A DNA stretch of 64,000 nucleotides. Origin: Astropecten irregularis (lineage: Eukaryota > Echinodermata > Asteroidea > Paxillosida > Astropectinidae). The notes under the pieces were generated by a model, which was given only the letters and a program-made list of their open reading frames with translations, searched no databases and was not told the DNA's origin. Location: positions 7,254,001 through 7,318,000 of the forward strand of contig OZ020244.1 in assembly GCA_963971285.1 (NCBI GenBank), written 5' to 3'. Below, one piece after another: positions 1-64,000 of this stretch (the stretch's first letter is position 1; every line of letters begins with the position of its first letter). A program made the translations under genes and the position numbers.

Positions 1-289
1 TAGTAAACGAAACAAGATATCTTTGAATTTTTTTTTAATAATTCTTCAGCATACACTATAGATGAACACTGCATAGACAAAAAATCGGTGACGTCATCAT
101 GACGTCATAAAAAATGCGATTTTAATAACACATAGTAAGAACGGCCGATTGCCTTGAAAATTGGCACATTGGTAAATTGAAGGTTCGGGATTGTAATTAT
201 GAAGTTACGTCAAGACAGCATCATTTTTTTTTTTTTAATGATTTTTTTAAATATTTTTCACGCCATAGCCCATTGACTTGTACAGGGGA

Positions 290-670
290 AACAGGAAGTA
301 TTTCTTTATTTAAAAGTGGTAAGAGCTTTGATCATTATTCTTTCACCAAAAGTCAATGTTAGGCAAGGTCCTTCATTGTGACACATTGCTTGACCTCTGT
401 GACCTCTACTTCCGGTCAAACAGGAAGTAGCTCCTCATTTAAAAGTGGTAAGAGGTATGATCATGATTCTTTCACCAATAGACAATGTTAGGCAAGGTCT
501 TTCATTTGTGATACATTGCTTGACCTCTACGACCTCTACTTCCGGTCAAACAGGAGGTAGCTTCTGATTTAAAAGTTGTTAGGGCTATGATCATGATTTT
601 TCGCCAAAAGTCAATGTTAGGCAAGGTCTTTCTTTGTGACAGAAATATGAATAAGTCACGTGAGTGTATG
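290..670. repeat. 129-bp minisatellite, first block (3 units)
   Basis: Units begin at the CAGGAAGTA or CAGGAGGTA motif at 292, 421 and 551. Each unit contains a TTTAAAAGTGGTAAGAG segment, a GTCAATGTTAGGCAAGGTCT segment and a TGACCTCT/CTTCCGGTCAAA segment. The same three-unit block recurs at 1480, 1609 and 1739 in the second large duplicate, so the small repeat predates the 1.19-kb duplication. Confidence 0.85.
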
Positions 671-802
671 ATTAAAGGTGCATACTTCAAAAGTATAAAA
701 CGTAAGATCTTAATCAAATGTCTTTGTGTGTATAAGGTTATGTTGATTTTTCTATAAAACGGAAAAGCCTTGTGTTCTGTTTTCAACAGACAGAATTTCT
801 AG

Positions 803-835
803 TTTCTTCTTCTTCTTCTTCTTCTTCTTCTTCTT
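803..835. repeat. (TTC)n microsatellite
   Basis: About eleven uninterrupted TTC/CTT triplets. At the matching place in the second duplicate (near 1965-1981) there is a T run instead. Confidence 0.95.
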
Positions 836-1479
836 GTCGTTGGAATTCCTATAGACAAAGCACAGGGGCATTCTAGACCCCACTTTGGCCATTTTTAAAC
901 AGCCGATCTTAACCAAACTTGGTCAAAACAAAGTCCCAATAGCGTCAATGTGCATCGAAACTTTTCGTCATCATGACGTCATCAGGTGTCACGTGACAGT
1001 GTCTTAAAGGGGCAAACTTCAGACATCAATTATGAACGAACCCTAAGTCCGATTGAGTTGAAACTTGGTATGTATCTAAGTTGGGAAGTGTTATATCGAA
1101 AAATTGCAATGACGTCATCATGATGTCATTCCTTGATTTTTTATGATTTATTGAAATTTTGGGTCATTAAAGTTCTTTTAACGATATCTTGTAAGCGAAA
1201 CAAGATATCTTTGAATTTCTTTTTGATAATTCTTCAGCATACACCATAGATGAACACTGCATAGACAAAAATTCGCTGACGTCATCATGACGTCATAAAA
1301 AATGCGATTTTTATAACACATAGTAGGAACGGCCGATCGCCTTGAAAATTGGTACATTGGTGGATTGGAGGTTCGGGATTGTAATTCTGAAGTTACGTCA
1401 AGACAGCGTAATTTTTAAATGTTTTATGATTTTTTAAAATATTTTTCACGCTATAGCCCATTGACTTGTACAGGGCAAA

Positions 1480-1870
1480 CAGGAAGTAGCTCCTCATTTA
1501 AAAGTGGTAAGAGATGTGATGATGATTCTTTCACCAAAAGTCAATGTTAGGCAAGGTCTTTCATTGTGACACATTGCTTGACCTCTGTGACCTCTACATC
1601 CGGTCAAACAGGAAGTAGCTCCTTATTTAAAAGTGGTAAGAGGTATGATCATGATTCTTTCACCAATAGACAATGTTAGGCAAGGTCTATCATTTGTGAT
1701 ACATTGCCTGACCTCTACGACCTCTACTTCCGGTCAAACAGGAAGTAGCTTCTGATTTAAAAGTTGTAAGGGCTATGATCATGATTCTTTCGCCAAAAGT
1801 CAATGTTAGGCAAGGTCTTTCTTTGTGACAGAAATATGACCAAGTCACGTGAGTGTATGATTAAAGGTGC
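1480..1870. repeat. 129-bp minisatellite, second block (3 units)
   Basis: Same repeat as 290-670, with unit starts at 1480, 1609 and 1739 (periods 129 and 130). Confidence 0.85.
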
Positions 1871-2750
1871 ATACTTCAAAAGTATAAAACTTAAGATCTT
1901 AATCAAATGTATTGTGTAAAAGGTTATGTTGATTTTTCTATAAAACGGAAAAGCCTTGTGTTCTTTTTTTTTTTTTTTTTCTATTCCACTTTTTTCCCAT
2001 AGACATAACACAGGGATTTTCTACAAGTCACTTCTACCATCATGCGAATTCCGATCAACTTCATACTTGGCACATAGTTAGACCACCACCCCGAATAGTG
2101 TCCCGCGTAAGTACGTCATCGTGACGTCATCACGTGCACATAATCGTCATCATAAAAGTGCAAATTTTAAGGCTCTTTATCTCCGGAACGGCAGGTCCGA
2201 TGCAGCTCAAACTTGGTATGTAAGTATATGGGGACGTGTTATAGACAAAAATTGCAGTTACGTGTTGATGACGTCATCATGTGATTTTATACGAATTATT
2301 CAATTTTTGGACCTTTTCTTTATATCTCATGAACGACAAATCATATTTTCAAAATTCTTTCGGTATTAATGTTTGTAAGTTATAGGCATATGCCACAATT
2401 TACCAAAAAGGTGTGACGTCATGATGACGTCATCAAAAAGCCGATTTTCAGGTTCACATATAAGGGAATATCCGATGGCGTTGAAACTTGGTGGGTAGGT
2501 AGGTAGGGAATGGTACTACTATCCAAAATGTGATGTGACGTCACGATGACGTCACCGGCTGATTTTTTATCGATTTTTGAATATTTAATTTTGCCATTTT
2601 TTTCCAGAAACACATATAAGCGAATATCCGATCGTAATGAAACTTGGTGGGTAGGTAGGAAATGGTATTAGTATCCCTAGTGCAAAGTGACGTCACGATG
2701 ACGTCATCAACTGATTTTTGATTTTTTTTGATAATTAATTTTGCCATTTA

Positions 2751-4310
2751 GAGTCAAACATAACACAAAACGCGTGCTTTGGAACTTTTTGGACCGCTGA
2801 TATGGCTATCCATAGTAGTGGGCGAATTGTGTACACTTAAACGTAGCACGGCAAGCTAGAAAATCAGTCATTTTCCTGTTTCCGCCGCCCATAAGCACAA
2901 TATAGTAGACTCTGCCATTTCTGTGTTTCTCATGGCCGTGTGTATGTACATCTATCTGTATACGTGTATTGATGGATGAGTGACGACGCTCCTGGTACAT
3001 GTACATGTACATGTAGTTGTTTAGGACAATTAAGACACCGCTGATAAACTATTTCTCTGTCCTGGGTCAATTTTATATATATTATATATATTTTCTAAAA
3101 CATACGCGAAACAGCTAAGTGTTTGTTAACTACAAACACAGGTCTAGTTTGTTGTTGTTGTTGTTTTTTTTTTTCGTGCGGAGCGGAAAAGACTCGAAAT
3201 ACATCATTGTATGCCCTTAACATGTTTTAATTGATGCCCTATAAATCGGCTTGTGTGATTTATTTAGGTCATTGAAATAGTTCCTTGTTTTAAAAAAAAC
3301 TTCATGTCATTATTTTGGCTGAAGAGCAATTTGCAGCAGTTTAATATTACTTGTAAAAATGATATTTTGTGTTCTTCATGTGCATATTCATTGTTTCGTG
3401 CCCTCGAATCTTAGAACATGAGAGAAATTTCACTGACATTTATTGGTCTGACCGTCCTTAGCATACATAGGCCTTCATCATGATTCGGAACTACTATAAT
3501 AATGTTTCCTACACGTCCCCACACACGTTCGCGGTCTTTCTGGTTATGCATAATTCATGTTCAATTAACATACGAATGTCGGTGTCCTGCCGAAGCTGCC
3601 TCATTTATCTGATTACAAGTACGTGATTTTTCCCGCGAACGGCCGCGGTCTGACCGCGGCCTTAGAAACACGGCCGGCCGCGGCCGGACCGCGGCAACCT
3701 TTTTGCAAGGGCGCCTAATGCATCAGATTTATGCTTTAACTGACCAAGGCTTTGATTCGTTTCATGCAACGTCAATAAATAATACCTCATTGTCATAATA
3801 GTGGTTTCTGTGCATTTAGATGAAATTTAAAAGTCCCGTTACTAAATATTCTTTGCCAAATTGTGCTATTTGATTTTGGTCTATAACGATATTCATTCAA
3901 GATGCACAACAGTGTTTCATCCTTTATAAATACAATTAATTGTTTCAATTACATTGCAATATTTATGAAATGCATTTCCGTCAACCCGTACCTTAAAGCT
4001 GGACTCCAACGATTTCGAAAAATAAGATGTTCGCATAAAATTGTGTTCACCTAGCTCCAATTAAGGTAAACATATCATTAACCCTCACTATTAGAAGTTT
4101 CTTGATGTGAATTTTAAGCCACTTTATACCGTTCCACATTCGCCAAGAATAAGCCATTTTCTCTCGAATTGGCAGGTTTTTGTTCATTTACATATCATGA
4201 ATATTCATGTTTTCCTCAAGTTGATGACGTAGAAGAGGGGATTCGCTTTCCTTATGAATATTTAGACAGTGTGACATGTTATAAACCCACACGCAATGCA
4301 TGTACTCCCA
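2751..4310. other. Intergenic DNA without recognisable gene
   Basis: AT-rich single-copy-looking sequence. It has a TACATG run near 2998-3015, short TA and TTG repeats near 3075-3175 and a GC-rich palindrome patch at 3637-3705. I see no ORF with domain character. Confidence 0.6.
3641..3661. repeat. GC-rich 21-bp palindrome
   Basis: GGCCGCGGTC, one T, then GACCGCGGCC: a perfect hairpin with one-base loop, containing SacII-like CCGCGG cores. Another block rich in CCGG/CCGCGG follows at 3674-3700. It stands out in AT-rich surroundings. Confidence 0.8.
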
Positions 4311-4326
4311 TCATTTCGTTAGTAAA

Positions 4327-4431
4327 ATGGCTGAAAATGATACATATAGCGACCGTCCTTGGGAGGAATACAGCATCGAAGGGGTTCGTTCGTGGACCGT
4401 ATCCCCTCGACTACGTCACACATTGACATAA
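4327..4431 (+). CDS. Small ORF, 34 codons, unknown (copy 1)
   Basis: An ATG in an AAA-ATG-G context opens a 34-codon frame beginning MAENDTYSDRPWEEYSIEGV and ending at TAA. The composition is acidic and aromatic, which is more protein-like than most short frames here. I do not recognise a family. It could be the first coding exon of a gene whose remainder was lost, or a chance frame. No splice donor is obvious before the stop. Treat it as a candidate only. Confidence 0.22.
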   Translation: MAENDTYSDRPWEEYSIEGVRSWTVSPRLRHTLT

Positions 4432-4485
4432 ATTTAAATAGCGCCACCCACGGCCAGTTTGGGTAAAAATCATTTCGTTAGTAAA

Positions 4486-4590
4486 ATGGCTGAAAATGAT
4501 ACATATAGCGACCGTCCTTGGGAGGAATACAGCATCGAAGGGGTTCGTTCGTGGACCGTATCCCCTCGACTACGTCACACATTGACATAA
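4486..4590 (+). CDS. Small ORF, 34 codons, unknown (copy 2)
   Basis: An identical copy of the frame at 4327-4431, made by the 159-bp tandem duplication. The same reservations apply. Confidence 0.2.
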   Translation: MAENDTYSDRPWEEYSIEGVRSWTVSPRLRHTLT

Positions 4591-4623
4591 ATTTAAATAG
4601 CGCCACCCACGGCCAGTTTGGGT

Positions 4624-5605
4624 GAATAGTCCTCAGAATTTACAATTATCATCAAATTTTACTTCCAATATTACCAAATAATAAACAAAAAAAACCCAGC
4701 CCCATTGTATATTATGAGAAAGTTCTTATATGCCCTATAAACGAGGATTTGCATTTGTTAATTTTTTTTAACAATCGTTATTCTCCATCTTTAATCTAAG
4801 GTGTTGTATTATAGTTATATGTCTCCCAGCACCCTCAATGTATAGATATCATGCGATGGAGGTTGCGTCGGTTCACAGCTGTAAATTAATGATCATACAT
4901 ATAACGCTATGAAATAAAGTTTTAGGATTGGGTGGAAATAAAGCATTCTTGTGAGATTTGAATTACTTTCCAATAATCATCTTAACTCATCAATCATCTC
5001 CTCTAAATAATTCAGCAACCTTAATTGAATTAGTTGTAATTAAGCAGTGAAACGCTTAAGAAAACGGCCAGTACTTTTCCATGCACATCATTTTACATTT
5101 CAAAAGGTTGTTTCCAAAATGTGGCCTTAGCAATAAATTGTACGATAAATGGCTTGCAATGGGCCTCTCATCTACATTAATATACTATAACACAAGGTAT
5201 AAAGTCAATCAACATTATACATTTCTTTGTTTTAAGTTATGTCCCGAAAATACAGTTTCTTTATAGTTAAAAGAATTTCAATAATTTCCATATGAAACTC
5301 ACCAAGAATAATCGAGAAGGGAAGTCAAAACTGTAAACCTAGTCAGAGCTGATCTTTGGATTGATGAACAAAGGTTGAAAGTGACGAAAAGGAACCCAAA
5401 ATAATATCTAACTCAGAAAAAGGAAGGAACGGAAAGGTGACTCCTTCTGCCGTGGCTCGTGGTGCAGGAATGGTCTTAGCTCTATGATACGTGTTCTATA
5501 TAGCACGCGCACGACGCAGCCCTATGTAGGATAGACCCCCCTACGATGGGTTATCCTTCGTAAATCGAGTTAAGATCGATCGCAGGGCTTCGTGAAATCC
5601 ACCCC
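4624..5605. other. Intergenic DNA, nothing recognised
   Basis: AT-rich with no domain-bearing ORF. The last 100 bp (about 5500-5605) contain CG-rich motifs and a CGTGAAATCCACCCC end that resembles the termini of the neighbouring hairpin element, so a decayed relative may lie here. Confidence 0.5.
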
Positions 5606-5760
5606 TGGGGCCGATTTCACTAACGTTTGCAATCATCGCTAAAGCCCAAATCCATCGTTTAACAGAAAATTGGTGCATAAAATAGCGATTGATTTTCCGT
5701 TTAGCGATGGATTTGTATGGGCTTTAGCGATGATCTCAAATGTTAGTGAAATCGACCCCA
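5606..5760. mobile_element. 155-bp hairpin MITE
   Basis: Left end TGGGGCCGATTTCACTAACG is the imperfect inverse of the right end. The complementarity continues inward through the GCTAAAGCCC and AAATCCATCG segments almost to the centre. There is no coding capacity. The GATTTCAC terminus is shared with the palindrome at 7013-7111, suggesting one foldback family. No clear target duplication was found. Confidence 0.8.
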
Positions 5761-5815
5761 GGTCCCCAACCTAATTGTTATGCATGCAAAGTTATGACCA
5801 CTTGCGTACGTAATC

Positions 5816-5945
5816 GACTGACACGCAACATGTCTAAGTCGGTCGGTTACACACACCCAAGCAATAAACAAAATCTTGAGTACGTAATCGACTGACAGCC
5901 ATCTTGTCTAAGTCGGTCGGTTACACACACCCAAGCAATAAACAA
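5816..5945. repeat. 64-bp tandem duplication
   Basis: The segment beginning GTACGTAATCGACTGACA and ending CCCAAGCAATAAACAAA occurs twice, starting at 5816 and 5880. Confidence 0.85.
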
Positions 5946-6689
5946 ATTAACTAAAGGTAGGCTAGATTCATTCTAATTAAATTATTTTAGACAGAAATTA
6001 TTTATACAGAATATAAGCCTGCACCGTTTCAGTGATGGCTAAATAAATAATTCATTAAATACATTTTTACAAACTCATTATTGATACTTAATCGCAATAC
6101 ACCACCAGATTATTTTATTTTTTGTTAATATTTACAAGATACTCAAATAATGGTGAAAATAAAACCAACTTTGATTCCTGCACGAAGAAGTATCATGACG
6201 GCACTTATTAAAGCTCGAGAGTGGTTTTTTTTTTTTTTTCGATCGCGAAATCGCACAAATCGGAAAAAATTCAAGAACCCACCATTTTTGGGTGGATAAT
6301 TTGGAAAGGGTGTGTTTTCTAACGTCAAAGCTTGTAGTCTATGACCCATCTATGTCATGTGCATGTCGCACACGAAGCGAGTGTGGAACTCAGCATAGGA
6401 TGTCAAACTACTACCGGCTAAGACAAAAGTTTACTATGAGTTTAATCTTTAATTAGTGCTCATCAAGTAGGTTCTTCAATACACGTAGCCAACTTAATGG
6501 TCTATGACAAAGAGTTCTTACTCTCCGTGGGAAGAGACAAAACAGATACAAGTTATGGTCGTTGCACATAAAACATACTGCAACGATCTTACATTAATCA
6601 TTAAGGCAAAAAAGTATAAATCCGTCACTATTAATATCCAGAACAGAATTTCTCCGAGATGGATGTTCAGCGTGAACTTGAGCGGGGAG
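5946..6689. other. AT-rich DNA, possibly 3' end of gypsy G2
   Basis: No domain-bearing ORF on the plus strand. On the minus strand the open frame of the G2 Pol tail runs on to about 6518 without recognisable domains. The 3' LTR of G2 would be expected in this stretch, but I could not identify a second copy to prove it. Confidence 0.4.
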
Positions 6690-7145
6690 TGAATGTAGTG
6701 TGAATCTTGTTGCTGGCTAAGCACTGAACGTGGTTCTTTAAATGGATTACTGTGCTTTCCACGAGTACTCCTCGTGGAGCAACGTAATTTGCTAGTTATC
6801 GTAGCTGAATGTGTCTCATTTGCTGGTGACGAGGGGTCTTGATTCGGTACAATAATGCCTATTTCGATTTCCGACTCGGAGGAGGAATCTGCTTGTACTG
6901 TGGAAGGTGACTTAAGTTTAGTACAGTTAGCACTACCACTATCAGCATAGTTACCCTTTGTTACTGCTCGTTTCAACTCAGTGGAGTGAACATTTTTTAT
7001 TGGACCAGTGGTCGATTTCACGAAACTTTACGCAGTTGCGTAAGTCCACTTACGCCACAAAATTTGTGGCGTAAGTGGACTTACGCAACTGCGTAAAGTT
7101 TCGTGAAATCGGCTGCAGGACCTTCTATTGGCTGTATAGCATAGA
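6690..7145 (-). pseudogene. Gypsy G2 Pol C-terminal tail, cut off from its body
   Basis: The minus-strand frame 7021-6518 includes an acidic Ser/Glu-rich stretch followed by a basic STRSTRGKHSNPFKEPRSV segment. That layout is typical of the extreme C-terminus of Ty3/gypsy integrases. The 34 bp at 7112-7145 read on the minus strand as a Y-x-Y-A-x-Q-P-x-E-G-like segment, which continues the frame that stops at 17350 on the far side of G1. G1 therefore interrupts this gene. The palindromic MITE at 7013-7111 interrupts it a second time. The remaining G2 pol lies at 17345-19563. It is a dead remnant. Confidence 0.7.
7013..7111. mobile_element. 99-bp perfect palindrome (hairpin MITE)
   Basis: From CGATTTCACGAAACTTTACG to its exact inverse CGTAAAGTTTCGTGAAATCG. 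The arms are 49 bp, complementary at every base I checked, around a single A at 7062. It sits inside the G2 Pol tail, so it is an insertion younger than G2. Related termini occur at 5606-5760. Confidence 0.9.
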
Positions 7146-7150
7146 CATAA
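7146..7150. other. Target-site duplication of G1, left copy
   Basis: CATAA directly precedes the 5' LTR and is matched by CATAA at 17345-17349 after the 3' LTR. One more A can be counted on each side. Confidence 0.75.
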
Positions 7151-7384
7151 TGTAATAATGGATTGCAGTTCAATGGAATTCCTCCCTAGCTCATGCACTG
7201 ACCCAGTACTTTCTTATGTTAATTTCTGTTGGTTCCACATCATTAGTTTCTTATTACACTGTACCAGTATGTAGAGGCATGAGGGTATATAAAGTGTGGA
7301 AGTATAATAAAGGGGGAGTTCCCCGTACAGATACAGTGCAGTATACAGTTGAGTATTAAGACTCTGTTATTGACCACACCCTCC
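7151..7384 (+). repeat. G1 5' LTR, 3' edge truncated
   Basis: Starts TGTAATAATGG and carries a TATAAAG box near 7290 and an AATAAAGG signal near 7306. It matches the 3' LTR up to ACACCCTCC at 7384. The last nine or so bases seen in the 3' LTR (ACAACAACA) are absent, and Gag-like coding sequence follows at once without a primer-binding site. Confidence 0.88.
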
Positions 7385-7580
7385 TTAGGGAACCACGTGC
7401 ATTTCTGGATGAACCTGGAGAACCAAATGTCCCCTGGACTCAATGGTTTTCAGCATTTGAAACATACATTACAGCAGTAGGAGGAGATACCTACACTGCA
7501 CAGAGGCCACTGGTCTCCCCTCTGAGAAAGATGTGGACTAGTCTGCTCAATCTACCTGCTACAGTTGAGCATATCCTTTG
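7385..7580 (+). pseudogene. G1 Gag fragment (N-terminal)
   Basis: The frame from just after the LTR encodes about 60 residues with a W-x2-W-F-x-A-F-E-x-Y motif (near 7432-7470), typical of gypsy Gag matrix/capsid starts, and ends at TGA near 7579. There is no ATG or leader between LTR and Gag, so the 5' end is deleted. Confidence 0.55.
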
Positions 7581-8200
7581 ATTGTACTTTTCCTTTATTT
7601 AGCTACCCTCACTGTCTATTATGTTCTACTGGTAACTACCTACTTGGAATGTCATTAACCCTCCTAATCCCTCTTTTGTTGGGGCCTTGGGCTCTGGACC
7701 TTGGTTAAAACCAAGGCCACTGGAATGTGCCAGTTGAGTCAGCCCTGGGGTTTCAACCAGTGAACACCTATCTGTAGGTGGAGGGTGTGGTCCCTCGGCA
7801 TATATGCCACTGGTTTGGAGATCTATGTGAATTGATTTGCTTTCCTTGGTTGCAGTTGCAGCTAGCATGCTAAACTTAAGTAAGTTCGTTCCTTTTTGCA
7901 AACCCTTACCTTACTTTTGGAACATCCTCTGAACTTTATTTTGCCTTACTGTACCGGACACTAGACACCCAACCCACCATAATTTACAAATAACTTGCAT
8001 TTTACCCCTAGTTTCTTTCATTAATACGTAGTTCCCGTAGAATATCTTGCTTCCATTATTATTAGTATTGTATTGTATTGTAGTTCTTTGCATAGGTTAA
8101 TAAATAGGTATTTTGGCTGTTTTAAGCCTTGCACATTCATTTCTGCTTCCCTTCTTAATTTAATTTCGTGTCGTGTGACTCGACTTCGCTACACTACTAC
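7581..8200. other. Unexplained insert inside G1 Gag
   Basis: Between the two Gag fragments lies about 620 bp without domain-bearing ORF. It includes a short CAAGGCCACTGGAATGTGCC segment and TATTG repeats near 8068-8080. It may be decayed Gag or another insertion. Confidence 0.4.
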
Positions 8201-8204
8201 TACT

Positions 8205-8470
8205 ACTAGAGGCCACAAAACAGGAGCAAGGGGCAGAGGCCATGGGCGAGAGAACACCGACTCCAGGGTCGAGCACAGAGGCCATTCTTTTCAGCGTCCA
8301 CGTGAATGCTACCGCTGTGGTTCAAGGTTTCATCTCGCCAATGATAGTTCGTGTCCAGCCCGCGACAGGAAGTGCAACATTTGCCACAAAATTGGAAATT
8401 TCGCGCACCGCTGCCGTTCTAATGGGCCTAAAGACAAGAAGACGAGTGTTTGCCAAGTTTCAAGGGTCAA
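8205..8470 (+). pseudogene. G1 nucleocapsid with two zinc knuckles
   Basis: An Arg/Gly-rich stretch (RGHKTGARGRGHGREN) is followed by two CCHC-type knuckles in tandem. One begins CYRCGSRFHLA and the second CNICHKIGNFAHRC. This is the Gag nucleocapsid layout of Ty3/gypsy elements with Gag-Pol in one transcript. The frame runs on into LINE DNA, so the junction lies between about 8430 and 8530. Confidence 0.75.
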
Positions 8471-8479
8471 GTTCTACCA

Positions 8480-11400
8480 ACTGCAGCAGAAATGGTCCAG
8501 GCAGCAACCAGGCTCATCAAGCTGCTCATTTGAACATGTATCTGCAAAATGTACGGAGCCTGAAGAATAAACTGGATACTTTCCACAGCACCTTCTCTTC
8601 TCATCTGACCCCAACTGGTTTCTTCAACTGCTTTGCTTTGACTGAGACCTGGTTGAATGCTGATGTTTCTGATTCTGAGGTGAACATACCTAACTTTACA
8701 ATCTTTCGCAAGGACAGAATCAATGGCCGTGGTGGAGGAGTCCTGTTTGGATGCCACAACTCCTTGGAATGCCACAGGAGGTATGAGTTTGAACATCCAG
8801 ATCGTGAAGTTTTATGGGTGGAAATCTGTGCCTCACAACGAAATAAGACTCTTGTGGGCGTCTTTTATCGGCCCCCAAATTCAGGAATTCAACCGATAGA
8901 AGACCTTGCGGATACCCTGACTACCATTTCTCAGCAGTATACCACTGTATGCATTGTGGGTGATTTTAATCTCCCAACCCTGCGGTGGAGTCACGACTCA
9001 GGCCTTCCAGTATCAAGTGGATCTCACATTGATGATGCTTTTGTGGACTTAATTGTGACCACACATGATCTGCTACAAAATAACTTTGCTCCAACTAGAG
9101 GCATTAATATTCTAGACTTGGTTCTACACTCCAAGCGATTCTCTCTTGGTAGCCCTGCGAAGTCCAACCCAATTTCCCGGCCAGTCTACAACTTCAAGAA
9201 AGCTGATTTGCACGATCTGAGAAGAACCTTGGAGTGCGTTCCCTGGAACATTTTGCATGCCACTAATGACTGTGAAGAGGCCACATCTCTCTTTTATGAT
9301 TTAGTTGAGGCCACTCTGGTGGACATTGTCCCTGTGATTCGTCCTCGTCGGCGACTTCCTCCTTGGTTTGATGGTGATGTCAGGCGAGCTTTGAATGCCA
9401 AGGAGCGAGCTTTCCGTAGGAAAAAATCCAATCCTACTCAACAAAATCAAGAGTTGTTCAAGGAAACCAGAACTCTCTTCAAACGACTGGTTAGAGCTTA
9501 ATATGCCAGCTATTTAGCTTCTCTTGCCAATGACATTGGAGACAAACCCAAACGTTTCTGGAGTTTTGTTAAAACTCGATCTCAACACCACACTCTACCC
9601 TCGATACTTAAACATGAATTGTCAGGAACTGAGGCATCTGATCCAGCTGGAAAAGGCGAGCTGCTGATGAAATATTTCCAGTCTGTGTATCTACCCGATC
9701 CTGATCAATCTACTGATAAGCCAGCTCTTCATTCTTACAACTTGGACAGCATGCCAGCTATTCATATCAGTGACTCTGATGTCTTTCGTAAACTCTCTGA
9801 GATTGAAGTATCCAAAGCCAGTGGTCCCGACCAATTATCAGCTTTCTTGTTGAAATCCTGTGCTGATATATTTTGTGGTCCACTGTCACATCTTTTTCGA
9901 ATGACACTGCAGTCTGGTACCTACCCTTCTCAATGGAAGGTCGCCAATTTAGTTGCTATTCATAAATCTGGTAAAAAACAAAATGTAGCCAAATATCGTC
10001 CTATTTCCTTACTTCCACAGGCATCTAAGGTCTTTGAGAAAATCCTGTGTGATCGAATTATGCATCATGTTCAACCAGCCATCTCTGAGAAACAGCATGG
10101 ATTTGTCCCTGGTAGAGACTGTTCCACCAATCTCACATCCCTTCTTCAGGAGGCATACCATGCTGTTGACCAGGGGCGGCAGTTGGATGTGGTTTACACG
10201 GATTTCTTAAAGGCCTGTGATCGTGTTTCTCATGACCTTCTTTTGTATAAACTGACTGTCTTCTTTTAATCTTCATCCCAATCTATTGTTATTGTTAAAT
10301 AGCTATCTAAGCAACAGAAAACATAGAGTTGTTGTTGATGGCCAGTGTTCCTCCAGGAACTTGGTCCCTTCTGGAATTCCACAAGGTTCAATTCTTGGCC
10401 CTTTACTCTTCACTCTGTTTGTAAATGATATTCCTCAGCATTTAAGTAGTAGTTGTTTAATGTTTGCCGACGATCTGAAAATCTTCCGTCCTATCTCATG
10501 TATTACTGACTGTGTAGACCTACAACATGATTTAGACCAACTTTCTTCTTGGTCTCTAGCCTGGCGATTATTTATCAACACCAACAAGTGTAGTTTTATT
10601 TCATTGACCCTTAAAAGAAAGCCAGTTAATTTCAAGTACCATATTAATAACGATGTCCTTCCCAAGGTTACTGTTCAAAAAGATCTTGGTATTTTCATTG
10701 TCTCAAGGCTTACTTTTGTTCCCAATGTTAACCATGTTATTAAAAAGGCGAACCGCATGTCTGGTTTAATATGGCGTAATTTTCGCTCAATCAAAAATGA
10801 AAATACCCTTCGGACCTTATATTGTTCCCTCATTAGACCTCATCTTGAATAGTGTACAGTTGTATTTAATTCAATTTCACCATATCAGTCATCCAGAATT
10901 GAAAGGGTTCAGCGTCGATTTCTTTATTTCATGTATAAGAACTTTAATAATAGTGCTGTATGTAATCTTGAATATTCTGAATTATGTGACTTATACAAAC
11001 TTTCTCCTCTTTCTGTCAGACGTACTGTAAATGATTGTCTATTTCTCTACAAACACTTCCATAACCATTTTAATGTCACTGATGCCAATCCATTTAGTTT
11101 ACATGTTTCCACGAGGCGGACAAGGCTTTCCAACGAGCATATCTTACATATCCCACGGAGTCGCATTGAGGTCACAAAGCGTGGCTTTATATCTAGAATC
11201 TCTTCCACCTACAATGGACTCCATGGGAAATGTGATGTGTTTGGTGTCGCAAGCCTTGGAAGTTTCCGTGGCCAAGTTTATCGTGCAATATCAACTCTGT
11301 CAGCTTGAATGTACAGTGTACTGTCATATATTCACACATATTTATTATTCTATTATTTTTTTTTGACTAATTATTATTATTATTATTATTCTTATTCTTA

Positions 11401-11722
11401 TTTCTTATTTCTTATTTCTTATTTCTCGCTTATTTTTCTAGTATTTATTTATTAATTTTTATCTTAACATCTCATCTTACAGTTTGTGTAAATTAATTCT
11501 TATTGTTGTAAATACTAAATACTGTACTATTTTATAGATATAATGTACATATGGATTTTCTTATCTGTTAATTTACTTGTCTGTCTGTTGGCTGTCCGAG
11601 TGTTTGTTTGTGTGTTTGTGCTTGTTTGTTTATTATGTTAATAACCATCCTGTAATTGGCGATTTGTATTGCTGTTGGTCTTGGTTAATAAATAAATAAT
11701 AAATAATTATAAATAAATAACA
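8480..11722 (+). mobile_element. Non-LTR retrotransposon (Jockey/CR1-like LINE) inside G1
   Basis: 5'-truncated LINE consisting of endonuclease, reverse transcriptase, a 400-bp AT-rich 3' UTR and a TAAATAA-type microsatellite tail (about 11683-11720). It lies between the G1 nucleocapsid and the G1 protease, so it is younger than G1. The left boundary is uncertain by about 50 bp. Confidence 0.85.
8533..11308 (+). pseudogene. LINE endonuclease-reverse transcriptase ORF, broken
   Basis: The endonuclease (8533 to about 9180) shows LTETWL, a GRGGGVLF strand, GVFYRPP, the catalytic-region IVGDFNLP and a late LD-L segment. RT (about 9900-10800) shows YRPISLLP, TDF-KACDRVSH, SGIPQGSILGPLLF and the catalytic FADD box. 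A C-terminal region with an ERVQRRFLY segment follows to 11308. Lesions: in-frame TAA at 9499-9501, a frame change near 10266-10286 and TAG at 10850-10852. Layout and length suit Jockey/CR1-type ORF2. It encodes target-primed reverse transcription in living relatives; this copy is dead. Confidence 0.88.
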
Positions 11723-11940
11723 TCACAATCATCGCCAGATGACCGCCACTACATGAGTGATGACAGCGATGTCTACGTCCTTGCTACGGACACCCCTGAG
11801 TTTAAATGCCGTCCAGTTTACTGTACTGTAAGTATCAACCATATTCCACATCGAATGATGGTAGATACTGGCTCGGGTGTCACCCTTCTGTCAAAGACGT
11901 TTTACAAGAAACATTTCATTCAAGAGGCTCTACAAGATTG
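11723..11940 (+). pseudogene. G1 aspartic protease fragment
   Basis: After a short acidic lead (YMSDDSDVYVLATDT) comes a strand-rich segment with the active-site motif VDTGSGVTLL. This is the retropepsin signature of gypsy Pol. The frame closes at 11941 and the flap/C-terminal half is scrambled by frame changes before 12014. Its upstream neighbour, the nucleocapsid, is displaced by the LINE. Confidence 0.75.
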
Positions 11941-12013
11941 ACAAGCACGACAGAGACTCTCTTCATATACAGATCATGTCATAAATGTTACTGGAATGTT
12001 TTAATGTTCGATC

Positions 12014-13294
12014 ATGTACAGAAACAGAGTTTCAATATCTGATGTGTATGTTGTTGATAATAATAAGAGTATCCTAGGTAGGGATCTGATAAATGCTCTG
12101 CAGATTAATGTAACTAATGTTGGTGATGTACTTACATGTAACACTGTGTCAGATGCAAGTAAAGGGGAACCTGAGACAGCCCACAAAGTGAAACTGCCTG
12201 ATAATCTATCCCAGTTTAAGAGCATATTTGTGTCAAGTGATAATGAAAGGCTGGATACAGTAAAACAGTTTGTTCATAAGGTGAAGGTCAATGAGAATGT
12301 TCAGCCAGTGCAACAAAAATTACGTCGATTACCATACTCTGTACGTACTAAGGTATCTCAGGAATTGAAGAAATTAGAGAATATGGGCATAATTGAGAAA
12401 ATTTACACGTCCGAATGGATTTCGCCTATAGTAGTATCATGGAAAAAGAATGGTTCTATAAGAGTTTGTGCTGATTTAAGGCAAGTAAACAAAGCTGTTA
12501 TTCCAGAGCGTCACCCCCTCCCCAAGATTGATGAATTGATTTCAGAATTACGTGATGCCAAATACTTCTCTCAACTAGATCTGACATCGGCTTATCATCA
12601 AATGTTTTTGCACCCATATTCAAGAGGTCTCACTGCGTTCATAACACATGATGGAATATATCAATATCGTAGATTGTGTTTCGGGATATCTTTAGCTCCA
12701 TCCGCATTTCAGAAAATGCTCAGTACAATCTTGTCAGGTTTAAATGGTGTACAAAATTACCTTGATGATGTAGTTGTATATGGGAGAACACGTGATGAAC
12801 ATCACCAAAATATGCGTAATGTGCTAATGAAACTTCAGTCATTTAGGATAACACTGAATATAGATAAGTGTGTATTTGCTCAACAATCAGTTGATTTTCT
12901 TGGTCACAAAGTCTCTGACAAAGGTGTTCAGATTGATGACAAGAAATGTCAAGCTTTGTATAACATGCCTGTACCACAGGAACCAAAATCATTGAAATCG
13001 TTTCTTGGTTTAGCTGGTTATTTTTCGCAGCATATTCCAAATTTTGCAGCAGTAGTTGAACCATACGTCAGTTGGTCCGAAAGAATAGTAAATTTGTCTG
13101 GTCATCTGAAGCTCAAAATTGTTTTGAGAAAGTTAAGGAACTAGTCAAAGATAACGTGGTATTGTCATTGTTTGATCCTGATTTAGAAACAGTTGTAACG
13201 ACTGATGTATCCAATCAAGGATTAGGAGCAGTTCTTACCCAGTTGAAAAATGGAAAAGAAGTAATTGTATATTGCGCATCTAGACGCAATGTTC
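12014..13294 (+). pseudogene. G1 reverse transcriptase and start of RNase H
   Basis: Frame 12014-13144 holds RT: a LRRLPYSVR lead, GIIEKI, VVSWKKNGSIRVCADLR, a Leu-Asp-Leu catalytic strand (QLDLTSAYHQ), the YLDDVVVYG active site and FLGHKVSDKG. A frame change near 13065 then leads to a connection domain and RNase H start (TTDVSNQGLGAVL) in frame 13072-13294. Coding stops being gypsy-like at VYCASR, near 13294, where foreign sequence begins. Confidence 0.88.
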
Positions 13295-13893
13295 CCGGAA
13301 CCACCGGTAGGTGGCGCTGCACACGACTAGGGCTTTATCGGAACACTCTTAATTCCTTTCGTAGAAAAAAACCAGGTAATGACCAAAAATGCCCCAGATA
13401 TGTATGTTGTAGCGAACATTTTGACATCGTATCGCATGGAACGCCTTAGAATTGTTTCAAGAGGGTTGGAAACGCTGAAAAACATAAGAAACAGTATATA
13501 TCTGAGCCAAAAAGTGAATTTTATTACTAAAAAACGAGCGTCATCTTCGGCAGGTCTTCGGAAGCATTCGGATGCTCGGAAATGTGCAAATACAAATGGG
13601 AAAGAATTCCACTGATCACCATTACGGAAAAAGGATAATATCCTCCAAGAGTTAACTTATTGGATACAAATTATGATAAACCTCAATCTCAGGTGTGGAA
13701 AACTTGCGTAGAATATCTGAAAAGTGAGTTTTTCAGGGTTATTTTACCTACAAACTGTACAAAGCCAGTTTGCTCAAAACGCCCTCTGTTGGTTCTATAG
13801 AGTTGTGCACAAATTATGGTCATCAGTGGAATTCTTTTCGATAGATGCACTAGGGCCTATTTGACTAAACAACGGTGCCACATACATGATCCA

Positions 13894-13995
13894 ATACACG
13901 GGTTTACACCATGGCAGCCATCTTAGATTTTCATCGCAACTTCAAAACGAGGCACTTCCACTCATGCGCACTTTCCGAAGTGTAAGCCCGTCCAT
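13894..13995. mobile_element. Foldback MITE, copy 1
   Basis: Begins ATACACGGGTTTACAC and ends in the inverse with a few changes (GAAGTGTAAGCCCGTCCAT). It shares a TCGCAACTTCAAAACGAGGCACT core with the next copy. Confidence 0.7.
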
Positions 13996-14006
13996 TGTCG
14001 AAGACA

Positions 14007-14098
14007 ATACACGGGTTTACACTTCGGCGGTTTTGATCGCGACTTCGAAACGAGGCACTACCACGCATGCGCTTTTTTAGAAGTGTAAACCCGTGTAT
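14007..14098. mobile_element. Foldback MITE, copy 2
   Basis: ATACACGGGTTTACACTTC at the left and its exact inverse at the right give 19-bp terminal inverted repeats around a 54-bp centre. It lies 11 bp from copy 1 in the same orientation. Confidence 0.85.
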
Positions 14099-15756
14099 TC
14101 CTATTATAAAATGTCACATTTTCTGATAGGGAATTGGGGTGTGATCCTAAGAGCCCTGTTAAAAAAATAGGGTTGTGAGAAAATGCATTATTTAAAAACA
14201 CAGAAAATTAATTAAATTTAACAGGCCTTTTTTTTTTTAATGAAACTGGTATATTCTGTTCATCAATATACCATCAAGGTCCAAATTATGGAGAGCTGCG
14301 TTTTCAATTTGAACTTCCATAAATTTCCTTGTCCAGAAGTCAAGGTATATGTGCCATGATTTCTGACACTCCATTGATTTATGCTACCCAGGCCCCCAGA
14401 ATCGCTAAAAATATGCCAAAATAATTTTGTGGCTTGTGTATGTTCCATTTTAGAAGAAATGCCGGCATCTCCCGAATTTACACTCCACTCCATTGACTGC
14501 CGTTCATTTCGCCAATGGCTGGAGTCTAATATCTACGCCATTGACTTTGTACACACTAGAGTCGTGCGCACGGGAGCACACGGACGGAATGGAGTCAAAT
14601 CTCACGATATGGCTGAAATGGCCCGTTTTTATCAGGGCGTTGCCTTCAAAAACTCTAAAAAATAAGTCCTGGATGTGTCCATGCACAAATTTTCTTTTTT
14701 GAGTTCTGAGCAGTCAAATGACACTTTTTTGGGAAAATAAATGGTGGCAACTTAAGAATTTGCCCACTGCATTGATGAGGTATTATTTTATTTTGCAAGG
14801 CATGTTTTTTTTCAGCATTTTATCATGTGTGTCCGAATCATGGACAGGGTGTCCGAATCATGGCAAAAATTAAGGTTATTTTCAAGTCAATTTCATTTCA
14901 AGGACACAAAAACTTTCATAAAATATCAACCTGGATATAATAACTACACTTTGTTGTTCATAAGTGAAAATAGTTGAGAGAAACAAACATTAAGAAGGTC
15001 AAATAATCCAAAATTGCTTAAGTGTCCGAATCATGGCACATTTACCCTACGTGTTCATCTCGTACCAAATTCAGCAGCCTGTCATGCTTAGAGAAAATGT
15101 TGATTTATAACGCCAAAGTATACTCAAATATCGGGAAATTTCGGGTCATTAATTTACACCGTACAGTAAATACGCATGCATCTGGTGCAGAATTCTGATG
15201 TTCACATTGCCCTTATAGGTACACTCTTCCAATACTGCCACGACACTTCCCCCTATACTCCTCTCGAGAGGTTGTTCCCTTGCTCCCATACTTGCTTCAC
15301 TTGTGAGTGAATACATACATAATTATATCAATGAAGCAATCGCCATTGCGAGGGGAGTATACTTCCTGCTGGATCATACATGTACTCCTCCACAAATGCT
15401 TCACGTTTGGACCCTCATTGATAAACAAAAATAATTATCTTAAATACTGTATATACTTCGGAGGTCAACAGACTTTTCCCAAATATAAACGTTACTCTTA
15501 TGTCAGGCCACTCAACACACGGTCCATGGTGTCATTGTCTTTTATTGGTCACTGGCGGGGAGGGATATCTTATCCACATTCTTACCGTCCTGCATATCCT
15601 TCACCTCAATAACACCATGTAAACGTTTGTTTTAAGCACAATTCCAACACGTACAAAAAAACCCAAGGGCCATAGGAAATTATTTAGAATTGTCATTATT
15701 GTTGAGATATCCACGCATAATAGGATTTGCACATTTCTATACCCATCATGCTTCCA

Positions 15757-15775
15757 CCCCCCCCCCCCCCCCCCC
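15757..15775. repeat. Poly-C run (19)
   Basis: Uninterrupted C19. Similar runs lie at 28013-28028 (C16) and 43412-43425 (C14). Their exact lengths are error-prone in sequencing. Confidence 0.9.
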
Positions 15776-15875
15776 TTCCAGGATGCGCCACAACATCTAT
15801 AAAATGTACAGGTAGCCCCTTTTTATCTGGCCAGACGCAACACATAGCATCTATCTCTAGTTTCGAAAAACTCTG

Positions 15876-17090
15876 GATCACTGTCAGACCATGAACAACG
15901 GTACTCAGTTGGAGAGAAAGAAGCTTAAGCATGTGTATGGGCTTGCAAAAAATGGCACACCTACTTGTGGGGAAGAAAGTTCCACGCACAGACCACCAAG
16001 CATTGGTAACCTTACTTTCAAAGGGGTCTGATCGTGCCTCAATGAGAATTGTTAGATGGTCATGTCAATTGTTGAATTACAATTATGAAATGAAATTCAA
16101 AAAGGGGGAAGAGAATGTCATTGCAGATTCACTCTCAAGACTATCAATTACAGCTGATCAAAGTGAATGTGATATTGATGATGAGGTTATATGCCAAATA
16201 CCAAATAGCACTGATTGATTTGTGTAAATCTGTTTCATTAAATGAATTGCAGACAATTACTAAACAACATACAGTACTGTGTGAAGTGAAAAACTGTATT
16301 GAAGGAAAATGGCCATATGTGAAAGAAATACCTTCTGCTCTTAAACCATAGTATTTGGTTAGGGATGAACTTACAGTGTGAAACGATGTAATTATGCGTG
16401 ATAACAGGATTGTTGTTCCAAATGAATTGATGTCCAGATTTCTAAACTTGGCTCATGAAGGTCATCAAGGAATGACTAAAACAAAACAAAGGTTACGAGG
16501 GTTGTACTGGTGGCCATTAATGGATGCTCAAGTGGAATTATTAGTACAAAATTGTTCTGTATGTAAATGTAATGATAAATCTGCAAAATTCAATATTGCT
16601 CCATTACAGCCTGTGCAATTCCCAGATGCAGCTTGGAAGAAGCTTGGAATTGATATTGTTGGTCCTTTTGAGTTAGCAACTCATGAATGCAAATATGCAA
16701 TATGTTTGATTAATTATTACAGTAAATGGCCAGAGGTTAGTTTTTGTATCAAGTGTTACTTCAACCAAAGTAATTGAGTTCCTTAAAACTGTGTTTTCAA
16801 GGGAAGGATTTCCTTCAGAGATTGTTTCTGATAATGGTGTACAGTTCAGGTCATCTGAGTTCCAAAACTTTCTGAAAGCAAGAGGCATCAAACATAGTTT
16901 TGCATCAGTTTACTACCCCCAGGCAAATAGTGCAATTGAACGTTTCAATGGAGTTCTTAAAACAGAATGCTATTAATTCAAACAAATCATGGAAAGAGTG
17001 TGTCCGTGAATATCTAGCCATATACCGATCTACTCCAAAATTAATTAATTTTGTTACGCCTCAAAACAGTCACAAACTTTTATTTTAAAG
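15876..17090 (+). pseudogene. G1 RNase H end and integrase, broken
   Basis: RNase H resumes with an SDHEQRYSVGEKEA strand near 15876, then a TAA and a frame change. TDHQALVTLLSKGSDRASM and a VIADSLSRLS end follow at 15976-16150. Integrase follows from about 16394: an H-x3-H then C-x2-C zinc-binding module (HEGHQG...CSVCK), a DIVGPF segment with the first catalytic Asp, then after a frame change near 16735 a SDNGVQF segment with the second Asp and AIERFNG with the catalytic Glu. Multiple stops show decay. Confidence 0.85.
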
Positions 17091-17101
17091 AAAGGGGAAG
17101 A

Positions 17102-17344
17102 TGTAATAATGGATTGCAGTTCAATGGAATTCCTCCCTAGCCCATGCACTGACCCAGTACTTTCTTATGTTAATTTCTGTTGGTTCCACAGCATTAGTTT
17201 CTTATTACACTGTACCAGTATGTAGAGGCATGAGGGTATATAAAGTGTGGAAGTATAATAAAGGGGGAGTTCCCCGTACAGATGCAGTGCAGTATACAGT
17301 TGAGTATTAAGACTCGGTTATTGACCACACCCTCCACAACAACA
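17102..17344 (+). repeat. G1 3' LTR
   Basis: 243 bp, starting TGTAATAATGG after the purine-rich GAAAGGGGAAGA, ending ...ACAACAACA. It thus has TG...CA ends and is followed by the CATAA target duplication. Confidence 0.88.
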
Positions 17345-17349
17345 CATAA
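17345..17349. other. Target-site duplication of G1, right copy
   Basis: CATAA, matching 7146-7150. Both copies fall inside the same place of the interrupted G2 Pol frame. Confidence 0.75.
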
Positions 17350-18881
17350 TTTTCTATGTCTGGCTGACCGACAACTTTGTACTGTTTTGAAGAGTACGTA
17401 TTTTGAATTTTATGGCGACCAGAAAATTTACGCTCTTTTAGATACACTGTATCTCCAATTGCAAAGGTGTAAGGTTTAGATTTCCTATCAAATACCTCTT
17501 TACGGAATTTAGCAGCTGTCGCTAACTTCTGGTTTGCTATGAGAAATGCCTCCTTTAGTCTATGCTGGTGTAAGCCTACCCAATCACTACAGTCGTCTGC
17601 TTTGCCGCCTAATAACAGATCTATAGGGAGACGAGCTTTCTTCTTGTCCAAACATTAAATAGAACGGCGTAAAATCCTGTACTTGAATGAACAGTAGAGT
17701 TATAAGAATACAACAATTCACATAGGTATTTAGGCCAATTACGCTTCTCTTTCTCTGTTAATGTTCTCAACAGTTTATGCATTGTTCTATTAAATCGTTC
17801 ACATTGCGAGTTCCATTGAGGGTGATATGCTGTTATTTTAGATTTCCGAATATCATACAGTGAACAAAGATGATGAAATCGTTTGGATTCGAACTGTTTA
17901 CCCTGGTCAGAATGTATTCTATCGGGAACCCCAAATTTGACAAACCATTCTTTCACCAGAGTTTGGGCAGTAGTGATGGCAGTTTGGTCTTTGGTTCGGA
18001 CTGCGATGGTGTATTTGGAGAAAACGTCTGTGATGACAAGAACATTTTCTATTCTGTCTGAGGACTGTTCAATGACCGTGAAGTCTATTGCGATGACTTC
18101 CAATGGGCGTCTGGCGAGCAAATGTCCCAATGGATTTCGAGGCTTCACATGCGGTTGTTTAGCCACGGCACAGCTCTTACAGTTCTTCACCCAGTCCTTC
18201 ACGTCATTGTACATCCCAGGCCAATAGCTTTTTTGTTGTGCAAGGGCAAAATTACGTTCTTCTCCCTGATGTCCATTTTGGTCGTGGATTGCTGTGAGAA
18301 GTGGCTGCATGCTTAAAGGAACAACAAATTGCTTAACCTTTATGCCATTATTGTTCATTCTTTTTCTGTACAGAATACCGTCTTCTTCTACCATGCGATT
18401 TGCCTGCCTGAGGAGAGTCTCTAACTGCTGCGGTTGTTCCTTTCTCTCAGATGCTGTCGGACGCGTGTTGCTCTGGAAATAGATCAGAAACTGTGAAATA
18501 ATGGGATCACTCTGTTGAAATTGTCGCAACTCGGTGTTTGTATATGACGGAAATAATGATATTTGTGCGGAGACCTCTGATAGAATTCTACTGCACGCTA
18601 ATTCCACGTCTTCGTTGCCGGCCGCTTCTATTAATTCTGGTGGCGGGGATAAGGTTGCATCCAACGTTACAACTTGTGCCAAAGCAACTGGTGTCACTGG
18701 TGTTAGTTCTTGTTGTACCTCTTCTGTATCTCGTGGAGTTTGTCGCGATAATGCATCAGCATTTATATTTTCACGCCCCGAGCGATAAGAGATGTTGAAG
18801 GCGAAAATACTTAGATTAGCGACCCATCGTTGTTCTGTAGCGCCCAGTTTAGCTGTTTGTAGATGACTTAGCGCGTTGTTG

Positions 18882-18947
18882 TCTGTCCATACTACAAATG
18901 TATTGCCGTACAGGTATCTGTCCATACTACAAATGTATTGCCGTACA
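18882..18947. repeat. 35-bp tandem duplication breaking G2 RNase H
   Basis: A 31-bp segment starting TCTGTCCATACTACAAATG (18882-18912) is repeated exactly at 18917-18947 (period 35). The period is not a multiple of three, so it shifts the G2 frame. Confidence 0.9.
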
Positions 18948-19698
18948 TGTTTTCCTTGAATTTTTCGCAGACAGCCCATTTCAATGCTAACAGCTCCAAT
19001 TTCATAGAACTGTATTGACGCATGTTGCGCTCACTGGGTCGTAGAGTCCGGCTGGCGTAAGCGATGACATGTTCCCATCCTGGTCTTGTGACAAAACTGC
19101 ACCGAGCCCATCTAGACTGGCATCAACTTCAACAATGAAAGGTTTGGTAAAATCAGCATACCCTAGTACCGGTGTTGCGACAAACCTGTCCTTCAGTAGG
19201 TCAAAGGCAGCTTGACATTTGTCGTTCCATTGGCTTCGGAAGTATCTGGATGGCTTCCCGTGACACTCGCCAACCAAGGCGTGCAGTTCTCGGGCGATCT
19301 TCGCAAATGCTGGTACATAACCGCCTGTAGTAGCTGGCAAAACTCAAGAATGCTCTGAGCTGTTTTACCGATGTTGGAGTGGACCATTCCCTCACAGCCT
19401 TGGTCTTACTGTCGTCAGTTGAGATGCCATCTTCTGAAAGGACATTTCCCAAGTAGGAAACCTGACTTCTGAACAAAAGACATTTAGAGGGTTTAAGCTT
19501 CAAGTTATGAGATTTCAAGCGATTAAACACGATGTCTAAATCGGGGACAAAAGGAAGCCCCAATTTAATATGATTTCATTATTGATGATTGAGGAGAAAC
19601 TGATTATATACTGAATAAATTGCACCACAGATTAACAAAAATTCATGAATGTTTTGGTCCAAGTCCTTGCCTTGGTTCCACTTGGTCACACTTGTTTA

Positions 19699-21340
19699 GG
19701 GCGTCAAGAAGTTCAACAACTACCTGTGTTGGCGTAAGTTCACATTGGTTACTTACCACCAGCCCCTCACATCGACATTCAATACGTCCAAGGGCATCCC
19801 TACGACCACAGCCTCTCGCATGGTTCGCTACGCAGTATTTCTCGCGAGCTACGACTACGACATTGAATACAAGAATACTACCAAGCACTGTAACGCGGAT
19901 GGACTTTCGCAAGTGCCACTTCCAGATGTCGGCCAGCAATCTGCTGACCCAGATGACCTGCTTCACTTGTCGCAATTCGACACCTTACCAGTCACCAGTA
20001 CCCAGATTCGCAAGGAAACTACTCGCGATGTTGTGCTCGCAAAGGTGTTCGAGTACACAATGAAAGGCTGACCACACTCTCATGAGCCGGAGTTGAACTC
20101 ATTTCACTCGCGGAGACATGAACTGTCCACACATAACGGATGTCTTATGTGGGGATTACGCGTTGTGGCGCCTGGGGATTACGCGTTGTGGCGCCTACCA
20201 AGCTTCGAGATAAGGTCCTCCGTGAGCTACATGAAGGCCATCTTGGGGTTGTAAAAATTAAAACCCTTGCACGTGGCTACACTTGGTGGCCTGGTATCGA
20301 CAGTGACATTGGAAACCTTGCTAAGGGATGTTCAGGGTGTCAGTTAGTCCAGCACAATCCCAAGTCTGCACCACTTCATACATGGGAATGGCCATTGTTA
20401 CCATGGCAACGCATCCACATCGACTACGCCGGACCGTTCCTTGGTCAAATGTTTTTGATAGTCGTCGATGCTCACTCCAAGTGGCCTGAAGTGGTGAGCA
20501 CCAAAGCATCGGACTCTTCGCACACTATCGATATTCTCCGAGCCATCTTCGCGAGAAATGGAGACCCTGAGCAGCTTGTGAGTGATAACGCACCCCAGTT
20601 CACTTCTGATGAGTTTCAGATGTTCCTCAATCGCAATGGGGATAAAACACCTCACATCTGCCCCATATTATCCAGCTACAAATGGCCTTGCTGAGATGTT
20701 TGTACAGACCTTCAAACAGGCCATGAAATCAATGACGGGGGAGAAAGGAACCACATCCGCCAAGTTGGCAAATTTCCTGTTGGCCTACAGGAATGCTCCT
20801 CACTGTACTACAGGATAGTCACCTGCTTCACTGTTCATGGGACGCAACCTTCGATCGCGGTTAGACATTCTCAAACCTGACATGCGCAACCATGTTAGCC
20901 GCAAACAGATAGATCAGACAGCATCTCGTAAGTCTGCAAATGCAACCCGAAAATTCCGCGTTGGCCAAACTGTTTCTGTTCGCGACTATCGCGGTAAGCA
21001 GAAGTGGATTCCAGGAGTCATTCATGCCCAGTCTGGTCCACTTTTCTACCAAGAGTGTGTTGGGCCAAATATGGTTTGGCGCCAAAATGTTGACGAACTC
21101 CTCGATTCGGACGCCGGAAAACCAACAGACTTGAACTTACCTCATGACATCATTCCAGACATACCAGTTCTTCCAACGGATCAACCAGTTCCTGTACCAT
21201 CACCTGCTATGCCCGAGCATATGCTGCACAACAAGGAACACTGACTCCAGCAAAATCATCAGCACAAGCAAGCCCTCGAGTTGCAGTACGCCGCAACCCA
21301 CCTCGCAATCGCAAACCACCAGATAAACTCAATCTCTGAC
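19699..21340 (+). pseudogene. Truncated Ty3/gypsy G3 Pol (RNase H end and integrase)
   Basis: Starts in RNase H (near 19699; the usual TDH motif reads TYH, so a catalytic Asp is lost) and runs through DIEYKNTTKHCNADGLS. Integrase follows at 20190-20820: H-x3-H/C-x2-C zinc module (HEGHLG, CSGCQ), HIDYAGPF, VSDNAPQF and a glutamate in the PATNGLAEM segment. Then comes a basic C-terminal region (KFRVGQTVSVRDYRGKQKW) and a Pro-rich tail to about 21340. Lesions: TGA near 20069, a 23-bp tandem duplication at 20151-20196, frame changes near 20640 and 20818. Nothing upstream of RNase H remains. Confidence 0.88.
20151..20196. repeat. 23-bp tandem duplication in G3
   Basis: The unit from GGGGATTACGCG to GTGGCGCCT occurs at 20151-20173 and again at 20174-20196, shifting the integrase frame. 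Confidence 0.93.
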
Positions 21341-22573
21341 TCTCTCTCTTTCGTGAACACTCATGGACACAGAACACTTTAGAACTTGAAATACCCTGAA
21401 CTGTTGTTTGAACATTTAATCCTTTGTTTTATTTTGTTCCCTATAAGCCTAGAGACGAGTTTCATCTTAAACAAAACTGCTTAAAGTGTTGAGTTTAAAA
21501 GAAAAGAAAAATTGCCATTTCATCCTTGTTTACCAGAATATATAGAAACATTGAAACATTGCATTTCAAATAATTGTCTTTAAAATTATGGTGGAGAGAA
21601 GTGTACTGTCCTGTGCTACCAATACGCATGCGCACTACTACGCATATGCCTTATGCGGTTGTGATATAAAATAAACCAACTTTCAATATGTCAGCTCTTG
21701 GTTAAACATGTTGTTTTCGTCAAATAACTAACGAACCCCCAAATACACTACATAAACTCTTCCGTGAAATACGCTAACCGTAACCAAAATAATTCTGCTA
21801 CCGTAAGCGAAGAAATTTTGCTAACGGTAACGAACTCCATGAAATTGGGCCCTGATGGTCTTGTACATGTGAAGGTCTTGTGATAGTCTCGACTACAACA
21901 GAGCACACAGGGTGAAAAGCCAAGTTTATTTCTGCCGCGGGCTACCGGTTCTTCTCAGGACCACATATCTCCTAAAGAGAGTATTAAACACGTACATGGT
22001 GTCTCTGCAAACCTTATTAATAGTAGGCAAAACTTACTGCTTTTCTGAGGTTCTTGAATTGTGTTCATCATCTGGCATGTCTGGCCAATAACGGGATTTG
22101 CATTGTCATGATTGTGAGACGCATCTTCCATCAGTGTACTGGAGGGCTGGATGATGGGTCAAGTATTAATGGAAGGATGACCGGAGACCTCCTGAGATTC
22201 ACCTAACAAGAATAAGAGGAATGTTTGAAGCATAGTGTCAATCTGGAAAATGTGAAGTCACATCCCCAGCAAGCAATTCGGTAACAGAGTTTTCAGCTGT
22301 CCCTATGCACCAATGTACATTTTGTGTTTCCACTCTAATCCTGAATATGCTTTTCCTAATGAAAAATCACAGTACAAATTTAAGGAAATATAAATACAAC
22401 CCTGCTACAGACTGCTTGCTGTACATTGACACATTACCGGTAATCATAAGGGGCTAACATTTCGATCCCAGCAGGATCTTACTCAAGAAGGATTATTGAA
22501 GAAGGATTATTTTTAATCTGTAACCATTTGCAGGCTGTCTTAAAACACTAGAAATTACATAAATAAACAAACA
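21341..22573. other. 3' region of G3 and non-coding DNA
   Basis: Probably includes the G3 3' UTR/LTR: an AAAATAAACC polyadenylation-like signal lies near 21669, but no second LTR copy exists for proof. At 21949-22012 a GGTTCTTCTCAGGACCACA...CATGGTGTC segment resembles the Penelope-associated repeat at 24125-24262. No ORF of interest. Confidence 0.45.
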
Positions 22574-22687
22574 GTCACCCCAGTGCATATTATGAGGCGG
22601 GGGGCTAAGCTATTCAGGCAGCAATTTGTTTGCAAATGTCACCCCAGTGCATATTATGAGGCGGGGGGCTAAGCTATCCAGGCAGCA
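22574..22687. repeat. 64-bp period duplication
   Basis: A 50-bp segment starting GTCACCCCAGTGCATATTAT and ending CAGGCAGCA lies at 22574-22623 and again at 22638-22687. Confidence 0.88.
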
Positions 22688-22734
22688 GTCCAACATAATG
22701 TACCTAAAAGCTGTATTAACTGAAGATCGGGGAT

Positions 22735-23515
22735 GAAACAATTGTTGATGATCAGCTGAAGGCCGAAAAACTTGCGGACCAGTTCCAAAGTGTCTTCTCC
22801 GACGAAGACCCTGTTTTGCCTCTACTGCCACCTTGCCCATACCCTGATCTGCCAGACTTAGATATAACTATAGATAGGACCAGATGAAACACCAAACGCT
22901 ACCCTGAAGATTGCTTCTTCTGAACTAGCCCCTGCATTCATTTTTCAGCAGAGCCTAGACCAGGGCACCCTTCCAGGTGACTGGAGAAGAGAAAACATCT
23001 CGCCTATCTACAAAAAGGGGAGCAAAATCAGACCCAGCAAATTATCGCCTGATATCACTGACATGCACATGTTGTATACTCATGGAACACATCATTGATA
23101 GTCATATTATGAAATTCCTGTCCGCCCACAAGATCCTTACGGATGCTCAACATGCATTTAGAAAACTTATTACGGTCATGTGACCTTAAAATGGGACCCA
23201 ATGGAGATCAGACGCCAAACTCAGAGGCTGACCACCCTTCATAAGATATACAACAACGAACTTGACATCAACGCTGACCTGTTTGTAGAGCAGAAACCCA
23301 GCAGATATAGAAAAAGCCACAACAAACAACTTAAAGTACTACATTACACATCAACTCCATATTCTCAATCCTTCTTCGCTGAAACCAACCAAATTTGGAA
23401 TAAATTAACCCAATCAAGTGTCGATACAACTTCAACCTCAGCCTTCAGAAGCTCCATCAAACCTATTATAATGCATAGTGGATTTAGATCCCGATCCACT
23501 GTCGTCAACTTCTAG
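22735..23515 (+). pseudogene. LINE RT remnant with internal deletion
   Basis: The first part (22735-23178) encodes a CR1-type pre-RT/RT start: an AEKLADQFQSVFSDED linker, then NISPIYKKGSKSDPANYR and LTDAQHAFRK. At about 23180 it jumps to the C-terminal domain (LKWDPMEIRRQTQRL ... TNQIWNKL). The catalytic palm with the (F/Y)ADD box is therefore missing and the two ends are joined. There is also a frame change near 22890. It is a dead element with an internal deletion of several hundred codons. Confidence 0.8.
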
Positions 23516-23689
23516 TATAGTCCGTAGAGGACCTTTCGGAAGTGATTTCTACAAGGTACAAGGTACAAGCTGTAACTAGGCAATAAAATATAGTACAAGA
23601 ATTATATTGGTGTCAAAATGCAGACCAAATGAACTCTATGATGTAATCCTGACATTCCAATTTGATCTCTTGTATTAGCGCCGAAAACT

Positions 23690-24185
23690 GTAACTGGGGT
23701 CTTTCTTCAGACGGTAGGTGTCGGTGGAGAGGATGTCTGTGACCTTGCTGTCATAGTCCGACTTGTCCATGATGACTGTGGCGTTGCCTTTGTCATCTTT
23801 CATATTGGGGCAGGTTCTTGATAGCTGCCATTTCCTTGGATGACTGGTTGGTCTCGGGTGGCTTGGCTTGCTTGATGGCTCCTGGATACGGACATCTTCT
23901 GATTCTGCCTTGCTCAGGTGTAAGTGCTGGTTCTGTTGACTGGATGATGTCTTCTACTGGGATGGATTTCGGTGGGACTGCACAGTTCATGCCTAAGGTC
24001 AAGACTTTGGTTTCCGAAGCTGTAAGTTGTCGCTGGCTCAGATTCACTACTTTCTCGAAGAAGGCTTGTCGGGATCGGAGGTGTTGGGCTGGCCCTTGAG
24101 GTGGATAAGGAGATATAGACGATCGCACACTGTTCGGAACGTCGAGAACATACCTACGGTTCTTCTCAGAACCACACACTCTCAC
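23690..24185 (-). pseudogene. Penelope-like element, N-terminal/RT start
   Basis: Minus frame 24185-23793 carries a VVNLSQRQLTASETKVLTLG segment and a PKSIPVEDII segment. After a frame change it continues as KGNATVIMDKSDYDSKVTDI to about 23690. These segments match the conserved N-terminal and first RT blocks of Penelope-like retroelements. The rest of RT and the GIY-YIG domain are absent here; a separate GIY-YIG remnant lies at 61239-61915. Confidence 0.78.
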
Positions 24186-24262
24186 AGAAGAGATTACATG
24201 GTGTCACCGCAAACCAACCTTCTCTTAGTACTTCCACCATGCATAGCTTTAAGTCTTACTTA
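24125..24262. repeat. Dispersed Penelope-associated 5' segment
   Basis: Contains ACTGTTCGGAACGTCGAGA, a CGGTTCTTCTCAGAACCACA palindromic segment and CCACCATGCATAGCTTTAAG. Nearly the same string occurs alone at 36433-36555, and a diverged one at 21949-22012. It abuts the 5' end of the minus-strand Penelope ORF, so it is probably its 5' region. Confidence 0.7.
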
Positions 24263-24399
24263 ATGGCAGGCGGATTTAGTGGACAAGAGCTCAGTCAGTC
24301 GGTTCAATGGAAACTATGGGTACTTACTGACGTGTATTGACATTGTCAGAATATGCCCGGGCGATCCCGCTCAAGAATAAGACTCCATATCCTCCGCAT

Positions 24400-24790
24400 A
24401 CCCGAGGGGTACCTATTCTACAGCTGACGAACTGGATGGATCAGTGCAAACAGGTATTTTCGTGGCAAGTTTGGTTCCAATGCTTGCAAAATATCCGTTG
24501 AGCACGTTGGCAATAACTTCAGGCTCAGAAATATCTTCGTCATTTGTGCGAGTACGACTTATAGCACACGTTTTACGTTTGCCAGGAATAAGTTGTTTGA
24601 GATGCTTCCATACTTGCCCACTGTCATTTTTACTTGATTTGATGGCTTGATGGAAGTACTCCTTTTTAGCATGTTTAATGTTGGCATTAACCTGGTTACG
24701 CAGGGTCTTATATGTTTTCCAACAGTCGTTATGTTGTGAAGTGATTGCAATCTTTTTTGAGTGATCCCTTTTGTAGATCAACTCCAATAT
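24400..24790 (-). pseudogene. LINE pre-RT linker fragment
   Basis: Minus frame 24787-24413 encodes a basic segment W-K-T-Y-K-x-L-R-N-Q-V-N followed by VWKHLKQLIPGK and VIANVLNGYFASIG. This is the region between endonuclease and RT in CR1/L2-type LINEs. Neither flanking domain remains, so this is a small relic. Confidence 0.72.
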
Positions 24791-24842
24791 ATCCTGATTT
24801 ATGTTTTTACAAGGGCCATGCTTATCGCAAACACTAATACCT

Positions 24843-26130
24843 AGTTCACACCAACGGCGCTTTGATGGCGCTTTAAAGCGGCACCAAAGCGTAACAAAGC
24901 TTGATTAAAGCGTCAGGGTCGTAATAGATCGTATCAAAGCTTAACAAAGCTCAGCAAAGCTTGACTCAATGCGAAGGAAAGCTTAACGGAGCTTGGTTCA
25001 AAGCGGGGACCCAAGTCTTCACGGTCTGTCACCACTTGACACGCTTTGTTAAGATGTCTCAAGATTTACTTCGATCTGGCATGAAGATCTGACACGAGGT
25101 CGGACGCTTTCATCAAGATCTGACACGCTTTGTTACGTTTTGTTACGCTTTCATGAAGGACTCTCACGCTTTCCCACGAATTGGGACGCTTTGATCAAGC
25201 ATTGACACGCTTTGTTAGGCTTTCTTATGCCTGGCAAGCTTCCTCATGCTCTTCCACGCTCTCTCTCCTACGATACCCACGATATCCGGAGCCTGAAAAA
25301 CTACTAAAACACAAAGATGGAACCCAAGAGAGATACTGTATGCTGTAGTCAACTAATACTTGAATTACCTATGACATTTTAATTACCTATGAACGACATG
25401 ATACTGTAATTGACCCGAGATTATGCAACAATTTATATTGTGTGGATAGTTGACTTCGATATGGGGATGTTATTCACCTATTAGGACATTGTTCTGGCTA
25501 AGTGGGACTTTTAAATTTCGTATTGAAAAAAACAAACACATGTATTGTGTGGATATTACCTAGTAGGATATTGGTCTTGCTAAGTGGACTTAGATTTACC
25601 TAATATGTCAGTTGCTCTGATATTATAATGCCTTTTATTTTCAAATATAAAAAAGAAGAAGATAGATAGTAATTAAAATTTGAGTAAACAATACAAAATA
25701 CACCACCACCCCCACACACACAAAATTACGAATTTACGAAAAAAAGAATAATAATAATATAATAACAAAGAGAAATATAATACAAAAAGAAATAAAAAAA
25801 CTGAGTTTTTCACATTTGTTCTTTTTCTCTTTTTATTACATTATGTGTTTTATTTTTATTTCTTTGATTTCATTTCCTTGGTTACAATAAGGTTCATTTA
25901 TCTTACATATACAATTTAGTATTTAAATTAATGAGAAAATCAAATTATTAATCAATTTCAAAGATGCAATGATTTTGTGGATCTGCTGCTGCATCTTTAT
26001 ATAGGCTCTGGATCAAAAGCGGCATTTTCCGATGCGTAACGGAGCTTAACAGAGCTTGATAGTCGTATCAGAGCCTGATTTAAAGCATCATAATCGCATC
26101 AAAGCGTAATACAGCTTAAATATAAAAAAA
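24843..26130. repeat. Foldback region of AAAGC / GCTTT quasi-repeats
   Basis: 24850-25010 is full of short forms such as AAAGCGTAACAAAGCTTGA. 25060-25260 is full of the opposite strand form (ACGCTTTGTTACGCTTT). An AT-rich spacer follows, and the AAAGC form returns at 25990-26125. The arrangement suggests a foldback element with degenerate 10-14-bp arm repeats. No coding capacity; limits are approximate. Confidence 0.6.
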
Positions 26131-26538
26131 AAAAATCTATGGGCACCGGTCGCGGTGCACGTGCAGCATGCCCTGCACGCTGCATTGGTCTAAACTTTTC
26201 GCTGCCACCGATCCGAGGCTGCTGGTCTAAGTTTTTGTCTTCTTAACATCAAAAATGTAGGGACTGGCAACGAGTCCACATTGCATTATGTATGAATCGG
26301 ATGATAGAGGGCGTTTATGATCTAGTTTCGTCGAATTCGTAGATTCGTTGCAAAATGGTCACCCCACCTTTGAGTTAATTCTTCCCCAGGTGACGTATAT
26401 CAGGGAGTGGTCACTTAGTCCAACATGGATAACTCCGCTACTAGTAATGTTGAGCTTGTTGGTTGTGAAAAGCACATCAATAAGCCCAGTGCTGCTCTGT
26501 TTTGCGCACGTAAAGCGCATTAGAAATATTTATTTATT

Positions 26539-26760
26539 AGGTGTTCGGGTTCAAGCCGAACACCTATTGTTATTGTTCGATTTTTTTTTTTTTTTCATTT
26601 TTTTTCATCCCAAACTTGTCAGCTGGACTTCTTGGTCACAGGTACAAGATATTGACATGAAACTTGGTGGGAACCTCGGTCATGATGTCAAGTTATATTT
26701 AGAAGATTGACGTCATGATGACGTCATCGGGTATCAAATTACGAGCGTTTTTAGGAACAA
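26539..26760. repeat. Dispersed repeat with 5' hairpin and TGACGTCA pair
   Basis: AGGTGTTCGG and CCGAACACCT form a 10-bp stem (26539-26564), followed by a T-rich tract, GAAACTTGGTGGGAACC, and a TGACGTCA pair at 26708 and 26719. It looks like the same family as the start of the window. Confidence 0.65.
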
Positions 26761-27318
26761 CTTTGGTGCTCCATAACTTCAGAACCACATGACCTACGAT
26801 TTTGATATTGACATATGTTACTCAACACGTAGATCTTAACAATTAATATATTCAGTGTTGAGTACAAATGACCTTCACTTCCGGTGTAGTGCATAATATA
26901 AAGAACGCCAAATAAAGTGTTTGTTGTTTGCGAGACACACTTTGAAGCAGATTGTTTCGAAGAGAATCGACAAGCCACACTCCTTGCATATACACCAAGG
27001 TACAAGAAACTGCGGGAAAATGCAGTGCCCACAATATTTTTTTCAAGCCAAAGACAAAACGTCGAGAGTGCAAAGAAGAAAGAGGTAAGATTTTTGTTAT
27101 ATTCATTAGGCCTAGGCCTACCTTGTATTTGTAATGGCTAAATAAACAAGCTAATTTTAAAAACCTTCCTTCCTCCATGATTTAATTGCCGCTTGATAAA
27201 TTTACAACAATTTCAAGTTTTATTTGTAATCGTTGTTAGAACAAACGATGGTAATGTGCATAAGTATGGAACGCCATAGCTATCTTCGGTAGCTTAGATG
27301 GGTTATTTTCTCTATTTT
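26761..27318. other. Non-coding DNA
   Basis: No domain-bearing ORF. Continues the repeat above, with a GACCTTCACTTCCGGTGTAG segment like the minisatellite of 290-670, then AT-rich sequence. Confidence 0.5.
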
Positions 27319-27640
27319 ATCATTCAATTCGCCAATTTCATCATTCAATTCGTCATGTTGTCATTCAATTCGCCAATTCCATCATTCAATTCGCCAATTT
27401 TATCATTCAATTCGCCAATTCCATCATTCAATTCGTCAATCCCATCATTCAATTCGCCAATTTCATCATTCAATTCGTAATTTTATCATTCCATTCGCCA
27501 ATTTCAGCATTCAATTCGTCAATTCTATCATTCAATTTGCCAATTTCATCATTCAATTCGTCATTTTGTCATTCAATTCGCAAATTTCACCATTCAATTT
27601 GCCAATCTCGCCATTCAATTTTTCAATCTCATCATTCACT
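27319..27640. repeat. 21-bp minisatellite
   Basis: About 15 units of TCATTCAATTCGCCAATTT plus 2 bases, with point variants (GTC for GCC). A short run of the same unit returns at 27757-27800. The repeat is open in frame for 60 codons, but only because of its period. Confidence 0.92.
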
Positions 27641-27850
27641 TTGGAGATCATATCGTTCCATTTGGCGGTTTATCGTTATACGGTTATAATCGATTCTCTG
27701 CGCTGCACGACTAGTCGATTTGACGCGTAATCGTCCTGCACTGCAAGGTCTTCCTTTCATTCGCCAATTTCACCATTCAATTTGACAATTCATCATTCGG
27801 TGTGGCAATTCAGCTTTCTACATAGCGCCACCAACGACCTAGTCTTGATC

Positions 27851-27987
27851 CAAGACTGGCATTATCGTTTGTTCCGGTCCGATAACACCAATAGAGGGGG
27901 CTATAATGCAACGAACTCGATGACAGGCAGCCACTGGTACCTGTGCCGCCGCAGGTATGCTTGCCATTATCCAATATGCCAGTCTTG
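27851..27987. mobile_element. Foldback MITE, copy A
   Basis: CAAGACTGGCATTATCG at the left and its imperfect inverse (CAATATGCCAGTCTTG) at the right enclose a GATAGAGGGGG-like core. A related copy lies inverted at 29589-29727. Confidence 0.7.
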
Positions 27988-28012
27988 AAGCAAATCATAG
28001 CCCAGGCGAAGA

Positions 28013-28028
28013 CCCCCCCCCCCCCCCC
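28013..28028. repeat. Poly-C run (16)
   Basis: Uninterrupted C16 just right of MITE copy A. Confidence 0.9.
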
Positions 28029-28073
28029 GCATGGTATGAGGTTATGAATATGTATATATTTAAATTATATGTG

Positions 28074-28086
28074 TATATTTAAATTC
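28074..28086. other. Direct repeat bounding the tRNA-like array (left)
   Basis: TATATTTAAATTC here and at 29161-29173 bracket the whole 323-bp array, as expected for a target-site duplication. Because the sequence is AT-rich, chance is not excluded. Confidence 0.6.
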
Positions 28087-28147
28087 ATTGAAAAGTGAAC
28101 AAAGAAAAATTGACTCCAGTCAATTTTTCTTTGTTCACTTTTCAATG
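28086..28147. repeat. Head-to-head inverted repeat, 30-bp perfect arms
   Basis: 28086-28115 is the exact inverse of 28118-28147 with a CC centre. The right arm is the start of the first 323-bp unit, so the left end of the array carries an inverted copy of the unit's tail. Confidence 0.93.
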
Positions 28148-28372
28148 ACTTAAAATAACTCAGTCAGTTTCCCTTGTGGTTATTTCACGAATATAATAAT
28201 TAAAAAGCCGTATCCTCTTTGAGTGATCCCCCATGTACCGTTCCCAGGTTGCAGCATTGTTGCGTGTATCATTGAAACGATCCCTGGGGTGTGGCGGTGT
28301 GTGCGTGGTTTCATGGCTTCTGACTGCCAAACGAACAAAGATAGTTGACTATTGGGGTCACCACCAACATAG

Positions 28373-28445
28373 GGCTGGATGGCTCAGTTGGTAGAGCGCC
28401 TGTACGGTATTCAGGAGGTCGCCGGTTCGAATCCCGCTCCAGTCA
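28373..28445 (+). ncRNA. tRNA-like Pol III unit 1
   Basis: 73 nt fold into a near-normal cloverleaf: 7-bp acceptor stem (one G-T pair), GCTC/GAGC D stem, 5-nt variable loop and a T arm with one mismatch. The A box (TGGCTCAGTTGG) and B box (GGTTCGAATCC) match Pol III consensus, and TTTTT follows 3 bases after the end. The anticodon loop is ACGGTAT: position 33 is C, not T, and the stem ends in a T-T mismatch. Formal anticodon GGT (Thr) is therefore doubtful; a tRNA-derived repeat is likelier than a working tRNA. Confidence 0.65.
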
Positions 28446-28695
28446 ATTTTTCTTTGTTCACTTTTCAATGACTTAAAATAACACAGTCAGTTTCCCTTGT
28501 GGTTATTTCACGAATATAATAATTAAAAAGCCGTATCCTCTTTGAGTGATCCCCCATGTACCGTTCCCAGGTTGCAGCATTGTTGCGTGTATCATTGAAA
28601 CGATCCCTGGGGTGTGGCGGTGTGTGCGTGGTTTCATGGCTTCTGACTGCCAAACGAACAAAGATAGTTGACTATTGGGGTCACCACCAACATAG

Positions 28696-28768
28696 GGCTG
28701 GATGGCTCAGTTGGTAGAGCGCCTGTACGGTATTCAGGAGGTCGCCGGTTCGAATCCCGCTCCAGTCA
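28696..28768 (+). ncRNA. tRNA-like Pol III unit 2
   Basis: Identical to unit 1 as far as I can see, exactly 323 bp downstream, with the same A and B boxes and T-run. Confidence 0.65.
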
Positions 28769-29018
28769 ATTTTTCTTTGTTCACTTTTCAATGACTAAAA
28801 ATAACTCAGTCAGTTTCCCTTGTGGTTATTTCACGAATATAATAATTAAAAAGCCGTATCCTCTTTGAGTGATCCCCCATGTACCGTTCCCAGGTTGCAG
28901 CATTGTTGCGTGTATCATTGAAACGATCCCTGGGGTGTGGCGGTGTGTGCGTGGTTTCATGGCTTCTGACTGCCAAACGAACAAAGATAGTTGACTATTG
29001 GGGTCACCACCAACATAG

Positions 29019-29091
29019 GGCTGGATGGCTCAGTTGGTAGAGCGCCTGTACGGTATTCAGGAGGTCGCCGGTTCGAATCCCGCTCCAGTCA
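29019..29091 (+). ncRNA. tRNA-like Pol III unit 3
   Basis: Third identical unit, again 323 bp on, followed by the partial unit that ends at the right-hand direct repeat. Confidence 0.65.
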
Positions 29092-29160
29092 ATTTTTCTT
29101 TGTTCACTTTTCAATGACTTAAAATAACTCAGTCAGTTTCCCTTGTGGTTATTTCACGAA

Positions 29161-29173
29161 TATATTTAAATTC
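29161..29173. other. Direct repeat bounding the tRNA-like array (right)
   Basis: TATATTTAAATTC, matching 28074-28086. Confidence 0.6.
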
Positions 29174-30053
29174 GATCGATCTTGAATAATCACGCAAGCG
29201 CAATAGTGCAGATTGTTTTTTCATACAGTCTGGTCACACGATGGTCGATGCGTAATACACATAATACATAACAAGTCATAGAGCACCGTGGTTGGGGCCA
29301 ATTTCATAGCAGTCGACTGATAAATTTAAAACTGAGAATTCTATTAAATTTTTGAGCGGCAAATGTTAGGGCAACAGATACAACCATAGCACAAGAGAGA
29401 ATGAAATTACGTTACACTGCATAGGCATAGCATTATACTTCACAATTACAACATTACAAGAACACTAGTTACCACGCATTCATTCATATAACACTCTTAC
29501 GTCACATGTCGCTAGTGCATAGAAAGCAGGTTTTTGAGCTATGCTTGGAATGTCCTCGGAATTTCACGGGTCGTTTGGAGGTTTGAATCAAGACCGATAT
29601 TCGTTCACAGCATGCACGCGTACCAGCGGCGGCACAACTACCAGTGGCAGCAGGCCAGCGAGTTCGTTGATTATATACCCCCTCTATCGGTGCTTTCGGA
29701 GTGGGACAAACGGTAATATCGGTCTTGGATCAAGACTACCAACGACCAGTATGCGCAAATGAAATTACACCCGATTTCGGGTCAAAGTGGATTTTAGCAT
29801 AGGGGCCTTGAGAAGAGGCTAGGGTGACGGCTTGCCAATTTGGTCTGGTGCCCAGTGTTCGTGTCACTTTACCCTGGTATTTGACACAGTGGAACCAGTC
29901 TACACCAAAGATTGTATAATGGTTGCATGTCGAACGCGTGGTATGGCACGAAATTCATGTAGGGGCTAGGCCTAATTGCATCGGATAATTTTAACGTTAG
30001 AATTTACGCTTTATAGACGTCAGATAGAGATTTGGTCCACCGTACCAGTCACG
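29174..30053. other. Upstream region of the SAM-HECT gene
   Basis: Mostly non-coding. It contains MITE copy B (29589-29727). The 300 bp before the ATG at 30054 should hold the promoter and 5' UTR, but I see no clear TATA or initiator element. Confidence 0.45.
29589..29727. mobile_element. Foldback MITE, copy B (inverted)
   Basis: CAAGACCGATATTCG ... TAATATCGGTCTTG ends, enclosing the inverse of the GATAGAGGGGG core of copy A. The two MITEs face each other across the tRNA-like array. Confidence 0.7.
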
Positions 30054-30146
30054 ATGAACTCTTCCTTTACCGACGTGGATGCGTTGAGAGGCATTTTACG
30101 GGAGTTAGGATTGTTAAACCTCTGGCCAAATTTCCAAAGGCAAAGG
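30054..30146 (+). CDS. Exon 1, first half of SAM domain
   Basis: ATG opens MNSSFTDVDALRGILRELGL..., continuing LNLWPNFQRQR, the first helices of a sterile alpha motif. It ends in phase 0 at AGG before GCAAGT. The usual GT donor is absent; AGG|GCAAGT fits the strong consensus of GC-AG introns, and the frame joins cleanly to the next exon at 30996. SAM domains mediate self- or hetero-oligomerisation. The start was chosen because it is the first in-frame ATG with a SAM-compatible N-terminus. Confidence 0.72.
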
Positions 30147-30995
30147 GCAAGTATTACTAGCCTATAGTAATTAGTATACGTAGGGACGTCAATCGTACCA
30201 CGTGACACGCGCTAAAACAGGCGAACAGTTACACGTCGATGTGAAAATGTCCCATTTTCGGAATTTTTTTTGAACAAAATTGACAGAATCCACACGTAAA
30301 ATACTACCATGATATCTCAAAACTAAGTTTGAAAAGGTAACTAAAAAAATCTCCATTTAGAAAAAATGTAAAATAATTGATTCAAATATAGGGGCCTACC
30401 CCGCCCGGCCAATACTAGAAAAAAGAAAGGTTCTTTCTGTATAATAATTAGTAATTAATTTTTTACCTGAACAGAATTTCAGCACTTATAATATATCCAT
30501 CTGTCACTTCTCATTTAGAGATCAAAATAGAGATCAAATTGTATAAGTTTATTAAAGATTAATGAAGGCCTTCAACAAGTCGACAAGTCAGTTGCAAGGC
30601 CTAACGTTAGGCCTGTTTTACTTTTACTTTTACTAAACCAGGTATAGGCCATAGGTTACTATTAGGCCTACTAGTACTGAGATTTACTAGTTTGTTGTAA
30701 TCTAACATTAGCCTAGATCAGCCTGAGACCGATTCGTTCTAACTACGTTGCTGTGCCTTTGGGGGGCCTGTCTAGGCTCCTGAATTGTTATTAAGGCCTA
30801 CAGTATTATTCATGTCCTTTTTAAAGGGGACATAGTGAATGAATTGGGTTGGTTGCAAAATAAAAAAACCAAACAATTATTTTTATTTTTTATTTTAGTC
30901 GTGGTGGGCTTTTTTGACTTTGACTTTTGATTTCTTTGCAATAACCACTAACCAGCTTGCGCTGCTAATTTTTTATTTCCATTTACAATTTTCAG

Positions 30996-31087
30996 GTTAA
31001 TGCTGAGCAAGTGAGGTCCTTGGGGGACTCGGATTTGGCCAGTTTGGGTGTGGCAACGATTGGTGATCGTCATCGACTACGGCAAAG
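30996..31087 (+). CDS. Exon 2, second half of SAM domain
   Basis: After TTTTCAG it encodes VNAEQVRSLGDSDLASLGV and a GDRHRLRQR end: the later SAM helices with the D-x-D-L-x-x-L-G-V-x-x-x-G-x-R pattern. The donor AAAG|GTGCCA leaves phase 2, which does not fit the 31652 exon, so a small exon in between or another lesion is likely. Confidence 0.75.
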
Positions 31088-31651
31088 GTGCCAGTCGAGA
31101 GTTTGTTTTGTGTGCTTTTAAGATGTATATTTTATTCGTTTCTTTCAAACATAACATTGGTCAATGAAATATTCACTTGATGGGATCACATCAGCACATT
31201 TTACTGATTGTATTCTACATTTTATTATATGCTTTCCAGAAGGCCAATGAAGTATAAGGTCAAGTTGTATAAAAGTTTAATCTGAAATAACAAGAAAATA
31301 AAAAGGAATAAAACAATTCTTTGACTTCCATGACTAAGACTAAAAGAATTTACCCCAAAAAGGAAAAAAGAAATGGTCCCCAGTAAAACTTTGTAAGCTC
31401 TATGATCTTACACTGCCATGGGCCACTTTTTGACGTTGGTCCGTGTCAGGCCACAGGAAATAGACTGGTGGTATTAACTGATTATAATAAAATAGTAAAG
31501 AAATTAAGTTTTAAGTTAGCCAGGGGAACCACTCACGACACACCTGGAATAAGGATATGGGGTGAGAGGGGCGACTATACCTATATTTACAAATGGGTGG
31601 ATCAATGAAAATTAAATTCATCAACATTCTACCCCTCTTACAACTTTATAG

Positions 31652-32048
31652 GGTCAATCCTTTCCCGTTTCATGCCACGGTCACTTCCTGGCACAATGAA
31701 GGGGAAGCCACCCAAGAAGAAGGCTAAGTGCACAACCTGGACATGCAGGTTCGTCTGCTTAGCAGACATGAACACCACCAAGGCTCCCTCTCCGACGGAG
31801 CGTCAAGAATTGAAAGAGTGCGGTGTAGGAGAATCTAACATCACTGTGGATGTTCACAGCACTCCCGAACAGTTGAAAGAAACTCTTCACAAGACATTCC
31901 CATTGCTTGTTGAAGGAGGATGATTTGAACTACTGTCAACCGTATCTTCACACAAAGACCTAGTGTCTATGAAGGTGGCCTACACACCAGCAAATTTAAA
32001 GGAGCGAGTCAGACCAATTCAAAAAACACTTGAAGTGGACAAGTTTTG
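31652..32048 (+). CDS. Exon with conserved linker domain, interrupted by TGA
   Basis: Follows a CAACTTTATAG acceptor. The frame encodes a basic PKKKAKCTTWTCRFVCLAD segment, then a predicted alpha/beta segment to LLVEGG. It meets TGA at 31921-31923 and continues in the same frame as FELLSTVSSHKD... to RPIQKTLEVD near 32040. The protein-like character on both sides of the stop shows that it is an internal nonsense codon, not the end. The role of this region in SAM-HECT proteins is unknown to me. Confidence 0.6.
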
Positions 32049-32099
32049 ACTTTTTCCCCCTTTTTTCTACTTAGAAACCTTCACTATCATTTAAAATTT

Positions 32100-34200
32100 T
32101 AAGCGTGAACAATGAAAAACTAGAGTTTATGGCTGTTGGAAACAGCACATAAGGCTTTTCCGCGTATGATATAATTACATGCTTTATTAATAAGATGCTA
32201 CTTCAGGTTTTTGATTCTCGTTCTTACCTCTTTTAAATGAGGAGCTTCTTCTGGGGTTTGTTCAAACTTAATTGGCATAATAAAGTTTGCCCCTTTAAGG
32301 CCCTGTCCCGTGACGCACAATTTTGCATTTTTGAATTAATTCAACTACACATCGTATATTTCATAGATGACCATTATTTTCAAGTACAAAACTCTGCTCA
32401 CAAACAAAAACACATGTACGCAGTCTGTGGATCATTGCAGTTTTTTCATACAACTAAGTTCCCACAGCCTACATCGATCGGTTAGTTAGTAGTTACATGT
32501 TTTTAAATGAAAGATTTACGTGTATGGCAACATGTATGCATGTACGAAGTTTTGTATTTTGAATAAATCGGACATTACATGTCATCATATATTTTACACA
32601 GGGAAAAGACGTTCATGTTGTGTATATGGGAATTGATTCAATACTGAACACATCGTATGTTTTATAAATGACCATATCATACAAAACTCTGTTCACAAAC
32701 AAAAACACAAGTACGAATCCATGGATCATTGCAGTTTTTTCTTACACAACTCGTCTATTAAGATGTATTTATAAGCTTAAGAGCACCCATGAAATGACAT
32801 AAAATACTCCGCAATCTACGTCGATAGCATTTCGGTTAAGATTTTATGGTTTGTAAATACATATAATATAAAAAAAGACTTACATGCATTGTCTATGGCA
32901 TTAAACATGTAAGTTTTACATACTGTATATAATGTTTTACACATGTTTTGGGGAATTGAGTCCCATCGTACCATTTTACTATGACCATTATTTTCATGTC
33001 AATCGGGTAGCGTGAGAAAAAAACCAACAAGTTGTTGTACGGCATGAACTTGACAGGAGCATACCGTGGGCCGTACATACTTTGACATACAATACGTACT
33101 TACATGTACACCGATGGAATTCTGGTCTAGTAAGATTTTGTTTGAAAATGATATAAAAATGACGTACGTGCATTTTTCATGAGGGAAAATATAGTTTTGA
33201 GTCAACGGTCAATCTGACATCACGTCCCGGCCCATGGCCCAGTGCGCAAGCCATGCCGTCGGGTCGCGGCTGGCGGCTCACCAGCTGCGCCGCCCATCCA
33301 CCGACTTTCGACTGCCGGTGCATGGTGGTTGCCACTATGAAACGGCCGTATAAATACCACCGCGTGTACTAACAATGGTCATCCAGCCGAGGTCGGGCCG
33401 ATGGGGGACCGACGCTGACTGTGTTTTGCCTATAAATAGGCCTACGGAATAGAATATTTATACAAAACGCGACCCATAAAATGACGTACAATACGGCAAC
33501 CTACATTACGATAGTTGGTACTGTTATTTAACGATATATAAAAAGTCTTACATGAAAATGTCTATGGGAGATAATAAACGAAGTTTTGATCGAGTCACGC
33601 AATCCGCGGACATTAATTATGAATGTCATACACACAGTGCAGTGAATCGCGTACGTACAGTGCAGTGTACATGTATGGGGAGAGTTGAGCCATTCGAGCA
33701 TCATTATGTTTTGTACACGACCATATTGTCACGTAATCTGTGTACAAAGTTAACGGGCTGTGAGAAATATTAAAAAATTCATATAAATCGGCAGTTTAAT
33801 AGTAGCCAAAGAGCCACCTAGAAAAAGTCTATGGTAACTCAAGCGACAAGAAGAAGGGGAAGAAGAAAAACAAAAAACAGATCAGAAATAAAGGCTTTTC
33901 GCTTGCGCGAAAAAGCCAAAAATCTTTGTTCACTGACTTTTCAATGACTTGAATTAATCCAGTCAGTTTCCCTTGTGGTTATTAATTTCTTTGATGATTA
34001 AATCATTAAACCACATGTCAATCAAGAAACCTTATATTGCTTTTAAGTTTGTACATTCTCCAGTCAAGATGTATGAGAACAATTGCAACCAAAAGAAACC
34101 TTGGCTCTGGACTAATAGAAAAATTATATTGAGAACCATATAATGAATGCCAATTGTTTCTGTCATAAACTGTATTTAGCACTTTTCCCACCATGGTCAA
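32100..34200. other. Large intron with repeats and a GC-rich block
   Basis: No coding domain. GACCATTATTTTCAAGTAC-type segments recur near 32370 and 32670. A GC-rich block at 33220-33410 stands out from AT-rich flanks. A fragment of the 323-bp family lies at 33915-33985, preceded by a GGCTTTTCGC/GCGAAAAAGCC hairpin at about 33893-33918. Confidence 0.5.
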
Positions 34201-34226
34201 TGTGAACTCCCTTTATGTTTTTTAAG

Positions 34227-34311
34227 AGGACACCACAGAGCGTATTACCTGTGGACAGCATTTCCAGCTGAACATGCTACGAGAGCATAGAGAATTATGC
34301 GGAGACGAAAG
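34227..34311 (+). CDS. Exon with small zinc-knuckle
   Basis: Between a T-rich AAG acceptor and AAAG|GTAGGC donor. It encodes TERITCGQHFQLNMLREHRE followed by LCGDE. The C-x3-F-x4-L-x2-H-x3-C spacing resembles RAD18/UBZ-type ubiquitin-binding zinc fingers, though the first Cys pair is incomplete. Confidence 0.6.
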
Positions 34312-34657
34312 GTAGGCAGAACATTCAGTTCTTCCAATCACATGAACTTTGCAAAGATATGAAATGTAATAAAATGCATAACCATTAATTCCTAGGCAAC
34401 AATTTAATGGTTTTGCCAATCAATTCATGAACATAGCAGATCTCATTTCTGTTAGGAAATTAACTATTTACTCCTGGCTTCCAATTTCATGGGTTTATTC
34501 ACAGATAGGGTTATTTATGTATAGGTTTCCTTTTTTAGTAAAACACACTCTAAGTAAAAGGTTAGCATGTTTTTTTCCCCGTTGATGTGAATTTGTTGCT
34601 TTTTCTCAAAGAATTATCATCTTGATTTTATTCTTTCATCGCTGTTTTCTTTATCAG

Positions 34658-34694
34658 CACATTTGAAAATACAAGTGACTCTGGTCGTGAGGAT
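34658..34694 (+). CDS. Micro-exon of 37 bp
   Basis: Bounded by TTTATCAG and GGAT|GTAAGT, both strong splice sites. Encodes a Ser/Asp-rich linker (TFENTSDSGRED). Confidence 0.5.
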
Positions 34695-35142
34695 GTAAGT
34701 CATTTCTATTTGTTGAATGCTGTTTTTATGTTTTTGTTTTTGTTTTTTTTGTTGTTTTTTTTATTACATGAGGAGCCTGTGCCATGCCAAAAGTCGTACT
34801 TGATTGGAGCCATCGGAATACCCTTTACACTTTTTCCTGAGGACCATATTTAGGTTTTGTTTTGTTCAAATTCTATAGCCATATAATGTGTAATCACTTT
34901 GGGATTTTGGAGAAGATTTTTTAAAGGTTGTATCATACTTTAGTAAGAGACCGAAACAGAAATGTTCACAGATTTACGTATAACTTACAGGGTATGACGA
35001 TGGTGCTGGTAGAAACATGCTGTTAAAATGTTTCCGCCTGAAATGGTGTATTTATCCAGAAATTATTAAAATAACGACCGAAAATCTTTTCGATCTTTAA
35101 AAAGATCAAAAATAAAAGAGAAAACACTTAAGAAATACTGTA

Positions 35143-35508
35143 GCCGTTTTTCGCTGTTTTCTCAAAAAGTGGGCAACGTATGGGACTGGAATTTTCACAG
35201 ATGACTATTACTGTATCTTTCTTGATATTTTTGCCCATGAGTCTGTATTTTTTTTTTTTAACCAATGTATGATAACCTTCAAGTTTCAAATTTTTGTGAG
35301 CCTCTCCCGTTTATGCAACAAACGGCCGTTTAAGGAAGTTGTGAAATGTTGCGTGGCAATGTTACAAAGACATGGCTTCTGACTGTCAAACGAACAAAGA
35401 TGATTGACTATTAGCCGTTTTTCGCTGTTTTCTCAAAAAGTGGGCAACGTATGGGACTGGAATTTTCACAGTATCTTCCTTGATATTTTTGCCCACAATT
35501 CTGTATTT
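35143..35508. repeat. Direct repeat pair in intron, 271 bp apart
   Basis: The segment from GCCGTTTTTCGCTG to CTGTATTT occurs at 35143-35250 and 35414-35508, with a small deletion in the second. A fragment of the 323-bp family (TGGCTTCTGACTGTCAAACG, 35373) lies between them. Confidence 0.8.
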
Positions 35509-36080
35509 CTTTGACAAAAACCAGTATGATACTACCTTTAAGGATAAAGGGCCACGAATTCAAACAGATAATTAAAGGTACTCAACCAATATGTAACACT
35601 TGCGAATATTCTGTTACCCAGGAAATGGCTCTTTATACAATTTGTATAAAAAAAAAAGGTTGATGCGTAATAGGATAAGGAATGAAGAAATACAGATTCA
35701 ATGGAATTTCTCTGAGCACACACAATTGTAGCAAACAATATACAGTGTTGATGGTATGAACATCTGAAGTGGAATGCCAGAACCTGGGACTAACCACACT
35801 GCTGCATATCTTCTGGCTCACAGTGGGTGGTTGTTGCTAAAAGGCAATTCCTCCTGTGCTAGCCTAAACGCAAATGCAGTAGAACTTTACACAATACACT
35901 TGAATGCAGAGAAAGCAAAACGATAACAATAATAAAGAAATACAAATAATCCTGTCACAATTCATTCTGACAGCAGCAGTTATTATTTTATAATGTGATT
36001 GTCAAAATGATAGATTAATTCAGTTTACGTAGTTCTAAAATGGAACTGATTTCTATCTGTTGTTTCTTTGAAGAATTCAG

Positions 36081-36140
36081 CAAGTGTTTCGACCCATGAT
36101 GACTGCCACACAGAGCTGCAGCTGTTGACTAACGATTTAA
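36081..36140 (+). CDS. Possible 60-bp exon
   Basis: After GAAGAATTCAG, the frame encodes a Thr/Leu-rich segment (VSTHDDCHTELQLLTND) and ends before GTATAA. Weak donor; tentative. Confidence 0.3.
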
Positions 36141-36432
36141 GTATAATAGGAGGCCTACAAGAGATGCAACACTTTATGTTCCACAAAGGGAACATCACAA
36201 CATACATGTATATAATAGGACAGAAAGGGAATGCATGTCGGCAGGTTTGTCATGTGGCATTTGGGCATAATTCTGCAAATATATATGCATTTATGAGCTG
36301 TTTCTTTACTTTCACACCCAAACCCTGGCAAAGCTAAAATTTCACATTTTCATCAGGAGAGTAACTGTTACCAGTTACTAGTAAGAGTACAGTTACTTTC
36401 CTGAGGAGTGAGGATGAACAGAGCACATGCAC

Positions 36433-36555
36433 TGTTCGGAACGTCGAGACAATCCCTACGGTTCTTCTCAGAACCACACAATCTCACAGAAGAGATTACA
36501 TGGTATCCTTTTAGTACTTCCACCATGCATAGCTTTAAGTCTTACTTCACAATTT
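36433..36555. repeat. Penelope-associated segment in intron
   Basis: Nearly the same as 24125-24262, from CACTGTTCGGAACGTCGAGA to TAGCTTTAAGTCTTACTT. It is alone here, without Penelope coding sequence. Confidence 0.8.
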
Positions 36556-36827
36556 AATTTGTTTGCATTTTAGGTATGTTTAATGGCTAATGCTCCTGAT
36601 GTTTCATTGCAATTTCCAAACAGCAAAATAGAGTGTAAAAATCTTTTTCATGTGTATCGGTTTGACGTCTCCCGACGAAGACTAGAGCAGGCTTGTCAAA
36701 ATAGTGAGAAATGCGAACGAAATAGAAGTGCGAAAATACGAACGATTCTTACATGGTGTTTCCGCAAATCGATCCACATACCAATTGTCACCAAGCATGC
36801 CAAAAATAATGTGGAATTTCATTTCAG

Positions 36828-36961
36828 GAACCACACTTGGGCAGCAGTCTCAACCCTGCTTCTTATGATGCATATCTCCAGCTGATGGAGGATGATCGTG
36901 AAGATGATGATGACTTATTGATTGCTGTGGAGAGAAGCCTTGAAGACTTTGTTAGACCTGT
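36828..36961 (+). CDS. Exon with ubiquitin-interacting motif
   Basis: Acceptor TTCATTTCAG. Encodes EPHLGSSLNPASYDAYLQLM then DDDDLLIAVERSLED. The latter matches the UIM pattern (acidic-rich, Leu-x-x-Ala-x-x-x-Ser-x-x-acidic) at every key place. The donor GTATGT at 36962 leaves phase 2, which fits the HECT exon at 37407. UIMs bind ubiquitin, fitting a ligase. Confidence 0.72.
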
Positions 36962-37406
36962 GTATGTATAGAACATTGTAAATCACATTCAGTCATCAGT
37001 CACACAGAATACACAAATACATTACTTAAAGGCTTGATTTTAACGGAGGCCACGGAGGCCACTGCCTTCGTGCCCCCTTAACATGCTTCCATAGACATTA
37101 TGATTTTTCAATGGGAGTGCCCCTTGCAATGGAAAAGTGGCCTTGCCCTTTCAGAACCAATTTCAAGGCCTGTTACTTGTAACACAATTAGCAAAATTAC
37201 CATAGATGTATGGATGATAGATCATTATAAATGGTTGAGCTGCAGGCTTGTAGTTTTCTGTACATGCATTTTATATCCTGTGTTTGACAACACAGCCACA
37301 TTTGTAGGGGATCCCCCCATTGTTACTTGGTCTTAAATAACCTGGCTGTTAAAGTACATTTTGATAATGGTAATAAATAAATGTAATTCATTTTGAATGC
37401 TTTCAG

Positions 37407-37609
37407 GCCCTCTGCAGATGATGTTCCCAAAATAGTGGAAAGTGTAAGCACCAACATACATGGAGAAATTCTGAGCCTCATTGTCCAAAGGAGACGAATT
37501 TTGACATTGGAAGGACATTGGAAGGTTTTTCCTTTTGGAGGCCACTCCAAGTAACCTTTTCTGGAGAGGAGGCAGAAGATGAAGGAGGACCTTGTCGGGA
37601 GTTCTTCAA
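37407..37609 (+). CDS. HECT exon A, frameshifted by an 11-bp duplication
   Basis: After TGCTTTCAG. Starts PSADDVPKIVESVSTNIHGE and ends VTFSGEEAEDEGGPCREFF, the canonical start of a HECT N-lobe (acidic, D-x-GGP-x-REF). ACATTGGAAGG is present twice in tandem (37504-37514, 37515-37525). The two halves are in different frames, and counting the 11 bp once makes the exon length and phase agree with both neighbours. Confidence 0.8.
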
Positions 37610-37722
37610 GTATGTAATTTTTCATGAGCTCTTGGGTACACACTGAGTATCCAGCACGTTTATTTATTATCATTATTCTTAAGAAGATATCATATAAACT
37701 TGTATACATGACATCCTTGCAG

Positions 37723-37990
37723 GCTTTTGATGCGTGAGGTAACGAGTGGGATGGGTGTCTTCTGCAGCACAACTAAGCCAGGCATGGCCACCTTCACATG
37801 CGACCTGGCATTACTTCGCACAAATTCTTACAAGCTAGCTGGCCAGTTTGCACTCTGGAGTTTGATGAACGGTGGACCCGGTCTCAGGGCACTCTGTCCT
37901 TCAACATTTGCAGCCATGATGGGCAACAGCGTTAACATGGAAGACATTAAGTACATATCCGATGACATTGCCAGAAACATCCTGACTGAA
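37723..37990 (+). CDS. HECT exon B
   Basis: Acceptor TCCTTGCAG, donor GAA|GTAAGT. An uninterrupted 89-codon frame starts LLMREVTSGMGVF and includes SYKLAGQFALWSLMNGGPG, the HECT segment where the E2-binding lobe packs (G-x-x-x-x-x-S-x-x-x-G-G-P). This exon is intact. Confidence 0.85.
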
Positions 37991-38305
37991 GTAAGTGACC
38001 ACATGTTAACAATCTAATATCATCCGAACCAAAATGTGCAATCGCTGTTTCAGTGGATTGGACTACTAGAGCTGTTATTTTCTTTACTATAAAAGTGTAC
38101 TACTACTAATTTAATTTCACAAAACTCCTGTAATGGTGTTTGAATGTCGCCACTGTCTTGATGCTAACACATACAAATCCTTTGTTGTGAAATGGACCAC
38201 TTCTAAAAATGGGCAATAACAGAATGTTGCATATGGGTGCCATGAATTAATTATGTCAAACATATATATCATTCCACTGTACAGTTGCACCGTTGCTCAC
38301 TGCAG

Positions 38306-38442
38306 GAGGAGTTTGCGGACATCATCTCGAAACACATGGACTGGCTAATAGAGAGAGGTGTCTCAAGACTCCACAACTTAAAACTGGAGAGGGATCGTGA
38401 CCCACTCGTCATGGATCTGCTTACACATGAATTGTACTACAG
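38306..38442 (+). CDS. HECT exon C
   Basis: Acceptor CACTGCAG, donor ACAG|GTACTG. Encodes EEFADIISKHMDWLIERGVS and on to LLTHELYYR. It joins in phase to the exons on both sides and carries no lesion. Confidence 0.8.
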
Positions 38443-38936
38443 GTACTGCAGATGATGTATTACACTAGTCATAATTTATTTGGATGTCTAAAGTATAAAA
38501 ATTGTAATTTTCAAAATCATCATTTAAGTATGTCAAAAGTTAATAAATATTGGTTTGCAGTACACATGGATATCCCCGTAATTACCGAAGGGGATGAAAT
38601 AAGCAGCCTTCACAAATCTCATCAGCTCAGATTTGTATTATCAGTGTATTTTGCATGTGTCATAATACAATGCCTGCATAAATCCCCATAAAACCGGTAG
38701 GTTCTTGAGAATCCATTTTTGAAATTGCATTCTAATTTGGAATTGGTGATAGATTTTTTAAATTGTATTGATTGTTGAAAAAAAGTACTTTTAAGTCCGT
38801 AAATTATCGCACCACTGGTTAGATCGTTATTAGAGTACACTTTCCAACAAAAATTATCTACAACTACATCTTAATTAATGTTTGTTGTGAAATAGCTAAA
38901 CATAAATTTAATCATCAAATAGTCAAAAGGGAAACT

Positions 38937-39230
38937 GTAATGTTTCTCAGGTTGCAGCATTGTTAAGGCTGTGCGTATCGATAAAATGATCCTTGGGATA
39001 TAGCGGTATACAAGGTGCGTTGTTTCATGGCTTCTGACTAGCTGCCAAAACGAACAAAGATAATTGACTATTAGTGACATCACACCAACATAGGGCTGGA
39101 TAGTTCGGTCGGTAGAGCGCTGGTAAAGTACATGTATTCTGGAGATGACTGGTTCGAGTCCCGCTCCAGTCTATTTTTTTTCACTCTTCTATGACTTCAA
39201 ATTCAGTCAGTTTCCCTTTTGGTTTATTTT
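38937..39230 (+). repeat. Diverged copy of the 323-bp unit with tRNA-like core
   Basis: Shares GGTTGCAGCATTGTT, ATGGCTTCTGACT, CAACATAGGGCTGGA, the B box GGTTCGAGTCC (tRNA-like 39094-39172) and TCAGTCAGTTTCCC in the same order as the array at 28118. The anticodon arm is enlarged and the A box altered, so it is an old copy. It sits in the intron before HECT exon D. Confidence 0.8.
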
Positions 39231-39333
39231 ATGATAACATTAAGTCTTTGTGATATTTGTGTTTAAAACATGACAATGATGTCTGAATGTACATCTGTTC
39301 ATGTGGATTTGTCTGTATACGTCATTTATACAG

Positions 39334-39534
39334 AGTCCAACCAGCTGTAGCTCGAGAAGATGAAGGAGAATACAGCAGCGGGAGCAGCTCTATTTGTATT
39401 TGATGGAAAGTCATTGACTATGGCTCACCTGAGAAGTGTGTACAAAGTTGACTTTTCGGAGCAAGGTTCGAACAACCGTGTACTGGAGGAAGATACGATC
39501 TATTCCCTTGAGCTGTTCCTTCAGAAGTGTGATG
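39334..39534 (+). CDS. HECT exon D, internal frame change
   Basis: Acceptor TTTATACAG. The phase from the previous exon gives RVQPAVARE, but the rest of the exon is protein-like only in another frame (from 39360: ENTAAGAALFVFDGKSL then VDFSEQGSNNRVLEED). SE-GS-x-x-R-x-x-E-E-D is a conserved HECT segment. The shift lies between about 39350 and 39370. The donor GATG|GTAAAT fits the next exon. Confidence 0.7.
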
Positions 39535-39915
39535 GTAAATATGTTTTGGCAAATTTATGTCATCAACCAGCATGAAAAACACCGAATCTGAATGGCTGTT
39601 GCAAAATGAAAAGCTCATCATTTAATACCGGAACGCTGTTAACATCAACCAAAATAATGTGTACATGATCATACTTTCTCTTGTTAATGAAGATGTTTGC
39701 TCAGGTTATAAGCGCAGTCACTCACAGTGTTCTTCCATGATTAGTGGATAGTAGTGTATTATGTCATACCTGTATAAGAAAGCCTTGTTACCAAGAAAAC
39801 ATTCTGGAAGTCCAAATTTTTGTAATACTTTCGTTTTTCTTTGTGTACCAGTCATCTGATGACAAGGTTCTAGATAAACAAGGTCAACAGTCTGATCCAT
39901 GCATTTTTGTTCCAG

Positions 39916-40170
39916 GTAAACAGATTACTGTCTCCTTGGTGCAGGTACTGGATTTCTGGACTGGTGCAGACCAAATTCCTCCCTGTGGATTCAGAAAGGA
40001 TCTGATCGTAGACTTCTACACTCCAGTAACAGGAATCAGAAGACTACCGAGTGCCAACACCTGCGGCCCCGTCCTATGGCTACCAAGGGGCAAAGATGAC
40101 CCCGATGAGCTTCAAGCTCCATTGTCATGGATTCGGGAAAATTTTATCCATCTGTTTTGTTTGTGTTTTT
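39916..40170 (+). CDS. Last HECT exon with catalytic cysteine
   Basis: Acceptor TTGTTCCAG. Encodes VQVLDFWTGADQIPPCGF and RRLPSANTCGPVLWLPRG. The HECT C-lobe motif LP-x-A-x-T-C is intact, with the active-site Cys. The extreme C-terminus is unclear: a Gly-Phe-Gly-Lys-Ile string expected near the end lies in the +1 frame (about 40132), so a further small shift may exist. The exon runs into a minisatellite at 40226. Confidence 0.75.
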
Positions 40171-40225
40171 GTTTTGGCCATCAGTCAATATCCTTTGTTG
40201 TGCACATGCTCCCATAATGGTTGTT

Positions 40226-40795
40226 GTGTACCAGATTGTATGTTTTAAATCTCCCAGAAAGTTGATGAAAGTGAGCAATTTGACAGCTGAGGTAACTGTT
40301 CTTGTGTACCAGATTTTCCATTTTTTTTCTTGCCCAGAAAGTTGATGAAAGTGAGCAATTTGACAGCTGAGGTTACTGTTCTTGTGTACCAGATTGTACA
40401 ATTTTTATCTTGCCTAGAAAGTTGATGAAAGTGACAACTTTGACAGCTGAAGTAACTGTTCTTGTTGTACCAGATTGTACAAATGTTATCTTGCCCAGAA
40501 AGTTGTTAAAAGTGAGCAATTTGACAGCTGAGGTAACTGTTCTTGTGTACCAGATTTTCCAATGTTTTATCTTGCCCAGAAAGTTGATGAAAGTGAGCAA
40601 TGTGACAGCTGAAGTAACTGTTCGTGTGTACCAAATTGTATGTTTTATCTTGCCCAGAAAGTTGATGAAAGTGAGCAATGTGACAGCTGAAGTAACTGTT
40701 CTTGTGTACCAGATTATATGTTTTATCTTGCCCAGGAAGTTGATGAAAGTGAGCAATGTGACAGCTGAAGTAACTAGATTATTTCATTTGGGTAA
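40226..40795. repeat. 80-bp minisatellite, 7 units
   Basis: GTTGATGAAAGTGAGCAA-type anchors lie at 40261, 40341, 40421, 40502, 40583, 40661 and 40739 (periods 78-81). Both strands are open for 120-160 codons because of the repeat. I regard the encoded repeats as incidental. Confidence 0.93.
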
Positions 40796-40799
40796 GGAA

Positions 40800-41597
40800 A
40801 GTGGACATTTGAAAGCTGAAAAAAAACTTATTATTGTGTACCAGATTACTACCAGCAAGCATTTAAAAAAAAAAAGAAGTTTCAGCAGACATGTTTGAGG
40901 CTGGATTTGTTTCATTACAGACTGATAAATTTACAGCTCTTGCTATTACAAAATACCAATATGTTCACACTTGTCAAGAACTTCTTTGAAAAACAAATTC
41001 TTGCGGCAATTCATATTTCAACCGTAATTAAGGCTTATAATGTATCGAAGCTTCCTTGGTTTTTTGTATTGAGCAAAACAGCTGAAGTGAGGTTTTTATT
41101 ATAATTTCCGAGGCAGATTACTGGCTGACTTTTTAAGAGTAAGGGACTGTAAGTATCAAAGACATTTTGAAAATGTTGACCATGGCCAAAAAATTGACTT
41201 TATTTTAATTTTTATACAGGTTGTATTTGATTGACCCTAGCCCCAAACTAAGAAAAATCTTTTTTGGTGTAAAATTACTTTGTTGCCATAGCAACAGCCA
41301 AATTGCCATTTAATTTTCAACAATTTTCACAAAGATCACTTACATGTATTGTTGAGATGAGACATTGGTCTGGTAAATAATAAAACAATAAGCTGGGGGA
41401 AAATTATTCCTTCTTCCCATTATCGCTGGACATTTGACAATTGTTTCACAAATTAGTTCCCATGGCAACAAAGATTTTTTTTAAATGTTTGTCCATATTT
41501 ATAAGTTTGGGGAAAAGTCCCATCTGACATGAAAGTTTCAAGAAAATCTGTTTTTGATATTTTAAGTCCCTAACGCCATAAAGAGAGCATACCAATG
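40800..41597. other. Non-coding AT-rich DNA
   Basis: No domain-bearing ORF. GCCATAGCAACAGCC (near 41286) and CCCATGGCAACAAAG (near 41459) recur as a loose pair. Confidence 0.45.
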
Positions 41598-41707
41598 GGA
41601 GACTTTGGGGAACCGGTCTTCAAGTCCACAGCGCACGCACAAAACACCGCGCGCATGCTCACAATTGCATGCGCTGTTTTCTTGAAGACCAGTTCTCCAA
41701 AGTCTCC
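41598..41707. mobile_element. 110-bp MITE
   Basis: GGAGACTTTGGGGAACCGG continuing to TCTTCAAG at the left is inverted at the right (CTTGAAGACCAGTTCTCC then AAAGTCTCC): 27-bp TIRs with two mismatches. The centre is CG-rich (GCGCATGCTCACAATTGCAT). Confidence 0.8.
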
Positions 41708-42035
41708 GATTATAAGAGTGTTATAGCAAGAAATAAATTGCACCAAATGAAGGCAAATACAACTTTTGCTCGTAAGAAGGGTTTATTTCTTGTCATGCTT
41801 TGTCCAAGTTGGACAAAAAAAACACTGGCTTGCATTAAGCCGGTGAAAAAACATTGTTGGGAAACACTAGGCCATTTGAGAAATAACAAGGTTTTAATAA
41901 TAGTACAAACACAATACGTCAAGTCTGAAAGAAATTCAAGACTGACCTACTCACAGTGCATATCTTTCTCTGTCACTCATATTTCCAGGTTTCTTTGTGA
42001 TCATTACAATCTGGCAAATGACCTTTTTATTCTAG

Positions 42036-42256
42036 TCAAACATGTCCATGGTCTCTAATTTTCTCCACTAAGTGTAATACATTCCAAAGCTTCAAAAATA
42101 TGTCTATTCCACTGTTGATACTGTGCCTCAAAGGATTTACTTGGTGGCGGAGTGTCTCGTACTGATCCTGGGAGAGAGCCACACTTGGTTCTTCAACCTC
42201 ACCTTGTGCAACCCCAGCAGCAGCATTGAGCTGGCCATCTCTATCATCCAATGGCT
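42036..42256 (-). CDS. Candidate exon of an unknown minus-strand gene
   Basis: On the minus strand a TTTTCCTGTATAATACAG acceptor is followed by a 70-codon frame: DDRDGQLNAAAGVAQGEVEE, then LSQDQYETLRHQVNPLRHSI and NSGIDIFLKL. Composition and pattern look like a real protein segment, but I do not recognise a family. The end near 42060 may be a splice donor (GGAAT|GTATTA). A possible first exon lies at 42878-42965 on the same strand. Confidence 0.35.
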
Positions 42257-42877
42257 GTATTATACAGGAAAAATAGATAGAGAGAATATGTTACAAGTAT
42301 GATTCAAAATTACACACCACGCAGCATCTACAATAAAAAAAATTAAACAAAAAAAGTCAAACAAAGACAAGTAATTGCCACAAACCCCACCGTCAATTAA
42401 ATATGTGTTGAACTTTTTCATGCATGGTCCGGTAAACCGACTCTTTCAAAGATGTTTGCACATGCTTCCATCTCCACCATTTGCTTTCCCAATATATTTT
42501 GTTTGAAATGTCTTATGCAGCCTTTGGCATCGATATTAATTATTTTTGAAATGCGAAAATGATGTGAACATGACACTGCCCCAGACAGACCACGACAAAG
42601 CAAGATTCACTTATAACAATCAAAGTACAGTAATTACTTGTACAGGAATGTCCATTCCAGCAGGGTAACCGTAGGGTTACGACAAAACTGGATAACAAAA
42701 ATGGGTACAACCTTTTTGGCCAACTTGTGAAATACATTTGCACTTAGTTTTCCACTTTCCAAAATCCAAACACAAAATCTGACTACATGGATCTGATTGG
42801 TACTTATCAATGAGTCAAATAAAACCACTTTGAATATCGAAAGATCATTATATGCAGAAAAATGACCCAAAACCTAC

Positions 42878-42965
42878 CGAAGGTGTCGAGATTCCCTCCG
42901 TTTGCCGTCAGTCGGCCATTTTGAATAGTGCGCAGTGTGCCATCTCGACCTTTCAAACTCAAGTT
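42878..42965 (-). promoter_or_regulatory. Possible TSS/first exon on minus strand
   Basis: On the minus strand a CAAAATGGCCGAC motif (a YY1-like start-site element, known from many animal promoters) lies in a short CG-richer patch. Its ATG runs into TGA after three codons. It is followed by CTTCG|GTAGGT, a plausible donor. It may be the 5' end of the gene containing 42036-42256. Confidence 0.3.
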
Positions 42966-43289
42966 CACCAGGCGTCATAATCTTGGAGTTATGATAATTT
43001 AAACATAACTACATGTTAACCAATAGCCTGTTTGTTTAACGCACAGGATCCCAGATTTGGGGATCCATGTCCTTTGCATTAATTTCCTTTGCAGACATCT
43101 TGTATGTGTCTAGGCTCTGTAATACTAAAGTTTCCACAATTGTTTTCTGAGAGTGCATCACGTAATTTGTTATCATGTATTTAAGCATACTAGCAATTGT
43201 TCCTTCCAGCTAATAATGGTCAATTATAAGCTGTTAATTCCTTCAGGTTACACAGATACTCTCAGGATGTAGTAATGATTGTGGAAACT

Positions 43290-44420
43290 TTTACAGAAAC
43301 CAGATATGTTTACTTGATGTCTGCAAAAGAAATGAAATCTGCAACAACAAACATTCTGATGGAATGGAGATGAGTAGGTAAGTTAACATGCCTGGCTGAC
43401 AGGTCCAGTAACCCCCCCCCCCCCCTTCCAATACAATACTAATTACAATACTATGAGTTCTGTCCCTAAGATATGATGATAATAGATAAAGTGCATTATT
43501 ACTAATTCCATATCTATCCGTAAGTCGAGATAACAAAGTTTAATGGCAAATAGTGTCAAAAGCAGCTGAATAATCAAGTAGAAGCAGCATTGCTTCTTCA
43601 CCTCGATCCAGAGCTAGTAGAATTTCATAGAAGACACGAACTATTGCTGATTCACAGCTGTGATTCTTCCTATATGCTGACTGGAAGCTTGCAAATAGAT
43701 TATTTTCCGCGAGATATGCCTGAAGTTGACAGACTATCAACCGTTCAATTGTCTTTCCAAGGAACTGCAGATTAGCCACAGGACGATAGCTCTTCAATTC
43801 CTCTGGGTTAAGTCTGTCTGCTTTAAGGAGCGGAGAGATGCGTGTATGCTTCAGTGACTTCGGAAAGTAGCCACCCCGCAAAGACAGGTTAGCAATTCTT
43901 GTGATGACTGGATCCAACTCAGCTCTGCATTTTTTTAAGGAGGTCAGTTCGGATGGGATCAAGCTCACATGTTGTAGATTTGGATCTACAGATGATAGAT
44001 TCAACCTGTTTTTCAGAGACAGCATCGAATTCTGTAAGAAGGTGCTCAGTTGTCTGGTAAATAATATTGCCTGGGTTGTGGTGACAAGATGAATTTTGGA
44101 GGGAAGTTACTATCTTCTCAATCTTATCCCTGAAGTAAGCACAGGAGCGATCTGGTAATGATGCATTTGACTCATCATCACTGGGAAGTGTTTGAGAAGA
44201 TCTGGTTCAGTGAAACCTGTCCACTTTGCGGAAGAATTCTCGAGGACCAAAGTCTTCTAGCTCCAATACGTAATAGTCCTTCCTAGTCTTAGTCAGGAGT
44301 TTGTGATACTTGTTAGCCTGATTTCCGAGTATCTGATGATCAATTTCAAGTTTAGACCTTCGCCACCGTCTCTCTAACTGTCGAACTTCATGCTTGATGT
44401 CATAGACCGGCAGCCCAGAC
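43290..44420 (-). pseudogene. L2/CR1-like LINE, linker and RT first half
   Basis: Minus strand: from 44419 a basic linker (RQLERRWRRSKLEIDHQ), then FRDKIEKIVTSL. Frame 44025-43540 carries ELDPVITRIANLSL, KSYRPVANLQFLGKTIERLI, FQSAYRKNHSCES and the first catalytic LLLLDYSAAFDT. After a break at 43537 it continues as LLSRLTDRYGIS and SSYLRDRTHS to about 43440. The (F/Y)ADD half is missing. TGA near 44205 and frame changes mark decay. Confidence 0.85.
43412..43425. repeat. Poly-C run (14)
   Basis: C14 at the point where the LINE RT ends. Confidence 0.9.
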
Positions 44421-44516
44421 CATTTTGATCAAACGAACGAGGTACCAATATCTGAACACATGAGCATTTATGGTGTAATGTATCTTACAAAGATATAGAT
44501 GTCTGCCGGGACCCCC

Positions 44517-44525
44517 CTGCTGCAT
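44517..44525. other. 9-bp target-site duplication (left)
   Basis: CTGCTGCAT, repeated directly at 45492-45500 on the other side of the TIR element. Confidence 0.82.
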
Positions 44526-45491
44526 TAGACTTGGGGCCAAGTCTTTCTTAGTCCGCGCGGTGATTGTCTCCTTTTTTCCCGCAACTCTCGCGAAACCGCG
44601 CGAGACTCATGGCTACGGCGAGAGATAAGCTCTCGGCCTGGGACCGCTCAAAAAGAAAGACTTGGGAAACCTGTTTTAGACGCATATTCATTTATTCACG
44701 CATGGGCGTGCTTTGCATTACGGTTGCCGTACAGACGGCCGTTAAGACGAGTCCATTTTATTTGAGGGTGTGAACAATTTCAAATAAGGCAGCAGTTGTG
44801 TACTTACTACTTACATTGGACAGCATTTTCAAATTATGGTTTATGTTCAATTACTTCATAAGTTGAATGATTTAATAAATCATTTTGTATTAAGCTGGAA
44901 CTTAATCTATTAGTTTAACATACGTGCATTAGTTCATGGAAATGAATAATACCCACGGTAAATGTCAACAATTTTTTTTAGCAAGTGTGTAGGTTAAAAT
45001 TTACCTGATGTACGTACGTAGGTCTACACTATAGCTACAGTTATTAAGACGGACTTATAAGATATTCCTATTATGCACAAAGAAGATAAAAAAAAACATG
45101 CACATAATTAATTTCACGACCCACGAGTTAAACGTCTCATTATCAAGGTCACACTGCAGCTATATAGCTAGATACGTGCGACGGCTGTGGTTGTGTAATC
45201 AGCGTGAATCAGCCCTGTGTACACGTGCAGGATGTAGCGTAGGCCTATATAATGAATATTCATATATTAAATAAAGATTGGCAAATCAGACGCGTCCGTA
45301 CGATTTCGGCTAAAGAGCCCATAGGCCGTGCACAAAGTGAAAACAGGTTTCCCAAGTCTTTCTTTTTGAGCGGTCCCAGGCCGAGAGCTGATCTCTCGCC
45401 GTAGCCATGAGTCTCGCGCGTTTTCGCGAGAGTTGCGGGAAAAAAAGAGACAATCACCGCGCGAACTAAGAAAGACTTGGCCCCAAGTCTA
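44526..45491. mobile_element. 966-bp non-autonomous DNA transposon, 152-bp TIRs
   Basis: The left TIR 44526-44677 begins TAGACTTGGGGCCAAGTC. The right TIR 45340-45491 is its inverse, with about four mismatches. The TIR carries further short palindromes (GACTTGGGGCCAAGTC; CTCTCGCGAAA). A 9-bp target duplication brackets it. Long TIRs plus 9-bp duplications are typical of Mutator-like elements; Merlin or hAT remain possible. The 660-bp interior has no transposase. High TIR identity suggests recent activity. Confidence 0.88.
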
Positions 45492-45793
45492 CTGCTGCAT
45501 GTGCCCCCTGGGGGCCTCTTAAAGACCCCCAAATTTACATTTGATCAAACGAACGAGGTACCACTTGAAACCAATTTCAAATGAAGAGGTACATCACCCA
45601 GAGTACAGAATGGCCCATGCCAGACAAATTTTCTGCTGCAAAAGGCCTGCCAGACGCCCCTAAATATGGCCTCTACCCATAGGCTTACATGTAAGTTCTT
45701 AGAGTCTTAAATCAACCACAGATCCTTATGTGAATTACTTGAACATTTTTTTGAATGTTCAAAATAGGTCGAAATAAACACATACCAAAAATG

Positions 45794-47142
45794 AACTTCA
45801 TGCGCCCCAGCGTTTTTGAGATATGGCCATTTGAAATGTGCTCAAAACCCCCCTTTTTAGCTCCGCCCACGGCCGAGTCGCGAAAACGTGTCATCGTGCA
45901 TCTTTTCAAGGCCATAACTTGATAAAGGTAATAGTTACAGAGCTGACAAATTTATTTCTTACTTACCTTATGCTCTAGATTAATAAAATCCGGCCTTTAA
46001 TAGTAGATATGAAGTCCACTCTTGTACAATTATTTACCTAGAGTAAGCATTAAAGAGAAGACGAAGTGCCCCCAGCCGAGTCGCGAAAACGTGCCATCGT
46101 GCTTTTTTCAACTTTGAGAGGTCATAACTTGATAACGGTAACGGCTATGGAGCTGAACATTTGTATTCTTACTAACTTTTGGCTCTGGATTAATTATCTA
46201 GCCTTAAATAGTGGATATTGTGTCTATTTTGGAAGTTATTTGCCCCTAAAATGCGAACTTAATTCAACAGGGAGTGATTTTAAAGATTTTTGGGGGTCAC
46301 CCAGTGGCCACATCAGGGGCCACAGTCCACACAGATCACCTATTTCTGATAAGTCATCTATAGCGCATTTCTACCACCAGAATTTAATCGGACATGAACA
46401 ATCCATTTCTACAGGATTGGCATTCATCCAAATTTGGGTTCAGGTGAAAAAATCATAAAAGACCCCAACAGATGGTCTTTCCGCCATGCAAGTGGTTCCC
46501 CCATGGACAGTTAACAAAATAACTATTTCAAAGTTAAAGCACTTAGTTAAATTTTGTATAATTAGATCTAATTACATATACAATTTCAGCTTTGGTACTC
46601 AAATCCTTCATGGTCAGGTTGTATTTTGAATATTACAGAGTTTGTCATGGCTTTGAGCTTAAGAGTGACAAAGGCTGACTTTATTGTAAAGATTTCTTTG
46701 TGAAATTGGATGCAACATTTTTAATTTAAAGTTTGGAAATGCCCTCAATGAATTTGTCATGTACAATACCAAGATTGTGTAGCATTATGGTTCCATTTAG
46801 AGGGCAAGTGGAAGGGGTGGAGAGGATGTCCTTGATGTCCTGTCATCAAAACGCATAATCTCTTCAGCATTTCGTCTTCTCTTTAATGCTTACTCTATGT
46901 GAATAACTGTACAAAAGTGGACTTAATATCTACTATTTAAGGTTGGAATATGAATCTAGAGCATAAGGTTAGTAAAACTAAAAATTATCAGCTCTTTTAC
47001 TATTACCATTATCAAGTTATGGCCTTGAAAAAATGCACGTTGACACGTTTTCGCGACTCTGCCGTGGGCGGAGCTAAACAAGGGGGGTTTTGAGCACATT
47101 TCAAATGGCCGTATCTCAAAAACGCTAAAGCGCATGAAGTTT
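45794..47142. repeat. 1.35-kb foldback with about 270-bp arms
   Basis: 45794-46065 is the inverse of 46872-47142 over its length with moderate divergence (for example AACTTCATGCG..., CTCCGCCCACGG, AGTCGCGAAAACGTG, TAAGCATTAAAGAGAAGACG). A third, more diverged copy of the arm follows directly at 46074-46260. No transposase. It may be a foldback DNA element or an inverted duplication. Confidence 0.8.
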
Positions 47143-47651
47143 ATACCCTGGATGTCTCCTTGTCAGGTCTCTTCTTAGCATGAAAATGTCTATTCAACTG
47201 GCTTCTATTAAAGTTGGCAATGTAGCGCAATAAGAGAAGCACTGCAACAAAGGTAAACCTCTTGGTCCGGTCATTCATTGCCATGATGAGCACTGTGGCA
47301 TGCTTGAGTGAGTGACAATGTACATGTACATGTATAAGCACAGTGTGTGTATAAAGCAATGGCCATCTCATGCTTCAAGCATGGATTTTTTGATCATCAA
47401 AGTGCAGAAGAATATGATACATTATGATGCACCAAAAATGTCAAGTAGTATCAGGAGAACATTCCAAACTGACTGTTGTATATAGTTATACATTAAATCA
47501 GACTGTGTCATAAGAAAATGATGAAAGATATATAATAGAGTGTTATCAGAAATCAAAGTGATCACTAAATTTCTAAAGTCAACATTTCAGGTTGGTAGAT
47601 ATTAGATCACAAATGTTACCTTCAATGGGTGACCTTCTGACCTCAAGTGAT

Positions 47652-47985
47652 TTTTCATATCTAACTGGGGACATATTCTCTTTTCATATGTAACTGCATG
47701 GGGCACACACTCTTCATATCTAACTGGGGACACACACTATTTTCATATGTAACTGCATGGGGCACACACACTCTTCATATCTTACTGGGGACATACACTC
47801 TTTTCATATGTAATTGCATGGGGACACACACTCTTCATATCTAACTGGGGACACGCACTTTTTTCATATGTAACTGCATGGGGACATACACTCTTCATAT
47901 CTTACTGGGGACACACTCTTCATATCTGGGGACATACACTCTTTTCATATGTAACTGCATGGGGACACACTCTTTATATCTAACC
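47652..47985. repeat. Minisatellite, about 57-bp period
   Basis: Alternating CATATCTAACTGGGGACA and CATATGTAACTGCATGGGG half-units with ACACTCTT spacers, about six full units with deletions in the last ones. Confidence 0.9.
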
Positions 47986-47989
47986 ATGC

Positions 47990-49635
47990 TAGCTGGGGAC
48001 ATGTCACGTACCATGCCCTGGGCAAGGCCTAGTACCCGGTAGCCCCCCAAGTCAGGGTACGACGAAACTGCTGGCAGCAGGGCAGTGGATTGGCAATGCA
48101 GGCAGCAGCATACTGCGCACTGGTTGTTCTACTATGGCGCTCGGCGATCACAAGCATAATAGAGTGTATTCGGCATGGGCCACACAGTCAGTTAACAACT
48201 ACTGCGGGGCATCTTCCACAACTTCCTAGGCCTGTTATACATCGGTGTACCCCTAGTAAAGGTGTTGAAGTCCAGAGAGTGATCGGTGGGTGGACGACTC
48301 CGACACTCTTTAATATTGTGACGGTCGCGGCGGGGGCAGAACATCTACCAGCGCCTCTTATCCCTCACAAATATATTTATTAGCCTTGCGAAAGGGTGAG
48401 CGGCTACCCAGAACACAAGAGGGGATATAACGAACGGTGGACAAAGCCTAGGGGCTGTTCGTTGGTTGGAAGCTTACCACCACTTTGATTATAATTGATA
48501 ACGACATAAATAAACCTCACTAACACACAGCGTTTCCAATTACTGAACTTGGACTTGATTGGTTTATTCATAGTTAAACAAGGATCAATAAATGAGGATT
48601 ATGAGAAATCAATATGAGGATTACCAGAAATTACTAAAAGTGTAAATCATAACAGCATTGTTTGCATGTATTCGGTTATACCTCACGGGGTAACCCTCAC
48701 CACTCAAACAGTCTCCTAGTCTCCCAGAGACTAACTCTTGTGGCTAAACGATCACTCAGGTAAACCTCACTACCAACTATGTAGGATTCAATGCAATGAA
48801 TTACCCTCCCACAGTCTACGTGGAAAGTCCCCTTCGGACAGGTAGTCCAGGTGCAATGAGCCCGAGGATTATAATAACCCTCACGGGATCCTCATATCCT
48901 CATACAATGAACCTCACACGGCCAAGCCAGCACATCGATCACGGGATCACAATCCAGCCGTCACCGCACCAGAACGGTGTCTACAGACGACATGCAACCC
49001 GCTATAACCAACCGATGTCCCACTAGCTATCCAGCCCAAGGTTCACACTTACGCTCAAACCCGGTGACACTAACCCTGCCTACTTGACAAGTCCACTTAC
49101 CGATAGCACTCTGAGCAACCTCAAACGTTGAGATCAGATCGTTCTCGACAATCACGCTCGCACGGCATCCATGCCATTTGACCACTCACACGCACGCTCT
49201 CCACACATGCGCTCTTAACTACACGACCCTTTTATGTAAAGTACACAAGTCTACGGCTGTTTCGTTACATTATGTACTGTCCAAGGCGAGTTGGACAGGG
49301 TTAGAAGTGGGATGAGTTACAAGACCTGTGGTGACAGAAGGAGTGTCACGGTGGAAGGCTTGAGTGGCTGGGAGCTGCTAGCACAATTTCTACACACAGG
49401 CGACCTACATCAGACGGTCGTGATTTCGTTGAAAGAGCGACAGCGGATCAAGGCAGCTATGTGGGTGTACGGGCAGCTCTTTTTAGAGACAGCACTGCCC
49501 GCCTCAGTAGGGGAAGCCCCTAGAAAAGGTGGGGGTAAAAAAAGCTCGCTCTTCTCAAAACCTGGTTGGCTTACCGCGGTCAACGGGTCTCCATCCAAGC
49601 GGGAAGAACACAAAGAAATCAAAGATGAAAATTGC
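47990..49635. other. No recognised gene
   Basis: CCTCAC-rich sequence (48480-49100) with many AACCTCAC/GTAACCCTCAC strings. Two open frames (48090-48383 and 49312-49662, plus strand) have no family I recognise. The second runs up to the LINE at 49636 and may be its 5' end or a chance frame. Confidence 0.4.
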
Positions 49636-50930
49636 TATATGAAATGTAAGAACCATGCTTGAGAAGAAAGATAGGCCAGAGAGGAGAACTGCACTTATAG
49701 TAAAGGAACTTGCTAGGTACTCCATTGACATAGATATGATGAAAGACGGGAGGCTGGTGTAGCATTTGCAATCACCAACATTATTGCGGATAAGCTTACA
49801 TAACTTCCCAAAGGCCAGTCTGAGAGGCTTATGCAGCTTAGGTTACCTATCGGGAACAAGCGTTTCCTGACCATGATAAATGTATACGCCCCAACAATGA
49901 CATATCCAGAAGAAGTAAAAGAAGAATTTAATGAAACACTTTCCAGGTCAGTCAGAAAAACTGATTCTGTTGGGTGTTTTTAATGCAAGAGTTGGAAAGG
50001 ACTGTGCATCATACCAGAGAACACTTGGCAAATTCGGGAAAGGGAACAAGAATTCTAACGGCAACCTTCTAATCAGTTTTTGCACACAGCATCATCTCAG
50101 CATCACTAACACCTTTTTCAACGAACCCGACATACACTTGGATGCACCCAAGGTCCAAACACTTCCATCTTTTGGACTATGTGATCACCCGTTCCGGAGG
50201 ACATAAATGAAGTACTGGTGGCAAGAGCTATGAGGGGTGCAGAATGCTCAACAGATCTTGTAAGATCCATAGTCCGGCTTTCCGTCACGTCACAATACCA
50301 AGACGCAAACTTGCATCTTCTACTTCTAAAAAGATAGATATCCAGAAACTGGCTAAAGAACACCACCAAAATGCCCTTGCACAAGCAATTGGCAGAGTAC
50401 TACAGGAACAGGAAATGGAGGAACCACTCAGCGTTGAAGATACATGGAGTGATCTAAAGGAAGCATTGTCTTCAACATCTAGTAAGGTTCTCGGTCACCC
50501 AAAATGGAAAACACCAGATTGGTTCAGTGACAATGAAGACAAATTTCAAGCACTTTTAGAGGAGAAGCACAGGGCATACCTGTGTCATTTGAAGGAAAAT
50601 ACTGCCGCAAGCAAGGCTTATTTCTGCAACATAAAAGCCAAGGTGCAAAAAGAAACCAGGAACATGAAAACCACCTGATGAAGTATAAAAGCAGAAGAAT
50701 TACAGATGCTTGCAGACAGTAATGACTCAAAGGGACTCTTTCCAGCACTTAAGGTGATCTATGGCCCTCGCACAAACACAGTCTCGCCAGTGAAATCCGC
50801 TGATGGGTACCATTTGCTTACAGATATGGATAGCATATCCAACCGTTGGAAAGAGCATTTTTACCAACTGCTAAACCAGGACGGAAATGTTGATCAGGCC
50901 TGGGCGACTAGTGCTTTTCACTAATCGATT
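49636..50930 (+). pseudogene. Decayed LINE: endonuclease and linker
   Basis: The plus strand, across several frames, holds an AP-endonuclease-type domain: RTALIVKELARYSIDI, GFAITNIIADKL, NKRFLTMINVYAPTMTYPEE, then ILLGVFNARVGKDCA, where the usual catalytic Asp of GDFN is Val. A linker follows (LKEALSSTSSKVLGHPKWK, MDSISNRWKEHFYQLLNQDG) to about 50910. RT is absent. At least six stops or frame changes. Confidence 0.8.
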
Positions 50931-51088
50931 AATCGCGGAGGAAATAATTGCGATTAATCGATTAATCGTGATTACCCAGAAGAAACTAAACAAGCAGCAT
51001 TAACCTTGTTTTCATCATAGCGGCACTGCAGTAAACTGCACTAGCGTAATGCATCTTACAAGTTTCAACAGCGATCAGTTCCGATTTC

Positions 51089-51526
51089 CGAGGCATTGAG
51101 CAATGCCATTTTTGTTCTGATAAGGTATAATGCAAAATTCGTTAAGCTAATATCGTCCATAATTATTAATATTCCTTCAGTAAAGTAGGGTAATTTCGCG
51201 GAGTGTTGGCCGACAAGGCATGCAGTTACTGCCTCACGTACGTACACACAGACGTAGTCCCATACATGCATGTACAGGTCAACGATAGTACACGATGACA
51301 CATTATAACACCCCATGAAGGCTGAACAGTGAACACGATTATTATACAGTGTGTATCAAAAAAAAAACGCAACAGGATTTAAATTCAAATTTGTGAAGAT
51401 TGTGTTAGCTTTCCAGCAAAGTGAATAGTATTGAATAGTGAATAGTATTGAATAGTGAATAGTGAATAGTGGAGGAGCTTTGTGATTGGTGCTCACTGGG
51501 GTGTGAGAGGATCCGATGTGTGGAAG
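51089..51526. repeat. 438-bp direct repeat flanking G4 (left copy)
   Basis: From CGAGGCATTGAGCAATGCC to ATCCGATGTGTGGAAG. The same 438 bp, without visible difference, follow the 3' LTR at 60789-61226. Ends in GAATAGT short repeats and a GTGATTGGTGCTCACTGG segment. After it, TTAC precedes the 5' LTR. Confidence 0.95.
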
Positions 51527-51530
51527 TTAC

Positions 51531-51762
51531 TGTAGTATACGTTATCATTATGTTATACTTTAGTATGCGTTATCCTCATTGTTATGCAATAAACCACTGG
51601 GGCGTGACCACGCTTGCGTGGCCATCCGTACAAGTGTTCACGCCCGTCAGTCTCATGTACAGAATCACCGTGTCTACATCGCCTGGTTTTGTGTGTGGAC
51701 TCATCGCAGCAACGCGTGCGGTACCTGCCGCCTGCCAGGTAAGCCAGGCTGCGAATACAACA
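51531..51762 (+). repeat. G4 5' LTR
   Basis: 232 bp with TG...CA ends. An AATAAA signal lies at 51588-51593, and CCAG|GTAAGC, a consensus splice donor, at 51735-51744 near the 3' side. I see no difference from 60557-60788. Confidence 0.96.
51739..51744 (+). promoter_or_regulatory. Putative splice donor in the G4 LTR
   Basis: CCAG|GTAAGC fits the donor consensus closely. Located downstream of the likely transcription start, it would be part of the genomic RNA leader and could feed the acceptors before the TatD ORF. Confidence 0.45.
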
Positions 51763-51763
51763 T

Positions 51764-51774
51764 TGGCGACGAGG
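51764..51774 (+). other. G4 primer-binding site (tRNA-Ser type)
   Basis: TGGCGACGAGG one base after the LTR is complementary to a tRNA 3' end ...CCTCGTCGCCA, as in animal tRNA-Ser(GCT). This primes minus-strand DNA synthesis. Confidence 0.8.
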
Positions 51775-52379
51775 ATAAATCCTCCTAAAAAGACTTAATT
51801 TATTTCCCTTGATCTGTATTCACTTATTTAATTCTGAAGTCTTGTTCACCTCCAAAGAGAGACCAGTATAAAAAAAGAAAAGAAATAATAATAATTGTCG
51901 GCTGGAAAAAGACTCTGCCGATATCCAAAAGGCTGCGGACAACTTTACGATTCCTTGTCTCAAAATCTTATTGAATGTATAAGGGCTTTACAGTTTCTGC
52001 ATCTGTTGAGACTGCTATAATTTCAACTTTGCTGACGTTCATAAAGTCTTCTTGAGGGGACTATCAATTTACAACCAATAACATAGTAATTATTGATCTT
52101 ATCGTTGTATAAAACCAATTCAAAACTGCTCAATCTCACTTTGCTCGCTGCGTTTTTTTTGCATATTAGCAATTTCGATAACTCATTATTGTCTAATAAC
52201 AATACCTCATTATCGTGTTCAAAATTGTTGCTGTTAATCTGGTCAAACTGCTGGGCGTCACCCCCAGCAGAAGGCGTTAACAGCAAAAAGGGTGACTTGC
52301 CACAGGCAATGAGCAGTTTTGATACAATTTTGTAATCTTTAGTAGAAGTACATAATTAGGATTATTCAGACTCCCCACA
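51775..52379 (+). other. G4 5' untranslated leader
   Basis: About 600 bp, AT-rich, with no plus-strand ORF of note. The minus-strand frame at 52286-52023 looks like chance. Packaging signals would be expected here but cannot be recognised by eye. Confidence 0.6.
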
Positions 52380-53624
52380 ATGAGCCTAAATATTAACAAC
52401 GCCTCTGTCAAAGAACTCACTACCTTACCAGGGATTGGGATCAAATTTGCGCAAATTATACATTCTGTAAGAGAGAAGAAAGGATTCGTTACAATCGATG
52501 ATTTTCATGATACTCCCGCCTTACAATCCAAATTAAATGAACTCGCAGAGAAAAAACTAATTGATTTGAAATACGCGGATGAACCCGCAATTCATACAAA
52601 AGAGGGCACTGAACAATCGAGCACAAATGAAACTGCCAAGGCAATCACAATGCTTGCAAACCAGATGCAAATGTTCATGAAAATGGTAGAGGTAAACACA
52701 ACAAAGACCATCAATGCCATTCAGGAATTAGGGAACAAATTAGATACCAAAGAATCCTCGAATTCAATCACGGCTTCGTCAGCAGATGAAAATAAATTCC
52801 CGCCATTAAAGCTAACACAAAAAAGCACTGGGGACAAAGTAATTGACGCAACTCTAAAAGCCATAGGAGAAAAGGCTCCACCCTTACCACCCCATATTAC
52901 GAAAACTGAACAAAAGCCGCTCCTTTTCATTCAACAAAAGCCGGTCTTTCCCATTCCTGGGGCTGGTCTTCCAAACATTCCAACGCCAGTGCAGGGCAGC
53001 GCGAACAATCAAATCCCACCCTTACAACCCGAACAAAGCACAGGAGTAACGTCAACCGCACCCACTTCTACAGCTCAACCTCAGACCAGACAATTTCCCA
53101 GATTAGTACCTTATGATGGGACAGGGGATTTTCATGCCTTCGCCATGAAATTTGAAGTTATGGCCGAGTGCTGTCAATGGGATGAAAATACCAAACTTTT
53201 GCAACTAGTTGGTGCATTAACAGGTAAAGCATTGGATTGTTACGCATGGCAAGAACCTCAAACCATGCGTAACTATCAACAAACCAAACAGCAACTAATG
53301 AAAATGTTTGGTAAAATCCACGATCCAATCGTACAACGAGCCGAACTTTCTTCTCTCCGCCAGCGGGAAGAAGAGTCCCTACTCGAATTTGGACAACGTG
53401 TAAGACAAATAACCACGCGGGCCTACCACACAGCTAGTCCAGAGATTTTTGAAATGATTGCTAGGGAAGCATTTTTAAGGGGGTGTGCCGATGTAGATGC
53501 AGCAGAATTAGCATTTTACCGGGATCCCAAAACGCTTAATGAAGCAATCCAATTTACACAAACAGCCCAGCATAATCACAGACTGCTGTCGCGATCTAGT
53601 AGACCGAGAATTCGACATGTATAA
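52380..53624 (+). CDS. G4 Gag (HhH motif and capsid)
   Basis: 414 codons. Residues 1-60 (INNASVKELTTLPGIGIKFA then a second helix) form a ComEA-type helix-hairpin-helix, a non-specific DNA-binding motif that is unusual at the start of Gag. Residues 85-120 are helical (MLANQMQMFMKMVEV); 150-240 are Pro-rich. Residues 240-400 are the capsid of gypsy type (LVPYDGTGDFHAFAMKFEVM, LREFG-like LLEFGQRVRQ). The frame stops at TAA 53622-53624 and stays open on the far side. Gag forms the particle. Confidence 0.85.
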   Translation: MSLNINNASVKELTTLPGIGIKFAQIIHSVREKKGFVTIDDFHDTPALQSKLNELAEKKLIDLKYADEPAIHTKEGTEQSSTNETAKAITMLANQMQMFMKMVEVNTTKTINAIQELGNKLDTKESSNSITASSADENKFPPLKLTQKSTGDKVIDATLKAIGEKAPPLPPHITKTEQKPLLFIQQKPVFPIPGAGLPNIPTPVQGSANNQIPPLQPEQSTGVTSTAPTSTAQPQTRQFPRLVPYDGTGDFHAFAMKFEVMAECCQWDENTKLLQLVGALTGKALDCYAWQEPQTMRNYQQTKQQLMKMFGKIHDPIVQRAELSSLRQREEESLLEFGQRVRQITTRAYHTASPEIFEMIAREAFLRGCADVDAAELAFYRDPKTLNEAIQFTQTAQHNHRLLSRSSRPRIRHV

Positions 53625-54218
53625 TTTAATGAACATGTTGATACTGGACCCCCAACAGTAAAACAAGTTCAAGTCAGGCAGACTGGAACTGACCAGATCG
53701 ACATTTGCTTGGACTGGTCAGAAGTCAATCAAAATATGCGTAATTTGTTGTCCCATCTTAAACGTCTTGAGTCTGAAACCACATCAGCAAGTAGGTCCAG
53801 CGCGACAGGTCGCGAGCCTCGGTCGCGTACGCTCCAACAGCGTCAGGATGATTCACCATGCCGAATTGGTCCCAGCACACCCACACCAAAGCCAAGCATC
53901 TCACCTAATCGAGCTCCGTTAACACATCGCAGTCCCTCGCCACTTAGGACAACACCTTATCGTAGCCAACCACCTCCGGCATCCCCCTCTCGACAAATGT
54001 GCTTTAAGTGCAGCCAAGCAGGGCATCTTGCAAGGGAATGTCCCAATAGTTCACCACAGTTTTCCCCCTCTCGACAAACGTGCTTTAAGTGCAGTCAAGC
54101 AGGGCATTTTGCAAGGGAATGCCCCAATAGTACATCACAGTTTCCCACCACTACCAACCCCAATCGTCGTTCCCCGTCTCCTACTTACAGAACCCAAACA
54201 CTACCTTTAAACAACTAG
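53625..54218 (+). CDS. G4 nucleocapsid, continues Gag frame after TAA
   Basis: Same reading frame as Gag. A linker with a coiled helix (MRNLLSHLKRLESE), then Ser/Arg/Pro-rich sequence and two near-identical CCHC knuckles (CFKCSQAGHLARECPN and CFKCSQAGHFARECPN), duplicated with their spacer, which bind RNA. Ends at TAG 54216, four bases after the slip site. It is reached only by readthrough of TAA 53622, by reinitiation, or in copies that lack that stop. Confidence 0.82.
   Translation, partial: FNEHVDTGPPTVKQVQVRQTGTDQIDICLDWSEVNQNMRNLLSHLKRLESETTSASRSSATGREPRSRTLQQRQDDSPCRIGPSTPTPKPSISPNRAPLTHRSPSPLRTTPYRSQPPPASPSRQMCFKCSQAGHLARECPNSSPQFSPSRQTCFKCSQAGHFARECPNSTSQFPTTTNPNRRSPSPTYRTQTLPLNN
54206..54212 (+). 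promoter_or_regulatory. Canonical -1 ribosomal slippery heptamer T TTA AAC
   Basis: Sits in the X XXY YYZ register of the Gag frame (CCT TTA AAC AAC TAG), one codon before the stop. A -1 shift here leads exactly into the protease frame, which is open through 54629. TTTAAAC is a well-known retroviral-type slip site. I did not fold the downstream region for a pseudoknot. Confidence 0.7.
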
Positions 54219-54631
54219 AGACCGGTTGTACTGGCCATCAGCCGGTCAAAGGTAACTCCAATGGCCAAGCACAAAATAGGTACTCTCAAGATCACTCTCA
54301 GGACAAGTTGCGTGAAATTCACTTTTCTACCAACCCGGGCGTGAGTTTAGTTATTCCTATCCGAGTTCAAGGGATTCACACAGTGGCCGTAGTCGACACT
54401 GCAGCACAACTCTCCCTTATAAATCAGAACTTGTGGGAGCAAATCAAACGACGTCCTAAACCCACCGAGCAAGTGTTGCTCCGGGGAGCGGAGAAATGCA
54501 GTAATATGATTGCCCAAAAAATTCCTCAATTAGAGTTAGCAATAGGTGGCCAGTTTTATATTTGGGATTTGTTCTTAGCACCCATAGAAGACACGGCCAT
54601 CATTGGGTTAGATTTTCTTAATTATCAATAA
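54213..54631 (+). CDS. G4 aspartic protease
   Basis: In the -1 frame. A polar linker (HQPVKGNSNGQAQNRYSQDH) is followed by the retropepsin fold: the active-site motif reads VAVVDTAAQLSLI (Asp-Thr-Ala, a normal variant of DSG/DTG) and the C-terminal hydrophobic-hydrophobic-Gly motif reads IIGLDFL. It ends at TAA 54629-54631. The RT frame opens before that stop in a third register. It processes Gag-Pol. Confidence 0.82.
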
Positions 54632-54638
54632 GAAAATC

Positions 54639-56642
54639 GTGGTACCCCCAAACACTGCTGTTAGAGCTACAGCTGAACTCTATGGGGATAAAGAAAAGAC
54701 GTACCTCATCCACGGTCCAGAGCGTGATCATAAGGAACTCCTTATTCCGTACATAGTGGTTTCACTAAAAAATGCAGACCCATGTGTAAAAACAGTGCCA
54801 ATTCTGATGCGAAACGATACCGACCGATACATACACTTAGGGAGGGGCCACAATATAGGTAGAGCAGAGGAAATTCACTCCGTTGTTCTAGATGACCAGT
54901 CAAGCCCTTTGAAAGAAGATCAAATCATAAATAAAGCCGAAACCCCGTCCCCACAAACAGACACAGAGACCGGCAGCTGTTGGACTCGGTGTGAAATTCA
55001 GGTTAGACAGGTTACCAAATTACCCTCCCATATTGTAGATCTCTGGACGAGATCTTGTGTAAATTTGTCTCCAAGGCAAGCCAGTACTTTAGCTTCTACG
55101 TTAGCGAAGTATGCTGACGTGTTCTCTAAAAATGATATGGACCTCGGGAAATTTTCAGAAATCAAACACCCCATTCACACTGGTGATGCGCCTCCCATTA
55201 GACAGAAAATGAGAAGGACACCATTAGGATTCGAGAAAGAAGAAAAGGCACATTTAGATACGCTTCTAGAAGCCGGGGTTATAACACCATCTAACTCAGG
55301 ATGGGCGTCCCCTCCAGTCCTAGTAAGAAAGAAGGATGGCAAAGTTCGTTATTGTATAGATTACAGAGCACTCAACCAGTTAACAACCAAAGACGCTTTC
55401 CCATTACCAAACATTGACGAATGTTTAGATATCTTAGAAGGGACTGAGTTTTTCAGTACGTTGGACATGTGCAGTGGATATCATCAAATCGAACTAGTAG
55501 AAGAAGATAGACATAAGACCGCATTTACAACCAAATACGGTCTCTTTGAATACCAACGCATGCCCTTTGGCTTATGCAATTCCCCTGCCACGTTCCAACG
55601 TGCTATGACACTGATCCTTAAAGGACTTACCAGCACAGAGACTCTAGCGTATCTTGACGATATTATTATTCTAGGGCAAAACTTTGAAGACTCAATGCGA
55701 AACCTTATCAAAGTACTTAAAAGGTTCCGGGAACACAACCTAAAATTGAAAGCGAAAAAATGTAACCTGTTTCAACGTGAGGTACTGTTCTTGGGAAAGC
55801 TAGTGAGCAAACATGGGATTACTCCTAACCCAGAAAGCGTGTCTGCTGTCCAGAACTGGCCCACACCAACATCGAAAAAGGAAGTACAAACATTCCTAGG
55901 CCTTGTAAATTACCATCGGTCACATATCAGACACCTGGCTGAATTGGCCCAGCCCTTGTATGAGCTGTCTCAGAAGCACACAGCATTTATCTGGAGGGAA
56001 AAGCACCAACAAGCTTTTAACCAATTGAAATCTGCACTTACCTCGGCTCCTGTTCTCTCATTCCCTAGAAATAATGACGAAATATTCGTCCTAGACACAG
56101 ATGCATCCGACACTGCGATAGGAGCGGAACTTATTCAAATACAAGACGGTATTGAAAAGGTCATTAGCTATGCAAGTTATACACTAACTCCCTCACAGCG
56201 CAAGTACTGCACCACACGAAAGGAACTTTTAGCACTTGTCCGTTTTACCCGTCAGTTTCGGCATTATCTGCTTGGAAGGAAGTTTTTTGTTCGGACAGAT
56301 CACAGTAGCTTAGCCTGGTTAATGAATTTCAAACACCTTTCAGGAATGCTAGCAAGGTGGATGGAGGAACTAAGTCAGTACGACATGGTTGTCCTACACC
56401 GGAAGGGACTTATGCATACGAACGCTGACGCACTTTCACGAATACCAGCCAATGTTCCTTCCTGCGATTGCTATACAGCGGGCTGTAATATCAGGGACCT
56501 TCCTTGTGGTGGTTGCCGATTTTGCGCTCGCGTACACTCCCAATGGGAACAATTTGAAAATGATGTTGATGATGTTCTCCCCCTTGCAGTCCGCCAAATA
56601 AGTACATGTGCAGCGAATGTGAACAGACCCCCACAGAGCTAA
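54639..56642 (+). CDS. G4 reverse transcriptase and RNase H
   Basis: 667 codons, uninterrupted. RT: RQKMRRTPLGF, VLVRKKDGKVRYCIDYR, FFSTLDMCSGYHQ (first Asp), the YLDDIIIL active site and LFLGKLVSKHG. Then connection domain and RNase H: VLDTDASDTAIGAEL, TTRKELLALVRF, VRTDHSSLAWL and MHTNADALSRIP, with the catalytic D-E-D-D set visible. A Cys-rich tail (CDCYTAGCNIRDLPCGGCRF) links to integrase. The start is shown at the first GTG; the true protein is a fusion product. Converts genomic RNA to DNA. Confidence 0.93.
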   Translation: MVPPNTAVRATAELYGDKEKTYLIHGPERDHKELLIPYIVVSLKNADPCVKTVPILMRNDTDRYIHLGRGHNIGRAEEIHSVVLDDQSSPLKEDQIINKAETPSPQTDTETGSCWTRCEIQVRQVTKLPSHIVDLWTRSCVNLSPRQASTLASTLAKYADVFSKNDMDLGKFSEIKHPIHTGDAPPIRQKMRRTPLGFEKEEKAHLDTLLEAGVITPSNSGWASPPVLVRKKDGKVRYCIDYRALNQLTTKDAFPLPNIDECLDILEGTEFFSTLDMCSGYHQIELVEEDRHKTAFTTKYGLFEYQRMPFGLCNSPATFQRAMTLILKGLTSTETLAYLDDIIILGQNFEDSMRNLIKVLKRFREHNLKLKAKKCNLFQREVLFLGKLVSKHGITPNPESVSAVQNWPTPTSKKEVQTFLGLVNYHRSHIRHLAELAQPLYELSQKHTAFIWREKHQQAFNQLKSALTSAPVLSFPRNNDEIFVLDTDASDTAIGAELIQIQDGIEKVISYASYTLTPSQRKYCTTRKELLALVRFTRQFRHYLLGRKFFVRTDHSSLAWLMNFKHLSGMLARWMEELSQYDMVVLHRKGLMHTNADALSRIPANVPSCDCYTAGCNIRDLPCGGCRFCARVHSQWEQFENDVDDVLPLAVRQISTCAANVNRPPQS

Positions 56643-58201
56643 AAAACAGAAAGTCCGACACTGACGACCGGCATCCGCCGGATGTCGGGGTCGCCTCACT
56701 GTTTACTAAATACACCTCTGTCCAATTAAGATCGGCTCAGATGGAAGACGACGACCTAAAACATCCACTGCAGTGGATTGAAAACTCATATGCCCCTGGG
56801 CAACGTGAAATTCAACTCAGTTCCCCCACCGTTAAATATCTTTGGTGCAATTTACCGCTCTTACGTGTAGAAAACGGGACTCTGTATTACAAATGGGAAG
56901 AAGAACCATTTTCCAGATTACTTTTTGTTGTCCCCTCTAAACTCAAACGGGAGGTCATGAGTCTTTGCCATGAGGCTAAACTAGCTGGGCACCCCGGAAT
57001 AAATAAAACTTTGCAAAAGGTTCGACAATCCGCTTTCTGGTATGGTATGGCAGGTGATGTCTCCCTTTATGTCAAATCATGTAAGGAGTGTAATGTATAC
57101 AAAAAACCATCTCGGAAAGCTAGGGCCGAAATGTCCTTGTATCACGCAGGAGCACCACTCGAACGCATTCATCTAGATGTACTAGGCCCGTTTACTCCCT
57201 CGGAAACTGATAATAAATACATTCTGATGCTTATATGCCAGTTCACAAAATGGATCGAAGCATACCCCCTCCCTGATCAAAAAGCCGAAAGAATAGCTAG
57301 AACTGTTGTTGATAATTTCATTTCACGGTTTGGGTGTCCCCTACAAATCCACACTGACCAAGGCGCCAGTTTTACAAGTTCGCTTTTCCAAGCAGTTTGT
57401 GACGTGCTAGATATAGCCAAGACACGTACAACGCCGTACCATCCTAGTTCCAATGGTCAAGTGGAACGGTCCAACCGCACTATTTTACAGATAATGAGAT
57501 GTTCCCTGAAGGGAAACAACAAAAGATGGGATGAAGACCTCCCCATCATTACTGGTGCTATTCGTGCCCTGCCTAACCGTACAACGGGTCTCACTCCAAA
57601 TTTAATGATGTTGGGAAGGGAGGTAAGGCAACCTCTCGATCTGGTCTTTGACATTAAACCCACTATTAGCACAGAAGGTGACAAACCTTGCGATTACGTG
57701 TCAAAGCTACAGGAAAGGTTGACTGAAGTCCACTCCCTGGCAAGGAAAACGGTCGGGAGTTCACAGAATTATCAGAAAAAGTACTATGACCATTCTACGA
57801 ATAAAAAAAAGTATGGGGAAGGAGATGTCGTATACAAGTTGAACATGGCTCACAAAACTGGCCATTCAAGGAAACTGCAACCGATTTGGCAAGGTCCCTT
57901 CCTTATCACCGAGGTGCTCTCTCCTCAGCTTTACCGTATCTGTGGTAAGAAAACGTGTACTGTGGTTCACCATGATCTCATCAAAAGATGCGAGGATAGG
58001 GAGTTGCCATTTTGGATGCGCAGACAACGCAGCAAATTTTTAAGTATCGAAGCACCACAGGAGGAAGATAAATCCACAAACTTGGGGATTGAATCATTAT
58101 TCAACCCTGACCGAGATTACCAGACTACCCAAACTGTCTCCACCAGAAGCGGGAGAGTCAGTAAACCCCCCTCCAAGCTAAGCGACTATCACTTGTATTA
58201 A
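56606..58201 (+). CDS. G4 integrase
   Basis: Overlaps the RT frame by 37 bp in the -1 register. Zinc module HEAKLAGHPG...CKECNVY (HHCC). The catalytic core has HLDVLGPF (Asp), IHTDQGASFTS (Asp) and NGQVERSNRTI (Glu). Then a GPY/F-like C-terminal barrel (GDVVYKLN..., IWQGPFLITEVL) and a Ser/Arg-rich end (STRSGRVSKPPSKL). Full length for the family. It inserts element DNA into the genome. How it is fused to RT (programmed shift or indel) is not settled. Confidence 0.92.
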   Translation: MCSECEQTPTELKNRKSDTDDRHPPDVGVASLFTKYTSVQLRSAQMEDDDLKHPLQWIENSYAPGQREIQLSSPTVKYLWCNLPLLRVENGTLYYKWEEEPFSRLLFVVPSKLKREVMSLCHEAKLAGHPGINKTLQKVRQSAFWYGMAGDVSLYVKSCKECNVYKKPSRKARAEMSLYHAGAPLERIHLDVLGPFTPSETDNKYILMLICQFTKWIEAYPLPDQKAERIARTVVDNFISRFGCPLQIHTDQGASFTSSLFQAVCDVLDIAKTRTTPYHPSSNGQVERSNRTILQIMRCSLKGNNKRWDEDLPIITGAIRALPNRTTGLTPNLMMLGREVRQPLDLVFDIKPTISTEGDKPCDYVSKLQERLTEVHSLARKTVGSSQNYQKKYYDHSTNKKKYGEGDVVYKLNMAHKTGHSRKLQPIWQGPFLITEVLSPQLYRICGKKTCTVVHHDLIKRCEDRELPFWMRRQRSKFLSIEAPQEEDKSTNLGIESLFNPDRDYQTTQTVSTRSGRVSKPPSKLSDYHLY

Positions 58202-58280
58202 ACTGTTTAGTCCATTGCCGCACACTCGTTCTGCTACCCGGCATCAGTTGGGAAGCGAACACAATTATAAGACCTAAAAT

Positions 58281-58305
58281 TAATTTTTAGAAACTTAATT
58301 TTTAG
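58281..58305 (+). promoter_or_regulatory. Tandem 3' splice-site candidates before the TatD ORF
   Basis: AATTTTTAG|AAACT occurs twice in 15 bp (AG at 58289-58290 and 58304-58305), just downstream of a CCTAAAATTAAT branch-point-like string. The polypyrimidine tract is short. With the LTR donor at 51739, this could produce a spliced TatD mRNA. Confidence 0.4.
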
Positions 58306-58378
58306 AAACTAAGTGCACAAAAACTTTGTGGCGGGTAAACGTGTTCTAACCACACTTCTTATTTTATGCGAAGGAATT

Positions 58379-59920
58379 ATGGAGGAAGCAGAATTCGTCC
58401 CAGATTATACGGAATCTACCGATGAGGAGCAACTTCCTTCGTTAGAGGTAGCCTCGCCTCCGGTTGCCAGTGACGAAAAAGTGGACGCTTTGAGACTAAC
58501 TACCCAACCAAATCTGCAAGCATCACGACTATCAGATCTGTCCTGTATCACGGACATTCCGGAACTGGAGGCTGTTTCAATATCGCTCTCTTTCCCCAAA
58601 CAATCAACACCCCAGGAAAAGCGGCAGGGCCCAACCCGTAGGCGAAATCAAATATGCCCCCAACCCGGTTGCAGTCACAAAACACACAAACTGAAGCGAC
58701 ATGTTGTCAGTAGGCATGTTTGTGATACCACCTGGTGGTTCCTCTACCCCCTCGTTGCTTGCTGGAAGTGCCGCCGATGGGAGATAGCAGCCCACGTAAA
58801 TTCCCATGGTCCGCTCCTCTTGGAACACCATCTCCCAGAATTGGCATCTCTTGTTGATACCTTCGTAGAGTATATCTGCGAGCGCCTTGGCTTACGATGC
58901 ACCCCCGATTTACTGAATTTCGTTGCCCGGCATCAGTTGGGCGATGAGTATTCGGTATTTACGGCCGATGAGACCAACGTATGGGATGCCTACGATGAGT
59001 ATGTAGGGCTGCCCGCACTACCAGAGCGAAATCTGAAATTCCCAAAACGCATTTCGTCCATACTCCACTGGAGAACCCTACAGCAACTCTTAATTCGTGC
59101 TCACTCCCCAGTGAAAGGAAACTACGCGGATTCTCACTGTCACTTAGATCGGCTCTTCCTTGCTTCCCATCATTCGGGACGTCTCAGCGATTTTCACGTT
59201 CGTAAGGGAATCGATACTCAAGGGTTTAAAGGGTGTGTTGCTGTATTTTGTGATATTAGCACTCTACGTGACGAGGAGAGAATAAAAGAGCTAATATCCG
59301 ACGAGAATGTCTATGGCGCTATTGGTTTCCATCCTAAAAATGCTCAAAATTATAACTCAGAAGCAGAACAAGCAATAAAGCGCCTCCTTGATCATCCGAA
59401 AGTTTGCGCCTTGGGTGAAATAGGCTTAGATTATTCACGAGGTCATGGTCGACACAAGACATGCCAGCAGTCTGTCTTCCGGAAACTGTTAAGAATGGCC
59501 GCTGACATGAATCTACCAGTAGTGATCCATTGTAGAGAGGCCGAGGAGGACTGTTTGAGAATCACATCTGAATCCCTCCCAAGACCGCACAAGATCCACC
59601 TCCATTGCTACATGAATGACTGGGATGGAGCCAAGATATGGTGTAAAATGTTCCCAAATTTATGTCTGGGACTTACAAATGTCATCACCTGGGAAAGCAA
59701 TGCAGCAGCGAGCGTAGCTCACCACATCCCCCTCGACAAGCTCCTCCTCGAAACGGATGCTCCTTATTTCCCCCCAAAGACAAGCCAGGCTATCCACAGC
59801 GTTCCAACGATGGCGATACATGTGGCAGAAAAAGTTGCACAAATTCGCGGAATTACGGAAGACGAAGTGTTGTGCCAAACACTAAAGAATACAGAGAGAG
59901 TTTATGAGATAAAGTTTTAA
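58379..59920 (+). CDS. Zinc-finger/TatD-family metallonuclease ORF in G4
   Basis: 513 codons from ATG 58379 (the frame is open from 58313). Residues 1-80 are acidic; 93-115 hold a C-x4-C...H-x4-H finger (CPQPGCSHKTHKLKRHVVSRH) and 128-145 a C-x2-C...H-x3-H segment. Residues 250-513 are a complete TatD domain: HxH at 253-255 (SHCHLD), Glu347 (GEIGLDY), His384 (VIHCREA), His409 (HLHCY), Asp460 (LETDAPYF), all known metal ligands. TatD proteins are Mg-dependent DNases, with RNA activity reported for some animal paralogues. Extra ORFs in this place of LTR elements are usually env-like; a nuclease is unusual. Role inferred, not known. Confidence 0.88.
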   Translation: MEEAEFVPDYTESTDEEQLPSLEVASPPVASDEKVDALRLTTQPNLQASRLSDLSCITDIPELEAVSISLSFPKQSTPQEKRQGPTRRRNQICPQPGCSHKTHKLKRHVVSRHVCDTTWWFLYPLVACWKCRRWEIAAHVNSHGPLLLEHHLPELASLVDTFVEYICERLGLRCTPDLLNFVARHQLGDEYSVFTADETNVWDAYDEYVGLPALPERNLKFPKRISSILHWRTLQQLLIRAHSPVKGNYADSHCHLDRLFLASHHSGRLSDFHVRKGIDTQGFKGCVAVFCDISTLRDEERIKELISDENVYGAIGFHPKNAQNYNSEAEQAIKRLLDHPKVCALGEIGLDYSRGHGRHKTCQQSVFRKLLRMAADMNLPVVIHCREAEEDCLRITSESLPRPHKIHLHCYMNDWDGAKIWCKMFPNLCLGLTNVITWESNAAASVAHHIPLDKLLLETDAPYFPPKTSQAIHSVPTMAIHVAEKVAQIRGITEDEVLCQTLKNTERVYEIKF

Positions 59921-59948
59921 AACGGAGTTTATTCACACCGTTAAAACC

Positions 59949-60165
59949 TATGCTGTTCACTTTATTGTAAGAAAGAGTAAGAAGTCTGAGTCGAGAAACT
60001 GAATGCCCTTTATGTAATATATAAGTTAAATGAACAGCATGAGAAGAAAAAAATGTTGAAAATGCTGTTCACTTTATTGTAAGGAAGAGTAAGAAGTCTG
60101 AGTCGAGAAACTGAATGCCCTTTATGTAATATATAAGTTAGATGAACAGCATGAGAAGAAAAAAA
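59949..60165 (+). repeat. G4 3' UTR: 112-bp unit duplicated, each a hairpin
   Basis: Two copies starting ATGCTGTTCACTTTATTGTA (59950 and 60062) and ending TGAACAGCATGAGAAG. ATGCTGTTCA and TGAACAGCAT are exact inverses, so each unit can fold into a stem-loop. Confidence 0.9.
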
Positions 60166-60556
60166 ATATGAATAAAACTCATCTTTGACAAACAATTTGA
60201 AGTAAAACGCTTTTCAGTGGTTTGCATCAGTTAAGGTTATGGAAATAGTTTTTGTTAAGGAAGAAAATTATCCTTGGAAGTACGTGTAATTTGAAGAAAA
60301 CTTATTATTAAGAGTTATGAGAAAGGAACTTACTGTGATCTTTAAAATTTAAAGGATGAAACCGAAATGCATCTTCTGTAGATTGCGATTGATTATGGTA
60401 GCCACTCCTTAGTATGTTGCCGATTTAAGTGTAATGAACTGACATGTTTACACAAATCATAATCAGCAAATGACTATTTTTTTGACTAATTTTTTCGTGC
60501 TTATAAAAAAAGCTGTAAATCGCCCGCCAACCCCTTAAAGAAATAACGGGGAGGTA
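60166..60556 (+). other. G4 3' UTR and polypurine tract
   Basis: AT-rich, without ORF. The polypurine tract is GGGGAGG at 60548-60554, two bases before the 3' LTR, and primes plus-strand synthesis. Confidence 0.65.
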
Positions 60557-60788
60557 TGTAGTATACGTTATCATTATGTTATACTTTAGTATGCGTTATC
60601 CTCATTGTTATGCAATAAACCACTGGGGCGTGACCACGCTTGCGTGGCCATCCGTACAAGTGTTCACGCCCGTCAGTCTCATGTACAGAATCACCGTGTC
60701 TACATCGCCTGGTTTTGTGTGTGGACTCATCGCAGCAACGCGTGCGGTACCTGCCGCCTGCCAGGTAAGCCAGGCTGCGAATACAACA
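60557..60788 (+). repeat. G4 3' LTR
   Basis: 232 bp, no visible difference from the 5' LTR. Followed at once by the right-hand 438-bp repeat. Confidence 0.96.
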
Positions 60789-61226
60789 CGAGGCATTGAG
60801 CAATGCCATTTTTGTTCTGATAAGGTATAATGCAAAATTCGTTAAGCTAATATCGTCCATAATTATTAATATTCCTTCAGTAAAGTAGGGTAATTTCGCG
60901 GAGTGTTGGCCGACAAGGCATGCAGTTACTGCCTCACGTACGTACACACAGACGTAGTCCCATACATGCATGTACAGGTCAACGATAGTACACGATGACA
61001 CATTATAACACCCCATGAAGGCTGAACAGTGAACACGATTATTATACAGTGTGTATCAAAAAAAAAACGCAACAGGATTTAAATTCAAATTTGTGAAGAT
61101 TGTGTTAGCTTTCCAGCAAAGTGAATAGTATTGAATAGTGAATAGTATTGAATAGTGAATAGTGAATAGTGGAGGAGCTTTGTGATTGGTGCTCACTGGG
61201 GTGTGAGAGGATCCGATGTGTGGAAG
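60789..61226. repeat. 438-bp direct repeat flanking G4 (right copy)
   Basis: Equal to 51089-51526. It continues on the right into GGCTTTTCTGATTGGTGCTC and the Penelope remnant, so this copy seems to be in its original context. Confidence 0.95.
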
Positions 61227-61238
61227 GGCTTTTCTGAT

Positions 61239-61915
61239 TGGTGCTCACTGGAGTGTGTGTGGATCCAGTGGCTGCTCGCTGGGACGTATTGTGTGAGTGA
61301 GGATTGCCTGTTCGGTCAGGTGTGTCAGTAGTAGGCTGGACATGGCTTTGGCTGTGTGGGAGGATAGGGTGCCAAATGTTACTCAGAAAGAGACCAATGT
61401 CCTTTGGGACAGTATCATGCTTGTGTATCTCTATGGCTTTTCTGATGCGACGAGTGTGCCAATTAGATTCTTTCACTATGAGGGAAGCATGTTGCCATTC
61501 AATTACATGGTCTGCAGTGGTTGAGTGTTTGATAATGGCCGATTTGTCCAATTCGCCTTTCCTGCCGTGTGCTCTGTTCTTTGAGCCTGGTATTAAAATC
61601 CCGTCCTGTCTCACTAATATATACTTTGCCACATGAGCATGGAATTCGGTACACGCCTGCCTTAATGTTGGAATCTTGTTTGTCTTTATGGGTGTTAAAT
61701 GAGGATTCCAGTTTCTTGCCGCCTCTGTACCTTAATATCAGCTTGTTTAAGGATTTTCTTGATCTTATTGGAAGCCAGACCTGCATATGGGAGGATGGCG
61801 ATCTTGGTATTGGTTCCAACTTGGTTCGGTAATGATTTCTCCGTAACATTTCTCTGATGAAGTGTCTGCGCTTTGCCATCACTGTAGCTGTTGGTGCTTG
61901 TGAAGACCACATCAT
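61239..61915 (-). pseudogene. Penelope-like element: RT end and GIY-YIG endonuclease
   Basis: Minus frame 61915-61499 has KLEPIPRSPSSHMQVW and a basic linker, then GVYRIPCSCGKVYISETGRD, the GIY-YIG nuclease start (here GVY...VYI). After a frame change near 61540 it continues as KSAIIKHSTTADHVIEW then WHTRRIRKAIEIH, with the Arg/Glu/His residues of the domain. The tail runs into a Ser/Thr/His-rich end. The RT is missing upstream. GIY-YIG cuts target DNA in living Penelope elements. Confidence 0.85.
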
Positions 61916-62130
61916 ATTGAATACGCTGCCAATCGTATATTTTAATGCAGGTTATGCTCTAAACTGAAGCCGTACGAAATATATTTTGAATATATTTTAC
62001 TTGAAGTTGATTAAGAAACAGCTAACTGTAAACGGAGCAAGTTATTTCGAACATATTCGATAATCAATACTTGTTCTCGGTGAACACATTGAACTCAAAA
62101 GGTTACCTTTGTTCCGAATGGTCGAAATTT

Positions 62131-62760
62131 CGACCGATGCAGACGATTCAATTTGTTTGCAGTGTATGTATGAGATAAAGTCCCTAACCAGTCTGGGAAT
62201 AAACTCCCAACAGCTCGCTGAACAAAGAAATCTGGCTTGGACAACATATGTTGTGTCTCAGCTCTAAACCTGTTTTGACCGATGCTGACTGTTAAATTCA
62301 ATCCGCTGTGTATGTACGAGATTAAGTACCGAACCTTCTGGAAATAAACTCCCCACAGCTCACTGCACTGTAAGGTATCTGGATTGGACAACATAATTAT
62401 GTAGTGTCTCTGATCCTGTTTTGACCGATGCAGACGGTTAAATTTGTTCGCAGTGTATGTACGAGTCAAAGTACCAAACAGTCAGGGGAATCAACTCCCC
62501 CACAGCTCGCTGCACTGAAGTATCTGGTTTGGCAACATATGTAGTGTCTCAGCCGTAACATGTTATGACCATGGAGCTATAGGAAGTTGACCGATCAATT
62601 TGTTCAATTTGTTCGCAGTGTATGTAAACGAGATAAAGTACCAAACTCTAGTCTAGAGAATTAACACCACAGCTCGCTGGACAAACGAATCTGGCTTGGA
62701 CAACACATGAAGAGTCTCAGCACTAAACGTGTTTTGACCGATGCAGACGGATATATTAGC
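62131..62760. repeat. 145-bp tandem repeat, about 4.3 units
   Basis: GACCGATGC(A/T)GAC anchors at 62132, 62277, 62423, 62589 (GACCGATCAATT) and 62736. The units share GCAGTGTATGTA, AGATAAAGTACC, ACAGCTCGCTG and ACAACATATG segments. The fourth has an insertion. The minus-strand frame across it is incidental. Confidence 0.88.
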
Positions 62761-63610
62761 CCGCTTTCTATTTTACAAATAAGGTACCGGATATTCTGTT
62801 AAGAAACACAAAAGACCATTGGGTGGTCGAAACAATGTTCCACACCCGAACTTGGTGTGACATGTTTACAAGTGTCATACTCAATTGTGTTATCAAACAT
62901 CTACGAGAACTGAGAAATTGGGCAAAATCCTGGCATCCGGTGTCTGCTTAATCGAGTAATTAATAGAACAAACAGCATCTCCACACTTTTCGTCAGACTA
63001 ATTGCCAGTCGCGTATAAATATACCCCAGTACGATCGGCTGCCACCAGTCATCGACCAAACTTTGCCACTGTGCACAAGTCTATAGCTGCCATGTCTCAA
63101 GACGAATACACTTGATGTTGGGTCTCCGGACCCATCTCTGTCTCAACTTGAAGAGTAGTATATAAAATGGGGGTTCTGGGCCACTTCGCCCGAGCACCAG
63201 GCGCACCCGGGCTTGTCGCGCACCAGGCACGTTATCACGGTAAAAAGGTCACTCCATTGCGCGCGCCGCGTTGGTGATTGGCACCAGCCTTGGTGTTAAT
63301 CATTAACATCTACCCCCCACGCTCGCCCGGGCATGCGGCTAATTATAACGGTCCAAAGGCCACTCTATAGCCTGTATTAGAGTGACCTTCATGTATTCAT
63401 GCATAAAGGTGTAGTACCTTTTGTACAGCATTTCAACACGGCGTCATAGATGGAAAGTACGTTAGGCACTCGCCTCTCACCAATGTGGACTGGGTTCAAT
63501 CCTCGGGCCTGTTCTTTTTCCCTCCACAAAAATCAACACTTGACGCGATGCGGGAACCCGCTTTGTCGGAGTAATTATCCAGATCTAGATCCAGAGAACA
63601 ACGTTCATGC
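62761..63610. other. Non-coding DNA with a possible core promoter
   Basis: GCGTATAAATATACC at 63010-63024 is a good TATA box. About 70 bp downstream GCCATGTCTCAAGACG starts a 7-codon frame ending in TGA. No further exon is evident before the satellite. The rest holds CG-rich segments (GGCGCACCCGGGC, 63200). Confidence 0.3.
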
Positions 63611-64000
63611 ATCTAAGGTACACAATAGCATAGCAACGACGTTCATACAAGGAACGCGGTATCTAAGGTACACAATAGCATAGCAACGACGTTCATACAA
63701 GGAACGCGGTATCTAAGGTACACAATTGCATAGCAACGACGTTCATACAAGGAATGCGGTATCTAAGGTACACAATAGCATAGCAACGACGTTCATACAA
63801 GGAACGCGGTATCTAAGGTACACAATAGCATAGCAACGACGTTCATACAAGGAATGCGATATCTAAGGTACACAATAGCATAGCAACGACGTTCATACAA
63901 GGAACGCGGTATCTAAGGTACACAATAGCATAGCAACGACGTTCATACAAGGAATGCGGTATCTAAGGTACACAATAGCATAGCAACAACGTTCATACAA
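63611..64000. repeat. 50-bp satellite array running off the window
   Basis: Eight starts of ATCTAAGGTACACAATAGC at 63611, 63661, 63711, 63761, 63811, 63861, 63911 and 63961, exactly 50 bp apart. Variants are a single T for C in GGAACGCGGT, one GAT end and a few others. The array continues past 64000. Confidence 0.97.

Follow-up and report, generated by a model that had tools for sequence, protein, structure and literature searches.

A Ty3/gypsy retrotransposon lineage of Astropecten irregularis with a zinc-finger-like module and a TatD nuclease domain in its third open reading frame

In env-bearing Ty3/gypsy retrotransposons of the errantivirus type, a third open reading frame (ORF) lies between the integrase and the 3' long terminal repeat (LTR). 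At one locus of Astropecten irregularis, the frame found in this slot encodes a TatD-type nuclease domain. How did such a domain come to lie inside a retrotransposon, and what may it do there? We analyzed a window of 64,000 nucleotides around this locus (assembly GCA_963971285.1, contig OZ020244.1, positions 7,254,001 to 7,318,000, forward strand), together with related loci elsewhere in the genome. Positions given without a locus or contig are those of the window.

A Ty3/gypsy element occupies the last 13 kb of the window, with gag, zinc knuckles, protease, reverse transcriptase (RT)-RNase H and integrase in this order according to Pfam, all enclosed by LTRs (Table 1). Based on the domain order and the Pfam models, the element is assigned to Ty3/gypsy (Metaviridae). 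The LTRs have TG..CA ends in the window and also in the other copies read. The primer-binding-site-like sequence TGGCGACGAGG was found 3' of the left LTR of the window copy, and TGGCGACG follows the left LTR in the C10, C17, C28 and C30 copies as well. At the site of the polypurine-tract-like sequence, other families display purine-rich runs, namely GGGGAGG (C17 and C30), GGGGGCG (C10) and AGGGAGAG (C28). The third ORF (ORF3) starts 177 bp past the end of the integrase frame (58201) and ends 636 bp short of the right LTR. No 4-bp target duplication was found at the window copy, which has TTAC on the left versus CGAG on the right. The element is surrounded by a perfect 438-bp direct repeat (positions 51089-51526 are identical to 60789-61226), possibly through recombination between two insertions or through an assembly fault. 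The open frame of RT has 676 codons in the window copy, versus 1220, 1357 and 1394 codons in three near-identical copies, and the RT and integrase frames of the window copy differ. Therefore, the pol of this copy is probably broken, while its TatD ORF stays open.

Three further features of the element and its surroundings were observed. Gag begins with a helix-hairpin-helix domain (HHH_3), detected with an E value of 1.5e-9 in the window and of 4.4e-10 to 3.1e-6 in all four other copies tested; in the one paper found on this subject, the term stands for another protein. The 3' untranslated part contains two tandem copies of 111 bp (59950-60172), each starting with ATGCTGTTCA and ending near TGAACAGCAT, and each could form a predicted hairpin. 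Beyond the element, the window ends in an array with a 50-bp period (63511-64000), the later copies of which are about 98% alike and the first two 60% and 79%.

Table 1. Features of the Ty3/gypsy element in the window, with the positions of the Gag HHH_3 domain in other copies
Feature	Positions	Strand	Remarks
Left LTR	51531..51762	+	232 bp, TGTAGT...CAACA; 100% identity to 60557-60788
Primer-binding-site-like sequence TGGCGACGAGGATAAA	51764..51779	+	Adjoins left LTR
gag ORF, N-terminal helix-hairpin-helix (HHH_3)	52380..53624	+	PF12836, E 1.5e-9; Retrotrans_gag PF03732, E 4.2e-6
Gag HHH_3 domain	Window 52380-52560; L015:149-400; L024:7801-8040 (-); L019:3362-3499; L010:3-155 (-)		
ORF with two CCHC zinc knuckles (CFKCSQAGHLARECP, CFKCSQAGHFARECP)	53709..54218	+	Motif by eye
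Aspartic protease	54308..54631	+	RVP PF00077, E 5.5e-5, and related models
Reverse transcriptase and RNase H	54639..56642	+	PF00078, E 3e-32; PF17917, E 2.5e-32
Integrase	56606..58201	+	PF17921, E 3.2e-19; PF00665, E 3.6e-14; frame differs from that of RT in the window copy
ORF3: acidic N terminus, zinc-finger module (residues ~85-245), TatD domain (residues ~250-511)	58379..59920	+	
Two C2H2-like motifs (residues 93-143)	58655..58807	+	Kept in most loci covering them
TatD nuclease domain, Class II (HxH)	59129..59905	+	PF01026, residues 251-509; placed identically by the genome search
Polypurine-tract-like sequence AAAGAAATAACGGGGAGGTA	60537..60556	+	Adjoins right LTR on its 5' side
Right LTR	60557..60788	+	Same sequence as left LTR

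A sequence-only reading of this locus had described ORF3 as a complete frame of 513 codons between the integrase and the 3' LTR, with zinc-finger-like motifs and a TatD domain that retains its metal ligands. Both descriptions were borne out. The frame has 513 codons and no internal stop, and residues 251-509 match PF01026 (TatD_DNase) with an E value of 2.8e-59 over profile positions 2-252 of 253. All six metal ligands are present (H253, H255, E347, H384, H409 and D460). The HxH motif, formed by H253 and H255 within DSHCHLD, places the domain in Class II as this class is defined in PMC10085689. The N terminus has about 245 residues, and the zinc-finger module within it about 160. Read from the translation, its two motifs are C93-x4-C98-x9-H108-x4-H113 and C128-x2-C131-x7-H139-x3-H143. 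For this module, Pfam gave no family at E values up to 5, and the comparison with solved structures gave nothing significant (E values of 0.4 and 0.64). The slot of ORF3 is shared with the third ORF of env-bearing Ty3/gypsy elements and is also the place of the retroviral envelope gene, but ORF3 is without an envelope domain: TatD was the sole Pfam family above the cut-off in the window ORF3, and among seven aligned ORF3s no family other than TatD scored better than an E value of 0.019. An AlphaFold2 model gave blocks with a pLDDT of 78-97 over most of the TatD domain from residue 281, except for residues 461-480, and a pLDDT of 46-73 for residues 251-280, which hold the HxH motif. The front half was mostly below 50; the zinc-finger module had no relatives in the alignment, and the model is unreliable there. 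With this model, Foldseek ranked E. coli YcfH (1yix) first, and its top 17 rows were all TatD-family or TatD-like; the matches included 6l25, 1xwy and 2y1h. Taken together, we have high confidence in this identification of ORF3.

To see whether the window copy is an isolated case, the genome (475.7 Mb, 168 contigs) was searched for the TatD family. The 34 matches could be grouped into 23 loci, with the limit that a six-frame search can miss short exons. Two of these loci are host genes in several exons. In 15 others, comprising the window and 14 fetched loci, TatD is preceded on the same strand by a related integrase. The other six (L020, L026, L029, L032, L034 and L035) showed no pol match within the fetched 10 kb; the scan of selected ORFs covered L020, L026, L029 and L034 among them. 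Across the 15 integrase-linked loci, the TatD identity ranges from 100% down to 29%, with four near-identical copies (99-100%). Both LTRs were readable in seven copies (the window, C9, C23, C10, C17, C28 and C30), with 98.0-100% identity within each pair. Together with the TG..CA ends, short target duplications as in Ty3/gypsy elements were found: 4-bp direct duplications flank six of the seven copies (ATAT, CTAC, CTAG, ACAG, GTGG and GTTG), the window being the exception. The C10 and C17 copies have ORF3 in the same slot, with only 47-49% identity to that of the window. Based on the LTR pairs and the 4-bp duplications, such divergent families therefore moved recently while carrying ORF3. Thus, other copies and other families carry the frame at the same place, as the sequence-only reading implied, and an intact ORF for an enzyme has been kept between the integrase and the 3' LTR in this lineage.

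Not all copies are intact. The TatD frame is damaged in C28 and C30, and in the C30 pair (L030 and L031) an internal deletion takes out the region from E347 to H409. These two loci lie 33 kb apart, share the same deletion and have lost most of RT. L030 has LTRs that are 99.5% identical and a 4-bp duplication; the pair may have arisen by segmental duplication or, alternatively, by movement in trans. The gag region of the C9 copy contains a piece of the TatD end and 3' untranslated region in inverted orientation (L009:9192-9382). The TatD ORF at L020 (C1:7580300-7590299), which has no pol, is accompanied nearby by a frame that weakly matches DNA_pol_B_2 (E value of 5.6e-5, under the Pfam cut-off), and this locus is perhaps another large mobile element.

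On the host side, four of four AAA codons of the mitochondrial COX1 align with Asn of the solved chain 8ugh_4A, and six AGA codons are read through; judged from this alignment, the reading is that of the echinoderm/flatworm mitochondrial code, which makes an echinoderm the probable host. A COX1 frame without internal TGA codons was found on another contig (G000:C131:32162-33484), as if it came from a bacterium in the sample.

Next, we asked how ORF3 is distributed among related retrotransposons. An RT search within the same genome, in which 66 of 1583 candidates were scored, listed 69 matches; these were reduced to 66 places, which are related by descent. All 11 places with at least 52% RT identity had ORF3 within 10 kb (nine with TatD and two with the zinc-finger part only), versus none of the 55 places below 52%, where neither TatD nor the zinc-finger part was found. 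In an RT tree of 15 rows, made from 9 of the 11 close places and 6 of the 55 others, the nine ORF3-bearing rows (eight with TatD and one with the zinc-finger part only) were separated from the six ORF3-less rows with a branch support of 100/100. By RT, the ORF3-bearing elements belong to a single group. Within it, the zinc-finger-only row sits among the TatD elements, beside C20 (96/96), and therefore represents a secondary loss of TatD. Six places in the genome match the N-terminal part of ORF3 alone, and two of them were read. L039 (with the RT at C1:10866711) has an open RT and integrase, and its ORF stops where TatD would start, soon after HWRT; no TatD fragment was found behind it. L040 (with the RT at C1:10402669) is a damaged element, likewise with the zinc-finger part and no TatD. 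The identities of RT and TatD are correlated over 15 pairs from six elements (Pearson 0.95, largely owed to C1:8677; Spearman 0.82). The deepest element, C1:8677, shares the C-x4-C...H of the first finger and the HWR motif before TatD, but not the second finger, a pattern that favors a single uptake of the fused ORF. Probably, a TATDN2-type nuclease entered the lineage on one occasion in the distant past and was retained, and the TatD half was lost from one branch.

Proteins of the TATDN2 clade have an extended N-terminal region, often with a nuclear localization signal. In A. irregularis, the host TATDN2 (L027) comes in four or more pieces, its first frame counts 1340 codons, and about 1,200 codons precede TatD; the zinc-finger module of ORF3 had no match in this preceding region. 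The other host gene (L033) is a TatD in several pieces, nearest to E. coli TatD among solved structures. We therefore compared element and host domains in a TatD tree of 18 rows, which holds one host TATDN2 and no TATDN1, TATDN3 or TATDN2 of another animal. Five element TatDs and the host TATDN2 fell on one side of a branch with a support of 98/99, and the other host TatD together with 11 rows from bacteria or viral contigs on the other. The elements thus group with TATDN2, represented by this one host gene, rather than with TatD, YcfH or YjjV, which supports the capture of a host nuclease suggested by the sequence-only reading. This suggestion needs one amendment, since the capture was probably made by an ancestor of the lineage and not by the window element. 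The element group by itself had a support of 68/43, and C1:8677 is on a very long branch, so a second acquisition at C1:8677 is conceivable; in a second tree from a part of about 160 residues, the host TATDN2 was not separated from the elements. A single origin of the element TatDs, with its exact rooting, is nevertheless likely from these alignments. Intact element ORF3s are single frames versus the pieces of the host gene, which fits a capture via spliced RNA. In such a scenario, the spliced coding sequence of a TATDN2-type gene would have entered the ancestor of the lineage a single time, in fusion with the zinc-finger module.

Two other origins were weighed against this one. Acquisition of the TatD domain from a bacterium could account for the best solved-structure matches, which are bacterial and of the YcfH type; however, no TATDN2 structure is among these matches, and the host TATDN2 shows the same preference. 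The best 80 of 403 bacterial relatives are only 28-35% identical, and, together with the grouping of the element rows with the host TATDN2, this makes a bacterial source very improbable. Viral contigs were also scanned: the query P0001 gave no relatives, the ORF3 alignment gave two (TatD domain only) and the zinc-finger alignment gave none. In phage records, the TatD domain had matches in 30, and among the 20 listed none spans 80% of the query. Alternatively, the TatD loci could be ordinary host TATDN2 paralogues next to chance element insertions. The host does have a TATDN2 gene, six TatD loci are without a pol match, and a TATDN2 gene model is oddly placed inside the Hox cluster of the giant squid, according to PMC6962438. 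Chance does not predict, however, that integrase, ORF3 and LTR follow in this order within LTRs and target duplications, on separate contigs and in families as diverged as C10 and C17. Nor does it predict single-frame ORF3s when the host gene is in pieces, or ORF3 at 11 of 11 close RT places versus 0 of 55 others among the 66 scored. For loci flanked by LTRs on both sides this reading is refuted, and overall we consider it still more improbable than a bacterial source.

If a TATDN2-type domain was captured, has it been kept for its activity? Ligands were counted over the non-host rows covering each residue, with damaged copies included and the window left out; three of these rows are near-copies of the window, and the E347-H409 deletion of the C30 pair was not scored as a change. 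On this basis, H253 was kept in 14 of 15 rows, H255 in 15 of 15, E347 in 13 of 14, H384 in 13 of 13, H409 in 16 of 16 and D460 in 18 of 19. The zinc-motif residues were kept in 13-15 of 15-16 rows. A ligand was changed in three damaged loci, L022 (E347), L025 (D460) and L026 (H253). All six ligands are present in four distinct families with an intact ORF (alignment A1, seven rows, four of them near-copies). The ligands are mostly conserved among copies, in agreement with the earlier expectation. Selection was gauged by these residue counts and by codon-position counts instead of dN/dS. Between the window and C10, codon positions 1, 2 and 3 of TatD differ at fractions of 0.42, 0.32 and 0.65, and those of RT at 0.32, 0.20 and 0.64; for a 158-codon piece of TatD compared between the window and C20, the fractions are 0.25, 0.23 and 0.59. 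Differences are much more frequent at the third position than at the other two, and amino-acid replacements between families have therefore been restrained. The ORF3s of the four near-identical copies show seven amino-acid and three silent changes, an approximately neutral ratio from too few copies for a selection test; these counts give no sign of constraint since the last moves.

The best explanation, to which we assign a probability of about 70%, is that the product of the third ORF in this Ty3/gypsy lineage combines a zinc-finger protein with a Class II TATDN2-type nuclease and acts on the element's own intermediates. In the proposed mechanism, the ORF3 protein would be made separately from Gag-Pol. 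A CAG after pyrimidines was seen by eye shortly before the ATG of ORF3 in three of six upstream sequences (C10, C17 and C1:8677) and was absent in the window, C30 and L039; where present, it is compatible with a candidate splice acceptor. The zinc fingers would bind nucleic acid, and the TatD domain would serve as a two-metal 3'-5' exonuclease and/or an abasic-site endonuclease, most likely in the nucleus. Its substrates could be the replication intermediates of the element, such as the ends of reverse transcripts, damaged cDNA or RNA:DNA hybrids. ORF3 quite probably encodes a working enzyme; the choice of any one substrate is much more doubtful. TatD would aid transposition but not be an absolute requirement, given that the TatD half was dropped in one branch, and it appears dispensable at least sometimes because of the zinc-finger-only elements (L039 and L040) and the TatD deletion in C30.

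Alternatively, the same losses could mean that the TatD half simply rides along as a passenger, a domain captured long ago that does not harm the element and is attached to a useful zinc-finger half that serves, for example, in RNA export or targeting. In L039, where RT and integrase are open, ORF3 consists of the zinc-finger part alone, and the same holds for the damaged L040; the C30 copies have the internal TatD deletion; and the near-identical copies show no purifying signal. There is also a precedent in CERV, the accessory nuclear protein of Cer1, which is reported to work in RNA export (PMC10309623). A passenger is expected to decay, yet all six ligands persist in four distinct families with an intact ORF and the codon-position bias of TatD is like that of RT, so we regard this possibility as unlikely.

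Echinoderms have many AID/APOBEC-like deaminases, and ORF3 could be a means of counter-defense. When cytosines in the cDNA are deaminated and the uracils removed, an AP endonuclease could clear the resulting abasic sites; an exonuclease could instead strip blocked 3' ends. AP-endonuclease activity is reported for human TATDN1 and TATDN3 and for all three E. coli TatD paralogues (PMC10085689), but the two human enzymes assayed there are TATDN1 and TATDN3. This specific role is about as unlikely as that of a passenger. The broader proposal, in which the lineage carries a zinc-finger-guided repair or end-processing TatD against a deaminase or base-excision defense and also seeds many 'TATDN2-like' genes of marine invertebrates, is less likely again. 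A nuclease acting on the element's own intermediates thus stays the preferred reading of ORF3.

These results have consequences for gene annotation. The sequence-only reading had suggested that many 'TATDN2-like' gene models in marine invertebrates are copies of this element. Inside the present genome this is supported, with 15 of 23 loci linked to an integrase, two being host genes and six showing no pol match. For a wider spread, the giant squid model, listed in its Hox cluster beside names such as pogo transposable element with KRAB (PMC6962438), is a lead and nothing more. Where 'TATDN2' genes are counted in invertebrate genomes, the numbers may in fact reflect transposon copies. The history of ORF3 is unusually readable, with one RT group that has it, neighbors that do not and one branch minus half of it. 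Since the enzyme family has a known chemistry, the role of third ORFs in retrotransposons becomes testable.

How does ORF3 compare with known systems? TatD enzymes use two metals; their reported activities are those of a 3'-exonuclease, mostly against single strands, and of an AP endonuclease against double strands, and TATDN2 is placed in their HxH Class II (PMC10085689). For zebrafish Tatdn2, a function in the DNA repair of germ cells has been reported, and R-loops are also treated in that paper (PMC12709183). Animal TATDN2 proteins and ORF3 share the HxH Class II TatD domain (PMC10085689, PMC12709183), and the host copy groups with the elements; unlike the host gene, with its pieces and its long region ahead of TatD, ORF3 is a single frame with an N terminus of its own. 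CERV of Cer1 resembles ORF3 as an accessory LTR-retrotransposon protein with a zinc finger, reported to be of the C4 type and nuclear; it differs in being made by splicing, and a nuclease domain is not mentioned in the available part of the paper (PMC10309623). In the literature on TatD or TATDN with transposons, a TatD ORF in a retroelement was not found, and a prior deposition in a repeat database is possible. The closest parallel is provided by Juno and Vesta, LTR retrotransposons of bdelloid rotifers with a DEDDy exonuclease as ORF3, which in the authors' view may have an auxiliary function during the replication cycle (PMC5408684). As in A. irregularis, their third ORF is an intact nuclease that is family specific and missing from the earliest branches (PMC5408684). 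In contrast, the rotifer enzyme is DEDDy (RNase D-like) and not TatD, is nearer to ORFs of Athena elements than to host genes and, by the authors' account, was gained two or more times (PMC5408684). Enzymatic third ORFs are thus already known, and the arrangement described here is of the same kind with a different enzyme; with it, a host-type DNA-processing nuclease joins the few enzymes known to have been taken in and kept by LTR retrotransposons.
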